From: Sphingobacteriales bacterium
GTDB taxonomy: Bacteria; Bacteroidota; Bacteroidia; Sphingobacteriales; Sphingobacteriaceae
Direction of reading: 5' to 3'
DNA: 64,000 bases
Assembly (NCBI GenBank): GCA_026390835.1
Contig: JAPLFD010000015.1
Span: forward strand, 1 to 64,000
Shown here one piece after another: positions 1-64,000 of the stretch. The notes beneath the pieces were generated by a model, which did no database searches, was not told where the DNA came from, and saw nothing but the letters and a program-made list of their open reading frames with translations. Each line of letters begins with the position of its first letter. Position 1 is the stretch's first letter. Both the position numbers and the translations under genes were made by a program.

Positions 1-98
1 GCTTGAATTTGGTAGGCAAAGGTTAGAAAAAAGCGCATGCCCACATAGGCCCTAAATTCGGGAAAACGTAAGGCGCTATATGGATCGGTTTTGGCCAC
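1..98 (-). CDS. MFS transporter, N-terminal fragment cut by the window edge
   Basis: An open frame on the minus strand runs off the left edge of the window. Read from a GTG at 98-96 it gives about 32 residues, including DPYSALRFPEFRAYVGMRFF. This matches the usual cytoplasmic lead-in and first helix of a major facilitator superfamily permease (an 'ALR..FR.Y...RF' pattern just before TM1). The GTG lies two bases after the stop of the M28 peptidase gene, so it is probably the last visible member of the same minus-strand operon. A stop codon a little upstream in the same frame limits the alternatives for the start. The substrate cannot be told from the fragment. Confidence 0.6.
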   Translation of the reverse strand, partial: MAKTDPYSALRFPEFRAYVGMRFFLTFAYQIQ

Positions 99-100
99 AA

Positions 101-1489
101 TTAGTTTTTCAATCCGTTGTGGTCAATTAAGTAAATAAGACTTGTCATGGCAGCGGCACCCAATTCTAGCTCTCTTCTATTTACATTTTCGAACACATCG
201 TTCGGCGTGTGGTGAATATCAAAATAGCGTTGCGAATCGGGTTTAAAACCAATGAGTACAATGCCCGGGCTGGCGGTTTTTAGTGGGCCTATATCGGCAC
301 CACCACCACCTATGGTAAGTCGATCGGTTTGGTAGGGTTCGAATAATTTTTCCCAATCGCCTTTTATTTTTTTGAAAAGATCTATAGGGGCATCAATGCC
401 AAAGCCACGAGGGGTAAATCCTCCGGCATCCGATTCCATGGCTACGATATGTTTTTCGCCGGTAATTTTGGCTATTTCAGCATATTTTTGTCCGCCACGC
501 AAGCCATTTTCTTCGTTCATAAATAGTACGGCTCTGATGGTGTGTTTAGGCTGATAACCCAAACTTTTTAGGATGCGCAATACCTCAATAGATTGCATAA
601 CTCCGGTTCCATCATCGTGGGCACCCTCGGCCAAATCCCATGAGTCTAAATGCCCTCCAATAGTAATAATTTCATCGGGATTGCTGCTTCCTTTCATTTC
701 TCCAATCACATTGTAGGAAAGCACATCGGGTAGGGTTTCGCAGTTTTGTTTAAAGAAGAATTTTACGGGCTCGGCCGATTTTAATTTAAGTAATCTACTC
801 AGCTCGTTTGCGCCTTTAGTTGAAATGGCTGCAGCCGGAATTTTAATTCCATTGGCCTCGTAATTCATGGCACCGGTATGTGGGTAATCGTCTATAGCAT
901 GTGTGAGAGATCTAACAATAACACCCACCGCTCCATATTTGGCCGCTTCGGATGCGCCTGCTCGGCGTTGGTCGCCAGCCATACCGTAGGAGGTACCCGT
1001 TTCAATGGGTTTTGGGTCAAATGCACGATTAAAAAAGACAATTTTTCCTTTAATTTTATCTTCGCCCAATGTTTTAAGTTCTGCCAAACTTTGTAGCTCA
1101 ATTATTTCGGCTGTGAGACCTTGTTTTGGGGTGGCTACCGAGCCGCCAAGGGCAGCAATGGGCACCACTAGATCTTTTTTACCCACTAAAATTTTACCTA
1201 TTTCTTTTTCTCCTCGTACCCAGTGTGGCACCAATACTTCTTGCAAATACACCCGGTCAAAGCCATAGCTTTCCATGAGCTTTTTGGTCCAATCTACCGC
1301 CTTTTGTGCTTGTGCTGAGCCACTTAAACGGGGGCCAATTTGCTTGCATAAATAGTTGAGATTTTGATGTGCTTTTCCGTTTACCAAAGCTTCATCGTAT
1401 ATTTTACGAAGAAAAATAGAATCGGCTGATTGGGCTAAAAGGCTAGTACTTAACATGACTAGTGCTAGAAGGAATTTTACTACTTTCAT
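101..1489 (-). CDS. M28 family zinc metallopeptidase (carboxypeptidase Q-like), secreted
   Basis: A 462-residue exported peptidase. Residues 1-20 are a signal peptide ending in LLAQ. A PA-like insert occupies roughly 120-240, and the M28 catalytic domain runs from about 255 to the end. The di-zinc ligands expected for the family are present: H280 (GGHLDSWD), D292 (AHDDGTG), E326/E327 (NEENGLRGG, general base plus ligand), D354 (ESDAGG) and H427 (IHHTPND). The insert and overall layout resemble plasma glutamate carboxypeptidase (carboxypeptidase Q), so it probably trims dipeptides or small peptides in the periplasm. It sits 43 bases after recG in the same orientation. Exact substrate unknown. 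Confidence 0.9.
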   Translation of the reverse strand: MKVVKFLLALVMLSTSLLAQSADSIFLRKIYDEALVNGKAHQNLNYLCKQIGPRLSGSAQAQKAVDWTKKLMESYGFDRVYLQEVLVPHWVRGEKEIGKILVGKKDLVVPIAALGGSVATPKQGLTAEIIELQSLAELKTLGEDKIKGKIVFFNRAFDPKPIETGTSYGMAGDQRRAGASEAAKYGAVGVIVRSLTHAIDDYPHTGAMNYEANGIKIPAAAISTKGANELSRLLKLKSAEPVKFFFKQNCETLPDVLSYNVIGEMKGSSNPDEIITIGGHLDSWDLAEGAHDDGTGVMQSIEVLRILKSLGYQPKHTIRAVLFMNEENGLRGGQKYAEIAKITGEKHIVAMESDAGGFTPRGFGIDAPIDLFKKIKGDWEKLFEPYQTDRLTIGGGGADIGPLKTASPGIVLIGFKPDSQRYFDIHHTPNDVFENVNRRELELGAAAMTSLIYLIDHNGLKN

Positions 1490-1532
1490 ATCTTTAGTGT
1501 TTTAACAAATGTAATTTTTTTAGGCATTAATT

Positions 1533-3632
1533 TTAGGATATTTTATCCAAGCTAATGCCCGGATTGCGTTGTTCGAAATACGTTCTTAAGATGGCATTTT
1601 CTAGTTTTTGCAAATCAGGGTCGTTCTCATAGAGTAGAATAACCGCCTGCCGAGCTTCTTGCAATAGGGCTTGGTCTTGGGTAATGTTGGCCAATTTTAA
1701 ATCCAACACACCACTTTGCTGTGTGCCTTCAATATCGCCGGGGCCACGTAATTGCAGGTCAATTTCCGAAATTTCAAAGCCATCGGTGGTGCGCACCATC
1801 GTGTTGAGCCGTAGCTTGGCGTCGTTGCTTAGTTTATTACCCGACATTAAAATGCAATACGATTGTTCGGCTCCTCTACCCACTCGGCCCCTGAGTTGGT
1901 GTAATTGCGATAGGCCAAAACGTTCGGCATTTTCGATAATCATAACACTGGCATTGGGCACATTTACGCCTACTTCAATTACGGTGGTAGCTACCATTAT
2001 TTGGGTTTGCCCTTTTACGAAGCGTTGCATTTCAAATTCTTTGTCGGCGGCGGATAATTTTCCGTGCACCATGCTGATGCGGTATTCGGGCAGGGGAAAC
2101 TCTTGACTAATGGCCTCTATTCCGGCTTCTAAATATAATAAATCGAGTTTTTCGCTTTCTTTAATAAGCGGGTACACAATGTAAACCTGTCGGCCTTTGG
2201 CAATTTCTTCCCGCATAAAACCAAACATGCGTAAGCGTTGGCTTTCGTAAAAATGCCGAGTTTCTATGGGTTTTCTGCCCACTGGTAATTCATTAATTAC
2301 CGAAATATCTAGATCGCCATAAAGGGTCATGGCCAAAGTTCGGGGTATGGGCGTGGCTGTCATGACCAACACATGGGGCGGAACTAGGCTTTTCTTCCAT
2401 AATTTAGCTCGTTGCTCTACTCCAAAGCGGTGTTGTTCATCAATAACTACTAGTCCTAAGTTTTTGAATTGAACCACCTCTTCAATAAGTGCATGGGTGC
2501 CAATTAAAATATTTATTTGCCCATTCTCTAAGCCCTCGTGAATAATTTTGCGTTGCTTGGCTTTTACCGATCCGGTGAGGAGTTCAATATTTACCAAACC
2601 ATCGCCCACCAATTCTTTTAGAGAGTTGAAATGTTGCCTTGCTAAGATTTCGGTTGGAGCCATTAAACAGGTTTGATAGCCGTTATCAATGGCCAAAAGC
2701 ATGGTCATTAGGGCTACGATAGTTTTTCCGCTTCCCACATCACCTTGAAGCAAACGGTTCATTTGAACGCCTTTTTGGGTATCGAGGCGAATTTCTTTGA
2801 GTACTCGTTTTTGTGCTTCAGTGAGTTTAAAGGGCAACTTAGTATTGTAAAATGTATTAAATTTTTCGCCCACTTCTTCAAAAATTACACCCTTAAACTT
2901 TCTACTTCTAAGCAGTTTGTTTTTTAATATTTTAAGTTGGATAAAGAATAACTCATCAAACTTTATGCGTTTTTGTGCTTGGGTCAATTGCTGGGCATCT
3001 TCTGGAAAATGAATGTTTAGGAGTGCTTCTCTGAGGCCAATGAGCTGATGTTGCACCTTTAGGTATTCGGGTAAGTTTTCTTCCACTTCGGATATGCAGC
3101 TTTCTAAAACAGCCGCTTGCAAACGTTGTAGTCCTTTGCTATCTAAGGTGGCTAGTTTTAATTTTTCGGTAGATGAATAAACCGGTTGTAAGTGTAGATT
3201 CCCTTGTTTTTTGGCCTTTGGATTGTACACCTCAATTTCGGGGTGCGATATGGATATGCGGCCATTAAATACGGTAGGTTTGCCAAAAACTATATATACG
3301 GAGCCTATTTGTATATTGCGTTCAAACCATTTTATAGATTGAAACCATACCGTTTCGAAGGTTCCAGTATCGTCTTTGAACTCAACTACCAAACGTTTGG
3401 TTCTTTTTTCACCTACCACTGCTTTGCTGAGCACTCGGGCCAAAACCTGCACATGAGGCAACTCGGCGTTTAGTTGAGTTACTTTATAAAATCGGGTACG
3501 ATCAATGTATCGGAAGGGATAGTTTTGCAATAAATCGGCATAGGTGTATACGCCCAACTCTTTTTTGAGGAGTTCGCCCCGTTGTGGTCCTACACCTTTT
3601 AGGTACTCAATAGGAGTACTTAGTTTATGCAT
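1533..3632 (-). CDS. recG: ATP-dependent DNA helicase RecG
   Basis: A 699-residue superfamily 2 helicase that regresses stalled replication forks and branch-migrates Holliday junctions. The N-terminal wedge/OB domain covers about 1-200. Helicase motif I is GDVGSGKT at 297-304, motif II is the RecG/Mfd-type DEQHRFG, motif III is TATPIPRT, and motif VI is QLRGRVGRG. The C-terminal part has the TQQSG segment typical of RecG. Length is normal for the family. It lies 9 bases downstream of the EamA transporter gene and is probably cotranscribed with it. No missing motif seen. Confidence 0.97.
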   Translation of the reverse strand: MHKLSTPIEYLKGVGPQRGELLKKELGVYTYADLLQNYPFRYIDRTRFYKVTQLNAELPHVQVLARVLSKAVVGEKRTKRLVVEFKDDTGTFETVWFQSIKWFERNIQIGSVYIVFGKPTVFNGRISISHPEIEVYNPKAKKQGNLHLQPVYSSTEKLKLATLDSKGLQRLQAAVLESCISEVEENLPEYLKVQHQLIGLREALLNIHFPEDAQQLTQAQKRIKFDELFFIQLKILKNKLLRSRKFKGVIFEEVGEKFNTFYNTKLPFKLTEAQKRVLKEIRLDTQKGVQMNRLLQGDVGSGKTIVALMTMLLAIDNGYQTCLMAPTEILARQHFNSLKELVGDGLVNIELLTGSVKAKQRKIIHEGLENGQINILIGTHALIEEVVQFKNLGLVVIDEQHRFGVEQRAKLWKKSLVPPHVLVMTATPIPRTLAMTLYGDLDISVINELPVGRKPIETRHFYESQRLRMFGFMREEIAKGRQVYIVYPLIKESEKLDLLYLEAGIEAISQEFPLPEYRISMVHGKLSAADKEFEMQRFVKGQTQIMVATTVIEVGVNVPNASVMIIENAERFGLSQLHQLRGRVGRGAEQSYCILMSGNKLSNDAKLRLNTMVRTTDGFEISEIDLQLRGPGDIEGTQQSGVLDLKLANITQDQALLQEARQAVILLYENDPDLQKLENAILRTYFEQRNPGISLDKIS

Positions 3633-3641
3633 GTTTTCCGT

Positions 3642-4556
3642 TTAGTCTACTTGCTTTTTATACTTAGCTAATAAACTAGCTACAAGCGCCCAGTTAAATA
3701 CTATTACTGCTAGCAAGAGTAATAGATAGGCTAGAATTTGCTGCTGGTTTATCGACTCATGAAAATAGAAAATAGCTACGGCAAAAGCAACTAGTGGATT
3801 GGCGTAGATGAGAATTCCCATGGTAGAAGAGGGCAAGCCAATAAGTGAATATAAACTTAAAAATAAGGGGATTATGGTAAATACCACAGAAATGACTAAA
3901 ATTACGATCCAGAAATGCCCATCCCAGGGGAAACTGCCGTGGTGGTAAAAAAAGAAAGGGAGCATAATTAGGGTGGATAATACGAGTTGTACCCCTAGCA
4001 TATTAAACTTATCTATTTCTACCACTACACGTTGAATAAGTAGGTAACCGGTATATAAACTGGCAATTAGCACCGACCACCATACATCTCTTAATGAACC
4101 TTGGGCTAAAATTAAAATACTAATTAAGGCAATGCCAATAGCTATAAACTTAATGGGGGTAAGATGTTCTTTTAAGAGGATAAAACCACCCATAGCCGTT
4201 AATAGCGGGCAAACCATATAGGCAAAGGCTGCAGATGTTAAACTAACATGGTTTACAGCATAAATAAAAGCGAACCAATTTGCGGTAACCAAAACTCCGG
4301 CTAAAAGTGTGAGTAATAGAATGCGCTTGCGTTGTTTTGGGTCTAAGTCCTTTATTCGAGCAATATCTTCTTTTAATTTTTGTTTCCGGAATAGGGCAAT
4401 TACAATCCAAGTGATAGATAAAGAGGTGAGGATGCGGTAGTGTAAAATTTCATCTGAGGGGTATGCTTTGAGCATACGTAATGGAATAGAAAAAAAGCCC
4501 CAAAGTGCTGTGGCTGTTAGGGCTGCTATAAAATACTTGACTCTGCTCTCCTTCAC
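3642..4556 (-). CDS. EamA/DMT-family membrane transporter
   Basis: A 304-residue integral membrane protein with about ten hydrophobic helices arranged as two EamA repeats, the drug/metabolite transporter layout. The loop LKEHLTPIKFIAIGIALI after the fourth or fifth helix is typical of the family. The start is a GTG whose first G is also the last base of the ridA stop codon (TAGTG), which suggests translational coupling. Substrate is unknown; members export amino acids, nucleosides or other small metabolites. Neighbour ridA does not settle this. Confidence 0.85.
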   Translation of the reverse strand: MKESRVKYFIAALTATALWGFFSIPLRMLKAYPSDEILHYRILTSLSITWIVIALFRKQKLKEDIARIKDLDPKQRKRILLLTLLAGVLVTANWFAFIYAVNHVSLTSAAFAYMVCPLLTAMGGFILLKEHLTPIKFIAIGIALISILILAQGSLRDVWWSVLIASLYTGYLLIQRVVVEIDKFNMLGVQLVLSTLIMLPFFFYHHGSFPWDGHFWIVILVISVVFTIIPLFLSLYSLIGLPSSTMGILIYANPLVAFAVAIFYFHESINQQQILAYLLLLLAVIVFNWALVASLLAKYKKQVD

Positions 4557-4936
4557 TATATTGCGGCTATAACCGATATCTCTACGTTTACATTTTTGGG
4601 TAGGCCGAGTACGGCTACAGTTTCTCTAGCAGGGAAAGTACCACTAAAATAACTACCATATACCTCGTTTACTTGAGCAAAGTAGCCCATATTGCTTAAA
4701 AAAATACTGGTTTTCACCACATTTTCGAACGTACAGTTGGCTTCTTGGAGTAGTTTTTTAATATTCTCCATGACCTGGGTGCTTTCTACTACAATATCGC
4801 CTTCAACCAATTCGTTGGTGGCTGGATTAATGGCAATTTGGCCAGATAAAAATAGGAATGAACCGCTCTGAATACCTTGACTATATGGCCCAATAGGTTC
4901 GGGTGCTTGCTTGGTGTAAAGTACTTGTTTACTCAT
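4556..4936 (-). CDS. ridA: RidA family enamine/imine deaminase
   Basis: A 126-residue YjgF/YER057c/UK114 protein that hydrolyses reactive enamine/imine intermediates released by PLP enzymes. Signature elements are APEPIGPYSQ near the N-terminus, LSGQIAINP, and FPARETVAV with the conserved Arg that binds the substrate carboxylate. A longer frame exists from a GTG at 4951. The ATG at 4936 is preferred because it gives the standard MSKQ-type N-terminus and overlaps the stop of the preceding small gene as ATGA. It is followed by the EamA gene with a one-base overlap. Confidence 0.93.
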   Translation of the reverse strand: MSKQVLYTKQAPEPIGPYSQGIQSGSFLFLSGQIAINPATNELVEGDIVVESTQVMENIKKLLQEANCTFENVVKTSIFLSNMGYFAQVNEVYGSYFSGTFPARETVAVLGLPKNVNVEISVIAAI

Positions 4937-5073
4937 CTTTGTGTAACCCACTGAATTAGTTTGTAAATAATGCCCCCTAAAAACAATATCATTGCGATGT
5001 TATTAATCGCATGCATGACTTTTAGATTGAAACTACTAGGTCTGTTCGGATCTTTTTTTCTGAAGAAATACAT
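4933..5073 (-). CDS. small single-pass membrane protein, DUF6728-like
   Basis: A 46-codon frame that starts at ATG 5073 and whose TGA overlaps the ridA start by four bases (ATGA). The product begins MYFFRKKDPNRPSSFNLK and then has one hydrophobic helix (about residues 24-40, IAMILFLGGIIYKL). The basic head and single helix resemble a group of roughly 50-residue Bacteroidota proteins that I recall as DUF6728. The tight coupling to ridA and the clean family-like N-terminus argue for a real gene. Function unknown. It is probably the first gene of the minus-strand operon running to recG and beyond. Confidence 0.65.
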   Translation of the reverse strand: MYFFRKKDPNRPSSFNLKVMHAINNIAMILFLGGIIYKLIQWVTQR

Positions 5074-5091
5074 GGTATCAAAGGTATAAAC

Positions 5092-5129
5092 AAAAAAAGA
5101 GTCCCGATGTGTACCGGGACTCTTTTTTT
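5092..5129 (-). terminator. intrinsic terminator after ompA
   Basis: A perfect inverted repeat: A7GAGTCCCG (5092-5106), an 8-base loop, then CGGGACTCT7 (5115-5129). On the minus strand it gives a GC-rich stem followed by a run of seven T, 23 bases after the ompA stop. It separates ompA from the ridA operon. Because A- and T-runs flank both sides it could act in both directions. Confidence 0.9.
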
Positions 5130-5151
5130 ATGAGTGCTTTTAGAAAGCGAA

Positions 5152-6513
5152 TTACCTCACAACTTCTACACGTCTGTTTAACTGACGACCTTCTTCGGTG
5201 GCGTTTGAAGCAACCGGACGAGTTTCGCCAAAACCTTTCGTAACGATTTTGCTAGCAGCAACACCAGAGTTTACCAAATAGGTTTTAACAGCATTTGCAC
5301 GATCTTTTGATAATTGTAAGTTATAATCAGGGGTACCTTCTTCAGAAGCGTGACCACCTAATTCTACTTTTAAAATTACTTTGCTTCTTAAGTCATTAGA
5401 CAATTGATCTAATACAGGGTAAGAAGAAGTTTTAAGTACGGATGAGTTATACTCAAACTGAATAGCATTTGCCGAAGAGCTTGGAGAGCCTGGGCAACCA
5501 TTGAATTCTGGAGTACCTTTTTCAGTTGGGCAACTATCTTTAGAATCTGGCACACCATCGTTATCGGTATCTAAAGGACAACCGCCACCATCAACTTTTA
5601 CTCCTGCTTCGGTGTTCGGGCATTTGTCTAGTTTATCAGCAACACCGTCGCCATCGCTATCTTTTAATAAATCTGCAGCTTCTAAGGTGCTTACACGTTG
5701 TTTTAATGCGTCTAATTCTTTGCGCAATGAAGGATCTTTTAATTCATCATACATCAGTGCTAGTGGGTTTACCCAGTCTAAGTTTGGTTTGGTTTTTGCA
5801 CCCAAAGAAAATTCTAAGCCTGCAGAGGTATAAGACCAGCTATCGTTCCCAGGAGCAACAGTTCCATCTACATTATCCGTGTTGATGAAGTTCATGGTGT
5901 ATCCTAAATCGAAATTAACTCGGTTTGATACTTTGAATTTAGCACCCAGACCAACGGGAATAAAGTTGTCTTGAGCGTATTTTTTAGTTCCGCTAGCACC
6001 ATAAGTGCCTTGGTAATCGGTAGCTACGTTTAATGCATTGGTAATTTTGTAAGCATATCCAGCAATCCCGTATCCAGCTTTTACAATGAAATTTACCGCA
6101 TTTTCTCTGTTCAAGAAATCTACAGTAGCTACGTTAATTACGCCACTCAAACTTGTAGTCCAAGCCATTTTGGTTTCATAAGCTAAATTGCCGCCTAAGC
6201 CACTACTTCCAGATAATTTACCAGCACCAAATCCGAATTCTAATCCGAATGAATGAGCCAATTGCTTACGCAAAGAAAGACCGTAGCCCAGGTTTAAATC
6301 ACCTTCGGCATAATCTTTTACGCCACCTGCTAAGGTATTAGGTGCTGTAGCTCCTAAATTAAAACCTACCGACCAGGTTCTGTATTGGGTTCTGCCACCA
6401 AATATTTTGGGTGTTGAGCTTGTATCCGATTCTTGTGCAGTTGAAACGGCAGTGAGACCCAACAAAATAACAATTGAGAGGGTAATAACTTTTTTAGATG
6501 TAGAAAAAATCAT
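5152..6513 (-). CDS. OmpA family outer-membrane protein with thrombospondin type 3 repeats
   Basis: A 453-residue OmpA-like porin. A signal peptide of about 26 residues (ending TAVSTAQ) is followed by an N-terminal beta-barrel of roughly 220 residues. Calcium-binding type 3 repeats follow (DSDGDGVADKLDKCPN, DTDNDGVPDSKDSCP). The C-terminal OmpA domain (about 345-453) is periplasmic and binds peptidoglycan, with NYNLQLSKDRAN-like and GFGETRPVASN segments. It anchors the outer membrane to the cell wall. It is transcribed alone: a good promoter lies upstream and a strong terminator lies just downstream. Confidence 0.95.
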   Translation of the reverse strand: MIFSTSKKVITLSIVILLGLTAVSTAQESDTSSTPKIFGGRTQYRTWSVGFNLGATAPNTLAGGVKDYAEGDLNLGYGLSLRKQLAHSFGLEFGFGAGKLSGSSGLGGNLAYETKMAWTTSLSGVINVATVDFLNRENAVNFIVKAGYGIAGYAYKITNALNVATDYQGTYGASGTKKYAQDNFIPVGLGAKFKVSNRVNFDLGYTMNFINTDNVDGTVAPGNDSWSYTSAGLEFSLGAKTKPNLDWVNPLALMYDELKDPSLRKELDALKQRVSTLEAADLLKDSDGDGVADKLDKCPNTEAGVKVDGGGCPLDTDNDGVPDSKDSCPTEKGTPEFNGCPGSPSSSANAIQFEYNSSVLKTSSYPVLDQLSNDLRSKVILKVELGGHASEEGTPDYNLQLSKDRANAVKTYLVNSGVAASKIVTKGFGETRPVASNATEEGRQLNRRVEVVR

Positions 6514-6559
6514 ATTCTTTTTTTAAGGTTAAACTATTTCTTTTTGTATAAATTTTTTG

Positions 6560-6590
6560 CAAAATTAATGATAAGTTTGGTTCGAGCAAA
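6560..6590 (-). promoter_or_regulatory. Bacteroidota-type promoter of ompA
   Basis: On the minus strand, TTTG (6590-6587) is followed after 19 bases by TAATTTTG (6567-6560). This fits the -33 TTTG / -7 TAnnTTTG consensus of the Bacteroidota housekeeping sigma factor. The predicted transcript would start near 6553, about 40 bases ahead of the ompA ATG. The match is by eye; the start site is not measured. Confidence 0.7.
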
Positions 6591-6598
6591 CCATCGAA

Positions 6599-6622
6599 CG
6601 TGTGTACTAAATTTCACACACG
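6599..6622. promoter_or_regulatory. 24-bp inverted repeat, possible operator between ompA and pepP
   Basis: CGTGTGT (6599-6605) and ACACACG (6616-6622) form a perfect 7-bp inverted repeat around a 10-base A+T-rich centre. It lies just upstream of the predicted ompA -33 element and 65 bases before the pepP start. That is the geometry of a dimeric regulator site in a divergent intergenic region. There is no T-run, so it is not a terminator. The binding protein is unknown. Confidence 0.35.
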
Positions 6623-6686
6623 CATTTATAAGGTGTAAAGATAAAATTATTATCCTAAAAATCATTATAGTTAATATTAAATAATT

Positions 6687-7976
6687 ATGAAATATATAGC
6701 CCCTGATGCTAGTTTATTTGTGCTGAATCGGAAGAATTTTTCCCAGCGTTTAAAACCAAAATCGATAGCTATTTTTAATGCGAATGATGAGCAGTTACGT
6801 AGCGGCGATCAAAATTTTGCCTTTAAGCAAAATCCCGATTTATTTTATTTAAGCGGCATTGATCAAGAGCAAAGTATTTTAATCTTGTTCCCAGATTGTC
6901 CTAATCCATTGTACAGGGAGGTGCTTTTTTTACGTCAGACCAACGACCATATTAAAGTGTGGGAAGGTCACAAATATACCAAAGAAGAGGCTAAAAAGGC
7001 TTCGGGGTTGGAGCAGGTTTTTTGGCTCGATGAGTTTTGGACTGTTTTGCCGTCTATTATTCATTATGCCGAAAACATCTATTTAAATACCAACGAGAAC
7101 GACCGTTCGGTGTTTGAAGTGCCTTACCGCGATTTACGCTTTATACAGCAATTGAAGGAGCGCTACCCTTTGCATCGGTATGAGCGTAGTGCTTTAATAT
7201 TGCGTGATTTACGCCCAATTAAATCGGAAATAGAGGTTCAATTGACCAAAAAAGCGTGTGAAATTACTCGTGATGCCTTTGTTCGGGTTTTAAAATTTAC
7301 CAAGCCGGGTGTAAGCGAATATGAAATTGAGGCCGAAATTATTCACGAATTTATTCGCCAAAGAGCAACCGGTCATGCCTATAACCCCATTATTGCTTCG
7401 GGCCCTAATGCCAACATTTTGCATTACAACGATAATAATCAAGTGTGCAAAGCCGGTGATGTTATTCTATTTGATTTTGGTGCCGAATATGCCAATTACA
7501 ATGCGGATATGAGTCGGTCTATTCCGGTTAGCGGCCGTTTTAATCCACGCCAAAAAGAGGTATATAATGCGGTATTGAGGGTAATGAGGGCTGCCACAAA
7601 ATTATTAGTTGCTGGTACTATTTGGAACGAATACCAAGATGAAGTTGGCCGCATTATGGAGGCCGAATTAATTGGTTTGGGTTTGTTAGATAAGCAAGCC
7701 GTAGCCAAACAAAACCCGGCGGCACCGCTATATAAAAAATACTTTATGCACGGCACTTCGCACCATTTGGGTATTGATGTGCACGATTTTGCTAGCCGCT
7801 ATAAAGCCTTTGAAGTAGGCAATATTTTAACCTGCGAACCGGGCATTTACATTCCCGAAGAAGGTTTGGGTATGCGTATTGAGAATAATATTCTAATCAC
7901 TAAAAATGGTAATATTGATTTGATGGCCGATATACCAGTAGAGGTAGAAGAGCTGGAAGATATTATGAACGGCTAG
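6687..7976 (+). CDS. pepP: Xaa-Pro aminopeptidase (M24B), PepP-like
   Basis: A 429-residue cytosolic metallopeptidase that removes an N-terminal residue preceding proline. The AMP-N domain (about 5-135) precedes the pita-bread catalytic domain. All five metal ligands are visible: D263 (LFDFGAEY), D274 (NADMSRS), H359 (HGTSHHLGIDVHD), E384 (CEPGIYIPEEG) and E399 (MRIENN). There is no signal peptide. It is divergent from ompA. Its last 14 bases overlap the 3' end of meaB on the other strand. Confidence 0.95.
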   Translation: MKYIAPDASLFVLNRKNFSQRLKPKSIAIFNANDEQLRSGDQNFAFKQNPDLFYLSGIDQEQSILILFPDCPNPLYREVLFLRQTNDHIKVWEGHKYTKEEAKKASGLEQVFWLDEFWTVLPSIIHYAENIYLNTNENDRSVFEVPYRDLRFIQQLKERYPLHRYERSALILRDLRPIKSEIEVQLTKKACEITRDAFVRVLKFTKPGVSEYEIEAEIIHEFIRQRATGHAYNPIIASGPNANILHYNDNNQVCKAGDVILFDFGAEYANYNADMSRSIPVSGRFNPRQKEVYNAVLRVMRAATKLLVAGTIWNEYQDEVGRIMEAELIGLGLLDKQAVAKQNPAAPLYKKYFMHGTSHHLGIDVHDFASRYKAFEVGNILTCEPGIYIPEEGLGMRIENNILITKNGNIDLMADIPVEVEELEDIMNG

Positions 7977-8838
7977 TCCAGTTAGCTATAAACTGGTAGA
8001 GATTAAAATCACTTTTTTGAACAGCTTCAGCAAGATCTTGTTGGAGCTGTTCTTTGTTTAGGCCTGCCGTAAGTTTTTGTTGTAGCAATTGCCAAGCTTT
8101 TTGTGCCAATAGCTGTTGTTTTTTTGTTGAGGGTGTTTTCTCAAACTGATCTATAAAGGCAATGAGTTCTTTGATACCTTTTGCTTTGCTAGCCACGGTG
8201 CTTAACACCGGTATGGGCTCTGCTTTTTGCTGACTTAGTTTTTTAAGCGTATTCGCAAAAATTTCGGCTCCTTCACGGTCGGCTTTGTTTACTATAAACG
8301 CATCTGCAATTTCCATTAAACCCGATTTTATTCCTTGAATCTCATCGCCGGCTTCGGGAACCAATACCACTAAAGTAATATCGGCTAAACCGGCAATTTC
8401 TACTTCCGATTGGCCTACGCCTACGGTTTCCACCAAAATATAATCGAAACCTGCCGAGCGCAATACATCGGCTAACTCGATAGTTTTGGCAGACAAGCCA
8501 CCCAATGAACCCCGAGTGGCTAAGGAACGAATGAACACGTTAGGTTTAGTAAATTGTTCGGCCATGCGAATGCGGTCGCCAAGCAAAGAACCTAAATTGA
8601 AAGGAGAGGTGGGGTCAATAGCCAATACCGCTACGTATTTGTATTGGGCACTCCAATGGTTTAGCAGGGCATTTACCAAGGTACTTTTGCCGGCTCCCGG
8701 GGGGCCAGTAATGCCAATAATGGGCGTAGCATTGGGCTTTAGTCCAAGCAAAATATCGCGATAGCCCTCTACACTATTTTCCACCAAGCTTAGGGCTCTC
8801 GATAATTCTTTAAAATCTGTTTTACTAGCCTTTGGCAT
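7963..8838 (-). CDS. meaB: methylmalonyl-CoA mutase-associated GTPase MeaB
   Basis: A 291-residue G3E-type P-loop GTPase that protects and loads methylmalonyl-CoA mutase with adenosylcobalamin. Walker A is GPPGAGKS at 45-52. The segments VLAIDPTSPFNLGSLLGDRIRM, FIRSLATRGSLGGLS and ILVETVGVGQSE are hallmarks of the ArgK/MeaB family. NKAD supplies the guanine-specificity motif. It is somewhat short at the C-terminus compared with typical members of 320-330 residues. The mutase subunits are not in this window. The 3' end overlaps pepP convergently. Confidence 0.93.
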   Translation of the reverse strand: MPKASKTDFKELSRALSLVENSVEGYRDILLGLKPNATPIIGITGPPGAGKSTLVNALLNHWSAQYKYVAVLAIDPTSPFNLGSLLGDRIRMAEQFTKPNVFIRSLATRGSLGGLSAKTIELADVLRSAGFDYILVETVGVGQSEVEIAGLADITLVVLVPEAGDEIQGIKSGLMEIADAFIVNKADREGAEIFANTLKKLSQQKAEPIPVLSTVASKAKGIKELIAFIDQFEKTPSTKKQQLLAQKAWQLLQQKLTAGLNKEQLQQDLAEAVQKSDFNLYQFIANWTSRS

Positions 8839-8925
8839 CTTACAAAAAACACGTTTTTTATCCGTATTCCAAAATCATTCTCCTACTGAGATAGATAATT
8901 ATAAATTTAAAAGTATTTTCGCTTA

Positions 8926-9801
8926 ATGAAAGTTAGCGGCTTTACTTTTATTCGGAATGCAGTAAAAAATGATTACCCCATTGTTGAGGCTATTACTTCA
9001 GTGCTGCCTATTTGCGACGAGTTTGTAGTGGCTTTTGGCCGCTCAGACGATGAAACCCTAGCACTGATTAAAAGTATCGGATCTGATAAAATTCGGATTT
9101 TGGAGACCATTTGGGATGATACGCTTCGTGAAGGTGGCCGCACTTTTGCGCTCGAAACCGATAAAGCATACAACGCTATTTCGCCTGATACGGATTGGGC
9201 TATTTATATTCAGGGCGATGAGGTAATTCATGAAAAGTACTTACCAGTACTAAAACAGAACATGGAACATTATCTCCATGAACCGAATGTTGAAGGCCTG
9301 TTGTTAAAATACCTGCATTTTTATGGGTCTTACGATTTTATCGCATCCTCGAGAAGGTGGTATCGAAATGAAATTCGCGTATTAAAATTTGCTCCGGGCG
9401 TACATTCTTATCGAGATGCGCAAGGCTTTAGAAAAAATGACCAAAAAATTCAGGTTAAACCCATTGATGCGTATGTATACCATTACGGTTGGGTAAAAGC
9501 CCCGCAAGGCTTGGGTAGTAAAGTGCGCAATTTTAATCAGTTTTATCATGACGATAACTGGATTGCTGAGAAACTGCCTACTAACCTAGAATTTGATTAT
9601 ACCAATGCCGACCGCTTGTTGAAGTTTGATGGCATCCATCCGCAGGTAATGCAAAAAAGGATTAAGGCGCTCAATTGGGAATTTAATTTTGATCCTTCCT
9701 ACTTGAAAAAGCAAATGGGGTTTCGCCGAAGAGTGCTTCAGAAAATAGAAGATCTAAGCGGATGGCGTATTTCGGAATATAAAAACTATAAGACCATTTA
9801 A
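8926..9801 (+). CDS. glycosyltransferase (GT2-like)
   Basis: A 291-residue protein with the GT-A start VSGFTFIRNAVKNDYP and an acidic metal/nucleotide-binding segment, WAIYIQGDEVIHEKYL, around residues 90-105. This is the pattern of GT2-like transferases that add sugars to polysaccharide or lipid carriers. No membrane segment is evident. Another GT2 gene follows after six bases, then an MsbA-like exporter, so these three probably form one plus-strand unit of surface-glycan assembly. The donor and acceptor sugars cannot be predicted. Confidence 0.8.
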   Translation: MKVSGFTFIRNAVKNDYPIVEAITSVLPICDEFVVAFGRSDDETLALIKSIGSDKIRILETIWDDTLREGGRTFALETDKAYNAISPDTDWAIYIQGDEVIHEKYLPVLKQNMEHYLHEPNVEGLLLKYLHFYGSYDFIASSRRWYRNEIRVLKFAPGVHSYRDAQGFRKNDQKIQVKPIDAYVYHYGWVKAPQGLGSKVRNFNQFYHDDNWIAEKLPTNLEFDYTNADRLLKFDGIHPQVMQKRIKALNWEFNFDPSYLKKQMGFRRRVLQKIEDLSGWRISEYKNYKTI

Positions 9802-9807
9802 TTAGTG

Positions 9808-10803
9808 ATGAAGGAGCCAGGCTTATCCGTTATTATACCCAATTATAATGGCAGATTACTTTTAGAGAATAATTTACCATCTGTTTTTGCCGCTCTGCAG
9901 CACTCTGATTTACAACATGAAGTTTTGGTTGTTGATGATTGTTCTACGGATGATTCGTGTGCATTTATAGGTACCAATTATTCTGAAATAAGACTTATTA
10001 AAAAAGCGAACAATTCTGGTTTTTCTGCCACATGTAATGTGGGTATTGCACAAGCAAAATATCCCTATATTATGCTTCTGAATACGGATATTCAATTAAG
10101 CAAAGATTATTTTACTGGCCAGCTCGACTATTTTAAGCTGAAAGACACTTTTGGTGTAATGGCTAAAATAATTGGAGCCAAACAAGGCGAAGTGCAGGAT
10201 ACGGCTAGATTGTATACATTTAACGGATTTAAGATAAAGGCGAATCGCTTTTTTAGGGTACAAAAACCTACCTTACCCATACCTACCGCCTATCTTTCAG
10301 GCGCTAATGCCATTATTGATGCAGAAAAACTTAGAGCCTTAGGCGGGTTTAATGAAATTTTTTCTCCTTTTTATTACGAAGATTTTGATTTAGGATTACG
10401 GGCATGGCGGATGGGTTGGAAATGTTATTATCATCCGGATACGTATTGCCTGCACGACCATTCCTCTACAACACGTAACTACCGATCCAGGAATTGGGTA
10501 AAATCTATTTTCTTTAGAAACCGGTTTATTGTGCATGCAATTCACCTTGAGAAATTTCAACTCCCGATGTATTATTTTCAGCTAGTTTTAGATGCTTTAT
10601 TCATGTGGATGCTTGGTAAATTTTATTTTTATAAGGCTTTACATCAATTTATAGTTAGGCATGGTGAAATCAGAGCATCTCGGAAAAACCTAAAAAACTT
10701 AATGAATCAGTACGGCAGCTTAAGAACAGTTAAAGAGGTACAACAAGAGATGAATGAACTATTAGCCAAGCAGGTAATTACTAATGGATTGGGTGAAGCA
10801 TAA
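9808..10803 (+). CDS. glycosyltransferase family 2
   Basis: A 331-residue GT2 enzyme with the canonical opening LSVIIPNYNGRLLLENNLPS, the VVDDCSTDDS nucleotide-binding motif (about 44-53), the MLLNTDIQL DxD region and the acceptor-side GGFNEIFSPFYYEDFDLGLR motif. Rhamnosyltransferase-like proteins share this C-terminal ED-DLG segment. A GTG lies one codon earlier at 9805; the ATG at 9808 is chosen as the stronger start. It is separated from the previous gene by six bases. Probable role: extension of an O-antigen or capsule repeat unit. Confidence 0.9.
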   Translation: MKEPGLSVIIPNYNGRLLLENNLPSVFAALQHSDLQHEVLVVDDCSTDDSCAFIGTNYSEIRLIKKANNSGFSATCNVGIAQAKYPYIMLLNTDIQLSKDYFTGQLDYFKLKDTFGVMAKIIGAKQGEVQDTARLYTFNGFKIKANRFFRVQKPTLPIPTAYLSGANAIIDAEKLRALGGFNEIFSPFYYEDFDLGLRAWRMGWKCYYHPDTYCLHDHSSTTRNYRSRNWVKSIFFRNRFIVHAIHLEKFQLPMYYFQLVLDALFMWMLGKFYFYKALHQFIVRHGEIRASRKNLKNLMNQYGSLRTVKEVQQEMNELLAKQVITNGLGEA

Positions 10804-10869
10804 ACCTGAAACTTCATTTATGAATGTAGATACAATCAAAATCTTAACTTTACGGATTCAATAGCATAC

Positions 10870-12690
10870 ATGAAAACCTATTTTCGCCTTCTTTCTTTTG
10901 CTAAACCCATCGAAAAATTTGCGTTACCGTATATTTTTACCACCATACTGTCCATCATTTTCAATACCCTCAATTTAGCTTTGTTGTCGCCCTTGTTGGA
11001 AACTTTGTTTTTTCAGAATGGGAAAACGAAGGTAGTGAGTCCGCCTACATCTGCTTGGGATATTATGGCACAATTTAAATACTACATTCAAATAGCCATC
11101 GATTTATACGGCACTTGGGGCGCATTGCAAATCGTATGCGCTAGCATTATTGGCTCGGTGGTGTTGGCCAATATTTTTCGTTACCTCTCTCAGCGTATTA
11201 TGGAAAATTTGCGGGCGCATACGCTTTTAAATCTCCGAAAATCGGTGTTTGATAGTGTAATGAACCTGCATTTAGGCTACTTTAACAACGAACGCAAAGG
11301 GGATATCATGTCTAAGGTATCTTCTGATGTGCAAGTGGTGCAATATTCGGTAACGAGCACCCTTTTGGTGGTATTTAAAGAACCCGTTCAACTGATTGCC
11401 TACATCATCATGTTGTTTTTAATTTCGGCGAAACTTACCTTTTTTGCTTTGCTCATTATCCCGGTTTCGGGTTTGGTAATTGCACGCTTGGTGAAACGCT
11501 TACGGCAGCAAGCGGTAGCCGCTCAAGAATCGTTAAGTAGTATGATTACCTTTTTAGACGAGGCCTTATCGGGTATAAAAATTATAAAAGCATTTAATGC
11601 CACCGAGGTGGTAAAAGAAAAATTTAATACCGAAAATAAACGCTATACGGGCTTATTACGATCTATGGCCCGCAGGCAACAGTTGGCATCGCCGGTATCA
11701 GAAACTTTAGGTGTACTAGTAGTTTGTGGTATTGTATTGTATGGTGGTTACCTCATTTTATCGGGAGATAAGGGCTTAGAAGCACCTGCATTTATTGCGT
11801 ACATCGCCCTGTTTTCTCAAGTGATGCGCCCAGCCAAAGCAATTACAGACTCTTTCAGTCAAATACACCAAGGTATTGCTGCAGGAGAACGGGTATTGGC
11901 ACTTATCGATACCCCTTCAGAAGTAAATGATGCACCAAATGCAGCTTCTGCTTCGGTCTTTACAAGCAGCATCGAATGTAAAAATATATCCTTTTCGTAT
12001 GGCAATCGGACTATTTTAAAAGACATTAGTTTAAGCATTCCGGCTGGCAAAATGGTGGCTTTAGTAGGGCCATCGGGCGGGGGTAAATCAACGTTAATGG
12101 ATTTAATTCCTCGATTTATTGATCCGCAGCAAGGGCAGATTTTGTTTGATGGCGTAGATATAAAAACCTTAAAAATGGATAGTATTCGTGTCCAAATGGG
12201 TGTCGTAAATCAAGATTCGGTGCTTTTTAACGATACCATTTTTAATAACATTGCCTTTGGCAGGCCTAATGCCACTGAAGCTGAAGTGATTGCCGCCGCT
12301 AAAATTGCCAATGCGCACGATTTTATTTTAGAAACCGAGCAAGGCTATGAATCCAATATTGGCGACCGTGGTTTAAAACTTTCGGGTGGCCAGCGCCAGC
12401 GTTTGTGTATTGCCCGAGCGGTGTTGGCTAACCCGCCTATTATGCTTTTAGATGAAGCCACTTCGGCACTAGACACTGAATCGGAAAAATTGGTGCAAGA
12501 TGCCCTCAATAAATTAATGGAAAACCGCACCTCTTTAGTCATAGCCCACCGTTTAAGTACCATTCAACGGGCCGATAAGATTGTGGTATTAGAGGGAGGA
12601 AAAATCACTGAAACTGGCACCCACCAAGAGCTTATGGAACAAAAAGGTATGTACTGCAAATTGGTGGAAATGCAAGTTTTTGATCAATAG
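10870..12690 (+). CDS. ABC transporter ATP-binding/permease protein, MsbA-like
   Basis: A 606-residue half-transporter: a six-helix type 1 exporter domain (about 15-340) fused to an ATPase. Walker A is GPSGGGKST (400-408), the signature is LSGGQRQR (504-511), Walker B is IMLLDEATSALD (524-535), and the switch His lies in VIAHRLST. Homodimers of this type flip lipid A precursors, lipid-linked glycans or drugs. The context of glycosyltransferases on both sides favours export of a glycolipid. The last 7 bases overlap the convergent GT4 gene. Confidence 0.92.
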   Translation: MKTYFRLLSFAKPIEKFALPYIFTTILSIIFNTLNLALLSPLLETLFFQNGKTKVVSPPTSAWDIMAQFKYYIQIAIDLYGTWGALQIVCASIIGSVVLANIFRYLSQRIMENLRAHTLLNLRKSVFDSVMNLHLGYFNNERKGDIMSKVSSDVQVVQYSVTSTLLVVFKEPVQLIAYIIMLFLISAKLTFFALLIIPVSGLVIARLVKRLRQQAVAAQESLSSMITFLDEALSGIKIIKAFNATEVVKEKFNTENKRYTGLLRSMARRQQLASPVSETLGVLVVCGIVLYGGYLILSGDKGLEAPAFIAYIALFSQVMRPAKAITDSFSQIHQGIAAGERVLALIDTPSEVNDAPNAASASVFTSSIECKNISFSYGNRTILKDISLSIPAGKMVALVGPSGGGKSTLMDLIPRFIDPQQGQILFDGVDIKTLKMDSIRVQMGVVNQDSVLFNDTIFNNIAFGRPNATEAEVIAAAKIANAHDFILETEQGYESNIGDRGLKLSGGQRQRLCIARAVLANPPIMLLDEATSALDTESEKLVQDALNKLMENRTSLVIAHRLSTIQRADKIVVLEGGKITETGTHQELMEQKGMYCKLVEMQVFDQ

Positions 12691-13790
12691 GTATCGAGTA
12701 GCCTGCTAAGTTCTTTTGCTTGTTGCCTTGCATTAAATCCTTTTGCATATTGCTTGATGTATTCTGGGTCGTATTTACTATAATCTTGTTCTACTTTTGC
12801 CATGGCTTTTGCCAACTCTTTAAAATTAAGTTGGTCAACAACCGTTCCTATCCGTTCGTTAACAAATTCGCTAATACCTCCCGAGTTAAAACCTACAATA
12901 GGTTTGCCTAAGTGTGCTGCCTCTTGTAAAACTAAGGGGAATGAATCTTCTCGTGAAAGGGATAAGCAAGCATGTCCAATGTTAAAATAACTGTAATAGT
13001 CTGTTGTGCGTGGTCCGGTAAACAGTACACGTTGGTTAAAATGTGTTTCGATAGATTTTTCTACATAATAACTTGTACCACTAGTTGTGGTTGAACCCAA
13101 CCATATAATTTTATGATTAGGTTTTAGTTCTTTAAGTAAGGGAATTAAAAAGTCTATTCCTTTGGTTGTTGAGGCACTTCCTGCCACTATCCAAACAAAG
13201 TCACCAGGGTTGATGCCTAATTTTTTCTTTATATCTTTTTCGTTAGCATCTAGTTTAATTTGGGTTTCGTCTATAAATCCGTACAATAGATGTACATTTT
13301 TCATACCCATGTCTTGAAGTTTTTCGCACACAATTTTTGAGCAACCGATAGCCATTGTTGAATGTTCCACCATGTTTTGTATGGTGGCTGCTTGAACCAT
13401 ACTATAAGACATGGGTAATTCATGCACGTGTGTAATGAGCTTTACTTTCAACTTGCTGGCTAGATTTAAAGCATCGCGGTTGGCAATGGTGTTTATATAC
13501 CAAAAATCGGGCTTTAAACGCTGGTGTATTTTGCGAAGTTGAAATTCTACCGGATTTATACCTAAGGCGTACAACACTAAACGAAATACCCTGAATAATA
13601 CATTGGGGTGTTTTTTATACCCGGGCGAATGTGGAATATCTGCAGGTAGATTTTTTAATAAAATGCCACAGTCTCTAGAAAACAGGTATGGCTGATACTT
13701 TTGACGATCTAATGAGTTTAAGAGATAGAAAAGCTGCATTTCGGAGCCTGTACGACCAAAATAAGGCGTGATAAAAAGAATTTTTTTCAT
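12684..13790 (-). CDS. glycosyltransferase family 4
   Basis: A 368-residue GT-B enzyme. The N-domain begins ILFITPYFGRTGSEMQLFYL, as expected for GT4. The C-domain holds the nucleotide-sugar site with LSLSREDSFPLVLQEAAHLGKPIVGFNSGG (shown here as adjacent motifs LSLSREDSFP and EAAHLGKPIVGF), which contains the ExxxxGxP element. It is the last gene of the minus-strand operon that starts with the cupin pair at 19199, three bases after the GT2 stop. Likely adds a residue to the same glycan. Confidence 0.9.
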   Translation of the reverse strand: MKKILFITPYFGRTGSEMQLFYLLNSLDRQKYQPYLFSRDCGILLKNLPADIPHSPGYKKHPNVLFRVFRLVLYALGINPVEFQLRKIHQRLKPDFWYINTIANRDALNLASKLKVKLITHVHELPMSYSMVQAATIQNMVEHSTMAIGCSKIVCEKLQDMGMKNVHLLYGFIDETQIKLDANEKDIKKKLGINPGDFVWIVAGSASTTKGIDFLIPLLKELKPNHKIIWLGSTTTSGTSYYVEKSIETHFNQRVLFTGPRTTDYYSYFNIGHACLSLSREDSFPLVLQEAAHLGKPIVGFNSGGISEFVNERIGTVVDQLNFKELAKAMAKVEQDYSKYDPEYIKQYAKGFNARQQAKELSRLLDTY

Positions 13791-13793
13791 AGC

Positions 13794-14678
13794 TTAAACA
13801 AATTGACCGGTAAAAAGATACTTTAAAATGAACTTACGATATTTTGCATGAAAAAAATTCATAAGGGTTACATGCAGGTATTTTTTTGCTTCATTCGGGA
13901 AATCTTTACCCAATTCGCTGAGAGCCATTAACTCAAAATTTCGCTTCATTTTACGATATACGACTCCTTTTTGTTTCCACTTATCCAAAATTTGAAACCG
14001 AGCTTCGGTCATGGCTACTAATCTAGAGGAGGTATTGCTTCCATGCTGCCGATAAAATGCCGTCACTTCATTTATAAAACCTATGGGGTATACGTCGGCA
14101 ATGCGCAACCACATATCTAAATCTTCAATGAGTAAGGTTTCATCAAAAAGCCCTACGGAATCATATACTTCCTTTTTAGACATCACCGTTAATGCGGGTA
14201 CGAACGATTTGCCTAAAGCAATATTCGAAAAGTTATATGGCTTTACGAAGGACTTTGCATTAAATTCCCCAATAATTTCGGATGTTTGATTTACAATAGC
14301 TGCTTTAGAGCAGCACATAGCCACTTCAGGATGTTTTTCCATAAAATTCACCTGCAGTTTAATTTTATGTACATCCCAAAAATCGTCGGACGCAATATTG
14401 GCAATATATTTACCCTTAGCATAGGTAGTAATAGCTTTATTGAGTGTAGCCGAAAGACCTCTGTTTTTTTGTTGTTCAAAAATGAACGGGTGGTTGCTCC
14501 TTAGCTTCTCAATGACTTCTACACTTTTGTCTTTTGATCCATCATCAATAACAATTAGCTGAATGTTTGGATAGCTCTGATTAAGAACACTCTGAATACA
14601 CTCAACTACATAGGCCTCGTGGTTGTAGCAGGGTACAATCACGCTTACGAGCGGTTGTAGGGGTGTGCTAGAAGCCAT
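13794..14678 (-). CDS. glycosyltransferase family 2
   Basis: A 294-residue GT2 enzyme: [20 protein letters not shown] opening, [10 protein letters not shown] nucleotide-binding motif (about 40-49), [12 protein letters not shown] as the DxD region, and [14 protein letters not shown] as the ED acceptor motif. Its start overlaps the end of the aminotransferase gene by 11 bases, which suggests coupled translation within the amino-sugar operon. Probably transfers the amino sugar made by the upstream genes, or its neighbour, to a lipid-linked acceptor; that is inferred from position only. Confidence 0.9.
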
Positions 14679-15765
14679 TAACTACGTCAATTATTTTCTG
14701 TACTTCGGCTTTTGTTAAAACCGGGCTTATGGGCAAACTGAGTACTTGTTCGTGAATTTTTTCGGTAAGGGGGAAACTTAGGTGATTCAGTTCGCTATAC
14801 GCCTTTTGCTTATGTGGAGGAATAGGGTAATGAATAACCGTTTGAATACCTTTTTCGGTTAAATATGATTGAAAATTTGCTCTATCTTTTACCTGTACTA
14901 CAAATAAATGCCATACGTGTTGCTCTTGGTATTGTATGAGTGGAAGTTTTATTTTCGGGTTTTTTATACCATTTAAAAAGGCGTTTGCAATCGCCCGTCT
15001 TTGCTCAATTTCTGTATCTAAATGTTTCAATTTTACACTCAATAGGGCTGCTTGCAACTCATCGAGGCGACTATTGATGCCCTTATACGCATTGTGATAT
15101 TTTACTTCGGAGCCATAATTTCCTAAGCTGCGTATTATAGAGGCTAGGGCTTCATCGTTAGTGGTAACAGCACCGGCGTCGCCTAATGCTCCTAGGTTTT
15201 TACCTGGGTAAAAACTAAAGCCTGCTGCATGGCCCCAATTGCCCGCTTTTTTACCTTTTAAACTTGCACCATGTGCCTGTGCTGCATCTTCAACAACCAA
15301 TAAGTTATGCTTTTCGGCAAGGTTCATAATGCTTGGCATATCGGCCAGCTGGCCATATAGGTGTACTGCTAAAATGGCTTTTGTTTTGGGCGTGAGATTT
15401 TGTTCTATTAAGCTAACATCTACATTATAGGTTTGCTCGTTGGGTTCTACCAAGATAGGAACTAAACCATTTGCAGAAATGGCTAAAATGCTGGCGATAT
15501 AGGTATTTGCAGGAACCAATACTTCATCGCCATCTTTTAACTTACCTAGTTTTTTATAGGCTCTAAAAATCAGAATAAGCGCATCTAAGCCATTGGCAAC
15601 ACCCACACAATGTTTTACACCGCAATGTTCTGCGAATTTCTCCTCAAACGCACTTACTTCGGTGCCGGAAATGTACCAACCCGAATTAATTACTCGAGAA
15701 CAAGCCTCTTCCAATTCAGTTTTATACTGTTGGTTTATTGCCTGTAGGTCTAAAAACTTAATCAT
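14668..15765 (-). CDS. DegT/DnrJ/EryC1/StrS sugar aminotransferase (FdtB/QdtB-like)
   Basis: A 365-residue PLP enzyme of the sugar aminotransferase family. The PLP lysine is K189 in [17 protein letters not shown], the wording typical of dTDP-3-oxo-hexose 3-aminotransferases (FdtB/QdtB). The cofactor-binding Asp is in [11 protein letters not shown] (about 160). The start is placed at ATG 15765 ([15 protein letters not shown]), which overlaps the GNAT stop as ATGA; the longer frame from 15792 adds nine atypical residues. It would put the amino group at C3 of the keto sugar produced by the cupin ketoisomerase. The stereochemistry (Fuc3N or Qui3N) cannot be read from sequence alone. Confidence 0.88.
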
Positions 15766-16694
15766 TTGAAAAAAGTTAAAACATGAACGCATTTACCATA
15801 TTTGCAACCCAGTTTTTCATAGGAATGAATAACGGCTTTATTTGTAGTAGCGGGATGCATAAATGCATAGTTCGCACCAATAGATTTCAAATGATAGGCC
15901 ATTTCGCTGATCAATTTGATATACCAACCCTTACAGTTTTCGGAAGAAACAGCAGATAGTACCATTTTTGAAATGTTTTCGTTTATAATTTTCCAATCAT
16001 TTTTCAAATAATTTGCTGTTAAAAAAGCATCTGGTTTTATGTTTTTCTCGTTTGGAACCATTACATAATCAGCAAAACCATTGATTGACTCTTCAATATA
16101 GGTGGCTAAGAACTCATCTGCTAGTTGAGCATTAAAGATGGTTTCTGCATGAAATCTATCGTAATCATTTCTCATCATTCTGGCAACTCTCTTTAAATTT
16201 GGTATATCCTCTGTTTTTGCAGATCGTACCTCGTTGCGCTCAAAATTATGTTTATTCAAATCTAAATAATACGTCAATCTATTTTCAACCAACTTAAAAC
16301 CACATTCATTTAGGGCCTGAATTGTAAAAATATCTTCGCTAGGAATTTCCGAAAAACAATAAACATTATTTTCAACAAAAAATTTTTGTGAAAATTTTTG
16401 AGCTGCCTGTTTTAATACTTCATAATTTTTATGAGCATAGAGAACGTGTACTAATTTAAAGGTTTTGATTTTAAAGTAATCCGAATCCCATTTCAAAAAT
16501 TTGATTATAAAAACATGCTTATAACCTAAAATATCAATTTCTACAAATTCTACATCCCCATCATGTGCATAATTTAAAATAGTGTCTACAATGGTGTGCT
16601 TAAAAATCTTATCCTTATTAGAACTTTGAAAGAAACTATATTGTGAATAATTATAGAGTATATCTTTTCTAGCCTCAATTAAATCTAAAATCAT
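15762..16694 (-). CDS. GNAT-type N-acyltransferase, WecD/FdtD-like
   Basis: A 310-residue protein without a recognisable N-terminal domain. Its C-terminal part (about 200-310) looks like a GNAT fold: the stretch ending [17 protein letters not shown] matches the conserved 'N..A...Y.KLGF' end of the acyl-CoA acetyltransferases. WecD and related enzymes acylate the amino group of dTDP-amino sugars. It overlaps both neighbours by four bases (SDR upstream, aminotransferase downstream), so its function is most likely N-acylation of the 3-amino sugar. The adjacent KAS III and reductase suggest a longer or hydroxylated acyl donor. The gene is clearly A+T-rich compared with the flanks. Confidence 0.6.
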
Positions 16695-17371
16695 ATTAAC
16701 CCTCCATTGATGTTAATATTTGATCCAGTTACATATTCCGTATTTCTCAAAAATTCCACGGTATTAAAAATATTGGCTGATTTACACAACTGATTGGAGG
16801 GTATTCTTTCTTTAATTTGATTCAAATAAATTTCAGGAACTTCATTAATCATGCCTAATTCCGAATATCCTAGATTAATATTATTTATCGTGATGTTTTT
16901 GGTTGCATTTTCTACTGCGATGGACTTCGACATTCCCGTAAGAGCGGATTTTGAAGCTGCATACGCACTAATACCGGGTGATGGTAGTTCTGAAACAACA
17001 GATCCGAAATTTATTATTCTTCCGTATGATTGCTCTCTCATTATAGGGAGGATGCCATTAATTATATTAAAAGTGCCAAACAAATTTACCTTAACAACAT
17101 CCTGCCATTTCATTATGTCCGCTTTGTGGGCGAATGAATTGTAGTTAATTCCTGCACAATTTATTAAGGTGATATGGTTTAGTGATTCTGAGTTTTCAGT
17201 TATAAAATCCCGAACCTGAATGGTATCGGTAATATCTACTTTAAAATAATTGCCTTGGTTATTTCCAATAACTGTTGAATTAAATAATCCAATTACTTTT
17301 TCATCTCTTTGTAAATATTCTTCACATAAATATTTACCAATTCCTTTTGATGCTCCTGTTATTAATATCAT
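16691..17371 (-). CDS. SDR family oxidoreductase, FabG-like 3-oxoacyl reductase
   Basis: A 226-residue classical short-chain dehydrogenase. The cofactor motif is TGASKGIG (5-12), the structural motif NCAG (71-74), and the catalytic residues are S124 (NFGSVVSE), Y137 and K141 (YAASK). Length and motifs resemble FabG and related 3-oxoacyl-ACP reductases more than sugar dehydratases. It lies 12 bases after the KAS III gene and overlaps the GNAT by four bases. The inferred role is reduction of the 3-oxoacyl product of the KAS III before transfer to the amino sugar. Confidence 0.82.
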   Translation of the reverse strand: MILITGASKGIGKYLCEEYLQRDEKVIGLFNSTVIGNNQGNYFKVDITDTIQVRDFITENSESLNHITLINCAGINYNSFAHKADIMKWQDVVKVNLFGTFNIINGILPIMREQSYGRIINFGSVVSELPSPGISAYAASKSALTGMSKSIAVENATKNITINNINLGYSELGMINEVPEIYLNQIKERIPSNQLCKSANIFNTVEFLRNTEYVTGSNININGGLI

Positions 17372-17383
17372 AAACCTTATTTT

Positions 17384-18376
17384 TTAACCCCATTTAATAA
17401 TTGCAGCTCCATAAGTCCAGCCACTACCAACTGCCGCAAATAATATATTTGAACCTTTTTTTATTTTCCCAGCCACAAATGTTTCGTGTAATAAAATCGG
17501 TATTGTGCCTCCAGATGTATTCGCATATCTATCCATATTTGTCATTACTTTTTCAAAAGGGAACCCTAAAATTTCTGCAGTTTTCTCCAGTATCTTAATA
17601 CTAGGTTGATGAGGAATCATTAGATCAATCTCATCAATTGTTAAATTGGTATCTGTTAACACTTGGTTAATTGCCATAGGCAAAACTTTTGTGGCTGTTT
17701 CGTATACGGCACGTCCATTCATTTTAAAATAATGAAGCTTTTTATCTATAGTATCTTGGTTTGCAGGCATTTCAGACCCACCTGCCGGAATAGTAAATTC
17801 ATATTTACCTCGTCCATCTGTATATAACCTATATGCCAAAAATCCTTCGTTTTCAGACGTGTGGGTTAAAACAGCCGCACCAGCGCCATCGCCAAAAAAA
17901 ACAGCATCTCTTTTTTCCCAATCAGTAATTTTAGAAAAGGTATCTGCACCAATTACTAAAACATTAGTATACACACCACTTGCAATATATTGAGAGGCAA
18001 CAGACATTGCAAATAAAAACCCACTACAAACTGCTGATATATCAAAGGCTACGGCATTGTATGCTTGTAATTTATCTTGAACGATTGAAGCCGTGGAAGG
18101 AGCTAATCTGTCTGGAGTGGCTGTTGCAACAATAATTAATTCAATATCATCTTTTTGCAATCCTGCATTTTTAATAGCCATTTTTCCTGCTAAAGCAGCA
18201 AGATCACTTGTGCATTCATTACTTTTTGCTACTCTTCTTTCATTTATACCTAAATTTTCAAATATCCACTTGCTGTTTGTTTCAAGCGTTTTTTCTAAAT
18301 CTGAATTTGTTACTTTTTGCTCAGGTAGATATGCGCCAGTTCCAATTATTTTTACACTTCTAACTAATTGTTTCAT
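17384..18376 (-). CDS. beta-ketoacyl-ACP synthase III (FabH-like) in the sugar operon
   Basis: A 330-residue thiolase-fold condensing enzyme with the complete KAS III triad: C117 (DISAVCSGF), H256 (MIPHQPSIKI) and N286 (YANTSGGT). FabH joins an acyl-CoA primer with malonyl-ACP to give a 3-oxoacyl-ACP. Here it begins by overlapping the second cupin gene by four bases and is followed by a FabG-like reductase and a GNAT. A specialised role in making an acyl substituent is therefore more likely than primary fatty-acid synthesis. A housekeeping fabH is expected elsewhere. No acyl carrier protein gene is present locally. Confidence 0.9.
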   Translation of the reverse strand: MKQLVRSVKIIGTGAYLPEQKVTNSDLEKTLETNSKWIFENLGINERRVAKSNECTSDLAALAGKMAIKNAGLQKDDIELIIVATATPDRLAPSTASIVQDKLQAYNAVAFDISAVCSGFLFAMSVASQYIASGVYTNVLVIGADTFSKITDWEKRDAVFFGDGAGAAVLTHTSENEGFLAYRLYTDGRGKYEFTIPAGGSEMPANQDTIDKKLHYFKMNGRAVYETATKVLPMAINQVLTDTNLTIDEIDLMIPHQPSIKILEKTAEILGFPFEKVMTNMDRYANTSGGTIPILLHETFVAGKIKKGSNILFAAVGSGWTYGAAIIKWG

Positions 18377-18783
18377 TTTATAAAGGATCTAAAGTTTTCA
18401 TACGCTCTAATGTAATCCGTTTCATCATATTTATGAGAGGCTAATACTAAACAAATAGCTCCTGTTGAAAAATTAATTTCTGAAGCCCAAATACCGGGCG
18501 GTATATGTAAACCTAAATTGGGTCTATTCAATAAAACTTGCCTTTTTGCATTTCCGTCGTCTAACACAACTTCAAAACTGCCACTTGCTGCCACTAAAAA
18601 CTGATGACATTTTTTATGTGCATGTGCCCCTCTTGATTCACCTCCGGGAATATCATATAAAAAAAATAACCGCTTAATTTCAAAGGGCACTTCAACACCT
18701 CCATGAACGGGGGTTATATTACCGGCTCTGTTATAAATTTTAGGCAATTCAATTAGATCGCAGTTATTGACTGAAATTTTCAT
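18373..18783 (-). CDS. sugar 3,4-ketoisomerase, QdtA/FdtA-type cupin (copy with HxH)
   Basis: A 136-residue cupin of the WxcM-like/QdtA-FdtA family. These enzymes convert dTDP-4-keto-6-deoxyglucose to the 3-keto isomer, the substrate of the 3-aminotransferase. The active-site segment is ESRGAHAHKK with R51, H54 and H56, so the two histidines expected for proton transfer are retained. The C-terminal ASHKYDETDYIRAYENF is a family hallmark. It lies 2 bases after a paralogous cupin and overlaps the KAS III gene. Whether it gives the galacto or gluco product cannot be decided by eye. Confidence 0.85.
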   Translation of the reverse strand: MKISVNNCDLIELPKIYNRAGNITPVHGGVEVPFEIKRLFFLYDIPGGESRGAHAHKKCHQFLVAASGSFEVVLDDGNAKRQVLLNRPNLGLHIPPGIWASEINFSTGAICLVLASHKYDETDYIRAYENFRSFIK

Positions 18784-18785
18784 TA

Positions 18786-19199
18786 TTACTTTTTCTTTAA
18801 AAATTTCTCAAAATCACGCTCATAATCAGTTTCATCATAGGGGTTAGAGGCTAGTACCAATGCGCATGAATTGGTTGAAAAATTTTCCATATGGCGCCAA
18901 ATGCCTTGAGGAACATACAGGCCCATGTACGATCTATTCAACAAAAATTGCTCTTCTTTCACTCCATCGTTAATTACTACCGTAAAACTTCCGGATAAAG
19001 CAATGATAAGTTCTTGGTTTTTTTTATAACTATGCCCACCACGTATTTCACCACCCGGAACATCGTAAATCCAATAGGTTCTTTTGATGTTGAAGGGAAC
19101 ATGTGTGTTCTCTTCAATAAAGGACAGATTACCCCTATCATCTAAGATTTTTGGAAGTGATATTAGTTGGGATTCTTTGAAATCTGACATAGAACTCAT
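18786..19199 (-). CDS. QdtA/FdtA-family cupin paralogue (copy with HxY)
   Basis: A 137-residue cupin clearly related to its downstream neighbour: shared IYDVPGGEIRGG / LYDIPGGESRGA, LVLAS..YDETDY and the same length. The key segment reads EIRGGHSYKK, so the second histidine of the HxH pair is a tyrosine (Y58) here. It may be a ketoisomerase with altered stereochemistry, a partner subunit, or a different isomerase. The first gene of the operon; the infB terminator lies just upstream. A second ATG at codon 4 is an alternative start. Confidence 0.8.
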   Translation of the reverse strand: MSSMSDFKESQLISLPKILDDRGNLSFIEENTHVPFNIKRTYWIYDVPGGEIRGGHSYKKNQELIIALSGSFTVVINDGVKEEQFLLNRSYMGLYVPQGIWRHMENFSTNSCALVLASNPYDETDYERDFEKFLKKK

Positions 19200-19222
19200 T
19201 TAATAAAATAAATATACAAATA

Positions 19223-19255
19223 AAAACCCGCCCTAAAATCTTCGGGGCGGGTTTT
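19223..19255 (-). terminator. intrinsic terminator after infB
   Basis: AAAACCCGCCC (19223-19233) pairs perfectly with GGGCGGGTTTT (19245-19255) around an 11-base loop. On the minus strand the strong GC stem is followed by five T. It lies 20 bases after the infB stop and separates the rimP-nusA-infB operon from the amino-sugar operon, so the latter needs its own promoter between about 19200 and 19222 or relies on read-through. Confidence 0.9.
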
Positions 19256-19274
19256 GGATAGCTAGAATAGCTAA

Positions 19275-21989
19275 TTAAAGTTTACGTTTCACTTCCACTT
19301 GTTCGTAGGCTTCTACAATATCGCCTACCTCAATGTTGTTAAAGTTCTGGATGTTCAATCCGCATTCGTAGTTTGTAGCAACCTCTTTTACATCTTCTTT
19401 AAAGCGTTTCAAGGAAGCCAACTCACCGGCATAAATTACTACCCCATCGCGAATAATACGTACTTTCGAGTTACGATTGATTTTACCATCTAATACCATA
19501 CAGCCGGCAATAGTTCCCACTTTACTAATTTTGAATACCTCACGAATTTCAACATTCGCCGTAATTTTTTCTTCAAACTCAGGAGCAAGCATGCCTTCCA
19601 TAGCGGCTTTAACCTCGTTGATGGCATCGTAAATGATAGAATATAAACGGATATCGATTTGCTCCTGCTCGGCCAATTTACGGGCACCTTGTGATGGGCG
19701 TACTTGGAAACCGATAATAATGGCATCGGAAGCCGAAGCTAACAATACATCCGATTCGGAGATTTGACCCACCGATTTGTGGATGATATTTACCTGAATT
19801 TCTTCGGTAGATAATTTTAATAAGGAGTCGGATAAAGCTTCGATAGAACCATCCACATCACCTTTTACAATGATGTTTAGTTCTTTAAAGTTACCAATGG
19901 CTAAACGACGACCAATCTCATCAAGGGTGATGTGTTTCTGGCTGCGTAAACCTTGCTCACGTTGCAATTGCATACGCTTGGTAGCAATTTCGCGGGCCTC
20001 TACTTCACTTACCATCGAGTTAAACTTATCGCCCGCAGTTGGCGCACCTTGCATACCCAATACTTGTACCGGGGTACTTGGTCCGGCTTGTTCTACTTTT
20101 TGGCCACGCTCATTTGTTAAGGCTTTAACACGGCCGCTAAAGCAACCCGCTAAAATAGGGTCACCCACTTTTAATGTTCCGGCTTGTATTAAAACTGTGG
20201 TTACAATACCACGACCTTTATCTAAAGCAGCTTCAATTACAGTTCCAGTTGCCCGCTTGTTAGCGTTGGCTTTTAGTTCTAATAAATCGGCTTCTAATAA
20301 TACTTTTTCTAATAAAGCATCAATACCTAGGCCGGTTTTACCCGAAATTTCTTGACTTTGATATTTACCGCCCCAATCTTCTACCAAAATATTCATGGTT
20401 GATAATTGTTCGCGAATTTTATCGGCATTGGCACCCGGTTTATCTACTTTACTAAATGCAAATACAATAGGTACGTTAGCAGCTTGAGCGTGGTTAATAG
20501 CTTCTATGGTTTGAGGCATCACACTATCATCAGCTGCAATTACAATAATGGCAATATCGGTTACTTTAGCACCACGAGCACGCATGGCCGTAAAGGCTTC
20601 GTGACCCGGTGTATCTAAGAAAGTAATTTTACGTTCGTTTTCTAAGGTTACCTCGTAGGCTCCAATATGCTGGGTAATACCCCCGGCTTCACCAGCAATA
20701 ACGTTGGTTTTGCGGACAAAATCGAGGAGGGAGGTTTTACCATGATCTACGTGACCCATTACCGTAACAATAGGCGCTCTATCTTTTAATTCTTCCGGAG
20801 TATCTATTTCCTCCAGTGTAGAGTTTTCCTCGTCTTCTGGTTTTACAAATTCTACTTCAAAACCAAATTCATCGGCTACAATGCTTAAGGTTTCGGCATC
20901 TAAACGTTGGTTAATAGATACGAATAAGCCCAAAGTCATACAGGTAGAAATGATTTGGGTAACGGGCACATCCATCATATTGGCCAATTCGTTTGCGGTA
21001 ACAAACTCGGTAACCTTTAATACTTTAGATTGCAATTCTTTTTCCATAGCTGCCTCTTCGGCAGATAGGGCTACATCATCGCGTTTTTGGCGACGTAATT
21101 TAGCACGTTGAGCAAATTTCCCGGATTTACCTGCTCCGCTTAAACGGGCAAGTGTTGCCTTAATTTGATCTTGTATTTCCTTTTCTGTAGGCTCTCCTTT
21201 TGGAGCAGAGGGTGTATTATTGGGCCTATTATTTCTAAAATCTGGGCGGCCACCCGGTGCTGGACGGTTACCCGGTGCCGGACGATTGGTATTAGCACCC
21301 GCTGCTCCCCCCGGTTGTCCTGGGGTAAAGGCCGTGCGCTTACGCTTACGTTTTTGGTCTGCTGCAGCATTGGATGAAGCCACTGGATTGGCTTTACGTG
21401 CTTGTGGTAAATCAATTTTACCTACTACGTTTGGTCCGCTTAATCTGCCCGCACGGGCTCTTACCACCTCATCAATTGAAGTTTCAGGAGGAGTTGCAGG
21501 TGTTTCTACAACTGGCTCTATCACTTTTTCTTCTATTTTAGGGGTTTCTACTGGTGCTTTTTCTTCGGCTTTGGGTTTTGGTTTTAAATCATCTAAATCA
21601 ATTTTACCAACTATTTTAACACCCTTAGCTTCGTCTGCTTTTACAATTACTTCTTTTGGTTTCTCTGGTTGCGCAAATGAACCGGTGTTTTTAATCAGAA
21701 TTTCTTCTTGTTCAAACCTATCCGGACGTTTCGGTGCAGGTTTTTGTACAGGTTCGGCTACTTCATCTTTGCGAATTTTGTCTATAGCAAGTTGCTTAGC
21801 CTCTTCTTTCACAATTTTATCGCCCTGAAACTCCTTCATTAAGGCATCATACATAGCCCCTTCGAGTTTAAACATAGGTTTTGCTTCTACAGCAAAGCCT
21901 TTTTTGCTTAAAAAATCGGCAGCAGTAGATAAACCAATGTTTAGTTCCTTGGCGGCTTTTAGTAAGTTGATATTTTTACCTTCTGACAT
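19275..21989 (-). CDS. infB: translation initiation factor IF-2
   Basis: A 904-residue GTPase that brings initiator fMet-tRNA to the 30S subunit. There is a short N-terminal IF2_N domain, then a long Pro/Ala/Lys/Arg-rich linker (about 60-290) with NRPAPG/GRP repeats. The G domain follows, with GHVDHGKT (G1), DTPGHEAF (G3) and SKVDKP (G4), then domains II-IV. The linker's biased codons create long open frames on the opposite strand. The gene lies 82 bases after nusA in the rimP-nusA-infB operon and ends before a strong terminator. Confidence 0.98.
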
Positions 21990-22071
21990 GTAATAGGGTT
22001 AAGCGTTCGCTTTAAATTATAATAACAAAAATAAGGTTTTTTTAGTGGCAAGTATGAAAAAGCGGTTTAGC

Positions 22072-23310
22072 TTATTCAAATTCGGCACGTAAAACTCCCA
22101 ATACTTCTTCTACAGTAGTTTCTTCTAAATCGGTACGTTTTACCAACTCTTCTGCGTTTAGCGCCAATACCGATTTTGCAGTATCTAAACCAACACGCTT
22201 TAATTCGTCAATAATCCAACCGTCAATTTCATCTGCAAATTCTTCTAAATCTACATCTTCTTCATCTTCATCGGCATTTTCGCGGTATACATCAATTTCG
22301 TAACCCGTTAATTTTCCGGCTAGTTTAATATTGTGTCCACCACGGCCAATAGCCAATGATACCTGATCTGGCTTTAAGTACACAGCTGCTTTTTTCTCAG
22401 CATCGTCTAATTTGATACTGGTAATTTTCGCTGGGCTTAACGCACGTGTAATAAATAACGATAAGTTGGTGGTGTAATTAATCACGTCAATATTTTCGTT
22501 TTTCAATTCACGTACAATACCGTGTATACGAGAGCCTTTCATGCCTACACATGCACCAACCGGATCGATACGATCGTCGTATGATTCTACAGCTACTTTG
22601 GCACGTTCGCCTGGTTCGCGTACAATATTTTTGATGGTAATTAATCCGTCGAAAATTTCAGGTACTTCCATTTCGAACAAACGTTGTAAGAATTCTGGGG
22701 CAGTACGAGAAATAATGATTTTTGGGCTGGCATTTACCATTTCTACTTCCTTAATTACCGCACGCACCGAATCGCCTTTTTTGAAAAAGTCGGCTGGAAT
22801 TTGCTCGGTTTTAGGCAATAACAATTCGTTTCCTTCATCGTCTAATACCAAGGTTTCTTTTTTCCAAACTTGGTAAACTTCGCCATTTACAATTTCGCCT
22901 AAGCGATCTTTGTATTTTTTAAATATTTCGTCTTTTTCTAATTCCAATACTTTAGATACCAAGGTTTGGCGGGCAGCTAAAATAGCTCTACGGCCAAAGC
23001 TTTCTAAGGTAATTTGTTCGATAAACTCATCGCCAACTTCCATGTCTGGATCAAGTTTTTTAACCTCAGCCAATTCAATTTCTAAATCGTCGTCCTCAGA
23101 AAAGCCATCTTCCATAACCATACGGGTGCGCCAAATTTCCAAATCTCCGTTATCGGGGTTTACAATTACGTCGCAATTTTCGTCGGTTCCGAAACGTTTG
23201 CGCAACATGCTGCGAAACACTTCTTCTAATACACTAATCACCGTTGGACGGTCGATGTTTTTGAAATCTTTAAATTCCTGGAAGGAATCAATTAAATTAA
23301 TGTTGCTCAT
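22072..23310 (-). CDS. nusA: transcription termination/antitermination factor NusA
   Basis: A 412-residue RNA polymerase-binding factor. It has the N-terminal domain (1-130, with the RMVMEDGFSEDDD segment), an S1 domain (about 135-200), KH1 and KH2 (VGACVGMKGSRIHGI; SLAIGRGGHNIKLA), and a short acidic C-terminal tail rather than the two E. coli AR repeats. It modulates pausing, termination and rRNA antitermination. It starts one base after the rimP stop. In E. coli NusA controls its own operon, which makes the hairpin before rimP worth attention. Confidence 0.97.
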   Translation of the reverse strand: MSNINLIDSFQEFKDFKNIDRPTVISVLEEVFRSMLRKRFGTDENCDVIVNPDNGDLEIWRTRMVMEDGFSEDDDLEIELAEVKKLDPDMEVGDEFIEQITLESFGRRAILAARQTLVSKVLELEKDEIFKKYKDRLGEIVNGEVYQVWKKETLVLDDEGNELLLPKTEQIPADFFKKGDSVRAVIKEVEMVNASPKIIISRTAPEFLQRLFEMEVPEIFDGLITIKNIVREPGERAKVAVESYDDRIDPVGACVGMKGSRIHGIVRELKNENIDVINYTTNLSLFITRALSPAKITSIKLDDAEKKAAVYLKPDQVSLAIGRGGHNIKLAGKLTGYEIDVYRENADEDEEDVDLEEFADEIDGWIIDELKRVGLDTAKSVLALNAEELVKRTDLEETTVEEVLGVLRAEFE

Positions 23311-23311
23311 T

Positions 23312-23776
23312 TTATTTAAATGAAATTAAAACTTTACTTTCTATTATTTCATTGAGAGGGATTAGCCTATCAACGGTTTGGGCTTTTTTGCCTTTTTCTT
23401 TTTTTAGTTCTTGCAAAAGAATGTGACCTTCTTGTAGTTCGGCCAATTTTCCTTCTGTTTTGTTGCCGTCTTTAAACTTAACACTTAGGTTGCGACCTAC
23501 GTTTTTAGCGTATTGTCTGAGCAATGTTAAGGGAAAGTCTACTCCCGGCGACGATACTTCTAGCGTATAAGCGGTATCCACCAAGTTTTCTTCTTCTAAG
23601 TGAAAACCTACATGGCGGCTTATGGCAACGCAATCTTGTATGGCCACGCCTTTATCGCCATCTATCAGAATCATCAATTTACCATTGGTATGCATTTTTG
23701 CTTCTACCAAGAATAAATCGGGTCTGTCGGCTATTTTTTCGGCTACCAGAGCTAGTATGCGTTGTTCTACCTTCAT
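23312..23776 (-). CDS. rimP: ribosome maturation factor RimP
   Basis: A 154-residue protein needed for 30S subunit maturation. The N-terminal alpha/beta domain carries LMILIDGDKGVAIQDCVAISR and YTLEVSSPGVDFPL, the RimP hallmark, followed by an SH3-like C-domain. It is the first gene of the rimP-nusA-infB operon, in the order conserved across bacteria. A promoter-like sequence and a hairpin lie in the leader just upstream. Confidence 0.96.
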   Translation of the reverse strand: MKVEQRILALVAEKIADRPDLFLVEAKMHTNGKLMILIDGDKGVAIQDCVAISRHVGFHLEEENLVDTAYTLEVSSPGVDFPLTLLRQYAKNVGRNLSVKFKDGNKTEGKLAELQEGHILLQELKKEKGKKAQTVDRLIPLNEIIESKVLISFK

Positions 23777-23800
23777 GTTGCTAGGGTATGGTAAATAAAA

Positions 23801-23821
23801 AGAGGGGACACCGTCCCCTCT
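23801..23821 (-). terminator. hairpin with T-run between a lipoprotein gene and rimP
   Basis: AGAGGGGAC (23801-23809) and GTCCCCTCT (23813-23821) form a perfect 9-bp stem with a three-base loop. On the minus strand it is followed by TTTTTATTT. It can end transcripts of the upstream lipoprotein gene. It also lies downstream of the best promoter for rimP, so it should appear near the 5' end of the rimP-nusA-infB mRNA, 25 bases before the start codon. Confidence 0.8.
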
Positions 23822-23832
23822 TCAATTCGATA

Positions 23833-23863
23833 CAAATATAGTACAAATAATTGTTTTTACAAG
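23833..23863 (-). promoter_or_regulatory. Bacteroidota-type promoter of rimP-nusA-infB
   Basis: On the minus strand CTTG (23863-23860) is followed after 19 bases by TATATTTG (23840-23833), an exact TAnnTTTG -7 box with ideal spacing. Transcription would begin near 23827, immediately before the hairpin at 23821-23801. It lies in the gap between the lipoprotein stop (23867) and rimP. Confidence 0.65.
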
Positions 23864-23866
23864 CAA

Positions 23867-24298
23867 CTAATAGGTAAATGTGTAGGTAATGGGGTTATTT
23901 CCACCAAGTCGTTCTTGTTTTTTTAGTAAACTGATGACTGAAAATTCTCTGCTTTGCGCATAAATTTCGGCCCGGTATGTTGTGCCTTTGCTTAGTTGGC
24001 TTGTAGGCGTAAATACAAGTGCTTCGTGTTGCTCAGAAAAATTTCCGGGAATAGGCGATTCTAAACCCTGCATGTCTGGATCGTTACTAGTAGGGTATAA
24101 GGCAAAAAATGCTACTAATTGCAGGCTATCGTTTTTTATGCTAGAGAGTAAATCTGCTGGGATATTTTTTACCAGCACACTTTTTTTATCTGCCGAAAGG
24201 CTAATAGTCAAGTCTAATTCGTTAGTTAGTTTAGTAGGTGTGCAGGCAAGTACACCAAAACAGCAAACCAGTAGGCTATGTGCTAATAATTTTCTCAT
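23867..24298 (-). CDS. hypothetical lipoprotein
   Basis: A 143-residue protein with an SPII signal: LLVCCFGVLAC with the lipid-bearing cysteine at 19. The mature part is mostly beta-prone (DLTISLSADKKSVLVKN, EALVFTPTSQLSKGTTYRAEIYAQ) and may be an Ig-like or fibronectin-like fold. I do not recognise a family. It is divergent from the holin-like gene with only 22 bases between starts. Confidence 0.7.
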   Translation of the reverse strand: MRKLLAHSLLVCCFGVLACTPTKLTNELDLTISLSADKKSVLVKNIPADLLSSIKNDSLQLVAFFALYPTSNDPDMQGLESPIPGNFSEQHEALVFTPTSQLSKGTTYRAEIYAQSREFSVISLLKKQERLGGNNPITYTFTY

Positions 24299-24320
24299 CT
24301 TTTTTAATCAAATTTACATT

Positions 24321-24668
24321 ATGAAAATGCTTTTAGAGATTTTATTGAGTGGTGTTGCGGTATTATTAGCAGCATATGTATTACCGGGTGTAACTGTAGA
24401 TTCGTTTGTAACGGCTTTGTGGGTAGCACTCTTGTTGGCCTTAGTTAATGCAACCATTGGTTTTGTACTACACATTCTTACCATTCCGCTTAACTTTTTA
24501 ACGCTTGGTTTGGTATCGTTTATTATTACGGTGGGCATGGTATTGTTGGTAGATGCTTTTGTTAGTGGTTTTCATACCGCTGGATTTATTTCTGCTGCTT
24601 GGTTTGCCATGGTATTGGGCCTCTTAAAAATTATTTTCAATTGGTTTAAGCCCGAGAAAAAGCAGTAA
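24321..24668 (+). CDS. phage holin family-type four-helix membrane protein
   Basis: A 115-residue membrane protein with four hydrophobic helices: LLEILLSGVAVLLAAYVLPGV, LWVALLLALVNATIGF, FLTLGLVSFIITVGMVLLVDAF and AAWFAMVLGLLKIIF. The pattern and the PGV/ NATIGFVLHILTIPLNFLTLG wording match the widespread 'phage holin family' (4 TMS) proteins of bacterial chromosomes. An in-frame extension back to 23982 overlaps the divergent lipoprotein gene and is rejected; ATG 24321 gives the family N-terminus. No lysis genes are nearby. Function unknown. Confidence 0.85.
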   Translation: MKMLLEILLSGVAVLLAAYVLPGVTVDSFVTALWVALLLALVNATIGFVLHILTIPLNFLTLGLVSFIITVGMVLLVDAFVSGFHTAGFISAAWFAMVLGLLKIIFNWFKPEKKQ

Positions 24669-24670
24669 AA

Positions 24671-24693
24671 AAGCCACTCTTTTGGAGTGGCTT
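24671..24693 (-). terminator. intrinsic terminator for the TlpA-like gene
   Basis: AAGCCACTC (24671-24679) pairs with GAGTGGCTT (24685-24693). On the minus strand the stem is followed by further T residues (GGCTTTTTTAC). It lies just after the stop of the TlpA-like gene and three bases after the stop of the convergent holin-like gene. Confidence 0.75.
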
Positions 24694-24698
24694 GATGC

Positions 24699-25940
24699 TT
24701 ATTTTTCTGCCAATAAATCGGTAATTAGCTTATCAAACTCTTCGGTAAACTCGGTATAATATTTACCCGTTCCTGGGCCAGAAAAACCAGTGTGTATTTT
24801 ACGTACTTCTCCTTTTTTATCAATAATAATGGTGGTTGGGAAGGCCATAAATTTGTTCAACATGGGCAAACTTTTTAGCACTTCGCCGGGTTGGTTGGTG
24901 TAACCGGTTAGTAATAAGGGGTAAGGCACATTGAAGCGTTTTTGTAATCGGCCAATATTTTTGCGTCCACGAGCAACATCGGTAGTGCGCTCGTAACCTA
25001 AACCAACAACGGCCAAGCCTTTGTCTTTGTAGCGGTTATAAAAAGGAACCATAAAGGCGGTTTCGTCCATACAATTGGGGCACCAAGAGCCAAAAAATTG
25101 TACTACTACCACTTTGTTTTTAAATTGTTCGTCTTTAAGCGATACCAGTTTTCCAGTTAAATCGGGGAAAGCAAAATCGATACTTTTGTAACCCGGGTTT
25201 AAGCCCACTAAGCTATAGGCATCGGGTAGTTCGGCTTTATCGTCTTTAGTACCCGTCCAATTATCTATACTCGAAAAACCCGAATAGAGTTTACCATCGG
25301 TAATGGTATTGCCATTTACTGTTCCTGAGAATAAAAGGGCATGGCATCCATCAAAACAAGAAAGGTAAAATTTGTTTCCATTTACGGTACCTTCTAAAAA
25401 GCGGTAATCGCCTGTGGTGCTCAAAAAAGTGCCGGTTAATCGGTTCCCTTTTTGGATAAACTGACCTATATACACGTTGGTGTCTTTTCCATCGGCACTA
25501 ATAAAGGTGCTCGACCATTTTCCATTTAAATCTACATTGGCTTCGCTTTCTGTTTTGAAAAAACGCCAATTGGTATTTGTTTTGGCAGTAAATTCCATAG
25601 TCACATCGTTTGTGGCTAGGTGTTTTATCCATTTACCCGATAGCGAATCGCCCTGAAGTACGGCTTTAATTTCCGAATCGAACAAAGGCATTTGAATGAG
25701 AATAGAATCGCCCTCTTGACTAATTTCATTTACTCTTAAACGCTCATCGCCATTAATAATGTCTAATTGTTTTTTTCCGGCTGAGTCAGCTAGTTCAAAA
25801 TTGAAAGGAATTTCTACACCGCTTTCTGTTTTAAGCGTAGCACGCCACGTACCGTTTTGTAAATCGGCTAGGCCGGCTTGTTTACAGCTGCTCAAAGCAA
25901 ACAGAGAAAGGACAATAAACGGGAGAATAATTTTATTCAT
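24699..25940 (-). CDS. TlpA-family thiol-disulfide lipoprotein
   Basis: A 413-residue envelope protein. An SPII signal with lipobox LSSC puts the lipid cysteine at 19. The N-terminal 250 residues are a beta-rich, repeated lipocalin-like region (NGTWRATLKTESGVEIP and NGKWSSTFISADGKDTN look like two related units). A thioredoxin-like domain follows with the redox motif WCPNC and the cis-Pro segment FPTTIIID. It probably reduces or isomerises disulfides, or acts in cytochrome maturation, at a membrane face. It lies 10 bases after the acyl-CoA dehydrogenase gene. Confidence 0.88.
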   Translation of the reverse strand: MNKIILPFIVLSLFALSSCKQAGLADLQNGTWRATLKTESGVEIPFNFELADSAGKKQLDIINGDERLRVNEISQEGDSILIQMPLFDSEIKAVLQGDSLSGKWIKHLATNDVTMEFTAKTNTNWRFFKTESEANVDLNGKWSSTFISADGKDTNVYIGQFIQKGNRLTGTFLSTTGDYRFLEGTVNGNKFYLSCFDGCHALLFSGTVNGNTITDGKLYSGFSSIDNWTGTKDDKAELPDAYSLVGLNPGYKSIDFAFPDLTGKLVSLKDEQFKNKVVVVQFFGSWCPNCMDETAFMVPFYNRYKDKGLAVVGLGYERTTDVARGRKNIGRLQKRFNVPYPLLLTGYTNQPGEVLKSLPMLNKFMAFPTTIIIDKKGEVRKIHTGFSGPGTGKYYTEFTEEFDKLITDLLAEK

Positions 25941-25950
25941 GATTTTGATT

Positions 25951-27090
25951 TTATTTTAATACCTCTCGGGCAATAACAATGCGTTGTATTTCGGAGGTTC
26001 CTTCGTATATCTGGGTAATTTTTGCATCACGCATTAAACGTTCTACATGGAATTCTTTCACAAAGCCATAGCCTCCGTGTACTTGTACTGCTTCAACGGC
26101 GGTGTTCATGGCCACTTCGGAAGCAAATAGTTTTGCCATAGAGCTTGCTTGGGCATAAGGCAGGTCTTGGTCTTTTAACCAGGCTGCTTTTAAGCAAAGC
26201 ATGCGGGCGGCTTCAATTTGGGTAGCCATGTCGGCCAATTTAAATTGAATGGCTTGGTGTTCGGCAATAGGTTTGCCAAATGCCTTGCGTTCTTTGGCAT
26301 ATTGTACGGCTAACTCGTAAGCGCCAGAAGCAATACCAAGGGCTTGGGCAGCAATACCAATGCGGCCACCTTCTAGAGTTTTCATCGCAAATTTAAAGCC
26401 AAAACCATCTTCGCCAATTCTATTTTCTTTAGGCACTTTCACATCGGTAAACATAAGGGAGTGAGTGTCTGAGCCACGAATACCTAATTTATTTTCTTTT
26501 GGTCCAATACTAAAGCCTTCCATGCCTTTTTCTACAATAAGGGCATTGATACCGCGGTGACCTTTAGCCACATCGGTTTGTGCAATTACCAAATATACCG
26601 AAGCAGTACCTCCGTTAGTAATCCAGTTTTTAGTACCATTTAAAAGATAATGATCGCCCATATCTATGGCGGTGGTTTGTTGTGAGGTGGCATCGGAACC
26701 AGCTTCGGGTTCTGATAAACAGAACGCACCAATGATTTCACCAGCGGCTAGTGGTTTTAAATATTTTTGTTTTTGCTCTTCGGAGCCATATTTTTCTAAT
26801 CCGTAGCATACCAAGGAATTATTTACCGATACCACTACCGAGGCAGAGGCATCTATTTTCGATAACTCTTCCATGGCCAATACATAGGAAATGGTATCTA
26901 GGCCAGAGCCATTGTATTCGGGGCTTACCATCATGCCTAAAAAGCCTAGTTCGCCTAGTTTTTTAATTTGTTCTGCCGGAAATTTTTGATGTTCGTCTCG
27001 TTCTATTACGCCAGGTTTGAGCTCGGTTTGTGCAAAATCACGAGCGGCCTGCTGAATCATAAGGTGTTCTTCGGTAAATTGGAAATCCAT
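25951..27090 (-). CDS. acyl-CoA dehydrogenase, short-chain type
   Basis: A 379-residue flavoprotein that oxidises acyl-CoA to trans-2-enoyl-CoA in beta-oxidation and passes electrons to ETF. FAD-binding and family signatures are GAFCLSEPEAGSDATSQQT and WITNGG. The catalytic glutamate is E363 in IYEGTSEIQR, the position used by butyryl-CoA type enzymes. No signal peptide. A minus-strand TATTTTTG upstream of the ATG could be a -7 box. The chain length preference is inferred from similarity only. Confidence 0.94.
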   Translation of the reverse strand: MDFQFTEEHLMIQQAARDFAQTELKPGVIERDEHQKFPAEQIKKLGELGFLGMMVSPEYNGSGLDTISYVLAMEELSKIDASASVVVSVNNSLVCYGLEKYGSEEQKQKYLKPLAAGEIIGAFCLSEPEAGSDATSQQTTAIDMGDHYLLNGTKNWITNGGTASVYLVIAQTDVAKGHRGINALIVEKGMEGFSIGPKENKLGIRGSDTHSLMFTDVKVPKENRIGEDGFGFKFAMKTLEGGRIGIAAQALGIASGAYELAVQYAKERKAFGKPIAEHQAIQFKLADMATQIEAARMLCLKAAWLKDQDLPYAQASSMAKLFASEVAMNTAVEAVQVHGGYGFVKEFHVERLMRDAKITQIYEGTSEIQRIVIAREVLK

Positions 27091-27187
27091 AGGGGTAGAT
27101 TGTTGTTTTTTCGACTCAAAAATAACATTTAATCTCTTTGAAAAAGAGAGGGCTCTTGCATTTTTGATATAAGAAAGACAAAAGGTG

Positions 27188-28162
27188 CTATTGCTCCGTT
27201 TTTAAACTTCTTTTGGTGGCAACAAGTACTAAACTGATACCACCTATTATCAAAATAACCAATATTTGTGAGGAGTGAATGAGGGTGGCAAAGCCCAACC
27301 CTTCAGCTTTAGGCAAGGCATACAGGGTAAGACCCTCGGCTACCATCCAGTGGAAAGCACCAATACCACCTTGTACGGGTACAATCATACCTAAACTGCC
27401 AAAAACTAAGGCTGCTAAAGCAGCTATGGCGCTTAAATCCGTAGTACTAGACAAGGCAAAAAAGGCCAAGTAGGTAGATAAGAAATAACAACCCCAAAGG
27501 CCTATTGAGTAGCCTACATACGCCAATTTATTGGGCATTTTTTTAAACGACAATACCCCAATTTTAAAGGAATTCAGGGTGTTTGCAAGAGGGATAAGCC
27601 ATTTTTTTAGTAGTGGTTTTAGGAAGTATAGCATACCCAAAAAGAATACCAAACCTAGGAACAGGGTGCCACTAAGCATGGGTTTTACACGTAGCCAGCC
27701 ATATTGATACATAAATGTAGCAATACGTTCAAATTCTAACAGCAAGGTGAGTGCGCTTATGCTTAGTAGCATAGCTAAATCAGACAAACGTTCTGTAAAT
27801 ACGGTACCAATAAGCGGTGTTACGGGAATGCCGTCACTTTTTTTGAGTACACCACAACGAGATACTTCACCCATTCGGGGTACAGCTAGGTTGGCTAGGT
27901 AGCCAATCATTACGGCGTAAAAAGAATTTTTTGCAGATGGGCTATAGCCTAAAGGCCTAATAAGCATGTTCCAGCGTAATGCTCGAAATACGTGAGCGAA
28001 TAAACAAGCTAGTACCGAAGCTAGTATCCAATACGGATTTGACTCTTTTACGCTTTGGGCCATTTTATTCAAATCTTGCCCTTTAAATGCCCAGTAGAGT
28101 AACAAGCCAGCTAGGCCTAAAAATAGTAGGTATTTGAGTATGCTAATTAGCGATAGTTTCAA
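27188..28162 (-). CDS. flippase-like/lysylphosphatidylglycerol synthase TM domain protein
   Basis: A 324-residue integral membrane protein with about eight helices. It has the family motifs RALRWNMLIRPLGY (loop after TM2), LAVPRMGEVSRCGVL, and GAFHWMVAEGL near the C-terminus. This is the UPF0104/AglD/YbhN family, thought to move lipids or lipid-linked sugars across the membrane. It lacks the cytosolic aminoacyl transfer domain of MprF. It starts 5 bases after panD. Function is not assigned with certainty. Confidence 0.85.
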   Translation of the reverse strand: MKLSLISILKYLLFLGLAGLLLYWAFKGQDLNKMAQSVKESNPYWILASVLACLFAHVFRALRWNMLIRPLGYSPSAKNSFYAVMIGYLANLAVPRMGEVSRCGVLKKSDGIPVTPLIGTVFTERLSDLAMLLSISALTLLLEFERIATFMYQYGWLRVKPMLSGTLFLGLVFFLGMLYFLKPLLKKWLIPLANTLNSFKIGVLSFKKMPNKLAYVGYSIGLWGCYFLSTYLAFFALSSTTDLSAIAALAALVFGSLGMIVPVQGGIGAFHWMVAEGLTLYALPKAEGLGFATLIHSSQILVILIIGGISLVLVATKRSLKTEQ

Positions 28163-28167
28163 TCTGC

Positions 28168-28518
28168 TTATTTTACTAAACGATTTTGATCATCGGGGAA
28201 AACCAATATGGGTTGGTAGTTTTTCGCTTCTGCTAGAGGTAATTGCCCATAAGACATGATGATTAATACATCGCCCACTTGTGCTAATCGGGCTGTAGCG
28301 CCATTTAAGCAAATTACACCGCTTCCGCGTTCACCTTTAATTATATAGGTTTCAAAACGTGCACCGTTATTGTTATTTACTACCTGAACCTTTTCATTGG
28401 CAATCATATTGGCTGCATCCATTAAGTTTTCATCAATAGTAATGCTGCCAACATAGTTAAGTTCGGCTTGGGTTACACGTGCTCTGTGAATCTTAGACTT
28501 CAGTATCTCAATAATCAT
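28168..28518 (-). CDS. panD: aspartate 1-decarboxylase
   Basis: A 116-residue pyruvoyl enzyme that makes beta-alanine for pantothenate and CoA synthesis. The proprotein cleaves itself at G24-S25 ([10 protein letters not shown]), turning Ser25 into the pyruvoyl group. The [23 protein letters not shown] stretch (here split as NGARFETYI and [12 protein letters not shown]) holds substrate-binding residues. It lies 46 bases after panC, so both pantoate-beta-alanine branch genes are together. Confidence 0.97.
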
Positions 28519-28564
28519 CTTGCAAAAATAGTAATAATTAACAGTTTTTGCCCATAGCTATGGC

Positions 28565-29404
28565 TTAGGGGAGTAATATATTGTCGATTAGGCGTGTTTG
28601 GCCTAGGCTAGCAGCTACCAATGCAACCGCCTCCGATTGATTAGTGGGTTGGTTATTTTGCAGGTTGTTGGCTGTGCAAATTTCTAGGTAGCCCAAATGT
28701 ATACCAGGGCTTTTTTCTAAAAATTCGATGGCTTCCTGCTTTAGCGTTTCTACTGATTTTTTGCCCCAACCTTCTTTTATATGGTTTAAACTTTGATAAA
28801 GGGCTAAGGATTGTACTCTTTCGGTAGGGCTCAAGTGCACATTTCTAGAACTCATGGCCAGTCCATCGGCCTCCCGAATAATGGGGCACATTTCTAATGC
28901 TACATCTAGTTTTAGCTTTTGCACCATTTTTTCAATTACCTGCACTTGTTGATAGTCCTTCTGTCCAAAGAAAGCAATATTGGGATGGGTGCACGAAAAT
29001 AGTTTATATACAATTTGTGTAACCCCTTGGTAATGGCCTGGGCGGTGTTTTCCTTCTAATACTTCATCCAATCCGTCTAAGGCTAATTGCCATTCTTCAT
29101 CTTTACTATACATTTCAGCAACTTCTGGCATAAAAAGTATGTCGCAAGCAGCTTCTTCTAATTTAGCAATATCGTGCTCAATGGGCCGTGGATATTTTTC
29201 TAAGTCTTTAGGATCGTTAAATTGAGTGGGGTTTACAAAAATGCTGCATACCACCAAGTCACTTCTTTTTTTCGCAAGGTTGATCAGTGAAATATGCCCC
29301 TGATGCAAGGCTCCCATAGTGGGCACAAAGCCAATTCGTTTGCCTTGTTGTTTTTGTTGAAGCGTGTAGGCCGAAATCTCGGAGCGGGTACGAATTATTT
29401 TCAA
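28565..29404 (-). CDS. panC: pantothenate synthetase (pantoate-beta-alanine ligase)
   Basis: A 279-residue nucleotidyltransferase-fold enzyme that condenses pantoate with beta-alanine using ATP. The HxxH-type motif is GALHQGH (H34 and H37) after FVPTMG. Further motifs are VVCSIFVNPTQFNDPKD, FFGQKDYQQ and the KMSKS-like AMSSRN. It is divergent from the GT5-like gene with 144 bases between starts. The order panC-panD next to that gene is familiar from Sphingobacteriaceae. Confidence 0.97.
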   Translation of the reverse strand: MKIIRTRSEISAYTLQQKQQGKRIGFVPTMGALHQGHISLINLAKKRSDLVVCSIFVNPTQFNDPKDLEKYPRPIEHDIAKLEEAACDILFMPEVAEMYSKDEEWQLALDGLDEVLEGKHRPGHYQGVTQIVYKLFSCTHPNIAFFGQKDYQQVQVIEKMVQKLKLDVALEMCPIIREADGLAMSSRNVHLSPTERVQSLALYQSLNHIKEGWGKKSVETLKQEAIEFLEKSPGIHLGYLEICTANNLQNNQPTNQSEAVALVAASLGQTRLIDNILLP

Positions 29405-29500
29405 AAGAATAGAATCAAATTTTGACTTCCAAAAATGGGTATTAATCCCTTTAACTCCAAGTGGAAAGCAGGAAACCTACCTAAATACCAATATTTTTCG

Positions 29501-29508
29501 TATCTTTG
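29501..29508 (+). promoter_or_regulatory. -7 box (TAnnTTTG) before the GT5-like gene
   Basis: TATCTTTG is an exact match to the Bacteroidota -7 consensus, 40 bases before the ATG at 29549. No convincing TTTG lies 19-21 bases upstream, so only half of the promoter is supported. Confidence 0.4.
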
Positions 29509-29548
29509 CAGACTCAATTGCTTAACAATCAAAAATATACTCACGGAG

Positions 29549-30376
29549 ATGGCAAAAACGAAACTACTGTTTATTACTCACGAGATGTCGCCTTTTCTGG
29601 AATTGACTAAGATCGCAGAAATTACTCGAAAACTTCCTCAAGCTATGCAAGATAAGGGTCTCGAGATCCGAATTTTGATGCCACGTTTTGGTAATATAAA
29701 TGAGCGTAGGAACCGTTTACACGAAGTTATACGCTTATCGGGGATGAATATTATTATTGAAGATAACGACAATCCATTAATCATAAAAGTTGCGTCTATT
29801 CCTGCAGCTCGGATGCAGGTTTATTTCTTGGATAATGAAGATTATTTCCAACGTAAGCACGTGTTTTCCGATGGAAATGATAAGTTTTTTGAAGATAACG
29901 ACGAGCGTACCATCTTCTTTTGTAAGGGTGCACTTGAAACAGTTAAAAAATTAGGCTGGTCGCCAGATGTAGTGCATTGCCACGGTTGGATGACCGCATT
30001 GGTACCTGCCTACATGAAAACCGTGTATAAAGAAGATCCTGCTTATAAAAATGCCAAAGTGATTTACTCCGTTTACGATGAAGATGCTTTTGAAGGTAAC
30101 TTACATACCGATTTTGCACGTAAAGCCGTTATGAATGGCATGGATGCTACCCACATGGATTTGTATAAAGCTGCCGATGTAACTTCTTTACATCAAGGAG
30201 CAATTCATTACTCTGATGCAGTGGTGTACGGTAGTGAGCAAATAAATGAAGAACTGTTAAAGTTTGTTAAAAAAACGAATAAACCGGTTTTAGAATACAT
30301 TTCAACAGCCGATTTCGAAAATTATTACAACCTTTACCAAGAAATTTCAAACGACGAACTCGTTTCATTGGCTTAA
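29549..30376 (+). CDS. half-size glycogen/starch synthase-like protein (GT5 N-domain only)
   Basis: A 275-residue protein matching only the N-terminal Rossmann domain of GT5 glycogen synthases: KLLFITHEMSPFLELTKIAE, PDVVHCHGWMTALVPAYMK and VIYSVYDEDAFEG. Normal enzymes are about 480 residues. The sugar-nucleotide-binding C-domain is absent, and the ADP-glucose loop KTGGL near residue 15 reads ELTKIA. Start ATG 29549 is chosen over an in-frame upstream start that precedes a promoter-like TATCTTTG (29501-29508). It is annotated as glycogen synthase in related genomes, but catalytic function is doubtful. Confidence 0.8.
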   Translation: MAKTKLLFITHEMSPFLELTKIAEITRKLPQAMQDKGLEIRILMPRFGNINERRNRLHEVIRLSGMNIIIEDNDNPLIIKVASIPAARMQVYFLDNEDYFQRKHVFSDGNDKFFEDNDERTIFFCKGALETVKKLGWSPDVVHCHGWMTALVPAYMKTVYKEDPAYKNAKVIYSVYDEDAFEGNLHTDFARKAVMNGMDATHMDLYKAADVTSLHQGAIHYSDAVVYGSEQINEELLKFVKKTNKPVLEYISTADFENYYNLYQEISNDELVSLA

Positions 30377-30395
30377 TTGTTAACCAAGGTTTACT

Positions 30396-31796
30396 ATGAA
30401 AGTATATAAATTAGACTTATTAACCCTGTTGATAAGTCTTTTTAGTTTAGGTGCATGTAACAATCCAGACCAAATTGGTTTGGATGTAGACCCAAATAAT
30501 GGTATAAACACGGCTATTGATGACAATACAACCGTATTGGCCATAACTGTACCCGAAGAAAAGATTTTTACCAATAATTTGGCTAAATACCCTATCGGAT
30601 ATTTTATAGATCCAGATTTAGGTATTACCGAAACTGCGGTAGGGGCAAGCCTTAATTTACCAAGCGATAGCTTAAAATTTGGTACCAATGCGGTATTAGA
30701 TTCAGCGGTATTGGTACTTAAATATGCCAACGAATTTTATGGCGATTCGCTTACCTCTACTTATCGTTTTTCGGTACATCAACTTAATGCAAAGCTAAAT
30801 CCTCTTACCTCGTATTACAACGATATGCCTCTTGCGTATGGCAATACAGAGATTGGATTTAAAGTGATTAACAAAATTAAATTGAAAGATAGTATTGCGG
30901 TGAATCAAATACGTGTTGGCAAACCAGATACCATTACAAAACAAGCGCCACAGATTCGTATTCCATTGAGTGCAAGTTTTATAAATAGCGAATTTATAAA
31001 TGCGGCTGCTGCTAATTTCTTTAAACCTGCGGCTTTCTTAACGCATATTAAAGGTCTTCACATTAAGGTTGATCCTATTGGTGGTGGCAAAGCTGGAGGA
31101 ATTCCATTTTTTGATTTAACTTCCTCTGGTGCCAGCAAGTTAGAGCTATACTACCGCAACGTAAATGCAAAGATTGATACCAACTACGTTACTTTTAGTA
31201 TTAACAATTCTATGTCTACGGTAGCTGCCACGTTTAGTCACGATTATACAGGCACCGAAGTGGCCACACAATTAGCCAATCCAGCGGTAGAATACAACAA
31301 AGTATTTACCCAAGCCTTGGGCGGTTTAAGAACTAAAGTTACGTTTCCCAATATCAATCAGTTGAAACAATTGGGTGCTATTTACATCAATAAAGCCGAA
31401 TTAATTTTGAGTGTAGAGGGTGGTAGCGACGTTCCATTTGCTCCCGCTCCTAGAATGATTCTTTACCAAACAGATATTGCCAGTCAGCGTAAATTAGTAC
31501 CCGATTTAGATCCTTATGATTCTCGATTTATAAGCGTAGGTGGTTTTGGTGGTTTGTATAATAGCACGTCTAAAACCTATACCTTTAATCTAACGGCCTA
31601 TATTCAAGACTTATTAATTGGTAAATCCAAGCAATATGCACTTTACCTTGCACCCACAGAAACAGAGATGTCTAATTTAGCCAATGTGATAAAGCCATCT
31701 GCAGGTGTTGCTAGCAAAGTTGTTTTGGGAAGTGGTAAAAGTAGTGCTAACTTTAAGATGAAACTTAGAGTTAAATATTCTCTGTTAAACAATTAA
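30396..31796 (+). CDS. DUF4270 family lipoprotein
   Basis: A 466-residue exported lipoprotein with lipobox LFSLGAC (cysteine at 21) followed by NNPDQIGLDVDPN. That N-terminus and the length fit the DUF4270 family of Bacteroidota surface or periplasmic proteins. The mature chain is beta-rich with many short hydrophobic strands; there are no obvious catalytic motifs. It lies 19 bases after the GT5-like gene and 30 bases before glmS, an arrangement I recall as conserved in Sphingobacteriaceae. Function unknown; a link to envelope glycan metabolism is only suggested by glmS. Confidence 0.8.
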   Translation: MKVYKLDLLTLLISLFSLGACNNPDQIGLDVDPNNGINTAIDDNTTVLAITVPEEKIFTNNLAKYPIGYFIDPDLGITETAVGASLNLPSDSLKFGTNAVLDSAVLVLKYANEFYGDSLTSTYRFSVHQLNAKLNPLTSYYNDMPLAYGNTEIGFKVINKIKLKDSIAVNQIRVGKPDTITKQAPQIRIPLSASFINSEFINAAAANFFKPAAFLTHIKGLHIKVDPIGGGKAGGIPFFDLTSSGASKLELYYRNVNAKIDTNYVTFSINNSMSTVAATFSHDYTGTEVATQLANPAVEYNKVFTQALGGLRTKVTFPNINQLKQLGAIYINKAELILSVEGGSDVPFAPAPRMILYQTDIASQRKLVPDLDPYDSRFISVGGFGGLYNSTSKTYTFNLTAYIQDLLIGKSKQYALYLAPTETEMSNLANVIKPSAGVASKVVLGSGKSSANFKMKLRVKYSLLNN

Positions 31797-31826
31797 TTGG
31801 TTTTAACCTTTTAAGCATTACATCGT

Positions 31827-33662
31827 ATGTGTGGAATTGTTGGATACATTGGTCATAGAGAAGCATGGCCTTTAATTATAAAAGGACTTCATCGTTTAGA
31901 ATACCGCGGTTACGATAGTGCCGGGGTAGCTTTATTAAATGGCAATTTACGCATCTACAAAAAAGCTGGAAAAGTTAGCGAATTAGAAAATTTTGCTGCC
32001 GATAAAGATGTGTCTGGCCATATTGGCATGGGACATACCCGTTGGGCCACCCACGGAGCTCCATCTGATAGAAACTCACACCCACATACTTCTGGAGACG
32101 ATCGTTTAACCATTATTCACAACGGAATTATAGAAAATTACGCCACCCTAAAAGAAGAACTCATTTCAGAAGGGCACGTGTTTAAGAGTGATACCGATAC
32201 CGAAGTGCTCATCCACTTAATCGAAGAAATTCAGAAAAAAACACAATTAGATCTGAGAGAAGCCGTACGTGTGGCCCTTAATGAAGTAGTTGGGGCTTAT
32301 GCCATAGTTATTATGAGCAAAGATGAGCCCGACCAACTTATAGCCGCCCGTAAAGGCAGCCCCATGGTTATTGGAGTGGGTAAAGATGAATACTTCATCG
32401 CTTCCGATGCATCTCCAATTATTGAGTATACCAAAAACGTGATCTATTTAAACGATAACGAAATTGCCTATATAAAGCGTGACGAACTACTGATCAAAAA
32501 CTTGGATAATGTGGTTAAAACCCCTTACGTACAAGAACTCGAACTAAAATTAGAGATGCTCGAGAAAGGTGGTTATGATCATTTCATGCTCAAAGAAATT
32601 TACGAACAGCCACGTTCCATTAAAGATTGTATGCGTGGTCGTATTTATCCCGATGAAGGTTTGGTGCAATTGGGCGGTATTAAAGAATACGCTGAAAAGC
32701 TCAAAAATATCGACCGCATTATCATTGTAGCCTGCGGTACTTCGTGGCACGCAGGTTTGGTTGGCGAATATTTAATCGAAGAATTTGCTCGTGTACCGGT
32801 AGAAGTAGAGTATGCTTCGGAATTCCGGTACCGCAACCCCATTATTACCGAAAAAGATATTGTAATAGCCATTTCACAATCGGGCGAAACGGCCGATACC
32901 ATGGCTGCCATTGAATTGGCCAAAGAAAAAGGCGCTACTATTTTTGGTATTTGTAATGTGGTGGGTTCGTCTATTCCACGCTTAACACATGCGGGAGTGT
33001 ATACCCACGCGGGTCCCGAAATTGGTGTAGCGTCTACCAAAGCTTTTACCGCTCAGGTAACGGTGTTAACCCTAATGGCCTTTTACATTGCCCAGCAAAA
33101 AGGCACCATTTCTCAATCTAAATTAATCGGGTTATTATCCGAATTAGATCAAATACCTAACCTGGTAGAGAAATGCCTGGAGGCCAATGCAGGTATTTTA
33201 AAAATTGCTGAGAAATTTAAAGACACCACCAATTGTTTATTCTTGGGTCGTGGTAGTGGTTTTCCGGTTGCTTTAGAAGGCGCCCTAAAACTAAAAGAGA
33301 TTTCTTACATTCATGCCGAGGGCTACCCGGCTGCCGAAATGAAACATGGCCCCATTGCATTAATTGATGCAGACATGCCGGTAATTTTTATTGCCACTAA
33401 AAACTCATCGTACGAAAAAGTAATTAGCAACATACAAGAGGTAAAAGCTCGTAAAGGTGTGGTAATTGCCATTGTAACCGAAGGCGATGTAGTAGTGAAA
33501 GAAATGGCCGATTATACCATTGAAATACCCGATGCCGACGAAGCATTTTTACCGATACTAGCCACCATTCCCTTACAATTATTGGCTTACCACATTGCGG
33601 TACTTAGAGGCTGTAATGTAGACCAACCGCGAAATTTGGCTAAATCGGTTACCGTGGAATAG
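31827..33662 (+). CDS. glmS: glutamine-fructose-6-phosphate aminotransferase (isomerizing)
   Basis: A 611-residue enzyme that makes glucosamine-6-phosphate, the first step of UDP-GlcNAc synthesis. The Ntn glutaminase domain starts MCGIVGYIG with the catalytic Cys2, and GHTRWATHG and HNGIIENY bind glutamine. Two SIS domains follow (ACGTSWHAGLVGEYLIE, SQSGETADT, CNVVGSSI; LGRGSGFPVALEGALKLKE). The C-terminus DQPRNLAKSVTVE is diagnostic. No glmS ribozyme-like leader is apparent; the gap to DUF4270 is only 30 bases. Confidence 0.98.
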   Translation: MCGIVGYIGHREAWPLIIKGLHRLEYRGYDSAGVALLNGNLRIYKKAGKVSELENFAADKDVSGHIGMGHTRWATHGAPSDRNSHPHTSGDDRLTIIHNGIIENYATLKEELISEGHVFKSDTDTEVLIHLIEEIQKKTQLDLREAVRVALNEVVGAYAIVIMSKDEPDQLIAARKGSPMVIGVGKDEYFIASDASPIIEYTKNVIYLNDNEIAYIKRDELLIKNLDNVVKTPYVQELELKLEMLEKGGYDHFMLKEIYEQPRSIKDCMRGRIYPDEGLVQLGGIKEYAEKLKNIDRIIIVACGTSWHAGLVGEYLIEEFARVPVEVEYASEFRYRNPIITEKDIVIAISQSGETADTMAAIELAKEKGATIFGICNVVGSSIPRLTHAGVYTHAGPEIGVASTKAFTAQVTVLTLMAFYIAQQKGTISQSKLIGLLSELDQIPNLVEKCLEANAGILKIAEKFKDTTNCLFLGRGSGFPVALEGALKLKEISYIHAEGYPAAEMKHGPIALIDADMPVIFIATKNSSYEKVISNIQEVKARKGVVIAIVTEGDVVVKEMADYTIEIPDADEAFLPILATIPLQLLAYHIAVLRGCNVDQPRNLAKSVTVE

Positions 33663-33775
33663 CCTCACCTTGTTGCAAGCTTTTCTGCCTAATACATCCT
33701 ATCGACTGCTAAAACTAATGTAAAATCAATTTTTACGCCTTTTTTTCGTATATTACACTAGCTAATTTTCTTACC

Positions 33776-34411
33776 ATGAAAAAATTACTTTTCACGTGTA
33801 GCCTTTTCTTTTTCTTTCTGGCTACAAGTTCTGCTCAAACCGATTCTACCAAAACCAATAACTTATTGCAAGATTTGTCGCTAGCAGATTCGAGCCAGGT
33901 GCAATTGTTGCCCAATAAGATGATTCCTACCCAACGTTTATTATGGGGCCCAAAGGGTTTCATGAGAGGCTTTAATAGGTTTGAGTTAACGCCAGAAAAA
34001 CGACAAAATGAGTTAAAATTACGCCGCACCATGTTGGGTGTACACCAAATATTGGGTTTTGCCACCCTAGGCGGTATGGTAGCACAAGGTATTATTGGGG
34101 GTAAACTATACAATGGCCGCTACGATTTAAAAGATGCCCACGAAGCGCTAGGTGCTGCGGTGAATATAGGCTATTTTACTACGGCCTCTCTATCGCTATT
34201 TGCGCCACCCAAAGCACTTGATGAGCGTAAAGGATACAGCAGCATTAAAATACATAAATGGTTGGCGGTGGTACACATGTCGGCTATGATTGCTACCAAC
34301 GTATTAGCCGGAATGACAGAAGATAACCCGAATTTAAAAAAATACCACCGGGCAGCTGCCTATACTGCATTTGGCGCTTTTGCCGCATCTATGATTGTGA
34401 TAAAATTCTAA
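33776..34411 (+). CDS. putative cytochrome b561-like four-helix heme protein
   Basis: A 211-residue protein with a signal peptide (cleavage near ATSSAQ, about 21), a 60-residue periplasmic segment, and four helices at about 85-108, 122-144, 158-180 and 190-209. Each helix carries a histidine near one end: H90 (GVHQILG), H122 (DAHEALG), H160/H167 (KIHKWLAVVH) and H191 (KYHRAAA). Four spaced histidines in four helices suggest two bound hemes, as in cytochrome b561 or ferric reductase-like domains. yceI follows after 3 bases, the same pairing as E. coli yceJ-yceI. Heme binding is inferred. Confidence 0.6.
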   Translation: MKKLLFTCSLFFFFLATSSAQTDSTKTNNLLQDLSLADSSQVQLLPNKMIPTQRLLWGPKGFMRGFNRFELTPEKRQNELKLRRTMLGVHQILGFATLGGMVAQGIIGGKLYNGRYDLKDAHEALGAAVNIGYFTTASLSLFAPPKALDERKGYSSIKIHKWLAVVHMSAMIATNVLAGMTEDNPNLKKYHRAAAYTAFGAFAASMIVIKF

Positions 34412-34414
34412 CCT

Positions 34415-34960
34415 ATGAAAAATATATGTTTCTTCCTGCTCTTCATTGGATTAGCCAGCAGTGTGTTTGCACAAGACGCAGGTACCGTAAAAGTTTTTGC
34501 CGACAAAAAACTATCGAGCATAACCTATACCATGCGCCATCCCTTACACACTTGGGATGGAACGAGCAGAGAGGTGAACTCGGTTATTTTAACGAATGCC
34601 GATAAATCGCAACTCACACAAGTGGCAGTTAGTGTAAAATTGGGTTCTTTTGATAGCAAAAATGCCAACCGAGATTCGCACATGATTGAAGTGGCTGAAG
34701 GGTTAAAATACCCAATTATTAGTTTTTCTAGTACGTCCATTCAAACGCAAGGCGATGTACTGTTAGTGAAGGGAAATGTAAGTTTCCATGGCGTTACTCA
34801 GCCCATAACGTTTGAAGCAAAACGAAAAACAACAGGATCTAATTTAGAGGTAAGTGGTGCTTTTACGCTTAAAATGACCCAGTTTAAAATTGAGCCACCT
34901 AGTTTGTTGGGTGTAGCTGCAGATGATGTGTTAAAACTTAAGTTTAAGGTTGTTTATTAA
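34415..34960 (+). CDS. yceI: YceI family periplasmic lipid-binding protein
   Basis: A 181-residue secreted lipocalin-like protein: signal peptide ending SSVFAQ (about 20), then VFADKKLSSITYTMRHPLHTW, the FDSKNANRDSHMIEVAE motif of YceI, and the SFHGVTQPITFEAK strand. The fold binds long polyisoprenoids such as ubiquinone or menaquinone-type lipids. It is cotranscribed with the four-helix His-rich membrane protein upstream, which fits a quinone-linked redox role. That functional link is inferred. Confidence 0.88.
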   Translation: MKNICFFLLFIGLASSVFAQDAGTVKVFADKKLSSITYTMRHPLHTWDGTSREVNSVILTNADKSQLTQVAVSVKLGSFDSKNANRDSHMIEVAEGLKYPIISFSSTSIQTQGDVLLVKGNVSFHGVTQPITFEAKRKTTGSNLEVSGAFTLKMTQFKIEPPSLLGVAADDVLKLKFKVVY

Positions 34961-34989
34961 TTGGTTTTAGATTAAGCTTTATTCTTGGT

Positions 34990-35886
34990 ATGAAAAAAGT
35001 ATTCGTGTTAGCAGTCAATTTTTTATGCTTAACAATGGCGCAGGCACAAGAGCGCAGCATCGATTGGCAAGGCCACCGAGGCTGTAGAGGACTATACCCC
35101 GAAAACACCATCCAAGCTATGCTTAAAGCCATAGATTTAGGTGTAAGTACCCTCGAACTAGATGTGGTGATTACCAAAGATAAGCAGGTAATTTTATCGC
35201 ACGAACCTTTTATGAGTGCCGAAATTTCCACAAATCCAGAAGGGAAATCCATCACTGCAAGTGAAGAAAAAACATACAACATTTACCAATTAGATTATGC
35301 TGCTATACAAACCTGGGATGTGGGCTTAAAGCCACATCCACGTTTCCCTCAGCAAGAAAAAACGCCGGCAAATAAACCCCTATTGACCGATGTGATAGAT
35401 GCGGTAGAAGCTTACACTCGGATGCATAACATCCCACCGGTACAGTACAACATTGAAACGAAATCTGATCCTGAAGGTGATGATATTTTTCATCCCAAAC
35501 CTGCCGAATTTGTGAGCTTGCTTTTAGATGTTATTCAGGGTAAAGGCATTGCAACGAGAACCATTATTCAGAGTTTTGATGTACGCACCATTCAACTTGT
35601 TCATACACAATACCCCGAACTTAAAACTGCTTTTTTGGTGGAAGAAACCAGCGCTAAAAAACTAAAAACCCAACTAAACGCACTGGGGTTTATTCCCACC
35701 ATTTTTAGTCCAGCCTATCAATTTGTAGATCAAAAACTAGTGAATAGCTGCCGTAGAAAAGGTATGCATGTTATTGTTTGGACGGTAAATACCTTGCCCG
35801 AAATGCAGAAAATGCTTGATTTGGGCGTAGACGGAATTATTTCCGATTACCCTAATTTATTTAGCGCCATTAAACAGGCTAATTAA
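34990..35886 (+). CDS. glycerophosphodiester phosphodiesterase, periplasmic
   Basis: A 298-residue GDPD-family TIM barrel. Signal peptide 1-20 (TMAQAQ). Catalytic/metal residues follow the family pattern: H29 and R30 (GHRGCRGLYPENT), E56 and D58 (LELDVV) and H71 (SHEP). It hydrolyses glycerophosphodiesters to glycerol-3-phosphate and an alcohol. The 3' end shares the tetranucleotide TTAA with the ggt stop on the other strand. Confidence 0.93.
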   Translation: MKKVFVLAVNFLCLTMAQAQERSIDWQGHRGCRGLYPENTIQAMLKAIDLGVSTLELDVVITKDKQVILSHEPFMSAEISTNPEGKSITASEEKTYNIYQLDYAAIQTWDVGLKPHPRFPQQEKTPANKPLLTDVIDAVEAYTRMHNIPPVQYNIETKSDPEGDDIFHPKPAEFVSLLLDVIQGKGIATRTIIQSFDVRTIQLVHTQYPELKTAFLVEETSAKKLKTQLNALGFIPTIFSPAYQFVDQKLVNSCRRKGMHVIVWTVNTLPEMQKMLDLGVDGIISDYPNLFSAIKQAN

Positions 35887-37595
35887 AAACCAGCCACACT
35901 ATCCTCACCACGTATATCGGCTATGGCCTGTATTGCGCCATTAGCGTCAATTACAATCAGTTCGGTGCGGCCAATGCTATCAAGTAGTCTCAGGGTATAG
36001 CCCATGGCTATGAGGCGATCTTGTAATGCTTGCGGAAAATCTTTTTCTACAGCTACCACATCGGGCAACCATTGGTGATGAAATTTCGGGCTATTGTTTG
36101 CCTCCATTGGGCTTAATTTAAAATCTATCAAATTTATCAAGGTTTGTATGACTGAGGTGGGTATGGTGGTTCCGCCAGGAGTACCCACTATGATATAGGG
36201 TTTGTTATCTTTTAAAACCAACGTTGGGCTCATAGAACTTAGCATGCGTTTATTTGGTGCTATGGCGTTTGCCTTACTGCCCACCGCACCATACATATTG
36301 GGTACACCGGCTTTAATGCTAAAATCATCCATTTCGTTATTCATCAAAAATCCGGCCCCGCCAACCACGGTTTTACTGCCATAAGCACCATTTAACGTAG
36401 TGGTTACGGCTACCATATTCCCTTCTTTATCGTATATGCTTAGGTGTGTAGTTTCGGTACTTTCGGTAAAATTTCCCGCTTTCGTATCACTGCTTTTACC
36501 CGCTTTACCTGCTGTAAAAGCAGTCATTCGGGTAGTTAAATACACACTATTTAATAATTTTTCTACAGGCACTTGCCAATAATCAGGGTCGCCCAAATGT
36601 TCGGCCCTATCTGCAAAAGCTAGGCGTTCTGCTTCTATTAAAAGTTGCACACTTTTCTCCGATTGAAATCCTAGTGTTTCTAGTTTTCTATCTGCCAACA
36701 TGTTAAGTACTTGAGCCACTATAATGCCTCCGCTGCTGGGTGGAGGAAAGCCTATCACCTCGTTTCCTTTGTAATTAAACTGAAGTGGTGTTCTTTTTTT
36801 AGCTTCGTACTGCCTCAAATCTTTTTTAGTGATAATGCCATTCCTTCGGCTCATTTCGGCTACTAATAGTTGGGCAGTTTTACCACGATAAAATCCTTTA
36901 GCTCCTTTATCGCGAATACGTTTTAAGGTGCTGGCCAATTCTTTTTGTATGAGGGTATCGCCTGCTTGCCACTCGTTATTTTTTACAAAAGCATTTACTT
37001 GTGTACTGTATTTCTGAAACGATTGCTTGGTCCAATTCAGTCCTGTGGCCTCATTTTGGCTGAGGGTAAAGCCAAATTCAGCTAAATCAATAGCAGGCTG
37101 AATTAATTCGCTGAAAGGCAGTTTGGCATAGGGTAGGGTAGCAAATAGCCCGGCAACGGTACCCGGAACTCCGCTAGCCAAATGTCCATTTTGAGAAAGC
37201 TCGTTTTGGGCATTTCCTTGCTTATCCAAATACATATCGCGACTTGCTGCCATAGGCGCCTTTTCTCTAAAATCTAAACCGAGGAGTTCACCCTTTGCGG
37301 TACGACCTAACAAAAAACCACCGCCACCAATATTTCCGGCAATGGGATAAACTACAGCCAAAGCCAGCTGCGTGGCAATGGCTGCATCAAATGCATTGCC
37401 TCCTCGTTTCATAATTTCTACACCCACTTGGCTGGCTAGAGGGTGGGCGCTGGCAACGGCACCTTGGGTAAATACTCCCGATTTTTGGCTAGTTCGTTTA
37501 TATGGATCTACAGCTTTGCCCAACCCAACGAGTTGTTGTGCCTGCACGGCAAAACCAAGCATCAGTAAGAGTGAAACGCAGATTGTTTTTTTCAT
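35883..37595 (-). CDS. ggt: gamma-glutamyltransferase
   Basis: A 570-residue secreted Ntn hydrolase that cleaves the gamma-glutamyl bond of glutathione. Signal peptide 1-19 (FAVQA). The single chain self-cleaves before the nucleophile T382 (ESTETTHLSIYD), the same place as in E. coli. Other motifs are GGNAFDAAIAT, GNIGGGGFLL, PPPSSGG and SSMSPTLVLKD with GTPGGTTIP, which complete the active site. It stands alone between the GDPD gene and the TIGR03643 gene. Confidence 0.96.
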   Translation of the reverse strand: MKKTICVSLLLMLGFAVQAQQLVGLGKAVDPYKRTSQKSGVFTQGAVASAHPLASQVGVEIMKRGGNAFDAAIATQLALAVVYPIAGNIGGGGFLLGRTAKGELLGLDFREKAPMAASRDMYLDKQGNAQNELSQNGHLASGVPGTVAGLFATLPYAKLPFSELIQPAIDLAEFGFTLSQNEATGLNWTKQSFQKYSTQVNAFVKNNEWQAGDTLIQKELASTLKRIRDKGAKGFYRGKTAQLLVAEMSRRNGIITKKDLRQYEAKKRTPLQFNYKGNEVIGFPPPSSGGIIVAQVLNMLADRKLETLGFQSEKSVQLLIEAERLAFADRAEHLGDPDYWQVPVEKLLNSVYLTTRMTAFTAGKAGKSSDTKAGNFTESTETTHLSIYDKEGNMVAVTTTLNGAYGSKTVVGGAGFLMNNEMDDFSIKAGVPNMYGAVGSKANAIAPNKRMLSSMSPTLVLKDNKPYIIVGTPGGTTIPTSVIQTLINLIDFKLSPMEANNSPKFHHQWLPDVVAVEKDFPQALQDRLIAMGYTLRLLDSIGRTELIVIDANGAIQAIADIRGEDSVAGF

Positions 37596-37802
37596 GTTAC
37601 GTATTTAACTTGAACGAATATACCAACTATCTATGCAAAAATTACTTTTGTGAAATCAGAAACTCACCAAGCCAATAGGCTTCTTTATATTTAATAGGGT
37701 GTCTTCGCTTAGGCACATTTTATTCATCATCAGAATATCACAAAACTAAATAAGCCGTTCTAACTTTTGTATTTTAACTAGCTTTATTGCTACAGCTTTT
37801 TC

Positions 37803-38099
37803 ATGAGAGAACTCAAACTTATGGTAGAAAAAATTAATTCGCTCAGCGTTCAAGATCAAGACCGCATTATTGAGATGGCTTGGGAAGACAGAACACCCTT
37901 TGAAGCCATATTGTATCAATTCGGATTTTCAGAAGCCGATACCATTGCCTTAATGCGTAAAACATTAAAGAAAAGCAGTTTTAATTTGTGGAGAAAACGG
38001 GTAAATAGCGGAGTTAGCCAGAAACATGCACAAAAGCGTAGTTTAGCCATAAACCGTTTTAAATGTTCGTTGCAAAAACAAATCACCTTCAAAAAATAA
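37803..38099 (+). CDS. TIGR03643 family small protein
   Basis: A 98-residue protein with the core QDRIIEMAWEDRTPFEAI, GFSEADTIALMRK and SFNLWRKRV. I recognise this as the TIGR03643 family: short, conserved, uncharacterised proteins of Bacteroidota, Cyanobacteria and Proteobacteria. The helix-turn-helix-like spacing and basic tail suggest nucleic-acid binding, but this is a guess. A second ATG at 37824 is an alternative start. It is followed by a strong terminator. Confidence 0.8.
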   Translation: MRELKLMVEKINSLSVQDQDRIIEMAWEDRTPFEAILYQFGFSEADTIALMRKTLKKSSFNLWRKRVNSGVSQKHAQKRSLAINRFKCSLQKQITFKK

Positions 38100-38111
38100 G
38101 TAAACGCTAAT

Positions 38112-38149
38112 AAAAAAAGCCCTCCAGAAATTTCGGGAGGGCTTTTTTT
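38112..38149. terminator. bidirectional intrinsic terminator between TIGR03643 gene and sod
   Basis: A7GCCCTCC (38112-38125) and GGAGGGCT7 (38136-38149) form a perfect inverted repeat with a 10-base loop. A- and T-runs on the two flanks allow termination in both directions, serving the two convergent genes. Confidence 0.92.
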
Positions 38150-38162
38150 ATACTGTATCGAT

Positions 38163-38771
38163 TTACTTGGCTTTCGTAAAGCGTTCGGCAACTGCAGTCC
38201 AGTTAACTACATTCCAAAATGCAGCAATGTAATCTGGGCGTTTGTTTTGATATTTTAGGTAGTACGCATGTTCCCACACGTCCATTCCTAGAAGTGGAGT
38301 GCCTGGGCATTCGGCAATATCCATTAAAGGATTATCTTGATTTGGCGTAGAGCATACGCATAAAGAGCCATCGGCTTTTAGGCATAACCAAGCCCAACCC
38401 GAACCAAAACGGGTAGTGCCTGCTTCGGCAAACTTTTGTTTAAAGGCATCAAATGTTCCGAATGCGTTATCAATAGCTTTCGCTAAATCGCCACTCGGGG
38501 TACCACCACCATTTGGTGACATAATTGACCAGTATAAACTGTGGTTGTAGTGGCCGCCACCGTTATTGCGCACCGGCATCGGAAATTTAGAAATCGATTT
38601 TAAAATATCTTCGATTTTCGCATTCGCAGAATCGGTTCCAGCCAAGGCTTTATTTAGGTTATCTACATACGCTTGGTGGTGTTTTCCATGGTGAATTTCC
38701 ATGGTCATTTTGTCAATATGCGGTTCTAGCGCATCGGTTGCATATGCTAATGCAGGTAATTCAAATGCCAT
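38163..38771 (-). CDS. superoxide dismutase, Mn/cambialistic type
   Basis: A 202-residue Fe/Mn superoxide dismutase that converts superoxide to oxygen and peroxide. The metal ligands are H27 ([12 protein letters not shown]), H77 (GHYNHSLYW), D164 and H168 (DVWEHAYYL). Two features point to Mn or cambialistic use rather than strict Fe: G at the position before HYNH where FeSODs have Gln (NNGGGHYNH), and Gln145 in PNQDNPLMD. No signal peptide, so cytosolic. An exact TATATTTG -7 box lies at 38809-38816 on the minus strand. Confidence 0.95.
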
Positions 38772-38808
38772 ATGAGTTTTATTTTATTTTGTTGATAAAT
38801 ACTATGTA

Positions 38809-38816
38809 CAAATATA
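38809..38816 (-). promoter_or_regulatory. -7 box (TATATTTG) before the superoxide dismutase gene
   Basis: On the minus strand TATATTTG is an exact TAnnTTTG match about 38 bases ahead of the sod ATG. No clear -33 TTTG is found at the right distance, so this is partial evidence only. Confidence 0.4.
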
Positions 38817-38830
38817 CGTTGCATAAGGGT

Positions 38831-39322
38831 TTAACGTGTGTCCTTTTTAAATTTACTTCTTTTTGATTTGAAGAATACTTTCACCAGTTCTCCGCATTCC
38901 TCGGCTTTTATGCCGCCAATGAGTTCGGTTTTAGGATGAGTAAGGGTTTGATTAATCCGAGTAAAACCCCTTTGCATATCGTAGGCGCCAAATACTACGC
39001 GACTTATTTGGGTCCAGTAGGAAGCACCCGCACACATTACACAGGGTTCCATGGTTACATATAAAGTACAATCGGTTAAATATTTTCCGCCCAAATAATC
39101 GGCAGCAGCGGTAAATGCTTGCATTTCGGCATGGGCCGTTACATCGTTTAAGCGTTCGGTAAGGTTGTGCCCGCGGCCAATAATACGGCCCTTACATACT
39201 ATAACCGCACCAATAGGCACTTCGTCTAGTTCTAGGGCTTTACGGGCTTCTTTTAAAGCTTCGTTCATAAAAAACTCATCGGGCGCTAAGCTAGGCTCGT
39301 CGCCAAAATTTACATAGTTCAT
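38831..39322 (-). CDS. tadA: nucleoside deaminase, probable tRNA adenosine deaminase TadA
   Basis: A 163-residue cytidine-deaminase-fold enzyme. The zinc site is complete: HAE in VTAHAEMQAF, and PCVMCAGA. GAVIVCKGRIIGRGHN and NDVTAHAEM are typical of TadA, which converts A34 to inosine in tRNA-Arg. The start is placed at ATG 39322 (MNYVNFGDEPS). A longer frame to 39379 would overlap the start of the divergent methyltransferase gene and adds atypical residues. A guanine deaminase cannot be fully excluded. Confidence 0.87.
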   Translation of the reverse strand: MNYVNFGDEPSLAPDEFFMNEALKEARKALELDEVPIGAVIVCKGRIIGRGHNLTERLNDVTAHAEMQAFTAAADYLGGKYLTDCTLYVTMEPCVMCAGASYWTQISRVVFGAYDMQRGFTRINQTLTHPKTELIGGIKAEECGELVKVFFKSKRSKFKKDTR

Positions 39323-39373
39323 GGTATGCCAAAGGTAAAAAATGAAAAGGAAATCTTTGACTAGATTTGTGCC

Positions 39374-40561
39374 ATGCACAGCATCTATTTACCTAAAGGA
39401 AAAGAAAAGGCCGTAAGGCAATTACACCCCTGGATTTTTTCTGGGGCTATAGAAAAAATAATAGGCAAGCCCGAGAATGGCGATTTGGTAACCGTGTTAG
39501 ACACCAAGGGTGATTTTTTGGCTACTGGTTTTTACAATGCCCAGTCGAGAGTGGCGGTACGGGTATTGGCCTGGGATGCCGAGCAAGTGATTGATGAAAT
39601 CTGGTGGCGTAGCCGAATACAGCAAGCCGTTGCGGCCCGTACGCAGTTGTTCGCTTCCGATGAAACGAATACCTGTAGATTGATTTTTAGTGAGGCCGAT
39701 TTCTTGCCAGGTTTAATAGTAGATAAGTATGCCGATTTTTTATCGGTACAGATACTAACCTCGGGAATGGATAAAGCCAAGGCTATTTGGCTAGATGAAT
39801 TGCAAAAATTGTTAAAGCCGAAAGGCATTTTTGACCGTAGCGATGCCAACGCTCGAGCTCACGAAGGACTACAAGCCTCCTCGGGTATTTTGGCTGGAGA
39901 GGCCCCGCCCGAATTTATTGAGGTGGTAGAGAACGGTATTCACTACCAAGTAAATATTGCCGATGGGCAAAAATCGGGTTTTTACTGTGATCAACGGGAG
40001 AATCGAAAAAAAGTAGCGGCCCGAACTAAAGGTAAAGTGGTATTAGACTGTTTTTCGTACTCGGGTGGCTTTAGCTTAAATGCTTTGGCTGCAGGCGCTA
40101 AAAAGGTAGTGAGTGTAGACAGTTCGGCTTTGGCTATTGATACATTGAAGAAGAATATCAAACTAAATGGCTTCAAAGCTTCGCAGCAGGTCTCTATTCA
40201 ATCGGATGTAAATAAACAGCTTCGTGTTTTTCTAGAGAGTGGCGATAAATTCGACATTATTGTGCTCGATCCACCTAAATATGCACCCTCACGTTCAGCT
40301 TTAACCAAGGCATCTAGAGCGTATAAAGATTTAAACCGATTAGCAATGGGCCTATTGAATAAAGGCGGCTTGTTGGCTACTTTTTCTTGCTCGGGAGCAG
40401 TAGATATAGATACCTTTAAGCAAATTTTGGCCTGGTCGGCTTTAGACGCCGGCAAAGAAGTGCAATTTATCGATCAGTTTTGTCAACCCGAAGATCACCC
40501 CATACGCTCTTCTTTTCCTGAGGGAGAATATTTAAAAGGACTGCTTTGTAGAGTGTTTTAA
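39374..40561 (+). CDS. class I rRNA methyltransferase, RlmI-like (PUA + SAM domain)
   Basis: A 395-residue protein with an N-terminal PUA domain (about 1-75, LPKGKEKAVRQLHPWIFSGAI). An EEHD-like central part and a Rossmann methyltransferase domain follow, with DQRENRKKVA, VLDCFSYSGGFSLNALAAGA (SAM loop), and IIVLDPPKYAPS as motif IV. This layout matches RlmI, the 23S rRNA m5C1962 methyltransferase, and similar enzymes. FSCSGAVD contains a cysteine in the usual place. It converges on terC with a shared TTAA. Confidence 0.9.
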   Translation: MHSIYLPKGKEKAVRQLHPWIFSGAIEKIIGKPENGDLVTVLDTKGDFLATGFYNAQSRVAVRVLAWDAEQVIDEIWWRSRIQQAVAARTQLFASDETNTCRLIFSEADFLPGLIVDKYADFLSVQILTSGMDKAKAIWLDELQKLLKPKGIFDRSDANARAHEGLQASSGILAGEAPPEFIEVVENGIHYQVNIADGQKSGFYCDQRENRKKVAARTKGKVVLDCFSYSGGFSLNALAAGAKKVVSVDSSALAIDTLKKNIKLNGFKASQQVSIQSDVNKQLRVFLESGDKFDIIVLDPPKYAPSRSALTKASRAYKDLNRLAMGLLNKGGLLATFSCSGAVDIDTFKQILAWSALDAGKEVQFIDQFCQPEDHPIRSSFPEGEYLKGLLCRVF

Positions 40562-41343
40562 TTTTCTTTAGGGGCCTCAGGTGTGTTGTGTAGCTGTACA
40601 GGCTTGGTTTTACTTTTTACACGAAGGTTGAGCATTTCTACCAAAACCGAGAAGGCCATAGCAAAATACACGTATCCTTTTGGTATGTGTTGTTCAAAGG
40701 CTTCCGCTAAGAGTGATACACCAATGAGCAATAAAAACGAGAGCGCCAACATTTTAACCGTTGGATGATTGTTTACAAAGTTACTAATGCCTCCAGCGGC
40801 TAGCATCATTACGATAACGGCAATAATTACAGCAGCAATCATTACTTCTACATGGCTGGCCATACCCACTGCGGTTATTACCGAATCGAGAGAGAATACA
40901 ATATCTAATAAGAGAATTTGTACGATGGTTGCTGAGAAAGAAAGTTTCTTCTTACCTCCATCTGCATGATTAGTACCTTCTAATTTCTCGTGAATTTCGC
41001 TCGTACTTTTATAAATTAGGAATAAGCCTCCAATCAATAAAATTAAATCGCGACCCGAAATGGCTAGTTTTTCGACCCATTCGCCTTCAGTAAGGCCAAT
41101 TAAATTAGCCACGTTGAAGATAGGCTTGGTGAGGGTCATCATCCAACTTAAGGAAAGTAATAGCAATACCCGGGTAATCATGGCTAGGGCTAAACCTAAC
41201 TGACGAGCTTTTTTTTGTTGGTTTTCCGGTAATTTTCCGGCTAAAATGGAAATGAAAATAATGTTATCGATACCTAAAACGATTTCTAATACGCTTAGGG
41301 TGATTAACGAAATCCAGATTTCGGGGTTGCTTAAAAATTCCAT
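40558..41343 (-). CDS. TerC family integral membrane protein
   Basis: A 261-residue membrane protein with about seven helices and the TerC signature residues in the membrane: SVLEIVLGIDNIIFISILAG (acidic E/D pair with N) and LDIVFSLDSVITAVGMA. Related proteins (Alx, MeeF/MeeY) export Mn2+ or load metalloenzymes; tellurite resistance is only the historical name. A cytosolic loop around 115-135 is charged. Single-gene unit. Confidence 0.92.
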   Translation of the reverse strand: MEFLSNPEIWISLITLSVLEIVLGIDNIIFISILAGKLPENQQKKARQLGLALAMITRVLLLLSLSWMMTLTKPIFNVANLIGLTEGEWVEKLAISGRDLILLIGGLFLIYKSTSEIHEKLEGTNHADGGKKKLSFSATIVQILLLDIVFSLDSVITAVGMASHVEVMIAAVIIAVIVMMLAAGGISNFVNNHPTVKMLALSFLLLIGVSLLAEAFEQHIPKGYVYFAMAFSVLVEMLNLRVKSKTKPVQLHNTPEAPKEN

Positions 41344-41425
41344 GGGTTAAAAATAGGAAAAAATTGCCAACACACTATTTAACTAACAGGTAACGTTTAT
41401 ACTGTTTCAATTAATTTTAAACAAT

Positions 41426-41773
41426 ATGAAAACAATTTTTACAGTAGCGCTTTTTGCCATAATAAGTATGGGAAGTGCTTGTTCTAAAAAAAATGACGTT
41501 ACAACTCCACCGATAGATATTATCGGACAATATTCACTAGGTACTGTTACTGCGGGTGGTAGCGATAACTCTCTAGCTACCATAAATGCTGATGGAACTA
41601 TTACAACAGCAGGACAGTTTGGGAATGGAACTTGGGTATTAAAATCTAAACATTTCACTGCCACATTGTCGAACGTTAAATTAGAGGGAGATATAAGCAA
41701 TATGTCGCCATTAAAGATTGAGGGAGCTGTTTCTGGATCTATGATTGGTACTTTTACACTTATGCCTCTTTAG
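41426..41773 (+). CDS. small hypothetical lipoprotein
   Basis: A 115-residue protein with an SPII signal (IISMGSAC, lipid cysteine at 19) followed by SKKNDVTTPP. The mature part looks like a small lipocalin/META-like beta-sandwich: IIGQYSLGTVTAGGSD, GTITTAGQFGNGTWVLKS, SGSMIGTFTLMPL. No family recognised. The stop codon shares TTAG with the convergent nadR-like gene. Confidence 0.72.
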   Translation: MKTIFTVALFAIISMGSACSKKNDVTTPPIDIIGQYSLGTVTAGGSDNSLATINADGTITTAGQFGNGTWVLKSKHFTATLSNVKLEGDISNMSPLKIEGAVSGSMIGTFTLMPL

Positions 41774-42303
41774 AAATGGACTTCTAAAAAGCCGTTAATG
41801 GCCTGCACTGCCCGCTGAAATCGTACGTCCCCTTGCCCAGAAATTACGTGGTAATTGGCGTTTATAGCTTTCAACTCTTTATGCCATACTTGCATAAAAT
41901 GTTCCCGTTGGTTAGGGAAATCTCGTAAGGGGTCTTCCTCCCAAGGTAAATCTACATCCATAAGCAGGTAAAAATCGTAGGTGTGTTTGGGTAATTCATC
42001 GAGCACTTCTTGTGGCGCTTTGCCAAAAAAGGCATCGCTCCAAATTTTTACAGTAATAAAGGTGGTGTCGCAAATTAAGATTTTGTTGGCTTTTGGCTGC
42101 AGTTCTTTTTCCAAGGCCACTTGCCCGTGAAACATGTTAATTTCATCTTGCCAGGTACAAGGAGCTGTCAATTTTTCGCAGTATTCGCGGGCATACTCGG
42201 GCACCCATACGGTATGGTAGTGTGCAGCTAATAGAGCAGAAATACTCGATTTCCCGGTAGATTCGGGCCCAACAATGGCTATTTTTTTTATACCCTTGCT
42301 CAT
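41770..42303 (-). CDS. NadR-like P-loop ATPase (probable ribosylnicotinamide kinase)
   Basis: A 177-residue AAA-type nucleotide kinase with Walker A GPESTGKSS (13-21), VWVPEYAREY and DTTFITVKIW, and the lid-like DLPWEEDPLRDFP segment. It corresponds to the ribosylnicotinamide kinase part of NadR without the HTH or NMN adenylyltransferase domains. It overlaps pnuC by four bases, so the pair would import nicotinamide riboside and trap it by phosphorylation. The predicted substrate rests on this pairing. Confidence 0.85.
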   Translation of the reverse strand: MSKGIKKIAIVGPESTGKSSISALLAAHYHTVWVPEYAREYCEKLTAPCTWQDEINMFHGQVALEKELQPKANKILICDTTFITVKIWSDAFFGKAPQEVLDELPKHTYDFYLLMDVDLPWEEDPLRDFPNQREHFMQVWHKELKAINANYHVISGQGDVRFQRAVQAINGFLEVHF

Positions 42304-42899
42304 GCTTTTTGTTGGTTAAACTCTTTCCGCCAAGCTAAATAACCTATGAGCGCAATGTAAATGTATAAGGCATACATGCCTGCGGTAAGGTGTAAGCCTT
42401 TGGCTAGGTATACACCTACATAAATAATATCAACAAAAATCCAAATAAGCCAGTTTTCCAGCACTTTACGTGCTAAGAAAATTTGTGCTACTAGGCTACA
42501 GGCGGTGCAAAAACTATCAACAAAGGGGAAAGAAGCATCGGTTTTATGGTAAAGAAAAAAGCCAATAAGGGCTGTAAATACGACTATCCCAAGCAGTGAA
42601 AGCAGAATTTCTGTTTTACTAATACGCTTTACGGGTACCTTGGGCGCATCGGCGGGTTTCCTACTCCAAAACCACCAGCCGTACATGTTCATGGCTAAGA
42701 AATATACTTGTAAGCCGGTATCGGCATAGAGTTTGGCTTCTAAAAAAATAACAATATAAATGCCCACACTTACAATGGCAATGGGCCAATTCCAAATGTT
42801 ATTTTTGGCGGCTAAATACACGCACAAAATGCCCGTAATTACGCCAATTGTTTCCAAAAGTGACTGCTCTTGCAGCCAGGTGCTTAGTGTTTCAATCAC
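42300..42899 (-). CDS. pnuC: PnuC family vitamin transporter (nicotinamide riboside-type)
   Basis: A 199-residue membrane protein with about seven helices of the PnuC/SWEET-like fold: IGVITGILCVYLAAKNNIWNWPIAIVSVGIYI, QVYFLAMNMYGWWFW and ENWLIWIFVDIIYVGVYL as the pore-side tryptophan motifs. PnuC proteins carry out facilitated diffusion of vitamins, and the linked kinase traps the substrate. The neighbour is nadR-like, favouring nicotinamide riboside over thiamin. The start codon is GTG, overlapping the stop of a short upstream frame as GTGA. Confidence 0.9.
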   Translation of the reverse strand: MIETLSTWLQEQSLLETIGVITGILCVYLAAKNNIWNWPIAIVSVGIYIVIFLEAKLYADTGLQVYFLAMNMYGWWFWSRKPADAPKVPVKRISKTEILLSLLGIVVFTALIGFFLYHKTDASFPFVDSFCTACSLVAQIFLARKVLENWLIWIFVDIIYVGVYLAKGLHLTAGMYALYIYIALIGYLAWRKEFNQQKA

Positions 42900-42991
42900 G
42901 GTGTAGGTGTGCTTACTTTGCAGTACAATTTGCTAGCCCTTACTATTTTGCCTTCATACCGATAAGCCCAATGCCAAGGGTCCCAAATCAT
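42896..42991 (-). CDS. candidate 31-residue leader/small protein upstream of pnuC
   Basis: A short frame beginning ATG ATT TGG encodes an unusually aromatic peptide, MIWDPWHWAYRYEG and onward (W at 3, 6 and 8; Y at 10 and 12). Its TGA overlaps the pnuC GTG by four bases, the same coupling seen for real neighbours elsewhere in this window. The frame stays open upstream but without a start codon. I know no family. It may be a small protein, or a leader peptide that controls pnuC translation. Confidence 0.4.
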   Translation of the reverse strand: MIWDPWHWAYRYEGKIVRASKLYCKVSTPTP

Positions 42992-43046
42992 TTTTTCATG
43001 TTTAAGATTTTTTTCAAACTTAAGAAGAACTCGGCCAATTTCTACT

Positions 43047-43080
43047 AAAAATCCCCTCGATTTTCACCAAGGGGATTTTT
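43047..43080. terminator. terminator-like hairpin in the pnuC-carB intergenic region
   Basis: AAAAATCCCC (43047-43056) and GGGGATTTTT (43071-43080) form a perfect 10-bp stem with a 14-base loop and T-runs on either strand. No gene ends here: pnuC (minus) and carB (plus) both start from this region. It may attenuate a transcript starting upstream of it, end a small RNA, or be a relic. Confidence 0.6.
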
Positions 43081-43235
43081 GACCAACCAAATTGTAACTA
43101 ACTAAAGTATTCGGCATCACAAACCAAAAACCTCCATTACTATGCTATAACGTAATAAGAATTGAAATTGTTTTATACCCCACATTTTTTTTGTTTTTTA
43201 GCCAACAAATTAAGTCCTATTTCATATCTTTATGC

Positions 43236-43283
43236 CCCGACACATAAGTCGGGATTTTCGCATAAAACGCATAGTAAAATCCC
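43236..43283 (+). promoter_or_regulatory. two mutually exclusive hairpins in the carB leader
   Basis: Hairpin A is CCCGAC (43236-43241) / GTCGGG (43248-43253), followed by ATTTT. Hairpin B is GGGATTTT (43251-43258) / AAAATCCC (43276-43283), ending 16 bases before the carB ATG at 43300. The GGG at 43251-43253 is used by both, so only one can form. This is the geometry of an attenuator or translational switch. The ligand, if any, is unknown; carB would be expected to respond to pyrimidines or arginine. Confidence 0.4.
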
Positions 43284-43299
43284 ACATTTTAATTACGCT

Positions 43300-46116
43300 A
43301 TGCCTAAAGATACTTCCATTCAATCTGTCCTGATCATCGGTTCTGGACCCATTATTATCGGCCAAGCCTGTGAGTTTGATTATTCCGGATCGCAAGCTGC
43401 ACTTTCTTTAAAAGAGGAAGGCATCAGTGTATCGATTATTAATTCGAACCCGGCAACCATTATGACCGATAAGGTAATTGCCGATCATGTGTATTTATTG
43501 CCGCTAAATTGCGAAAGTCTTGAACATATTTTAATAGAACAAAAAATAGATGCGGTATTGCCTACTATGGGTGGACAAACGGCCTTAAACCTTTGTATTG
43601 AGGCAGATGAGCAGGGTCTTTGGAAAAAATACGGAGTAAAAGTAATAGGTGTAGATGTAGCAGCCATAGAAAAAACCGAAAATCGCGAAGAGTTTCGCAA
43701 GTTGATGGTAGAGATTGGAATAGGGGTAGCGAAATCGAAAATTGCGAATTCGTTTTTAGAAGGAAAAGAAGCCGCTCAAGCTATTGGGTTTCCGCTGGTT
43801 ATACGTCCAAGTTATACATTGGGTGGTAAGGGCGCAGGTTTTGTACATAAAAAAGAAGAATTTGATGCGGCTTTAAGCCGGGGTTTGCAAGCATCACCTA
43901 CCCACGAGGTATTGGTAGAGCAAGCCGTGTTGGGCTGGAAAGAATATGAGCTCGAATTGCTTCGCGATAATAAAGACAACGTGATTATTATTTGCTCCAT
44001 CGAGAATTTCGACCCGATGGGCATTCATACCGGTGATTCGATTACGGTGGCTCCGGCCATGACGCTGAGCGATCGTTGTTACCAAGACATGCGTAACCAA
44101 GCCATTAAAATGTTGCGGGCTATTGGCAATTTTGCTGGTGGTTGTAACGTGCAATTCTCGGTAAACCCTGCTAACGACGAAATTATTGCCATTGAAATTA
44201 ACCCACGGGTTTCCCGTTCATCGGCTTTAGCCTCTAAAGCAACCGGATATCCGATTGCTAAAATTGCCGCTAAATTGGCCATCGGTTATAATTTAGATGA
44301 GATAGAAAATCAAATTACTAAAACTACGTCGGCCTATTTTGAACCCACGCTAGATTACGTGATTGTAAAAATTCCACGCTGGAACTTTGATAAATTTAAA
44401 GGAGCAAATACCCAGTTGGGCTTACAAATGAAATCGGTAGGTGAAGTAATGGGTATTGGCCGCAGCTTTATTGAGGCCTTGCAGAAAGCCTGCCAGAGTT
44501 TAGAAACCAACCGTTTAGGCTTGGGTGCCGATGGTCGCCAAAGCCGCAACCTCGAAGAAATTATGCACAGCTTGGAGCATCCGAGCTGGGATAGGTTATT
44601 CCACGTAAAAGATGCCTTTAGCTTAGGGGTGCCACTAGAATCTATTCGGAAAATTACACACATAGATAAGTGGTTCTTGGTACAAATTCAGGAATTGGTT
44701 ACGCTAGAACAAGAATTAAAAAACGTTACGTTAGAAACGATTTCTAAAGACTTTTTCATCACCCTAAAACAACGGGGCTATTCGGATGCGCAATTGGCTT
44801 GGCTGTTGGGCAACGTAACGGAAGATGAAGTATACAATCGCCGCCGCGAACTAGGCATTAAACGAGTGTATAAAATGGTAGATACGTGTGCGGCAGAATT
44901 TCCTGCACAAACGCCATATTACTACTCAACGTTTGAAGACGAGAACGAATCGGAGGTGAGTGATAAGAAAAAAATCATCGTGTTGGGCTCTGGCCCAAAC
45001 CGTATTGGCCAAGGTATTGAATTTGATTATTCGTGTGTACACGGATTATTGGCTGCCAAAGAGGCCGGTTACGAGGCTATTATGATAAACTGTAACCCCG
45101 AAACGGTTTCTACCGATTTTAACATGGCCGATAAGTTATACTTTGAGCCGGTGTTTTGGGAGCATGTTCGCGAAATTATCGACTTAGAAAAACCCGAAGG
45201 CGTTATTGTGCAGTTAGGCGGTCAAACGGCTTTAAAAATGGCCGAAAAACTCCACGAGAACGGCATCAAAATTATAGGTACCTCTTTTGACAATATGGAT
45301 ATTGCCGAAGATCGCGGCCGTTTCTCTGATTTATTGAAAGATTTAGGCATTCCGTACCCTAAATATGGCGTAGCCGAAAGTGCCGAAGAGGCATTGGTGG
45401 TTGCTCATGAAGTAGGCTATCCGGTATTGGTGCGCCCTAGTTATGTATTGGGTGGCCAAGGCATGAGTATTGTAATTAACGATGAAGATTTAGAAAATGC
45501 CGTAGTAAAATTACTACGAGCCATGCCGGGTAATCGGGTATTAATTGATCATTTCTTAGATAGAGCCGAAGAATCCGAATCGGATTCTATTTGCGATGGG
45601 GAAGATGTACATATTATTGGCATGATGGAGCATATTGAGCCTGCTGGTATCCACTCCGGCGATTCGAGTGCGGTATTGCCACCATTTAGCCTTCCAGCTG
45701 CGGTGCAAGATAAGATGGAAGAATACACCATTAAATTGGCTAAAGCGCTCAATGTTCGTGGTTTGTTGAACATTCAGTTTGCGGTAAAAAATGGAGATGT
45801 GTATGTCATTGAGGCCAATCCACGTGCTTCACGCACGGTGCCATTTATTGCCAAAGCCTACGATGTGCCTTACATTAATATTGCCGCCAAGGTGATGCTA
45901 GGGTTTAAGAAATTGAAAGATTTTACCATTGTGCGTAAGCTAAAAGGCTATGCCATTAAAGAACCGGTATTCTCTCACGATAAATTCCCCGAAATTGAGA
46001 AAGAGCTAGGTCCAGAAATGAAATCTACCGGTGAAGCCATTCGTTTTATTAAAGATTTAGAAGATCCGTACTTTATTAAATTGTACAAAGAGAAATCGAT
46101 GTACTTGAGTAAATAA
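43300..46116 (+). CDS. carB: carbamoyl-phosphate synthase, large subunit
   Basis: A 938-residue synthetase that makes carbamoyl phosphate from bicarbonate, ammonia and ATP for pyrimidine and arginine synthesis. It has two homologous ATP-grasp halves: the first with SVLIIGSGPIIIGQACEFDYSG, PLVIRPSYTLGGKG and EINPRVSRSSALASKATG; the second with IIVLGSGPNRIGQGIEFDYS, PVLVRPSYVLGGQG and EANPRASRTVPFIAKA. It is shorter than the 1073-residue E. coli enzyme because it stops at the second ATP-grasp and lacks the C-terminal allosteric domain. ATG 43300 is chosen over an upstream in-frame start at 43162 inside the leader. carA is not in the window. Confidence 0.95.
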   Translation: MPKDTSIQSVLIIGSGPIIIGQACEFDYSGSQAALSLKEEGISVSIINSNPATIMTDKVIADHVYLLPLNCESLEHILIEQKIDAVLPTMGGQTALNLCIEADEQGLWKKYGVKVIGVDVAAIEKTENREEFRKLMVEIGIGVAKSKIANSFLEGKEAAQAIGFPLVIRPSYTLGGKGAGFVHKKEEFDAALSRGLQASPTHEVLVEQAVLGWKEYELELLRDNKDNVIIICSIENFDPMGIHTGDSITVAPAMTLSDRCYQDMRNQAIKMLRAIGNFAGGCNVQFSVNPANDEIIAIEINPRVSRSSALASKATGYPIAKIAAKLAIGYNLDEIENQITKTTSAYFEPTLDYVIVKIPRWNFDKFKGANTQLGLQMKSVGEVMGIGRSFIEALQKACQSLETNRLGLGADGRQSRNLEEIMHSLEHPSWDRLFHVKDAFSLGVPLESIRKITHIDKWFLVQIQELVTLEQELKNVTLETISKDFFITLKQRGYSDAQLAWLLGNVTEDEVYNRRRELGIKRVYKMVDTCAAEFPAQTPYYYSTFEDENESEVSDKKKIIVLGSGPNRIGQGIEFDYSCVHGLLAAKEAGYEAIMINCNPETVSTDFNMADKLYFEPVFWEHVREIIDLEKPEGVIVQLGGQTALKMAEKLHENGIKIIGTSFDNMDIAEDRGRFSDLLKDLGIPYPKYGVAESAEEALVVAHEVGYPVLVRPSYVLGGQGMSIVINDEDLENAVVKLLRAMPGNRVLIDHFLDRAEESESDSICDGEDVHIIGMMEHIEPAGIHSGDSSAVLPPFSLPAAVQDKMEEYTIKLAKALNVRGLLNIQFAVKNGDVYVIEANPRASRTVPFIAKAYDVPYINIAAKVMLGFKKLKDFTIVRKLKGYAIKEPVFSHDKFPEIEKELGPEMKSTGEAIRFIKDLEDPYFIKLYKEKSMYLSK

Positions 46117-46137
46117 ATGTATCAATCAATTTATAAA

Positions 46138-46505
46138 ATGAGAAGTGTTCTTATTCTGTTGCTATTCAGCGTTGTTTTTTTCAATCCTGCAAAATTTTCG
46201 GTGTACTAACTTCTCAAACTACTATTGATCCTGAAAAATCATTTGTTTTGGGTGAAGGCCAGCATGGAAGTTATACAGCGGTAATTCAAAACACCACCAA
46301 CACTCCGGTAGAAGTATTTATCCAAAAATATCAATCTGAAGTGAGTACCTCTTTGGGGGTGCTTAATAAAGGAGATAAACAGGAATACCGTGTGGCTAAG
46401 GATAACCGAGTGAGTTTTAAAAATTTAGGTAAAAAGGTGGCTGTAATACATATCAAATTAAACGGCGACACCAACCTAAGCATGGGTTATAAAGAAAATA
46501 ATTAA
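46138..46505 (+). pseudogene. small lipoprotein gene broken by a frameshift in a T7 tract
   Basis: From ATG 46138 the frame reads MRSVLILLLFSVVFF, a lipoprotein signal, then leaves frame in a run of seven T (46175-46181) and stops at 46208. The next frame continues sensibly from the same spot as QSCKIFGVLTSQTTIDPEK and runs to the stop at 46505. One extra T would join them into a 122-residue lipoprotein with lipobox FFQSC. The mature part (SYTAVIQNTTNTPVEVFIQ, GDTNLSMGY) is an unknown beta-rich domain. This could be a sequencing error, a pseudogene, or a slippage-controlled gene. It follows carB by 21 bases. Confidence 0.75.
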
Positions 46506-46514
46506 CAGCGTATT

Positions 46515-47891
46515 TTACCCAAAAAGTGCCGAAAACACTTCTTCTACTTTGGCTACGGTTTTAATTTCTATTTGGTAGCGCTTTAAGTCTAAGCCTTTTT
46601 TATTGTATTTGGAGATGTAAATTTGTTCAAAGCCTAATTTTTCGGCTTCGGCAATGCGTTGCTCAATGCGGTTAACGGCTCTTATTTCTCCAGATAAACC
46701 AACCTCAGCTGCAAAACAAGCTTTAGTCGGTACTGGCAAATCTTCATGCGAACTGATAATAGCAACCACTACGGCTAAGTCAATAGCCGGATCTTCTACC
46801 CGTAAGCCACCGGCAATATTTAAAAACACATCTTTGGTGCTTAAGCGGAAACCACAGCGCTTTTCTAATACGGCCAACAACATGTTCATCCGGCGGGTAT
46901 CAAAGCCCGTAGCCGAACGCTGAGGCGTGCCGTAAGCCGAGTGGCTTACCAAGGCTTGCGTTTCAATAAGCATGGGGCGCATGCCTTCTAACATAGCAGA
47001 AATGGTAATGCCACTTAGCGGTTCATCTCGTTGAGAGAGTAATATTTCGGAAGGGTTAGAAACTTCGCGGAGGCCGCTGCCTTGCATTTCGTAAATACCC
47101 AATTCGGCAGCAGAGCCAAAACGGTTTTTTACCGAACGCAAAATACGGTACACGTGGTGACGGTCGCCTTCAAACTGAAGAACGGTATCTACCATGTGTT
47201 CCAATATTTTTGGTCCAGCAATGGTACCATCTTTGGTAATGTGGCCAATTAAAAATACGGGTGTACCGGTTTCTTTGGCAAAACGCAACAATTCGGCGGT
47301 GCATTCGCGTACTTGCGACACGCTACCTGGTGTAGATTCTATATGCGCCGAATGTAGGGTTTGTATAGAATCTATAACCACCAATTGAGGCGCTATGGTT
47401 TCAATTTGTTTAAAAATATTTTGAGTTGAAGTTTCGGTTAAAATGTAGCAATCGGCTTTGCTTGCTTTTAGCAATCGCTCGGCACGCATTTTAATTTGCT
47501 GTTCGCTTTCTTCGCCCGAAACGTAAAGTACTTTTAAGCCCGGCAAGTTTAAGGAAACCTGCAACATGAGGGTAGATTTACCAATACCGGGTTCTCCACC
47601 AATTAATACCAAAGATCCCGGAACAATGCCTCCACCCAACACTCGGTTCAGTTCGGCATCGGGGGTAATTAAGCGGTTCTCTTCTTTAAACGAAATTTCG
47701 TGTATGGCGACCGGTTTATTGGCTCTTTTGCCCGAATTGCTTGTTTTCCAATCGGGTATAGCTGCAGAATTTTTCTCAATAACCTCCTCTACAAAGGTAT
47801 TCCATTGGTTGCACGAGGGGCACTTGCCTAGCCATTTGGCCGACTCGTAGCCGCAACTTTGACAGAAATACGCAGATTTAGATTTAGCCAA
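46515..47891 (-). CDS. radA: DNA repair protein RadA/Sms
   Basis: A 458-residue RecA-like branch-migration ATPase. The N-terminal zinc finger is CQSCG...GKCPSC (C10, C13, C24, C27). Walker A is GGEPGIGKST, and the RadA-specific KNRFG motif is in SVKNRFGSAAELG. The C-terminal Lon-like domain includes SATGFDTRRMNMLLAVLEKR. It helps process recombination intermediates. Single gene on the minus strand, 80 bases downstream of the RNase G gene stop in reading direction. Confidence 0.97.
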   Translation of the reverse strand: MAKSKSAYFCQSCGYESAKWLGKCPSCNQWNTFVEEVIEKNSAAIPDWKTSNSGKRANKPVAIHEISFKEENRLITPDAELNRVLGGGIVPGSLVLIGGEPGIGKSTLMLQVSLNLPGLKVLYVSGEESEQQIKMRAERLLKASKADCYILTETSTQNIFKQIETIAPQLVVIDSIQTLHSAHIESTPGSVSQVRECTAELLRFAKETGTPVFLIGHITKDGTIAGPKILEHMVDTVLQFEGDRHHVYRILRSVKNRFGSAAELGIYEMQGSGLREVSNPSEILLSQRDEPLSGITISAMLEGMRPMLIETQALVSHSAYGTPQRSATGFDTRRMNMLLAVLEKRCGFRLSTKDVFLNIAGGLRVEDPAIDLAVVVAIISSHEDLPVPTKACFAAEVGLSGEIRAVNRIEQRIAEAEKLGFEQIYISKYNKKGLDLKRYQIEIKTVAKVEEVFSALFG

Positions 47892-47971
47892 TGGATTAAA
47901 GGGTTTAGTTCTGGGTTTTAAGTTACAGGTTCTTAATCAATTTTTAAAACATACAACCTAAAACCCATTAC

Positions 47972-49522
47972 TTATAACTTTATTTCTTCTTCTTTACTAT
48001 TCAGAAAGTGAAATTCTGTAAGGTGATAAGAAGGTTCTGCTTTTACTTTAATCCAACGGCCGTAATTTGAGAACCATTTCCACTGTAAGTTGAAAATTCC
48101 TTTTTTAATGTAGGCCTCAATGTATGGATGTACGCAAAGGGTAATATTTTTTTCGTTTTGTTCTTTAATAATGAAAGCCAAGTTGGCGGCAACATCATCT
48201 AACAATACTATGCTGGCTTTAATTTCACCGGTACCATCACAAGATGGGCATTTTTCGTTGGTAATGATGTTCATTTCTGGGCGAACACGCTGGCGGGTAA
48301 TTTGCACCAACCCAAATTTACTTGGAGGTAAAATGGTGTGTTTAGCCCGATCTAAGTTCATTTGCTCACGTAAGTAATCAAACAACTCTTTGCGGTTGGC
48401 CGGTTTGTGCATGTCTATAAAATCGACTACAACAATACCACCCATATCGCGTAAACGCAACTGGCGGGCAATTTCACGAGCGGCTTCTTTGTTTACCAAG
48501 AAAGCGTTTTCGTCTTGGTTTTCTTTGCTAGCCGTTCTGTTGCCGCTGTTTACATCAATTACGTGTAAAGCTTCGGTATGCTCAATTACTAGATAAGCAC
48601 CACCCGGTAAATTAACCGTTCTGCCAAATGCGGCTTTAATTTGTTTATCTACTCCAAAATGCTCAAAAATAGGCTCTTTTTGCTTGTAGTGCTTTACTAT
48701 TTTCTCCATTTCTGGAGAAATTTCGTGTACATAGGCACGTACTTCTTCATATAAAGCGGCATCATCAATATAAACATTGGCAAAATCCGGATTTAAGATA
48801 TCGCGAAGAATAGTAGAGGTGCGGCCCATTTCGCCCAGCACTTTTTCTGCTGGGTTAGTTGTTTTTAAACGGGTAGTAAAACGTTCCCATTTAGCAACCA
48901 AGTCCAATAAATCTTTTTGTAATTCTTCTACGCCTTTCCCTTCAGATACGGTGCGAATAATTACGCCAAAGTTTTTAGGTTTAATGCTTTCGATAATTTT
49001 GCGCAAACGGGTGCGTTCGCCATTACTTTTTATCTTTTTAGAGATTGAAGTGGCGTCTGAAAAAGGCACCAATACCACAAAGCGCCCAGCAATAGACAAA
49101 TCGGCACTTAGGCGTGGCCCTTTGGTAGAGATAGGCTCTTTGGCAATTTGTACCGGCAGCAACATGTTGCGGCTTACCAAATCGGCTATTTTACCCGATT
49201 TGGTAATTTCTTCCTCTAGCTTAAAATTGTTTAATAATTTATCTTGATGGTTGCCCGACTTGATGTATTTAGTCAGTTTCATCAACGATTTTACCTGCGG
49301 ACCAAGGTCGAGGTAATGCAAAAAAGCATCTTTCTCGTAGCCAACATCAACAAAAGCTGCATTTAAGCCGGGCATAATCTTTTTGATTTTACCCAGATAA
49401 ATATCGCCAACAGCATAATTGTTGTTGACTTGCTCTTTGTTTAGTTCTACGAGTTGCTTGTCCTGTAATAAGGCAATTGTGGACCCCTGAGGTCCAGAAT
49501 TGATAATTAGTTCTTTAACCAA
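47972..49522 (-). CDS. rng: Rne/Rng family ribonuclease (RNase G-like)
   Basis: A 516-residue endoribonuclease for rRNA maturation and mRNA decay. The S1 domain lies near residues 35-125 (VGDIYLGKIKKIMPGLNAAFVDVG). The DNase I-like catalytic part has the two Mg-binding aspartates in ALHVIDVNSG and GGIVVVDFIDMH. The zinc-link is CPSCDGTGE. It lacks the long C-terminal scaffold of RNase E, so it fits RNase G. It follows the small COX24-type gene, TPR gene and HU gene in the same direction. Confidence 0.95.
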   Translation of the reverse strand: MVKELIINSGPQGSTIALLQDKQLVELNKEQVNNNYAVGDIYLGKIKKIMPGLNAAFVDVGYEKDAFLHYLDLGPQVKSLMKLTKYIKSGNHQDKLLNNFKLEEEITKSGKIADLVSRNMLLPVQIAKEPISTKGPRLSADLSIAGRFVVLVPFSDATSISKKIKSNGERTRLRKIIESIKPKNFGVIIRTVSEGKGVEELQKDLLDLVAKWERFTTRLKTTNPAEKVLGEMGRTSTILRDILNPDFANVYIDDAALYEEVRAYVHEISPEMEKIVKHYKQKEPIFEHFGVDKQIKAAFGRTVNLPGGAYLVIEHTEALHVIDVNSGNRTASKENQDENAFLVNKEAAREIARQLRLRDMGGIVVVDFIDMHKPANRKELFDYLREQMNLDRAKHTILPPSKFGLVQITRQRVRPEMNIITNEKCPSCDGTGEIKASIVLLDDVAANLAFIIKEQNEKNITLCVHPYIEAYIKKGIFNLQWKWFSNYGRWIKVKAEPSYHLTEFHFLNSKEEEIKL

Positions 49523-49648
49523 GGGCTACTCATTTATTAACCGATTTGCACCGGTTACATGTTTTTAAGAATTGATTTCTAAAACAAATACAAATAACCT
49601 CCGCGTAAGCACGGGAGGTTACCTAGAATAAGATTGCTTAAAAAGCGC
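49523..49648. other. gap between rng and the COX24-type gene
   Basis: This 126-base stretch contains one inverted repeat, TAACCTCC (49595-49602) / GGAGGTTA (49614-49621), without a strong T-run. It may be a weak terminator or mRNA-stabilising hairpin ahead of rng. Nothing else is evident. Confidence 0.4.
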
Positions 49649-49738
49649 TTATTTTTTCTTGTGTCTGTTTTTTCTTAAACGCTTTTTGCGCTTGTGAGTA
49701 GCCATTTTATGTCTTTTTCTTTTCTTTCCGCTTGGCAT
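49649..49738 (-). CDS. 29-residue AURKAIP1/COX24-domain ribosome-associated protein
   Basis: A 29-codon frame, MPSGKKRKRHKMATHKRKKR and nine more basic residues. It is extremely Lys/Arg-rich, with the HKMATHKRKKRLRKNRHKK pattern of the AURKAIP1/COX24 C-terminal domain. This tiny protein is widely found in Bacteroidota and is related to mitochondrial small-subunit protein mS38; it is likely a ribosomal protein. It fills most of the gap between the TPR protein gene and rng. Usually missed by gene finders because of its length. Confidence 0.85.
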   Translation of the reverse strand: MPSGKKRKRHKMATHKRKKRLRKNRHKKK

Positions 49739-49768
49739 AGCTTTTTCTTTTAATGTTTTAAAATTCTG

Positions 49769-50608
49769 TTATTTTTTTAATGCTTTTATTTTTTGATCCA
49801 CAAAATTACTCAATCCAGGGTCGGCGGCTAATTCTTTACTTTTTTCATAAGCAAGAATGGCATCCTTGTTTTGGCCCAGATTTTCGTAACTGGTTGCTAG
49901 GTAAAACCAAGCTTCCGGATCGGGTTTTTGTTCAATAACTGTTTTAAAGCGTGTTACCGCTTTGTCAAATTGGCCCGAACGCATAGAAAATAAACCGAGG
50001 TTCGTGTTGGCCTTTACATTTTTTGGATCTTCTTTTACCACTTCGAGTAGTAATTGAATTCCTTGCATTGGATTAGCTGTTCCGCTAACGTATGCACTAC
50101 CTAAGCCCGTTTTTGCATCTAAGCTTGCCGGGTTTAGTTTTAAAGCTGCTTGGTAAGCAGTAATTGCTTTTTGTACCAAAACAGGCTGAGTGGTAGAATC
50201 TTGGGTAGTTTGGTAAGCAGCGGTTGATTGATCACCGGCTAAAACCCAATTTTCGTACGTGGACTCTGTTTGTGCAACCAATTCTTTATAAAATGCACTT
50301 GGCGCAGCCACATTTACATCGTCCCATTTTTGAGCAAGTTGCTTGTACAAGGCAAGTTTACTTGACTCATTAGCGTTTTTAAGCGCTGTTTCTAAGCTCG
50401 TAATTTCTGCGGCTAAACTAGCATTGATACTCTGTTTAGCTGATTCAGAAATTTGTTCGAGGCTAAGTGCAACTACTTTTTGCTCTTTTGCATCAGTTGT
50501 TGGTTTCGAAGCCTCTTCTTTTTGTAATCCTTTAATATTTAGCGAAAACAAGGCAGCAACAAGTACGGCAATTAATACAAGTACGGCTATTTGTTTGGAG
50601 CTAAACAT
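49769..50608 (-). CDS. tetratricopeptide repeat protein, membrane-anchored
   Basis: A 279-residue protein with an N-terminal membrane helix (QIAVLVLIAVLVAALFSL, about 5-22), a helical Ala/Ser/Lys-rich linker, and at least three TPR units from about 155 on (AITAYQAALKLNPASLDAKTG, NVKANTNLGLFSMRSGQFDKA, PEAWFYLATSYENLGQNKDA). TPRs mediate protein contacts. It begins 8 bases after HU, and the order HU-TPR-RNase G is one I recall from Sphingobacteriales. Function unknown. Confidence 0.85.
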   Translation of the reverse strand: MFSSKQIAVLVLIAVLVAALFSLNIKGLQKEEASKPTTDAKEQKVVALSLEQISESAKQSINASLAAEITSLETALKNANESSKLALYKQLAQKWDDVNVAAPSAFYKELVAQTESTYENWVLAGDQSTAAYQTTQDSTTQPVLVQKAITAYQAALKLNPASLDAKTGLGSAYVSGTANPMQGIQLLLEVVKEDPKNVKANTNLGLFSMRSGQFDKAVTRFKTVIEQKPDPEAWFYLATSYENLGQNKDAILAYEKSKELAADPGLSNFVDQKIKALKK

Positions 50609-50616
50609 TACGTGTG

Positions 50617-50913
50617 TTAGGCAATTTTAGATTTATTCCCGTTTTTTACTTTATCTACAAAAATTTTAGCAGGTTTAAAACTAGGTACAAAATGCTCAGG
50701 CACAATAATGGCGGTATTTTTAGAAATATTTCTGGCTGTTTTTTTAGCACGTTTTTTCACTATAAAACTACCAAACCCTCTTACGTATACGTTTTCTCCA
50801 CCTACCATTGAGTTTTTTACAACTTTAAAAAACGCTTCAACGGTTTCTTGTACATCACCTTTTTCAATTCCGGTTTTAGTAGCAATTTCTGCGATAATTT
50901 CTGCCTTAGTCAT
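50617..50913 (-). CDS. HU/IHF family DNA-binding protein
   Basis: A 98-residue histone-like protein. It starts MTKAEIIAEIATKTGIEKGDVQ and has the beta-arm region VYVRGFGSFIVKKRAKKTARNISKN (motifs VYVRGFGSF and ARNISKN). The intercalating proline region of HU/IHF is represented by IIVPEHFVPSFKPAK. It bends and compacts DNA as a dimer. An exact minus-strand TACCTTTG -7 box lies at 50965-50972, about 50 bases ahead of the start. Confidence 0.95.
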   Translation of the reverse strand: MTKAEIIAEIATKTGIEKGDVQETVEAFFKVVKNSMVGGENVYVRGFGSFIVKKRAKKTARNISKNTAIIVPEHFVPSFKPAKIFVDKVKNGNKSKIA

Positions 50914-50964
50914 AGTGTAGTGTTATATAGCTTTATGTATAATATTTGTATTGTTTTTGGGTTG

Positions 50965-50972
50965 CAAAGGTA
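50965..50972 (-). promoter_or_regulatory. -7 box (TACCTTTG) before the HU gene
   Basis: On the minus strand TACCTTTG matches TAnnTTTG exactly in the divergent HU-mutY intergenic region. A plus-strand counterpart TATTTTTG is at 51046-51053 before mutY. Clear -33 elements are not seen for either. Confidence 0.4.
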
Positions 50973-51083
50973 TCTTTTTAAAATCAATTTGGGAAATAAA
51001 TACACGATTTTTTTACAGCAAGTCGCTATAAAACAAATACTAAGCTATTTTTGTGGCCTACACGCTTTCAAATTTATAACCAA

Positions 51084-52142
51084 ATGACTTTTGCAAACGA
51101 ATTAATAGCCTGGTACCAGGAGCATAAACGTGATTTGCCTTGGCGGCATAGCACCAATCCCTATGTGCTCTGGCTATCTGAAATTATTTTGCAACAAACT
51201 AGGGTTGATCAGGGTTTACCTTATTTCCATCGATTTTTAACTCATTATCCTACCATAGCCGATTTTGCTGCTGCTAGTGAGGGCGAAATTTTAAACGATT
51301 GGCAGGGTTTGGGTTATTATTCGAGAGCTCGGAACATGCACCGCACTGCTAAAATGGTTATGGAGCAGTTTGATGGACGTTTCCCTAGTTCCTATGATGA
51401 TTTAGTACGCTTGAAAGGTGTAGGAGACTATACAGCTGCTGCCATTTCTTCTTTTTCGAGCAATGAGCCGAGAGCGGTGCTAGATGGGAATGTGTTTCGT
51501 GTGCTGGCTCGATATTTTGGCATAGATACACCTATAAATTCTAGTGAAGGAAAAAAACAATTTTCGGCATTGGCGCAAGAACTATTACCTCCAAAATTAG
51601 CTGGTGTATACAATCAAGCCATTATGGAGTTTGGTGCTTTGCAGTGCAAACCCAAAAGTCCACTTTGCGAAACTTGCCCATTGCGTACCAGTTGTACTGC
51701 TTTTTCCACCAATCAAATTCAATATTTGCCTGTAAAATTGAAGCAAAAGCCTGCTCGGGAACGGTTTTTTAACTATATAGTTCTGCTACATGACGATAGC
51801 ATTGCCATGCAACAACGTGGTGCTGGCGATATTTGGCAAGGTTTGTACGAATTTCCTTTACTCGAAAGCCGTACAGCACTTTCACCCGGAGATTTGGTAT
51901 GTACCGACGATTTTAAACAAAAATTTAAAGACCTTAGCCATATTAAATGGGTGCACGGTCCAGTAAAACATTTGCTATCTCATCAACGAATATTTGCACA
52001 ATTTATAGTCATGGAAGTATCAGATACTTATTTTTTAGTTAATAAGGAGCAGTTTTTACCCTTGGCAGAATTAGAAAATATAGCACAACCAAAATTGATA
52101 TTTGAATTTATAATAAAATTATTTACCTTCAAATTAAATTAA
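51084..52142 (+). CDS. mutY: A/G-specific adenine DNA glycosylase
   Basis: A 352-residue base-excision repair enzyme that removes adenine mispaired with 8-oxoguanine. The HhH-GPD motif is LKGVGDYTAAAISSF followed by catalytic D134 in AVLDGNVFRV. The base-flipping Glu is E33 (LSEIILQQTR). The 4Fe-4S cluster ligands are C188, C195, C198 and C204 (C-x6-C-x2-C-x5-C). A C-terminal NUDIX-like domain recognises 8-oxoG. ATG 51084 is chosen over a GTG at 51051, which lies inside a promoter-like TATTTTTG. ssb follows after 15 bases. Confidence 0.96.
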   Translation: MTFANELIAWYQEHKRDLPWRHSTNPYVLWLSEIILQQTRVDQGLPYFHRFLTHYPTIADFAAASEGEILNDWQGLGYYSRARNMHRTAKMVMEQFDGRFPSSYDDLVRLKGVGDYTAAAISSFSSNEPRAVLDGNVFRVLARYFGIDTPINSSEGKKQFSALAQELLPPKLAGVYNQAIMEFGALQCKPKSPLCETCPLRTSCTAFSTNQIQYLPVKLKQKPARERFFNYIVLLHDDSIAMQQRGAGDIWQGLYEFPLLESRTALSPGDLVCTDDFKQKFKDLSHIKWVHGPVKHLLSHQRIFAQFIVMEVSDTYFLVNKEQFLPLAELENIAQPKLIFEFIIKLFTFKLN

Positions 52143-52157
52143 TTAAATCTTAAAGAT

Positions 52158-52586
52158 ATGTCTGGAATTAACAAAGTTATTTTAGTTGGACATTTGGGCA
52201 AGGACCCTGAAGTTCGACATTTAGATAGCGGCTCAAGCATGGTTAGTTTTTCGCTAGCCACTTCAGAAAGCTATACTACTAAAGATGGTAAAAAAGTAGA
52301 GCAAACAGAATGGCACAATGTAGTAATTTGGCGTGGCTTGGCTGAAATTGCTGCAAAATACCTTCGAAAGGGGAAGTTGATTTATTTAGAAGGGAAACTT
52401 CGTACCCGTGTTTATGATGATAAGGAGGGAAATAAGCGCTATACTACCGAAATAGTTGCCGATAATTTTACCATGCTTGGTCGTAAAAGCGATTACGATG
52501 GTAGTAAATCTCCTGCAGAAAGAAACCCCGAAGAAATGCCCGTAGATTTTGATGAATCGGCTCCCGATGACGATTTGCCATTTTAG
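52158..52586 (+). CDS. ssb: single-stranded DNA-binding protein
   Basis: A 142-residue OB-fold protein: INKVILVGHLGKDPEVRHLD opening, WHNVVIWRGLAEIAAKYLRKG and YTTEIVADNFTMLGRK. It ends in the acidic tip DDDLPF that recruits repair and replication partners. It coats ssDNA in replication and recombination. Cotranscribed with mutY and followed by a strong terminator. Confidence 0.97.
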   Translation: MSGINKVILVGHLGKDPEVRHLDSGSSMVSFSLATSESYTTKDGKKVEQTEWHNVVIWRGLAEIAAKYLRKGKLIYLEGKLRTRVYDDKEGNKRYTTEIVADNFTMLGRKSDYDGSKSPAERNPEEMPVDFDESAPDDDLPF

Positions 52587-52591
52587 GCTAT

Positions 52592-52625
52592 AAAAAAACC
52601 CTGGAGCAGGCTTCAGGGTTTTTTT
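52592..52625. terminator. bidirectional intrinsic terminator between ssb and aspS
   Basis: A7CCCTG (52592-52603) and CAGGGT7 (52614-52625) form a perfect 12-bp inverted repeat with a 10-base loop, five bases after the ssb stop. The flanking A- and T-runs allow it to stop transcripts of aspS from the other side as well. Confidence 0.92.
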
Positions 52626-52717
52626 ATGTTGAACTATTTTAGTTTGTTTCGTATGATCAACCGGTTCAATGCTTACCATCGAATCAATACAATAATCCTT
52701 CCACTAAAAAGTTGAAT

Positions 52718-54463
52718 TTAATTCGTTGTTCTGATGCTCAACTCTTTCAACTGCTCTTCAGAAATAGTAGATGGAGAATCGATCATCACATCGCGGCCCG
52801 AATTATTTTTAGGAAAGGCAATTACATCGCGGATAGAATCTAATCCAGCGAAAATAGAAACCAACCTATCGAAACCAAAGGCAATACCGCCGTGCGGAGG
52901 AGCACCATATTCAAAGGCTTCTAATAAAAAGCCAAATTGCTTTTGAGCTTCTTCTGGGCTAAAACCCAAGTGTTTAAACATAATAGATTGTAGCGCCCTA
53001 TCGTGAATACGGATAGAACCGCCACCAATTTCGGTTCCATTCACAACCATATCGTAGGCATTGGCTCGTACGTCGCCGGGTTGGCTGTCAAGCAAGGCAA
53101 TATCTTCAGGTTTTGGTGAGGTAAACGGATGATGCATGGCATGGTAACGCCCACTTTCTTCGTCCCATTCCAATAGCGGAAAATCTAAAACCCAAAGCGG
53201 AGCGAAGGTGTTTTTATCACGCAAGCCTAACTGGTTGCCCATTTCTAGGCGCAATTCGTTGAGTTGTTTACGAGTTTTTTCGGCAGGGCCGGCCATTACT
53301 AAGATCAAATCGCCGGGCTTTGCATTACATGCTGTAGCCCACGCTTTTAATTTCTCTTCGCTGTAAAATTTATCTACCGATGATTTTAAAGTGCCATCTG
53401 CTTGGTAACGGCAGTACACCAATCCGGTGGCGCCTACCTGCGGACGTTTTACAAAATCGGTTAATTCGTCTAATTGCTTGCGGGTATACTCGGCGCAACC
53501 TTCGGCTTTAATACCCACTACCAATTCGGCAGCATCAAATACCGGAAAATCAGCCCCTTTTACTACGTCGTTTAGTTCTACAAAGTGCATTCCAAAACGG
53601 GTATCGGGTTTATCCGATCCGTATAAACGCATGGCATCGGCATAAGTCATACGAGGTACCGAGCCTAAATCAATGCCTTTAACGTTTTTAAAGAGTTGTT
53701 TAATTAAGCCTTCAAATACGTTTAAAATATCTTCTTGTTCAATAAAAGCCATTTCGCAATCAATCTGAGTAAATTCAGGTTGCCGGTCGGCACGTAAATC
53801 TTCGTCGCGGAAACATTTTACAATTTGGAAATAACGATCGAAACCCGATACCATTAACAATTGCTTAAAGGTTTGGGGCGATTGGGGCAAGGCGTAAAAT
53901 TCGCCGGCATTCATACGGCTTGGTACCACAAAATCGCGGGCACCTTCTGGCGTAGATTTAATTAATACCGGAGTTTCTACCTCAATAAAGTCTAGCCCAT
54001 CGAGGTAACGGCGTACTTCTTGTGCCATTTTATGGCGAAGTACTAAATTATTACGAACTGGGTTACGGCGTAAATCGAGGTAGCGGTATTTCATCCGTAG
54101 CTCGTCGCCGCCGTCGGTCTCATCTTCAATTAAAAATGGAGGAAGCTTAGCCGGGTTTAAAATAGTGACGACCGAAACGCTAATTTCTATTTCGCCAGTA
54201 AGCATTTTTAAGTTTTTGCTCGAACGCTCAATTACGGTTCCTTGTACGTTTATTACAAACTCACGGCCTAGTTCACGGGCTTTGGCACGCAACTCGGCAT
54301 TGTCGTCGGTATTAAAAGCCAATTGGGTAATCCCGTAGCGGTCGCGAATATCCACAAAGGTCATTCCGCCTAAATCACGCGATTTTTGCACCCAGCCGCA
54401 AAGGCTAATTTCTTTTCCTAAATCAGCTAAGGTTAATTCTCCGCAAGTGTGTGTTCTGAGCAT
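52718..54463 (-). CDS. aspS: aspartyl-tRNA synthetase
   Basis: A 581-residue class IIb synthetase that charges tRNA-Asp. An N-terminal OB anticodon-binding domain (about 1-110, [24 protein letters not shown]) precedes the catalytic core with motif 1 ([20 protein letters not shown]), motif 2 ([18 protein letters not shown]) and motif 3 ([16 protein letters not shown]). The bacterial GAD insertion domain lies between motifs 2 and 3. Normal length. Divergent from the TPP-riboswitch operon. Confidence 0.98.
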
Positions 54464-54521
54464 AGTACTGCAAAAGTATTATTTCTGACGCAATTTGTAC
54501 CTAAAATTCAGAATAATAGTC

Positions 54522-54529
54522 TAATTTTG
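54522..54529 (+). promoter_or_regulatory. -7 box (TAATTTTG) for the TPP riboswitch operon
   Basis: TAATTTTG is an exact TAnnTTTG match immediately before the riboswitch. A TTTG at 54494-54497 is 24 bases upstream, a few bases longer than the usual spacing, so the -33 element is uncertain. The transcript would begin at about the first aptamer bases. Confidence 0.5.
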
Positions 54530-54656
54530 AACCATCAAATAGGGGTGCCTTGTTTCTTGCAAACACAAAAACGGGCTGAGATTATACCCATTTGATAGTT
54601 CTAGGTTTTGCGAACTATCAAAGCACCTGATCCGGATAATGCCGGCGTAGGGAAGG
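54530..54656 (+). promoter_or_regulatory. TPP (THI-box) riboswitch
   Basis: All conserved parts of the thiamin pyrophosphate aptamer are present in order: AGGGGTGCC (54540-54548), GGGCTGAGATTATACCC (from about 54573; CTGAGA binds the pyrimidine), and CACCTGATCCGGATAATGCC plus GGCGTAGGGAAGG (54624-54656; binds the diphosphate). The variable stem is TTTGATAGTTC (54591-54601) / GAACTATCAAA (54612-54622). Downstream, AAAATTTAA (54658-54666) can pair with TTAAATTTT (54700-54708) just ahead of the ATG at 54722, a candidate expression platform acting on translation. It should repress the TonB-receptor operon when TPP is plentiful. Confidence 0.97.
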
Positions 54657-54721
54657 TAAAAATTTAATATAAATTGCTTTTACCCCTTTAAAGCGATGGT
54701 TAAATTTTAAAATCAAAAAAG

Positions 54722-57088
54722 ATGAAAAAAGGATTATTCGTTGCGCTATTGGCGATGCTTTTGCCGGTAATAGCCTGTGCGCAACTTACTTTTAGCGGGA
54801 AAGTGCTCGATGCCCGTACACAAGCAGGCTTAGCGGGTGCCTCGGTAAGTTTAAGTACAAAAGTACAGCGTGCTAGCGACAAGAATGGAGGCTTTTCTTT
54901 TACTGGCCTTGCAGCTGGAAACTATGTGTTAAAGGTGAGCTTTGTAGGCTATCAACCCATAGAAAAAACCATTACTTTACCCGCCGATGGTCAAGTAGAA
55001 CTCTTTTTAAAACCCAGCATTTTCCCTGGCGATGAAGTGGTTATTAAAGCTACCAGAGCCACCGAGCAGAGTGCTACTACCTATACCAACTTGAGTAAAG
55101 CGGTTTTAGAAAAAAATAATACAGGTCAAGATTTACCCTTTGTACTCAATCAAACACCAGGCGTGGTAGTGAGTTCGGATGCCGGTACGGGCATTGGTTA
55201 TACAGGCCTCCGTATTCGGGGCAGCGACGCTTCTCGAATAAATGTTACCCTAAACGGGATCCCTTTCAATGATCCTGAAAGCCAAGCTACTTATTTTGTG
55301 AATTTACCCGATTTTGTTTCTTCGGTAGATAATATTCAGGTGCAACGTGGAGTGGGTACTTCTACCAACGGGGCTGGTGCTTTTGGGGCCAGTATAAACA
55401 TACAAACCACCGTTCGTAGAGATTCGGCCTATACCGAGCTAAACAATACCTTAGGTTCTTACCATACCCAAAAAAACACCTTAAATTTTGGCACGGGGCT
55501 GCTAAACAATCAGTTTACGTTTGATGGTCGGTTATCTAGAATTCAGTCTGACGGATACATCGATAGGGCGTCATCTAAACTAAAATCATACTTTTTAAGT
55601 GGTGCTTGGTATGGTGCCAATACCCTTATTCGGGCCAATGTATTTTCGGGTCACGAGAAAACCTACCAAGCATGGAATGGAGTACCCGAGGCAGAATTGG
55701 CTAACAACAGGACCTACAATGCCTATACCTACGCCGATCAAACGGATAATTATACCCAAGATCATTATCAGTTATTGTATGCACATAACTTTAGCCCAGC
55801 ACTTTCTTTAAGCGGTGCCTTCCATTATACCTATGGTCGGGGTTATTATGAAGAATTTAAAGTCGACCAAGATTTTGCCGATTATGGCTTAAGCCCCATG
55901 CTAATTGGCGGGAACACCATTTCTCAAACCGATTTAATCCGCCGTCGTTGGTTAGATAACGATTTTTACGGCAGCACCTTTGCTTTAAATTATACGCCTA
56001 AAAGTGGGCTAGATTTCACTTTAGGTGGCGCTTACAACGAATATAAAGGCCGTCATTTTGGTGAAATTATTTGGGCAACCTATGCATCCGATAGCCAAAT
56101 TCGCCAGCATTATTACAATAACGACGGCTTTAAAACTGATTTGAATGTGTACGCCAAATCAACCTGGCAACGTGGCCCTTGGGTAGCCTATACCGATGTG
56201 CAATATCGCCGGGTGAGTCACGAATTTGTGGGCTACGATACCAATTTGCAAAACATTCAGCAAGCTGTATCTCTAAACTTTTTTAATCCGAAGGTGGGAT
56301 TAAGCTTTCAAATCAATCCTCAGGAGCAGTTCTATGCTTCTTTGGCGGTAGCGAATAAAGAACCTAACCGTAATGATTTTGTGAATGCTACGCCAGCTAG
56401 CCGCCCCGTTTCTGAACGTTTAACCGATATAGAAGCAGGCTATCGATTTAGCCGTAGTAATTTCAGTGCAGCGCTAAACGCTTATTTTATGAAATACAAC
56501 AACCAACTTATTTTAACCGGCGCAATTAACGATGTAGGTGAGTATAGCCGCACTAACGTACCCAATAGTTATCGCTTAGGCTTTGAAGCCGAGGCCAGCT
56601 TAAAATTAAGTGAAAAATGGGCTTGGAAAGCCAACGCGACATGGAGCCAAAACAAAATTAAACGTTTTACCAATTACATAGATAATTACGATAATGGTAC
56701 GCAGATAGGCACAGAATATACACATACTGATATTGCTTTTTCGCCAGCATTCGTGGCTTCGGGCGAATGGGATTTTACCCCTTTTAAGCACGCCGAAATT
56801 GCTTTTATTGGTAAATATGTGAGTCGACAATACTTAGATAATACGTCTAGTGCGGAACGTAGAATTGGTGAAATGCTAGTCCATAACCTCCGCATTAATT
56901 ACAATTTTAAGTCAAAATTGGCAAAAAATATTGCCTTAAGTGTATTAGTTAATAACGTTTTTAACAAGAAATACGAAGCCAATGGCTATACCTTTAGTTA
57001 TATCTATGGGGGGAATTTCACTACCGAAAACTACTATTATCCGCAGGCCACACGTAATTTCTTAATTTCTTTAAACCTGAAGTTTTAA
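54722..57088 (+). CDS. TonB-dependent outer-membrane receptor, thiamin-regulated
   Basis: A 788-residue outer-membrane transporter. It has a signal peptide to about 20 (VIACAQ), a carboxypeptidase-regulatory-like domain (about 22-105, LTFSGKVLDARTQAGLAGASV), a plug (about 115-235, NTGQDLPFVLNQTPGVVVSS, GLRIRGSDASRINVTLNGIP) and a 22-strand barrel ending ATRNFLISLNLKF with the C-terminal aromatic. The TPP riboswitch in its leader implies uptake of thiamin or thiamin phosphates. It is the first gene of the operon. Confidence 0.93.
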   Translation: MKKGLFVALLAMLLPVIACAQLTFSGKVLDARTQAGLAGASVSLSTKVQRASDKNGGFSFTGLAAGNYVLKVSFVGYQPIEKTITLPADGQVELFLKPSIFPGDEVVIKATRATEQSATTYTNLSKAVLEKNNTGQDLPFVLNQTPGVVVSSDAGTGIGYTGLRIRGSDASRINVTLNGIPFNDPESQATYFVNLPDFVSSVDNIQVQRGVGTSTNGAGAFGASINIQTTVRRDSAYTELNNTLGSYHTQKNTLNFGTGLLNNQFTFDGRLSRIQSDGYIDRASSKLKSYFLSGAWYGANTLIRANVFSGHEKTYQAWNGVPEAELANNRTYNAYTYADQTDNYTQDHYQLLYAHNFSPALSLSGAFHYTYGRGYYEEFKVDQDFADYGLSPMLIGGNTISQTDLIRRRWLDNDFYGSTFALNYTPKSGLDFTLGGAYNEYKGRHFGEIIWATYASDSQIRQHYYNNDGFKTDLNVYAKSTWQRGPWVAYTDVQYRRVSHEFVGYDTNLQNIQQAVSLNFFNPKVGLSFQINPQEQFYASLAVANKEPNRNDFVNATPASRPVSERLTDIEAGYRFSRSNFSAALNAYFMKYNNQLILTGAINDVGEYSRTNVPNSYRLGFEAEASLKLSEKWAWKANATWSQNKIKRFTNYIDNYDNGTQIGTEYTHTDIAFSPAFVASGEWDFTPFKHAEIAFIGKYVSRQYLDNTSSAERRIGEMLVHNLRINYNFKSKLAKNIALSVLVNNVFNKKYEANGYTFSYIYGGNFTTENYYYPQATRNFLISLNLKF

Positions 57089-57116
57089 CGATATTTGCAC
57101 CATAACTATTAAGCCC

Positions 57117-58763
57117 ATGAGCAGATTTAAAAACCTCCTATTTAGTTGCCTTTTTTTAAGTGCAGTAGTTGCACAAGCACAATCTAAACCGGCTAACACT
57201 TCTTTGCCGCGACCAAAATTGGTAGTAGGCTTGGTGGTAGATCAAATGCGTTGGGATTTTTTGTATCGTTATTACGACCGCTACCAATCGGGTGGTTTTA
57301 AGCGCATGCTCAACGAAGGTTTTTCTTGCGAAAATACCATGATTGATTACATTCCGACGGTTACTGCCATTGGCCATACGACCATTTATACCGGTTCTGT
57401 ACCGGCTATTCATGGCATTGCTGGCAACGATTTTATTATACAAAAAACCGGAAAATCCATGTACTGTACCGAAGACGAAACGGTACAAACCGTGGGCAGC
57501 ACGTCTAAAGCCGGAAAAATGTCTCCTAGAAACCTACTTACCACCACCATAACCGATGAGTTGAAGTTGGCCACCAATTTCAAATCAAAAGTAATTGGTA
57601 TTGCCTTAAAAGACCGTGGGGGTATTTTGCCCGCCGGCCATAGTGCCGATGCGGCTTACTGGTACGATGATTTAACAGGCGGCTGGATTACCAGTACCTA
57701 TTATATGAAGGATTTGCCTGTTTGGGTGAAAAATTTTAACGATCAGAAAAAAGCTGATGCCTATTTAAAGCAAAACTGGAATACCTTATATTCAATAGAT
57801 ACCTACACACAAAGTTTTAAAGATAACAATGCTTACGAAGGCAAACTGGCTGGGAATACCCAACCGGTATTTCCTATAATTTTAAATCAGGGTGAGCTAC
57901 CTAATTATAAACTCCTACGCACTACACCCTACGGGAATTCACTTACGCTAGATATGGCTAAAGCGGCTATTGAAAATGAGCAATTGGGTAAAAATACGGT
58001 AACTGATTTCTTAGCCGTAAGTTTATCGTCTACCGATTATATTGGTCACACCTTTGGTCCGAATTCTGTTGAAGTAGAAGATACCTATTTGCGCCTAGAC
58101 CAAGATTTTGCTAAATTTTTCGCCTACTTAGATAAAATTGTTGGGAAAGGCAATTATACTGTATTTCTTTCTGCAGATCATGGCTGTGCACACAACCCTG
58201 CTTTATTGAACGACCAAAATATTCCGGCAGGTTTATGGCCCGCAGCCAAAATCATGGCTGGGCTTAATACGCTGTTAGAAGAAAAATATCAAACCAAAAA
58301 ATTGGTATTGAGTTTAGATAATTACCAGGTAAATTTAAATAACCCCGCCATTGCCGAAGCTAAGTTAAACGAACAAGCTATTATTTCTGATTGCATTGCG
58401 TACCTGCAAAGCCAAGAAGGAGTGGCCAATGCAATTGATCAAAAGGCGGTGCAACAAGCGTCTATTCCTGATGTGTTACGTAGCCGAATTATTAATGGGT
58501 ATTATGCCGAACGCAGCGGAGCCATCCAACTCATTTTACAACCCGGTTGGTTTGCCGGTTATGGTGCTACGGGAACTACTCATGGAAGTTGGAACCCTTA
58601 CGATGCGCACATTCCTTTGGTGTTTATGGGTTGGGGGGTAAAACATGGTAAAACCAATGCCCCTACTCACATGACCGATATTGCAGCCACCTTGGCGGCA
58701 TTGTTGCATGTACAAATGCCCAACGGCAGCATTGGCACTCCGGTAAACGAACTTATTAAATAG
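57117..58763 (+). CDS. alkaline phosphatase family protein, PafA-like
   Basis: A 548-residue exported phosphatase. Signal peptide about 1-22 (VVAQAQS). It has the PafA/NPP superfamily sites: metal Asp42 (VVDQMRWDF), nucleophile T83 (PTVTAIGHTT), N104 (AGND), and K165 with R167 (ALKDRG), which together define monoesterase-type PafA. Additional metal ligands are in SSTDYIGHTFG and SADHGCAHN. The gene lies 28 bases after the TonB receptor under the TPP riboswitch, so it may strip phosphate from thiamin mono- or diphosphate in the periplasm. The substrate is inferred from position. Confidence 0.88.
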   Translation: MSRFKNLLFSCLFLSAVVAQAQSKPANTSLPRPKLVVGLVVDQMRWDFLYRYYDRYQSGGFKRMLNEGFSCENTMIDYIPTVTAIGHTTIYTGSVPAIHGIAGNDFIIQKTGKSMYCTEDETVQTVGSTSKAGKMSPRNLLTTTITDELKLATNFKSKVIGIALKDRGGILPAGHSADAAYWYDDLTGGWITSTYYMKDLPVWVKNFNDQKKADAYLKQNWNTLYSIDTYTQSFKDNNAYEGKLAGNTQPVFPIILNQGELPNYKLLRTTPYGNSLTLDMAKAAIENEQLGKNTVTDFLAVSLSSTDYIGHTFGPNSVEVEDTYLRLDQDFAKFFAYLDKIVGKGNYTVFLSADHGCAHNPALLNDQNIPAGLWPAAKIMAGLNTLLEEKYQTKKLVLSLDNYQVNLNNPAIAEAKLNEQAIISDCIAYLQSQEGVANAIDQKAVQQASIPDVLRSRIINGYYAERSGAIQLILQPGWFAGYGATGTTHGSWNPYDAHIPLVFMGWGVKHGKTNAPTHMTDIAATLAALLHVQMPNGSIGTPVNELIK

Positions 58764-59330
58764 ATGTCGTCGCACCATATCGTTAGAGAAAAACAAGAAC
58801 CAGCCCTACTCATTGTCAATTTGGCGCATTTCGCTAACGAACAATTGGGCCAATTGCTAGAGTGGAGCCCAACTGTTATGGTAACCGAAGAGGTGTATGA
58901 CTATGCCGATTCTTTGGGTATTAAAATTGATGCCGTAGTTACCCAAAATCGAAATTTTAATGCACAAGAACATACCCATATCGTGCTTACCGAGTACGAG
59001 CCATTGGAAGATGCCTTGAAATATTTGGTGGCCGAAGGCTATCCGGCGGTAAATGTTATTGCTGAAGAATTTTTGCTGAAAGACTACGTGTTATTTGTTG
59101 ATATCATCAATTTGGTGATTTTCACCTCCGATAAAAAAATTATGCCTATCCGTTCCGGATTTAGTAAATGGCAAATCGGTGGGCAAAAATTACACTTGCT
59201 CCACGATGCCAAAAATCTGCAAATAGAAGGCTTAAAACACCTCGGATTTCATGAATTCGAAACTGAAAAAGACGGCTTTTATGCCCTAACTTTTGAACAA
59301 CCCTTCTTATTTATTGCCGAAGAGTTATGA
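58764..59330 (+). CDS. thiamine pyrophosphokinase-like protein lacking catalytic motifs
   Basis: A 188-residue protein starting MSSHHIVREKQEPALLIVN, the N-terminus I recall from Sphingobacteriaceae proteins annotated as thiamine pyrophosphokinase. LLEWSPTVMVTEEVYDYADSLGIKIDAVV and YEPLEDALKYLVAEGYPAVNVI (given here as landmarks LLEWSPTVMV and LKYLVAEGYPAVNVI) align with that fold. The expected catalytic elements (DG.., GDFDS, QN.TD and GxRxDH) are replaced by TEE, TQNRN, YEPLED and EEFLLKDY. The ATG directly follows the phosphatase stop, so it belongs to the TPP operon. Probably a binding or regulatory protein rather than an active kinase. Confidence 0.65.
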   Translation: MSSHHIVREKQEPALLIVNLAHFANEQLGQLLEWSPTVMVTEEVYDYADSLGIKIDAVVTQNRNFNAQEHTHIVLTEYEPLEDALKYLVAEGYPAVNVIAEEFLLKDYVLFVDIINLVIFTSDKKIMPIRSGFSKWQIGGQKLHLLHDAKNLQIEGLKHLGFHEFETEKDGFYALTFEQPFLFIAEEL

Positions 59331-59821
59331 GTTTGAGTATTCGAACGGCAAACCCTACCGATATTTCAACCATTGGTCAGTTAGCTGAAGAAAGTTGGTG
59401 GCCAGCATACAGTTCTTTTATTTCGGCCGAACAAATTAGCTACATGCTTAAGGAGATGTATTCTCCTGAGGCCTTAACTCAACAGTTTAGCGAAGGAATC
59501 ACCTTTTTACTAGTCGAAAGAAACGAATTGGCTGTGGGTTTTGCTGCTTTTAGTGAGACCAATACGAAGGAGCAGGTTTTTAAATTGTACAAACTTTACC
59601 TTTTGCCAAGCGAACAAGGCATGGGTACGGGTAAGCTGCTTATAGAGGAGGTTAGTACTCGAGCTAAAAATTTAGGCGGGCTTATTTTGGAACTCAATGT
59701 AAACCGCGGCAATAAAGCGGTTCATTTTTATAAAAAACAAGGGTTTAACATTCATCAAAGCTTGGACATTCCGTACCACACCTTTGTGTTAAACGATTAT
59801 GTGATGCGTAAAGCCTTATAA
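59327..59821 (+). CDS. GNAT family N-acetyltransferase
   Basis: A 164-residue acyl-CoA-dependent acetyltransferase: IRTANPTDISTIGQLAEESW opening, YKLYLLPSEQGMGTGKLLIE as the acetyl-CoA motif A (Q/R-x-x-G-x-G/A), and LNVNRGNKAVHFYKKQGF at the C-terminal end. The start overlaps the previous gene as ATGA, so it is translated with the thiamin operon. Substrate unknown; a role with thiamin precursors is possible only by association. The last six bases overlap the convergent M28 gene. Confidence 0.9.
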   Translation: MSLSIRTANPTDISTIGQLAEESWWPAYSSFISAEQISYMLKEMYSPEALTQQFSEGITFLLVERNELAVGFAAFSETNTKEQVFKLYKLYLLPSEQGMGTGKLLIEEVSTRAKNLGGLILELNVNRGNKAVHFYKKQGFNIHQSLDIPYHTFVLNDYVMRKAL

Positions 59822-61099
59822 TTTCGGTATCCGCTTTGGTGCATCTTTCCCACTCACAATACTTCTTGAACTTAGGGCAATGGCCTTAATGGTAGCCGTA
59901 ATATTCGAAACGTCTAGTGTTTCCAATTCATCATTTACGGTGTGATAAAATTTATCAATGTCAATTTGATCGGTAGAAATGGTATGTGCCGGAACGCCCA
60001 ATGCCGCTAGAGTTGCGTTGTCGCTGCGGTAAAATAAATTCTGGCTTGGGTATGGGTCTGGATAGAATTTAAAATCGGTACCTTCTAAATTGCGCTGTAA
60101 AATCTCTCCAAAATCTGAACGTTCGTAGCCGGTAATAAAGGCATTATTTTTGCCAAATTTCGATTCTTTCCCAATCATTTCAATGTTAAACATCGCTACA
60201 ACATCATCGGGATTTAGTTTAGAAGAAAAATATTTAGAACCAAAACCACCCACCTCTTCGGCGGTAAAAGCCACGAAAATTAAGGTACGCTCGTTGTTGT
60301 TTATCTTTTTATAATATTTAGCTAATTCAATTACGGCCGTAGTCCCCGAAGCATCATCGTCGGCACCATTGGCAATAGAATCGCCTTCTACCGCTTTAAC
60401 AATACCTAAATGGTCGTAATGTGCTGAGAAAACCACGTATTCTTTCGCTTTAGATTTGCCCGGAATCATGCCCGCTACGTTAAACAGCGGTGCTTGATCT
60501 ATGCTATTGCTTGCCGAAATGCTGAAAGAAGGGGCTATCTGATCACTTAAAATAAATACTACCGAAGTAGCCTTTGGTTTTTCCGCCATACGGGTTCTAA
60601 ACGAGCCATCGCGAAGACGCTTAAAGGCAACGGCATGTTGTGCATCTACCCAAACAATCGCCGACTTACTAGCACGTAAAATTTCGCGATAGCGATTTAC
60701 AAAATTAGCTCCGGCGGCTAGTTGAATATTTTCAATACCGCTAGCTTCAGTCCAACTCAATTGGGTTTGATCGCTACTAACAATCACCTGCTCGGCTGGT
60801 ATGGCTGTTCCGTTTAGACTTACCATGGCTGTGCCGGGCTTTATGCGGTTCATGCTAAACGATTGACGGAAGTTAGTTTCTCCTTCGAGCGTTTGTAAGC
60901 CAATTTTCTTGAATTCGCTTTCGATAAAACTGGCGGCTTTATCTATGCCTGCTGAAAACGTAGCTCGGCCTTCCATATCGTCGGCTGTGAGGGTTTTAAT
61001 GATGCGGTTTACATTCTTTTCCTTAATTTTTTCGACAGATTGTGCGAAAATAGTTAGGCTTGTACCAATAAATAATAGGCTTAATGCTAGTTTTTTCAT
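59816..61099 (-). CDS. M28 family metallopeptidase, secreted
   Basis: A 427-residue aminopeptidase of the M28 family. The start is placed at ATG 61099 because it gives a clean signal peptide (KKLALSLLFIGTSLTIFAQS). The longer frame to 61174 overlaps the upstream gene. Zinc ligands: HYDHLG, GADDDASG, TAEEVGG, FNIEMIGK and FYHTVND. A PA-like insert lies between about 110 and 215. It is unlike the M28 at 101-1489 in length and spacing, so the two are not recent duplicates. Follows the GDP-fucose synthase gene by five bases. Confidence 0.92.
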   Translation of the reverse strand: MKKLALSLLFIGTSLTIFAQSVEKIKEKNVNRIIKTLTADDMEGRATFSAGIDKAASFIESEFKKIGLQTLEGETNFRQSFSMNRIKPGTAMVSLNGTAIPAEQVIVSSDQTQLSWTEASGIENIQLAAGANFVNRYREILRASKSAIVWVDAQHAVAFKRLRDGSFRTRMAEKPKATSVVFILSDQIAPSFSISASNSIDQAPLFNVAGMIPGKSKAKEYVVFSAHYDHLGIVKAVEGDSIANGADDDASGTTAVIELAKYYKKINNNERTLIFVAFTAEEVGGFGSKYFSSKLNPDDVVAMFNIEMIGKESKFGKNNAFITGYERSDFGEILQRNLEGTDFKFYPDPYPSQNLFYRSDNATLAALGVPAHTISTDQIDIDKFYHTVNDELETLDVSNITATIKAIALSSRSIVSGKDAPKRIPKL

Positions 61100-61104
61100 G
61101 TTTG

Positions 61105-62031
61105 TTATAATTTTTTTAGGAAATCTTGATAGGCCAAGGCCAATCCTTCTTGTAATGCTATGCGGTGTTTCCAACCTAATTTATGCAATTTAGAAACATC
61201 CAATAGTTTGCGGGGAGTACCATCCGGTTTGCTGGTGTCAAACACCAAGTCGCCGGTAAAACCCACCACCTCTTTTATCAATAGTGCTAAATCTTTAATG
61301 CTTAAATCGTTGCCCGTGCCAATGTTTACCAAGCCAGCCTCATTGTACTCTTGCATTAAAAAATAGCAAGCATCGGCCAAGTCGTCGGCAAATAAAAACT
61401 CTCGTAACGGGCTGCCCGTTCCCCAAATAGTCACGCTAGCGCTACCACTTGTTTTTGCTTCATGAAATTTGCGAATTAAAGCAGGCAATACATGCGAATT
61501 TTCGGGGTGGTAATTGTCGTTATAGCCATACAAATTGGTAGGCATTACCGAAATAAAATTACAACCGTACTGGTCGCGGTAGGCATCGCATAATTTAATG
61601 CCGGCAATTTTGGCAATGGCATAAGGTTCGTTGGTAGGTTCCAATAAACCCGTTAATAAATACTCTTCTTTTAAGGGTTGCGGTGCCAATTTAGGGTAGA
61701 TGCAGCTAGAACCCAAAAACAACAATTTTTTCGCCCCTTGTAGGTATGCTTGGTGTATCACGTTGTTCTGGATAGCCAAATTTTCGTACAAAAAATCGGC
61801 ACGGTAGGTATTGTTGGCTACAATACCGCCCACCTTGGCGGCGGCTAAAAATACATAGTCGGGTTTTTCGGCCGCAAAGAAGTCGGCAACGGCTTGTTGG
61901 TTACGTAAATCGAGTTCTTGAGAACTGCGAATGACCAAATTGGTATAGCCCTCGGCTTGTAATTTTCTTAAAATAGCCGAGCCCACCATCCCCCGATGAC
62001 CGGCTACATATATTTTTGCGTTTTTTTCCAC
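61105..62031 (-). CDS. fcl: GDP-L-fucose synthase
   Basis: A 308-residue SDR epimerase/reductase that converts GDP-4-keto-6-deoxymannose to GDP-L-fucose. NADP site [10 protein letters not shown] (11-20); [18 protein letters not shown] and [21 protein letters not shown] are specific to Fcl/WcaG; catalytic S109, Y137 and K141 (PYAIAK). The partner dehydratase gmd is not in the window. It shows that the cell can make fucose-containing glycans, in line with the polysaccharide region at 9-19 kb. Confidence 0.95.
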
Positions 62032-62077
62032 GGTTGCTTCAAAGATAAAACTATTTTTGTTGCCCTAAACTAATGCC

Positions 62078-62728
62078 ATGGGTAAAGATAAACTTCGCAG
62101 ATTTGCAGAAATAGAAACATTCGCCAATGTATACGAATTAGATGCCGGAAAAGCATTAAAAGGTAATTGGAGCAAAATGCATTTTAAAAATGATGCCCCC
62201 TTGGTTTTAGAATTGGCTTGTGGCAAAGGAGAGTATACCGTAAACTTGGCGCAATTATTTCCAGAAAAAAACTTTATTGGCATAGACTATAAAGGCAACC
62301 GCATTTGGCGGGGTGCTAAAACCGCTATGGAAGAGGGAATTGATAATGTCGCTTTTTTGCGTATTCAAATAGAACACATACTAGACTATTTTGATAACGA
62401 TGAAGTTAGCGAAATCTGGATTACTTTCCCCGATCCGCAACCGCAAGTAAGCCGGGAGAAAAAACGCCTAACCGCTCCTCGATTTTTAGAAAAATACAAA
62501 GTGATTCTTCAAGAATCGGCCCCTATTAATTTAAAAACAGATAACGACGATTTTTACGCCTTTACGCTCGAAACTATTGAGCAACTTGGCTTAACCTTAC
62601 ACGTACGCACCGAAGATTTATACCGTTCTGATTTGGTAGACGAGGTATTGTCGATAAAAACCTATTACGAGAAAAAATACTTGACCCACCATAAAAACAT
62701 CAATTACGTACGCTTTAGTTTTGCTTAA
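62078..62728 (+). CDS. trmB: tRNA (guanine-N7-)-methyltransferase
   Basis: A 216-residue SAM-dependent enzyme that methylates G46 in tRNA. It has the motifs LELACGKGEYTVNLAQLFPEKNFIGIDYKG (SAM loop LELACGKGEY) and IWITFPDPQPQ, the TrmB hallmark P(D/E)PxxK region. The remainder includes NLKTDNDDFYAFTLE. The stop and the next start share one base (TAATG), so it is coupled to the MGMT-like gene. Confidence 0.95.
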   Translation: MGKDKLRRFAEIETFANVYELDAGKALKGNWSKMHFKNDAPLVLELACGKGEYTVNLAQLFPEKNFIGIDYKGNRIWRGAKTAMEEGIDNVAFLRIQIEHILDYFDNDEVSEIWITFPDPQPQVSREKKRLTAPRFLEKYKVILQESAPINLKTDNDDFYAFTLETIEQLGLTLHVRTEDLYRSDLVDEVLSIKTYYEKKYLTHHKNINYVRFSFA

Positions 62729-63069
62729 TGGAGAGAGCTGACTTTTTTGAGCAAGTATATCAAGTGGTCCGCTTAATTCCGCGGGGCAGGGTAACTTCTT
62801 ACGGTACCATTGCCGCCTATTTGGGTAGCAAAGGCTCGTCGCGAATGGTAGGTTATGCCATGAACGGGGCACATACTGTGCATCCGCCAGTGCCGGCACA
62901 TCGGGTGGTCAATCGCCAAGGTTTGCTCACCGGTAAATACCATTTCGAAAGCCCCAGCCGCATGCAAGAATTGCTCGAAGCCGAAGGAGTACGGGTATGC
63001 AACGATCAAGTAATAAATTTTAAACACCTTTTTTGGGATCCAGCTTTAGAATTGGATTTAGAAGCGTAA
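62728..63069 (+). CDS. alkyltransferase-like protein (MGMT family, no active-site cysteine)
   Basis: A 113-residue protein homologous to the C-terminal DNA-binding domain of O6-alkylguanine-DNA alkyltransferase: GRVTSYGTIAAYLGSKGSSR (Tyr25 and Arg39 finger) and VPAHRVVNRQGLLTG. The catalytic PCHR motif reads PAHR (A57), so it cannot accept an alkyl group. This is the Atl class, which binds O6-alkylguanine and hands the lesion to nucleotide excision repair. One-base overlap with trmB. Confidence 0.9.
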   Translation: MERADFFEQVYQVVRLIPRGRVTSYGTIAAYLGSKGSSRMVGYAMNGAHTVHPPVPAHRVVNRQGLLTGKYHFESPSRMQELLEAEGVRVCNDQVINFKHLFWDPALELDLEA

Positions 63070-63078
63070 ATTTAAACC

Positions 63079-63420
63079 ATGGGAAAATTAGTAAACGAAT
63101 TTAACGACTACCGTAACCGAATGAACAATCGGATTATGGAGAGTGGCAATACCAATATCAAACGTTTTTTTGCGCTCGATACCACCACCTATGCCGACGG
63201 TGCTTTGGATGTAAAAACCAAAGAAATGTTGGGCTTAGTAGCCTCTATGGTTTTGCGTTGCGACGATTGCATTAAGTATCATTTGGGCAAGTGCCACGAA
63301 GCCGGGGTAAATTCCGAAGAAATGAACGAGATTTTTATGATTGCCAATCTAGTGGGCGGCTCCATTGTTATTCCACACTACCGTAGAGCGGTGGAGTATT
63401 GGGATGAACTGAATGCATAA
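63079..63420 (+). CDS. carboxymuconolactone decarboxylase family protein (AhpD-like)
   Basis: A 113-residue all-helical protein with the CMD/AhpD motif: KEMLGLVASMVLRCDDC-IKYHLGKCHEAG, that is E49, C61-x2-C64 and H68. The redox CxxC with the following His supports a peroxidase or thiol-reductase role like AhpD, rather than decarboxylation. It lies 9 bases after the Atl gene and shortly before the pentapeptide gene. Confidence 0.88.
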   Translation: MGKLVNEFNDYRNRMNNRIMESGNTNIKRFFALDTTTYADGALDVKTKEMLGLVASMVLRCDDCIKYHLGKCHEAGVNSEEMNEIFMIANLVGGSIVIPHYRRAVEYWDELNA

Positions 63421-63427
63421 TACATCC

Positions 63428-63994
63428 ATGGACATTTTTTTTGAACAGCGTTTTGAAAACCTGAGTTTCGCTGCCGGCGAATTTAAAAAAGGCGAATACG
63501 AAGACTGTGTTTTTATGAATTGCGATTTCACCGCAGCAGATATAACCGAGGTGCTGTTTACCAATTGCGAATTTACAGCATGTAACCTGAGCAACGTTCA
63601 CCTTACCCGTACGGCCTTCCGAAATGTTCATTTTACAGATTGTAAACTCATCGGTTTACGCTTTGAGTATTGCACTGATTTTTTATTTGAAGTAAGCTTT
63701 ACTCGGTGTAATCTAGATTTTTCATCTTTTTATAAGCGAAAGCTCAAAAACACCCTATTTAGTTCTTGTAGCTTGCAAGAAGTTGAATTTGGAGAAGCAG
63801 ATCTCACTGGCGTTCAATTTGAGCAGTGCGATTTAAATCGGGCGGTGTTTGAGCAGACCATACTTGAAAAAGCCGACTTCCGAACAGCCCGTAATTTTAC
63901 CATTCAGCCAGATCAAAATAAGGTAAACCAAGCCAAATTTTCAGTAGAGGGCTTACCCGGATTGTTAAGCCATTATCCCATTCAAATAGATTAA
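63428..63994 (+). CDS. pentapeptide repeat protein
   Basis: A 188-residue protein composed of A(D/N)LxX-type five-residue repeats: FENLSFAAGEFKKGEYEDCVF, NCDFTAADITEVLFTNCEFTACNL, LTGVQFEQCDLNRAVFEQ (shown as landmarks NCDFTAAD and EQCDLNRAVFEQ). It forms a right-handed quadrilateral beta-helix. Qnr/MfpA relatives protect DNA gyrase, but most members have no known role. An ATG at 63413 would overlap the preceding gene by eight bases; ATG 63428 is preferred. The six bases after its stop contain an ATG that may start the next gene beyond the window. Confidence 0.88.
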   Translation: MDIFFEQRFENLSFAAGEFKKGEYEDCVFMNCDFTAADITEVLFTNCEFTACNLSNVHLTRTAFRNVHFTDCKLIGLRFEYCTDFLFEVSFTRCNLDFSSFYKRKLKNTLFSSCSLQEVEFGEADLTGVQFEQCDLNRAVFEQTILEKADFRTARNFTIQPDQNKVNQAKFSVEGLPGLLSHYPIQID

Positions 63995-64000
63995 TATGTC

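Follow-up and report, generated by a model that had tools for sequence, protein, structure and literature searches.

A thiamine pyrophosphokinase fold that appears to have lost its active site, conserved in most Sphingobacteriaceae genomes sampled

What does a protein do that has kept the whole build of a thiamine pyrophosphokinase (TPK) while other residues stand where the catalytic ones are expected? The question is raised by a gene near the end of the window analysed here (64,000 nt, positions 1 to 64,000 of contig JAPLFD010000015.1, from a Sphingobacteriales bacterium of the family Sphingobacteriaceae), whose product we call pseudo-TPK. It is homologous to an enzyme, its loss of catalytic residues is conserved and it evolves under purifying selection, the features by which a pseudoenzyme is recognized. 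The reading that we favor, at a probability of roughly 0.55, is that pseudo-TPK is a TPK-derived pseudoenzyme acting through a conserved surface, as a non-catalytic adaptor.

The relationship to TPK is not visible to single-sequence searches: with pseudo-TPK as query, Pfam, NCBIfam and the PDB gave no TPK match, and these searches, like one of PHROGs, returned weak unrelated matches or none. A profile search of PDB sequences produced five weak unrelated matches, the best being a lectin (E 0.58), and none of 60 family members (0/60) matched the TPK models (PF04263 / PF04265, NCBIfam TPK) at E ≤ 0.01. Profile-to-sequence comparison gave a different picture, as hhalign aligned a profile of 60 sequences (A2) to one canonical TPK relative over 160 columns with 36% identity, a probability of 99.8 and an E-value of 9.7e-29. 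The homology to TPK is not due to chance. An AlphaFold model built from 60 sequences reached a pLDDT of 93.5 and a pTM of 0.87, and predicts a complete, full-length TPK fold with both domains. When the model was compared with the PDB by Foldseek, 24 chains were found at E ≤ 0.001: 20 carry a TPK label, and the other four come from 3cq9 (lp_1622, an unnamed protein that is also found by sequence from a canonical TPK); the best match was the TPK 2omk (E 1.4e-12). Superposition on 2omk_B with VIA-align gave a Z of 16.5 and an rmsd of 2.6 over 173 aligned residues; the first 14 entries in this ranking were TPKs or 3cq9, and the next was SteA (Z 9.2). A preliminary description of the locus, made from the sequence alone, had recognized a TPK scaffold and proposed this superposition as a check, and the profile alignment, the model and the fold match bear it out.

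TPK catalysis, according to PMC2515308, uses four strictly conserved Mg-holding aspartates together with a catalytic lysine, a gatekeeper glutamine, an arginine that contacts ATP and an asparagine near the thiamin, with both the asparagine and the glutamine contacting thiamin; the same study reports that in human TPK the RxDH aspartate takes part in thiamin binding. We mapped these residues to alignment columns by motif order rather than by alignment with the enzyme of that study. In the numbering of the alignment, the DG/DS aspartate is replaced by E42; G60 and D61 read Thr and Gln, with F62 and D63 deleted; Q86 and D90 are deleted and K93 reads Asp; and in the GxRxDH motif Gly, Arg and His read Phe, Leu and Tyr. 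The SxN motif is lost as well (Glu, Phe), leaving the window protein with none of the four Mg-binding aspartates (0/4) and without the site Lys, Gln, Arg and Asn. All four altered sites (TEE, TQNRN, YEPLED and EEFLLKDY; Table 1) had been read correctly in the preliminary description. Its statement that every catalytic motif is lost holds for these sites, and for SxN too, and is slightly too strong if extended to every residue, because the RxDH aspartate aligns with D107 of the window protein, an aspartate that is still aligned in 67 of the 99 distinct Sphingobacteriaceae sequences.

The same loss is seen well beyond this genome. In the alignment, from which duplicate sequences had been merged, the 31 distinct canonical relatives that share an MSSHH start keep all four Mg aspartates as well as the Lys, Gln, Arg and Asn (31/31 in each case). 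Among the 99 Sphingobacteriaceae sequences, 63 keep no Mg aspartate and 36 keep one; in eight sequences from a second family the figures are six and two; and each of the site K, Q, R and N is kept in 0/99 and 0/8. The proposed check of whether the motif loss is conserved across the family thus returned at most one of the four aspartates in every sequence (99/99 and 8/8). In these dead TPKs, as we call them, the GxRxDH loop and the hairpin preceding SxN are both shortened, the His118 position is Phe or Tyr in 87/99 and the Asn196 position is aromatic in 91/99. On these alignments, active-site loss is a trait of the family.

The gene is under purifying selection, with a dN/dS of 0.073 against a same-genus genome (G003), compared with 0.106-0.109 for three neighbouring genes. 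It was found in 129 of 151 family genomes sampled (122/138 among good genomes), with a single match in each, and this agrees with the earlier suggestion that it is probably selected. No listed match contains an internal stop, and the gene is kept in genomes of 1.5-1.8 Mb. Across 395 genomes of the class, 85 matched the family profile (A1): 62 with canonical, or live, TPKs and 23 with dead ones, 15 of these in Sphingobacteriaceae and eight in the second family. In a tree of 36 rows the dead TPKs form one clade (support 100/100), and they do so again (100/99) in a 33-row tree that left out three long rows as well as the motif columns. Two separate losses of the kinase site were considered, but both trees give one dead clade. 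That clade may nevertheless come from long-branch attraction, because its stem is long (0.93), the 36-row bootstrap had not settled, and in that tree one member of the window's own family (L026) groups with the second family.

A protein of this kind might be thought to assist a true TPK encoded elsewhere, as the preliminary description proposed. In the genome of the window (87.6% complete), PF04263 has a sole match at E ≤ 10, which by reading is TrmD and lies far under the cut-off, and the more complete same-genus genome (G003, 99%) has no PF04263 match at E ≤ 1. Among 60 relatives there were 26 carriers of a dead TPK and four carriers of a canonical TPK over the cut-off, with no overlap (0/26); the PF04263 matches of other carriers stayed below the cut-off (E 0.1-1). 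In the 395 genomes of the class, 0/23 dead-TPK carriers had a PF04263 match at E ≤ 1e-5. Profile A1 finds live TPKs too, as all 62 of its canonical matches overlap PF04263 match places, and yet it gave one match each in 129 genomes. The two PF04263 searches and these single matches speak against a second, recognisable TPK in the genomes sampled, and the partner hypothesis, with no sampled genome holding both proteins (0/26; 0/23), fails by its own criterion.

Table 1. Features of the pseudo-TPK locus in window coordinates
Feature	Position	Strand	Evidence
TPP riboswitch aptamer (RF00059-like), long insert	54531..54670	+	cmscan 42.3 bits, E 5.6e-6, restricted search
TonB-dependent outer-membrane receptor	54722..57088	+	PF00593, PF07715, PF13715
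PafA alkaline phosphatase	57117..58763	+	NF042991 799 bits, cut-off 650
pseudo-TPK, TPK fold without active-site residues, 188 aa (ATG 58764, stop 59330)	58764..59330	+	alignment, profile, model, fold search
pseudo-TPK N-terminal tail MSSHHIVREKQEPAL, residues 1-15	58764..58808	+	alignment, model
LLEWSP, residues 31-36, common to dead and live TPKs	58854..58871	+	alignment
TEE replacing DG/DS aspartate site, residues 41-43	58884..58892	+	alignment
TQNRN replacing GDFD, two residues deleted, residues 60-64	58941..58955	+	alignment
YEPLED replacing Q..TD..K, residues 78-83	58995..59012	+	alignment
EEFLLKDY replacing GxRxDH, residues 101-108	59064..59087	+	alignment
GNAT acetyltransferase	59327..59821	+	PF13673, PF00583

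The setting of the gene (Table 1) points to thiamin salvage. The aptamer upstream lies 51 bases before the receptor ORF and is the single RF00059 match at E ≤ 0.001 in its own genome (E 3.5e-7). It was missed by the default Rfam scan because its score is below the gathering score of 54.3; it is a real but atypical TPP riboswitch, and its presence makes the TonB receptor a putative thiamin receptor. The stop codon of PafA abuts the pseudo-TPK ATG in the same frame, and the start of the GNAT gene overlaps the pseudo-TPK end by four bases; since the distances between receptor, PafA, pseudo-TPK and GNAT genes are 28, 0 and -4 bases, the layout suggests a single transcript. Promoter and terminator scans of the locus did no better than shuffles. 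The gene had been described as translated directly after the phosphatase and under TPP control: the adjacency to PafA and the upstream riboswitch are confirmed, while control of expression is something we infer. PnuT is absent from the operon in this genome, whose sole PF04973 match (42324-42863) is on the opposite strand, next to a gene identified by eye as NadR-like; this PnuC and its NadR-like neighbour (41770-42899, minus strand) are likelier to serve nicotinamide riboside uptake than thiamin.

This arrangement recurs, in part, among relatives. Of 16 family carriers checked, 11 have, as read by hand, a same-strand RF00059 match no more than 10 kb upstream of the gene, every one at 35-45 bits and thus under the gathering score; the other five had no match within 10 kb, nor was there one near the gene in the one second-family genome searched. 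Upstream of pseudo-TPK in 80 named loci we counted a TPP pattern in 27, PafA in 31, a TonB receptor in 28 and a ThiE-like gene in 42; several of these loci are truncated, and among the 69 with at least 7.6 kb of upstream sequence the counts were 26, 28, 27 and 32. PnuT is upstream in 14/80 and missing in the window's own group, and a GNAT homologue adjoins pseudo-TPK in none of the 52 named loci with Mucilaginibacter in their title and in 23 of the other 28. In the second family (L218-L225) the TPP pattern was found in 0/8 loci, and one of the eight is near a TonB receptor and PnuT; neighbours there vary, and in 7/8 loci the searches used revealed no gene of thiamin salvage.

Several of these loci hold further genes and aptamers. 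The ThiE-like gene of 42 named loci (for example L080:7357-7992) matches PF02581 in the three proteins scanned. Its product has Thr for the Asn of the ND pair in 37/37 rows with a letter, and Leu, Phe or Met for the Lys of QxRxK in 35/35, two residues that we take to be catalytic in ThiE; comparison ThiE rows, one of them shortened and one not extracted, have both intact in 8/8 with a letter. An acyl-CoA-dehydrogenase-like protein of 365 aa (PF08028; L080:4462-5559) is encoded between PnuT and PafA, and homologues are upstream of pseudo-TPK in 14/80 named loci. Three genomes (G002, G004, G005) have a second, strong TPP riboswitch (67-70 bits). In the two loci read (L244 and L247, positions 1501-1594) this second riboswitch runs on the strand opposite to flanking arsC-like and mnmA-like genes (by eye), with no clear downstream gene. 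In two family members without pseudo-TPK (G008 and G021; L243 and L245) a TPP riboswitch is followed by methyltransferase-like and AIR-synthase/ThiL-like genes (by eye) and then by a PF02581 match.

If the active site is gone, what is selection keeping? Seventeen positions are at least 97% identical across 138 dead and live proteins (M1, S2, S3, H4, H5, Q11, E12, P13, A14, L32, E33, W34, P36, D56, K135, G171 and E186), and no catalytic position is among them. The module common to dead and live TPKs comprises MSSHH, QEPAL, LLEWSP and GIKxD. The invariance of MSSHH is partly built in, as MSSHH or QLLEWSP formed part of the patterns by which the 80 named loci were found, and the canonical set was reduced from 37 rows to 31 by requiring SHH near the start, which removed three Bacteroidales-type rows, L032, L204 and L212 (mis-extracted). 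The MSSHH start is also present where that bias does not apply, in 25 family members found by whole-protein search and in 8/8 second-family members found by profile, and the match of profile A1 to canonical genes begins at residue 1 or 2 in 58/62 (hand count). The start codon itself is firm, with no in-frame ATG, GTG or TTG upstream in 81 of 98 family sequences; one with a GTG start (L112, counted among the 99) was shortened in the alignments and actually begins (V/M)SSHH. Residues 1-6 are near-invariant in sequence, yet disordered in the model (pLDDT < 50). A constraint at the DNA level is unlikely to account for the conserved N terminus, because third positions vary in the eight sequences compared. 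The strongest argument for a conserved working surface is that the constraint falls outside the cleft, on an N-terminal module that live TPKs share; the surface may, even so, serve dimerisation or folding only.

The reading that demands least of the protein is that it is a decaying relic or an annotation artefact. The lost catalytic motifs are what such a relic would show, and the low dN/dS, the spread through 129 of 151 genomes, the intact reading frames and the retention in small genomes already contradict it, so that we find it barely credible. Another candidate is a re-invented thiamin kinase, making TMP or TPP from thiamin with new catalytic residues. Over the six genomes of the window's own genus (G000-G005; three are less than 90% complete, and G001 is 60%), ThiC, ThiE (PF02581) and an over-cut-off TPK were each found in 0/6, and ThiL, the sole TPP-forming kinase found, is present in 6/6. 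ThiL needs TMP, which leaves this genus with no visible known route from thiamin to TPP, and the gene stands behind a TPP riboswitch together with a phosphatase that would supply free thiamin. The gene is, however, not tied to this gap: by hand count, it is present in 18 and absent in 19 of the 37 genomes with neither ThiC nor TPK, and eight of the 20 genomes with ThiC have it. With at most one of four Mg aspartates, no Lys, Gln or Arg, varying positions and shortened site loops, a new kinase chemistry seems quite unlikely.

A related proposal, raised in the preliminary description, would retain the substrate cleft and give up only the chemistry, making the protein a sensor or chaperone that binds thiamin or TPP. 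The TPP-riboswitch setting and the complete two-domain fold are in keeping with this, as are the aromatic residues at two old site positions and the RxDH-aligned aspartate, the residue tied to thiamin binding in human TPK (PMC2515308). Against it, the site Asn, Gln and Arg are kept in 0/99 sequences and conservation is strongest in the N-terminal module rather than in the cleft; we consider it unlikely. The tail itself invites another idea. Once Met1 is removed, Ser-Ser-His-His has the form of an ATCUN copper/nickel site, and the protein could be a metal-responsive partner; SSHH directly follows the initiator codon, the start is mostly unambiguous and the model leaves residues 1-6 disordered, all of which would suit such a site. 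This argument leans on general rules for Met removal and for ATCUN sites, a cytosolic protein meets little free copper, and we found no open-access paper with both 'ATCUN' and 'thiamine pyrophosphokinase'; a metal role is thus very unlikely in our estimate.

The conserved-surface adaptor accommodates these observations in the following way. Mg-ATP binding and pyrophosphate transfer would have been lost, and in a small-genome host that is presumably a thiamin auxotroph the protein would be made when TPP is low, as a non-catalytic adaptor. Its working surface would be the near-invariant tail (SSHH..E.QEPAL) with LLEWSP, both also present in live TPKs of the lineage, and its candidate partners would be the receptor, the phosphatase, the GNAT neighbour or ThiL. 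A second, non-enzymatic job is probable because the fold persists after loss of the active site, is retained by most family members sampled and is often encoded in a vitamin B1 uptake operon. On a wider scale, and more tentatively, with the odds somewhat against all its parts holding, one Bacteroidota TPK lineage may have a second, kinase-independent function in its N-terminal module; the kinase would have been shed once, in an ancestor of the two families, and the module kept near-absolutely and, in Sphingobacteriaceae, wired into TPP-controlled thiamin salvage, frequently next to a ThiE paralogue that has lost catalytic residues too. It would be unusual for a bacterial family to conserve a vitamin-pathway pseudoenzyme in most of its members. 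The dead/live pair has the same constrained module, and so separates catalysis from the second function and makes the latter testable by simple deletions. It should also be noted that a TPK-family gene in these genomes is not proof that thiamin is converted to TPP.

Among the open-access literature matches listed, some of which concerned B vitamins of plants and Plasmodium, no title described an inactive TPK family. Relative to TPK proper (ThiN/Tnr3; B. thetaiotaomicron 2omk), pseudo-TPK shares the full-length fold with both domains (Z 16.5) and, at the profile level, 36% identity to a canonical relative; it differs in having none of the four Mg aspartates and no site Lys, Gln, Arg or Asn, in its shortened loops and in the missing Pfam TPK match. 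The MSSHH-type canonical TPKs of other Bacteroidota families have the same N-terminal tail, LLEWSP, GIKxD, K135, G171 and terminal Glu, but they keep all catalytic residues, and in the eight loci read (8/8) neither the TPP pattern nor PnuT or PafA was matched nearby.

The closest precedent is SteA of Actinobacteria, which has a TPK-like domain but serves as a regulator, not a TPK (it is part of SteAB, the regulator of RipA); we came to it through the fold search rather than a targeted family search, as the first non-TPK match. We take Cg1603 to be the SteA of C. glutamicum. In PMC9897464 the thiamin site of Cg1603 is described as missing and its ATP site as very different, and PMC12977500 describes a conserved pocket like the TPK nucleotide site as kept in M. 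tuberculosis SteA. The likeness has its limits, as the alignment covers no more than 111 residues of the catalytic-type domain, pseudo-TPK has lost its site residues, and phylum and setting differ. For the operon, the counterpart is the OMthi-pnuT-tnr3 thiamin salvage operon of Bacteroides, which in PMC5613172 combines a TPP riboswitch, a TonB receptor and a TPK-family gene. The window likewise has a TPP riboswitch (under the gathering score here), an upstream TonB receptor and a TPK-family gene, but its TPK-family member looks inactive, PafA and GNAT genes are added and PnuT is missing; the Bacteroides operon shows how this locus looks in intact form.
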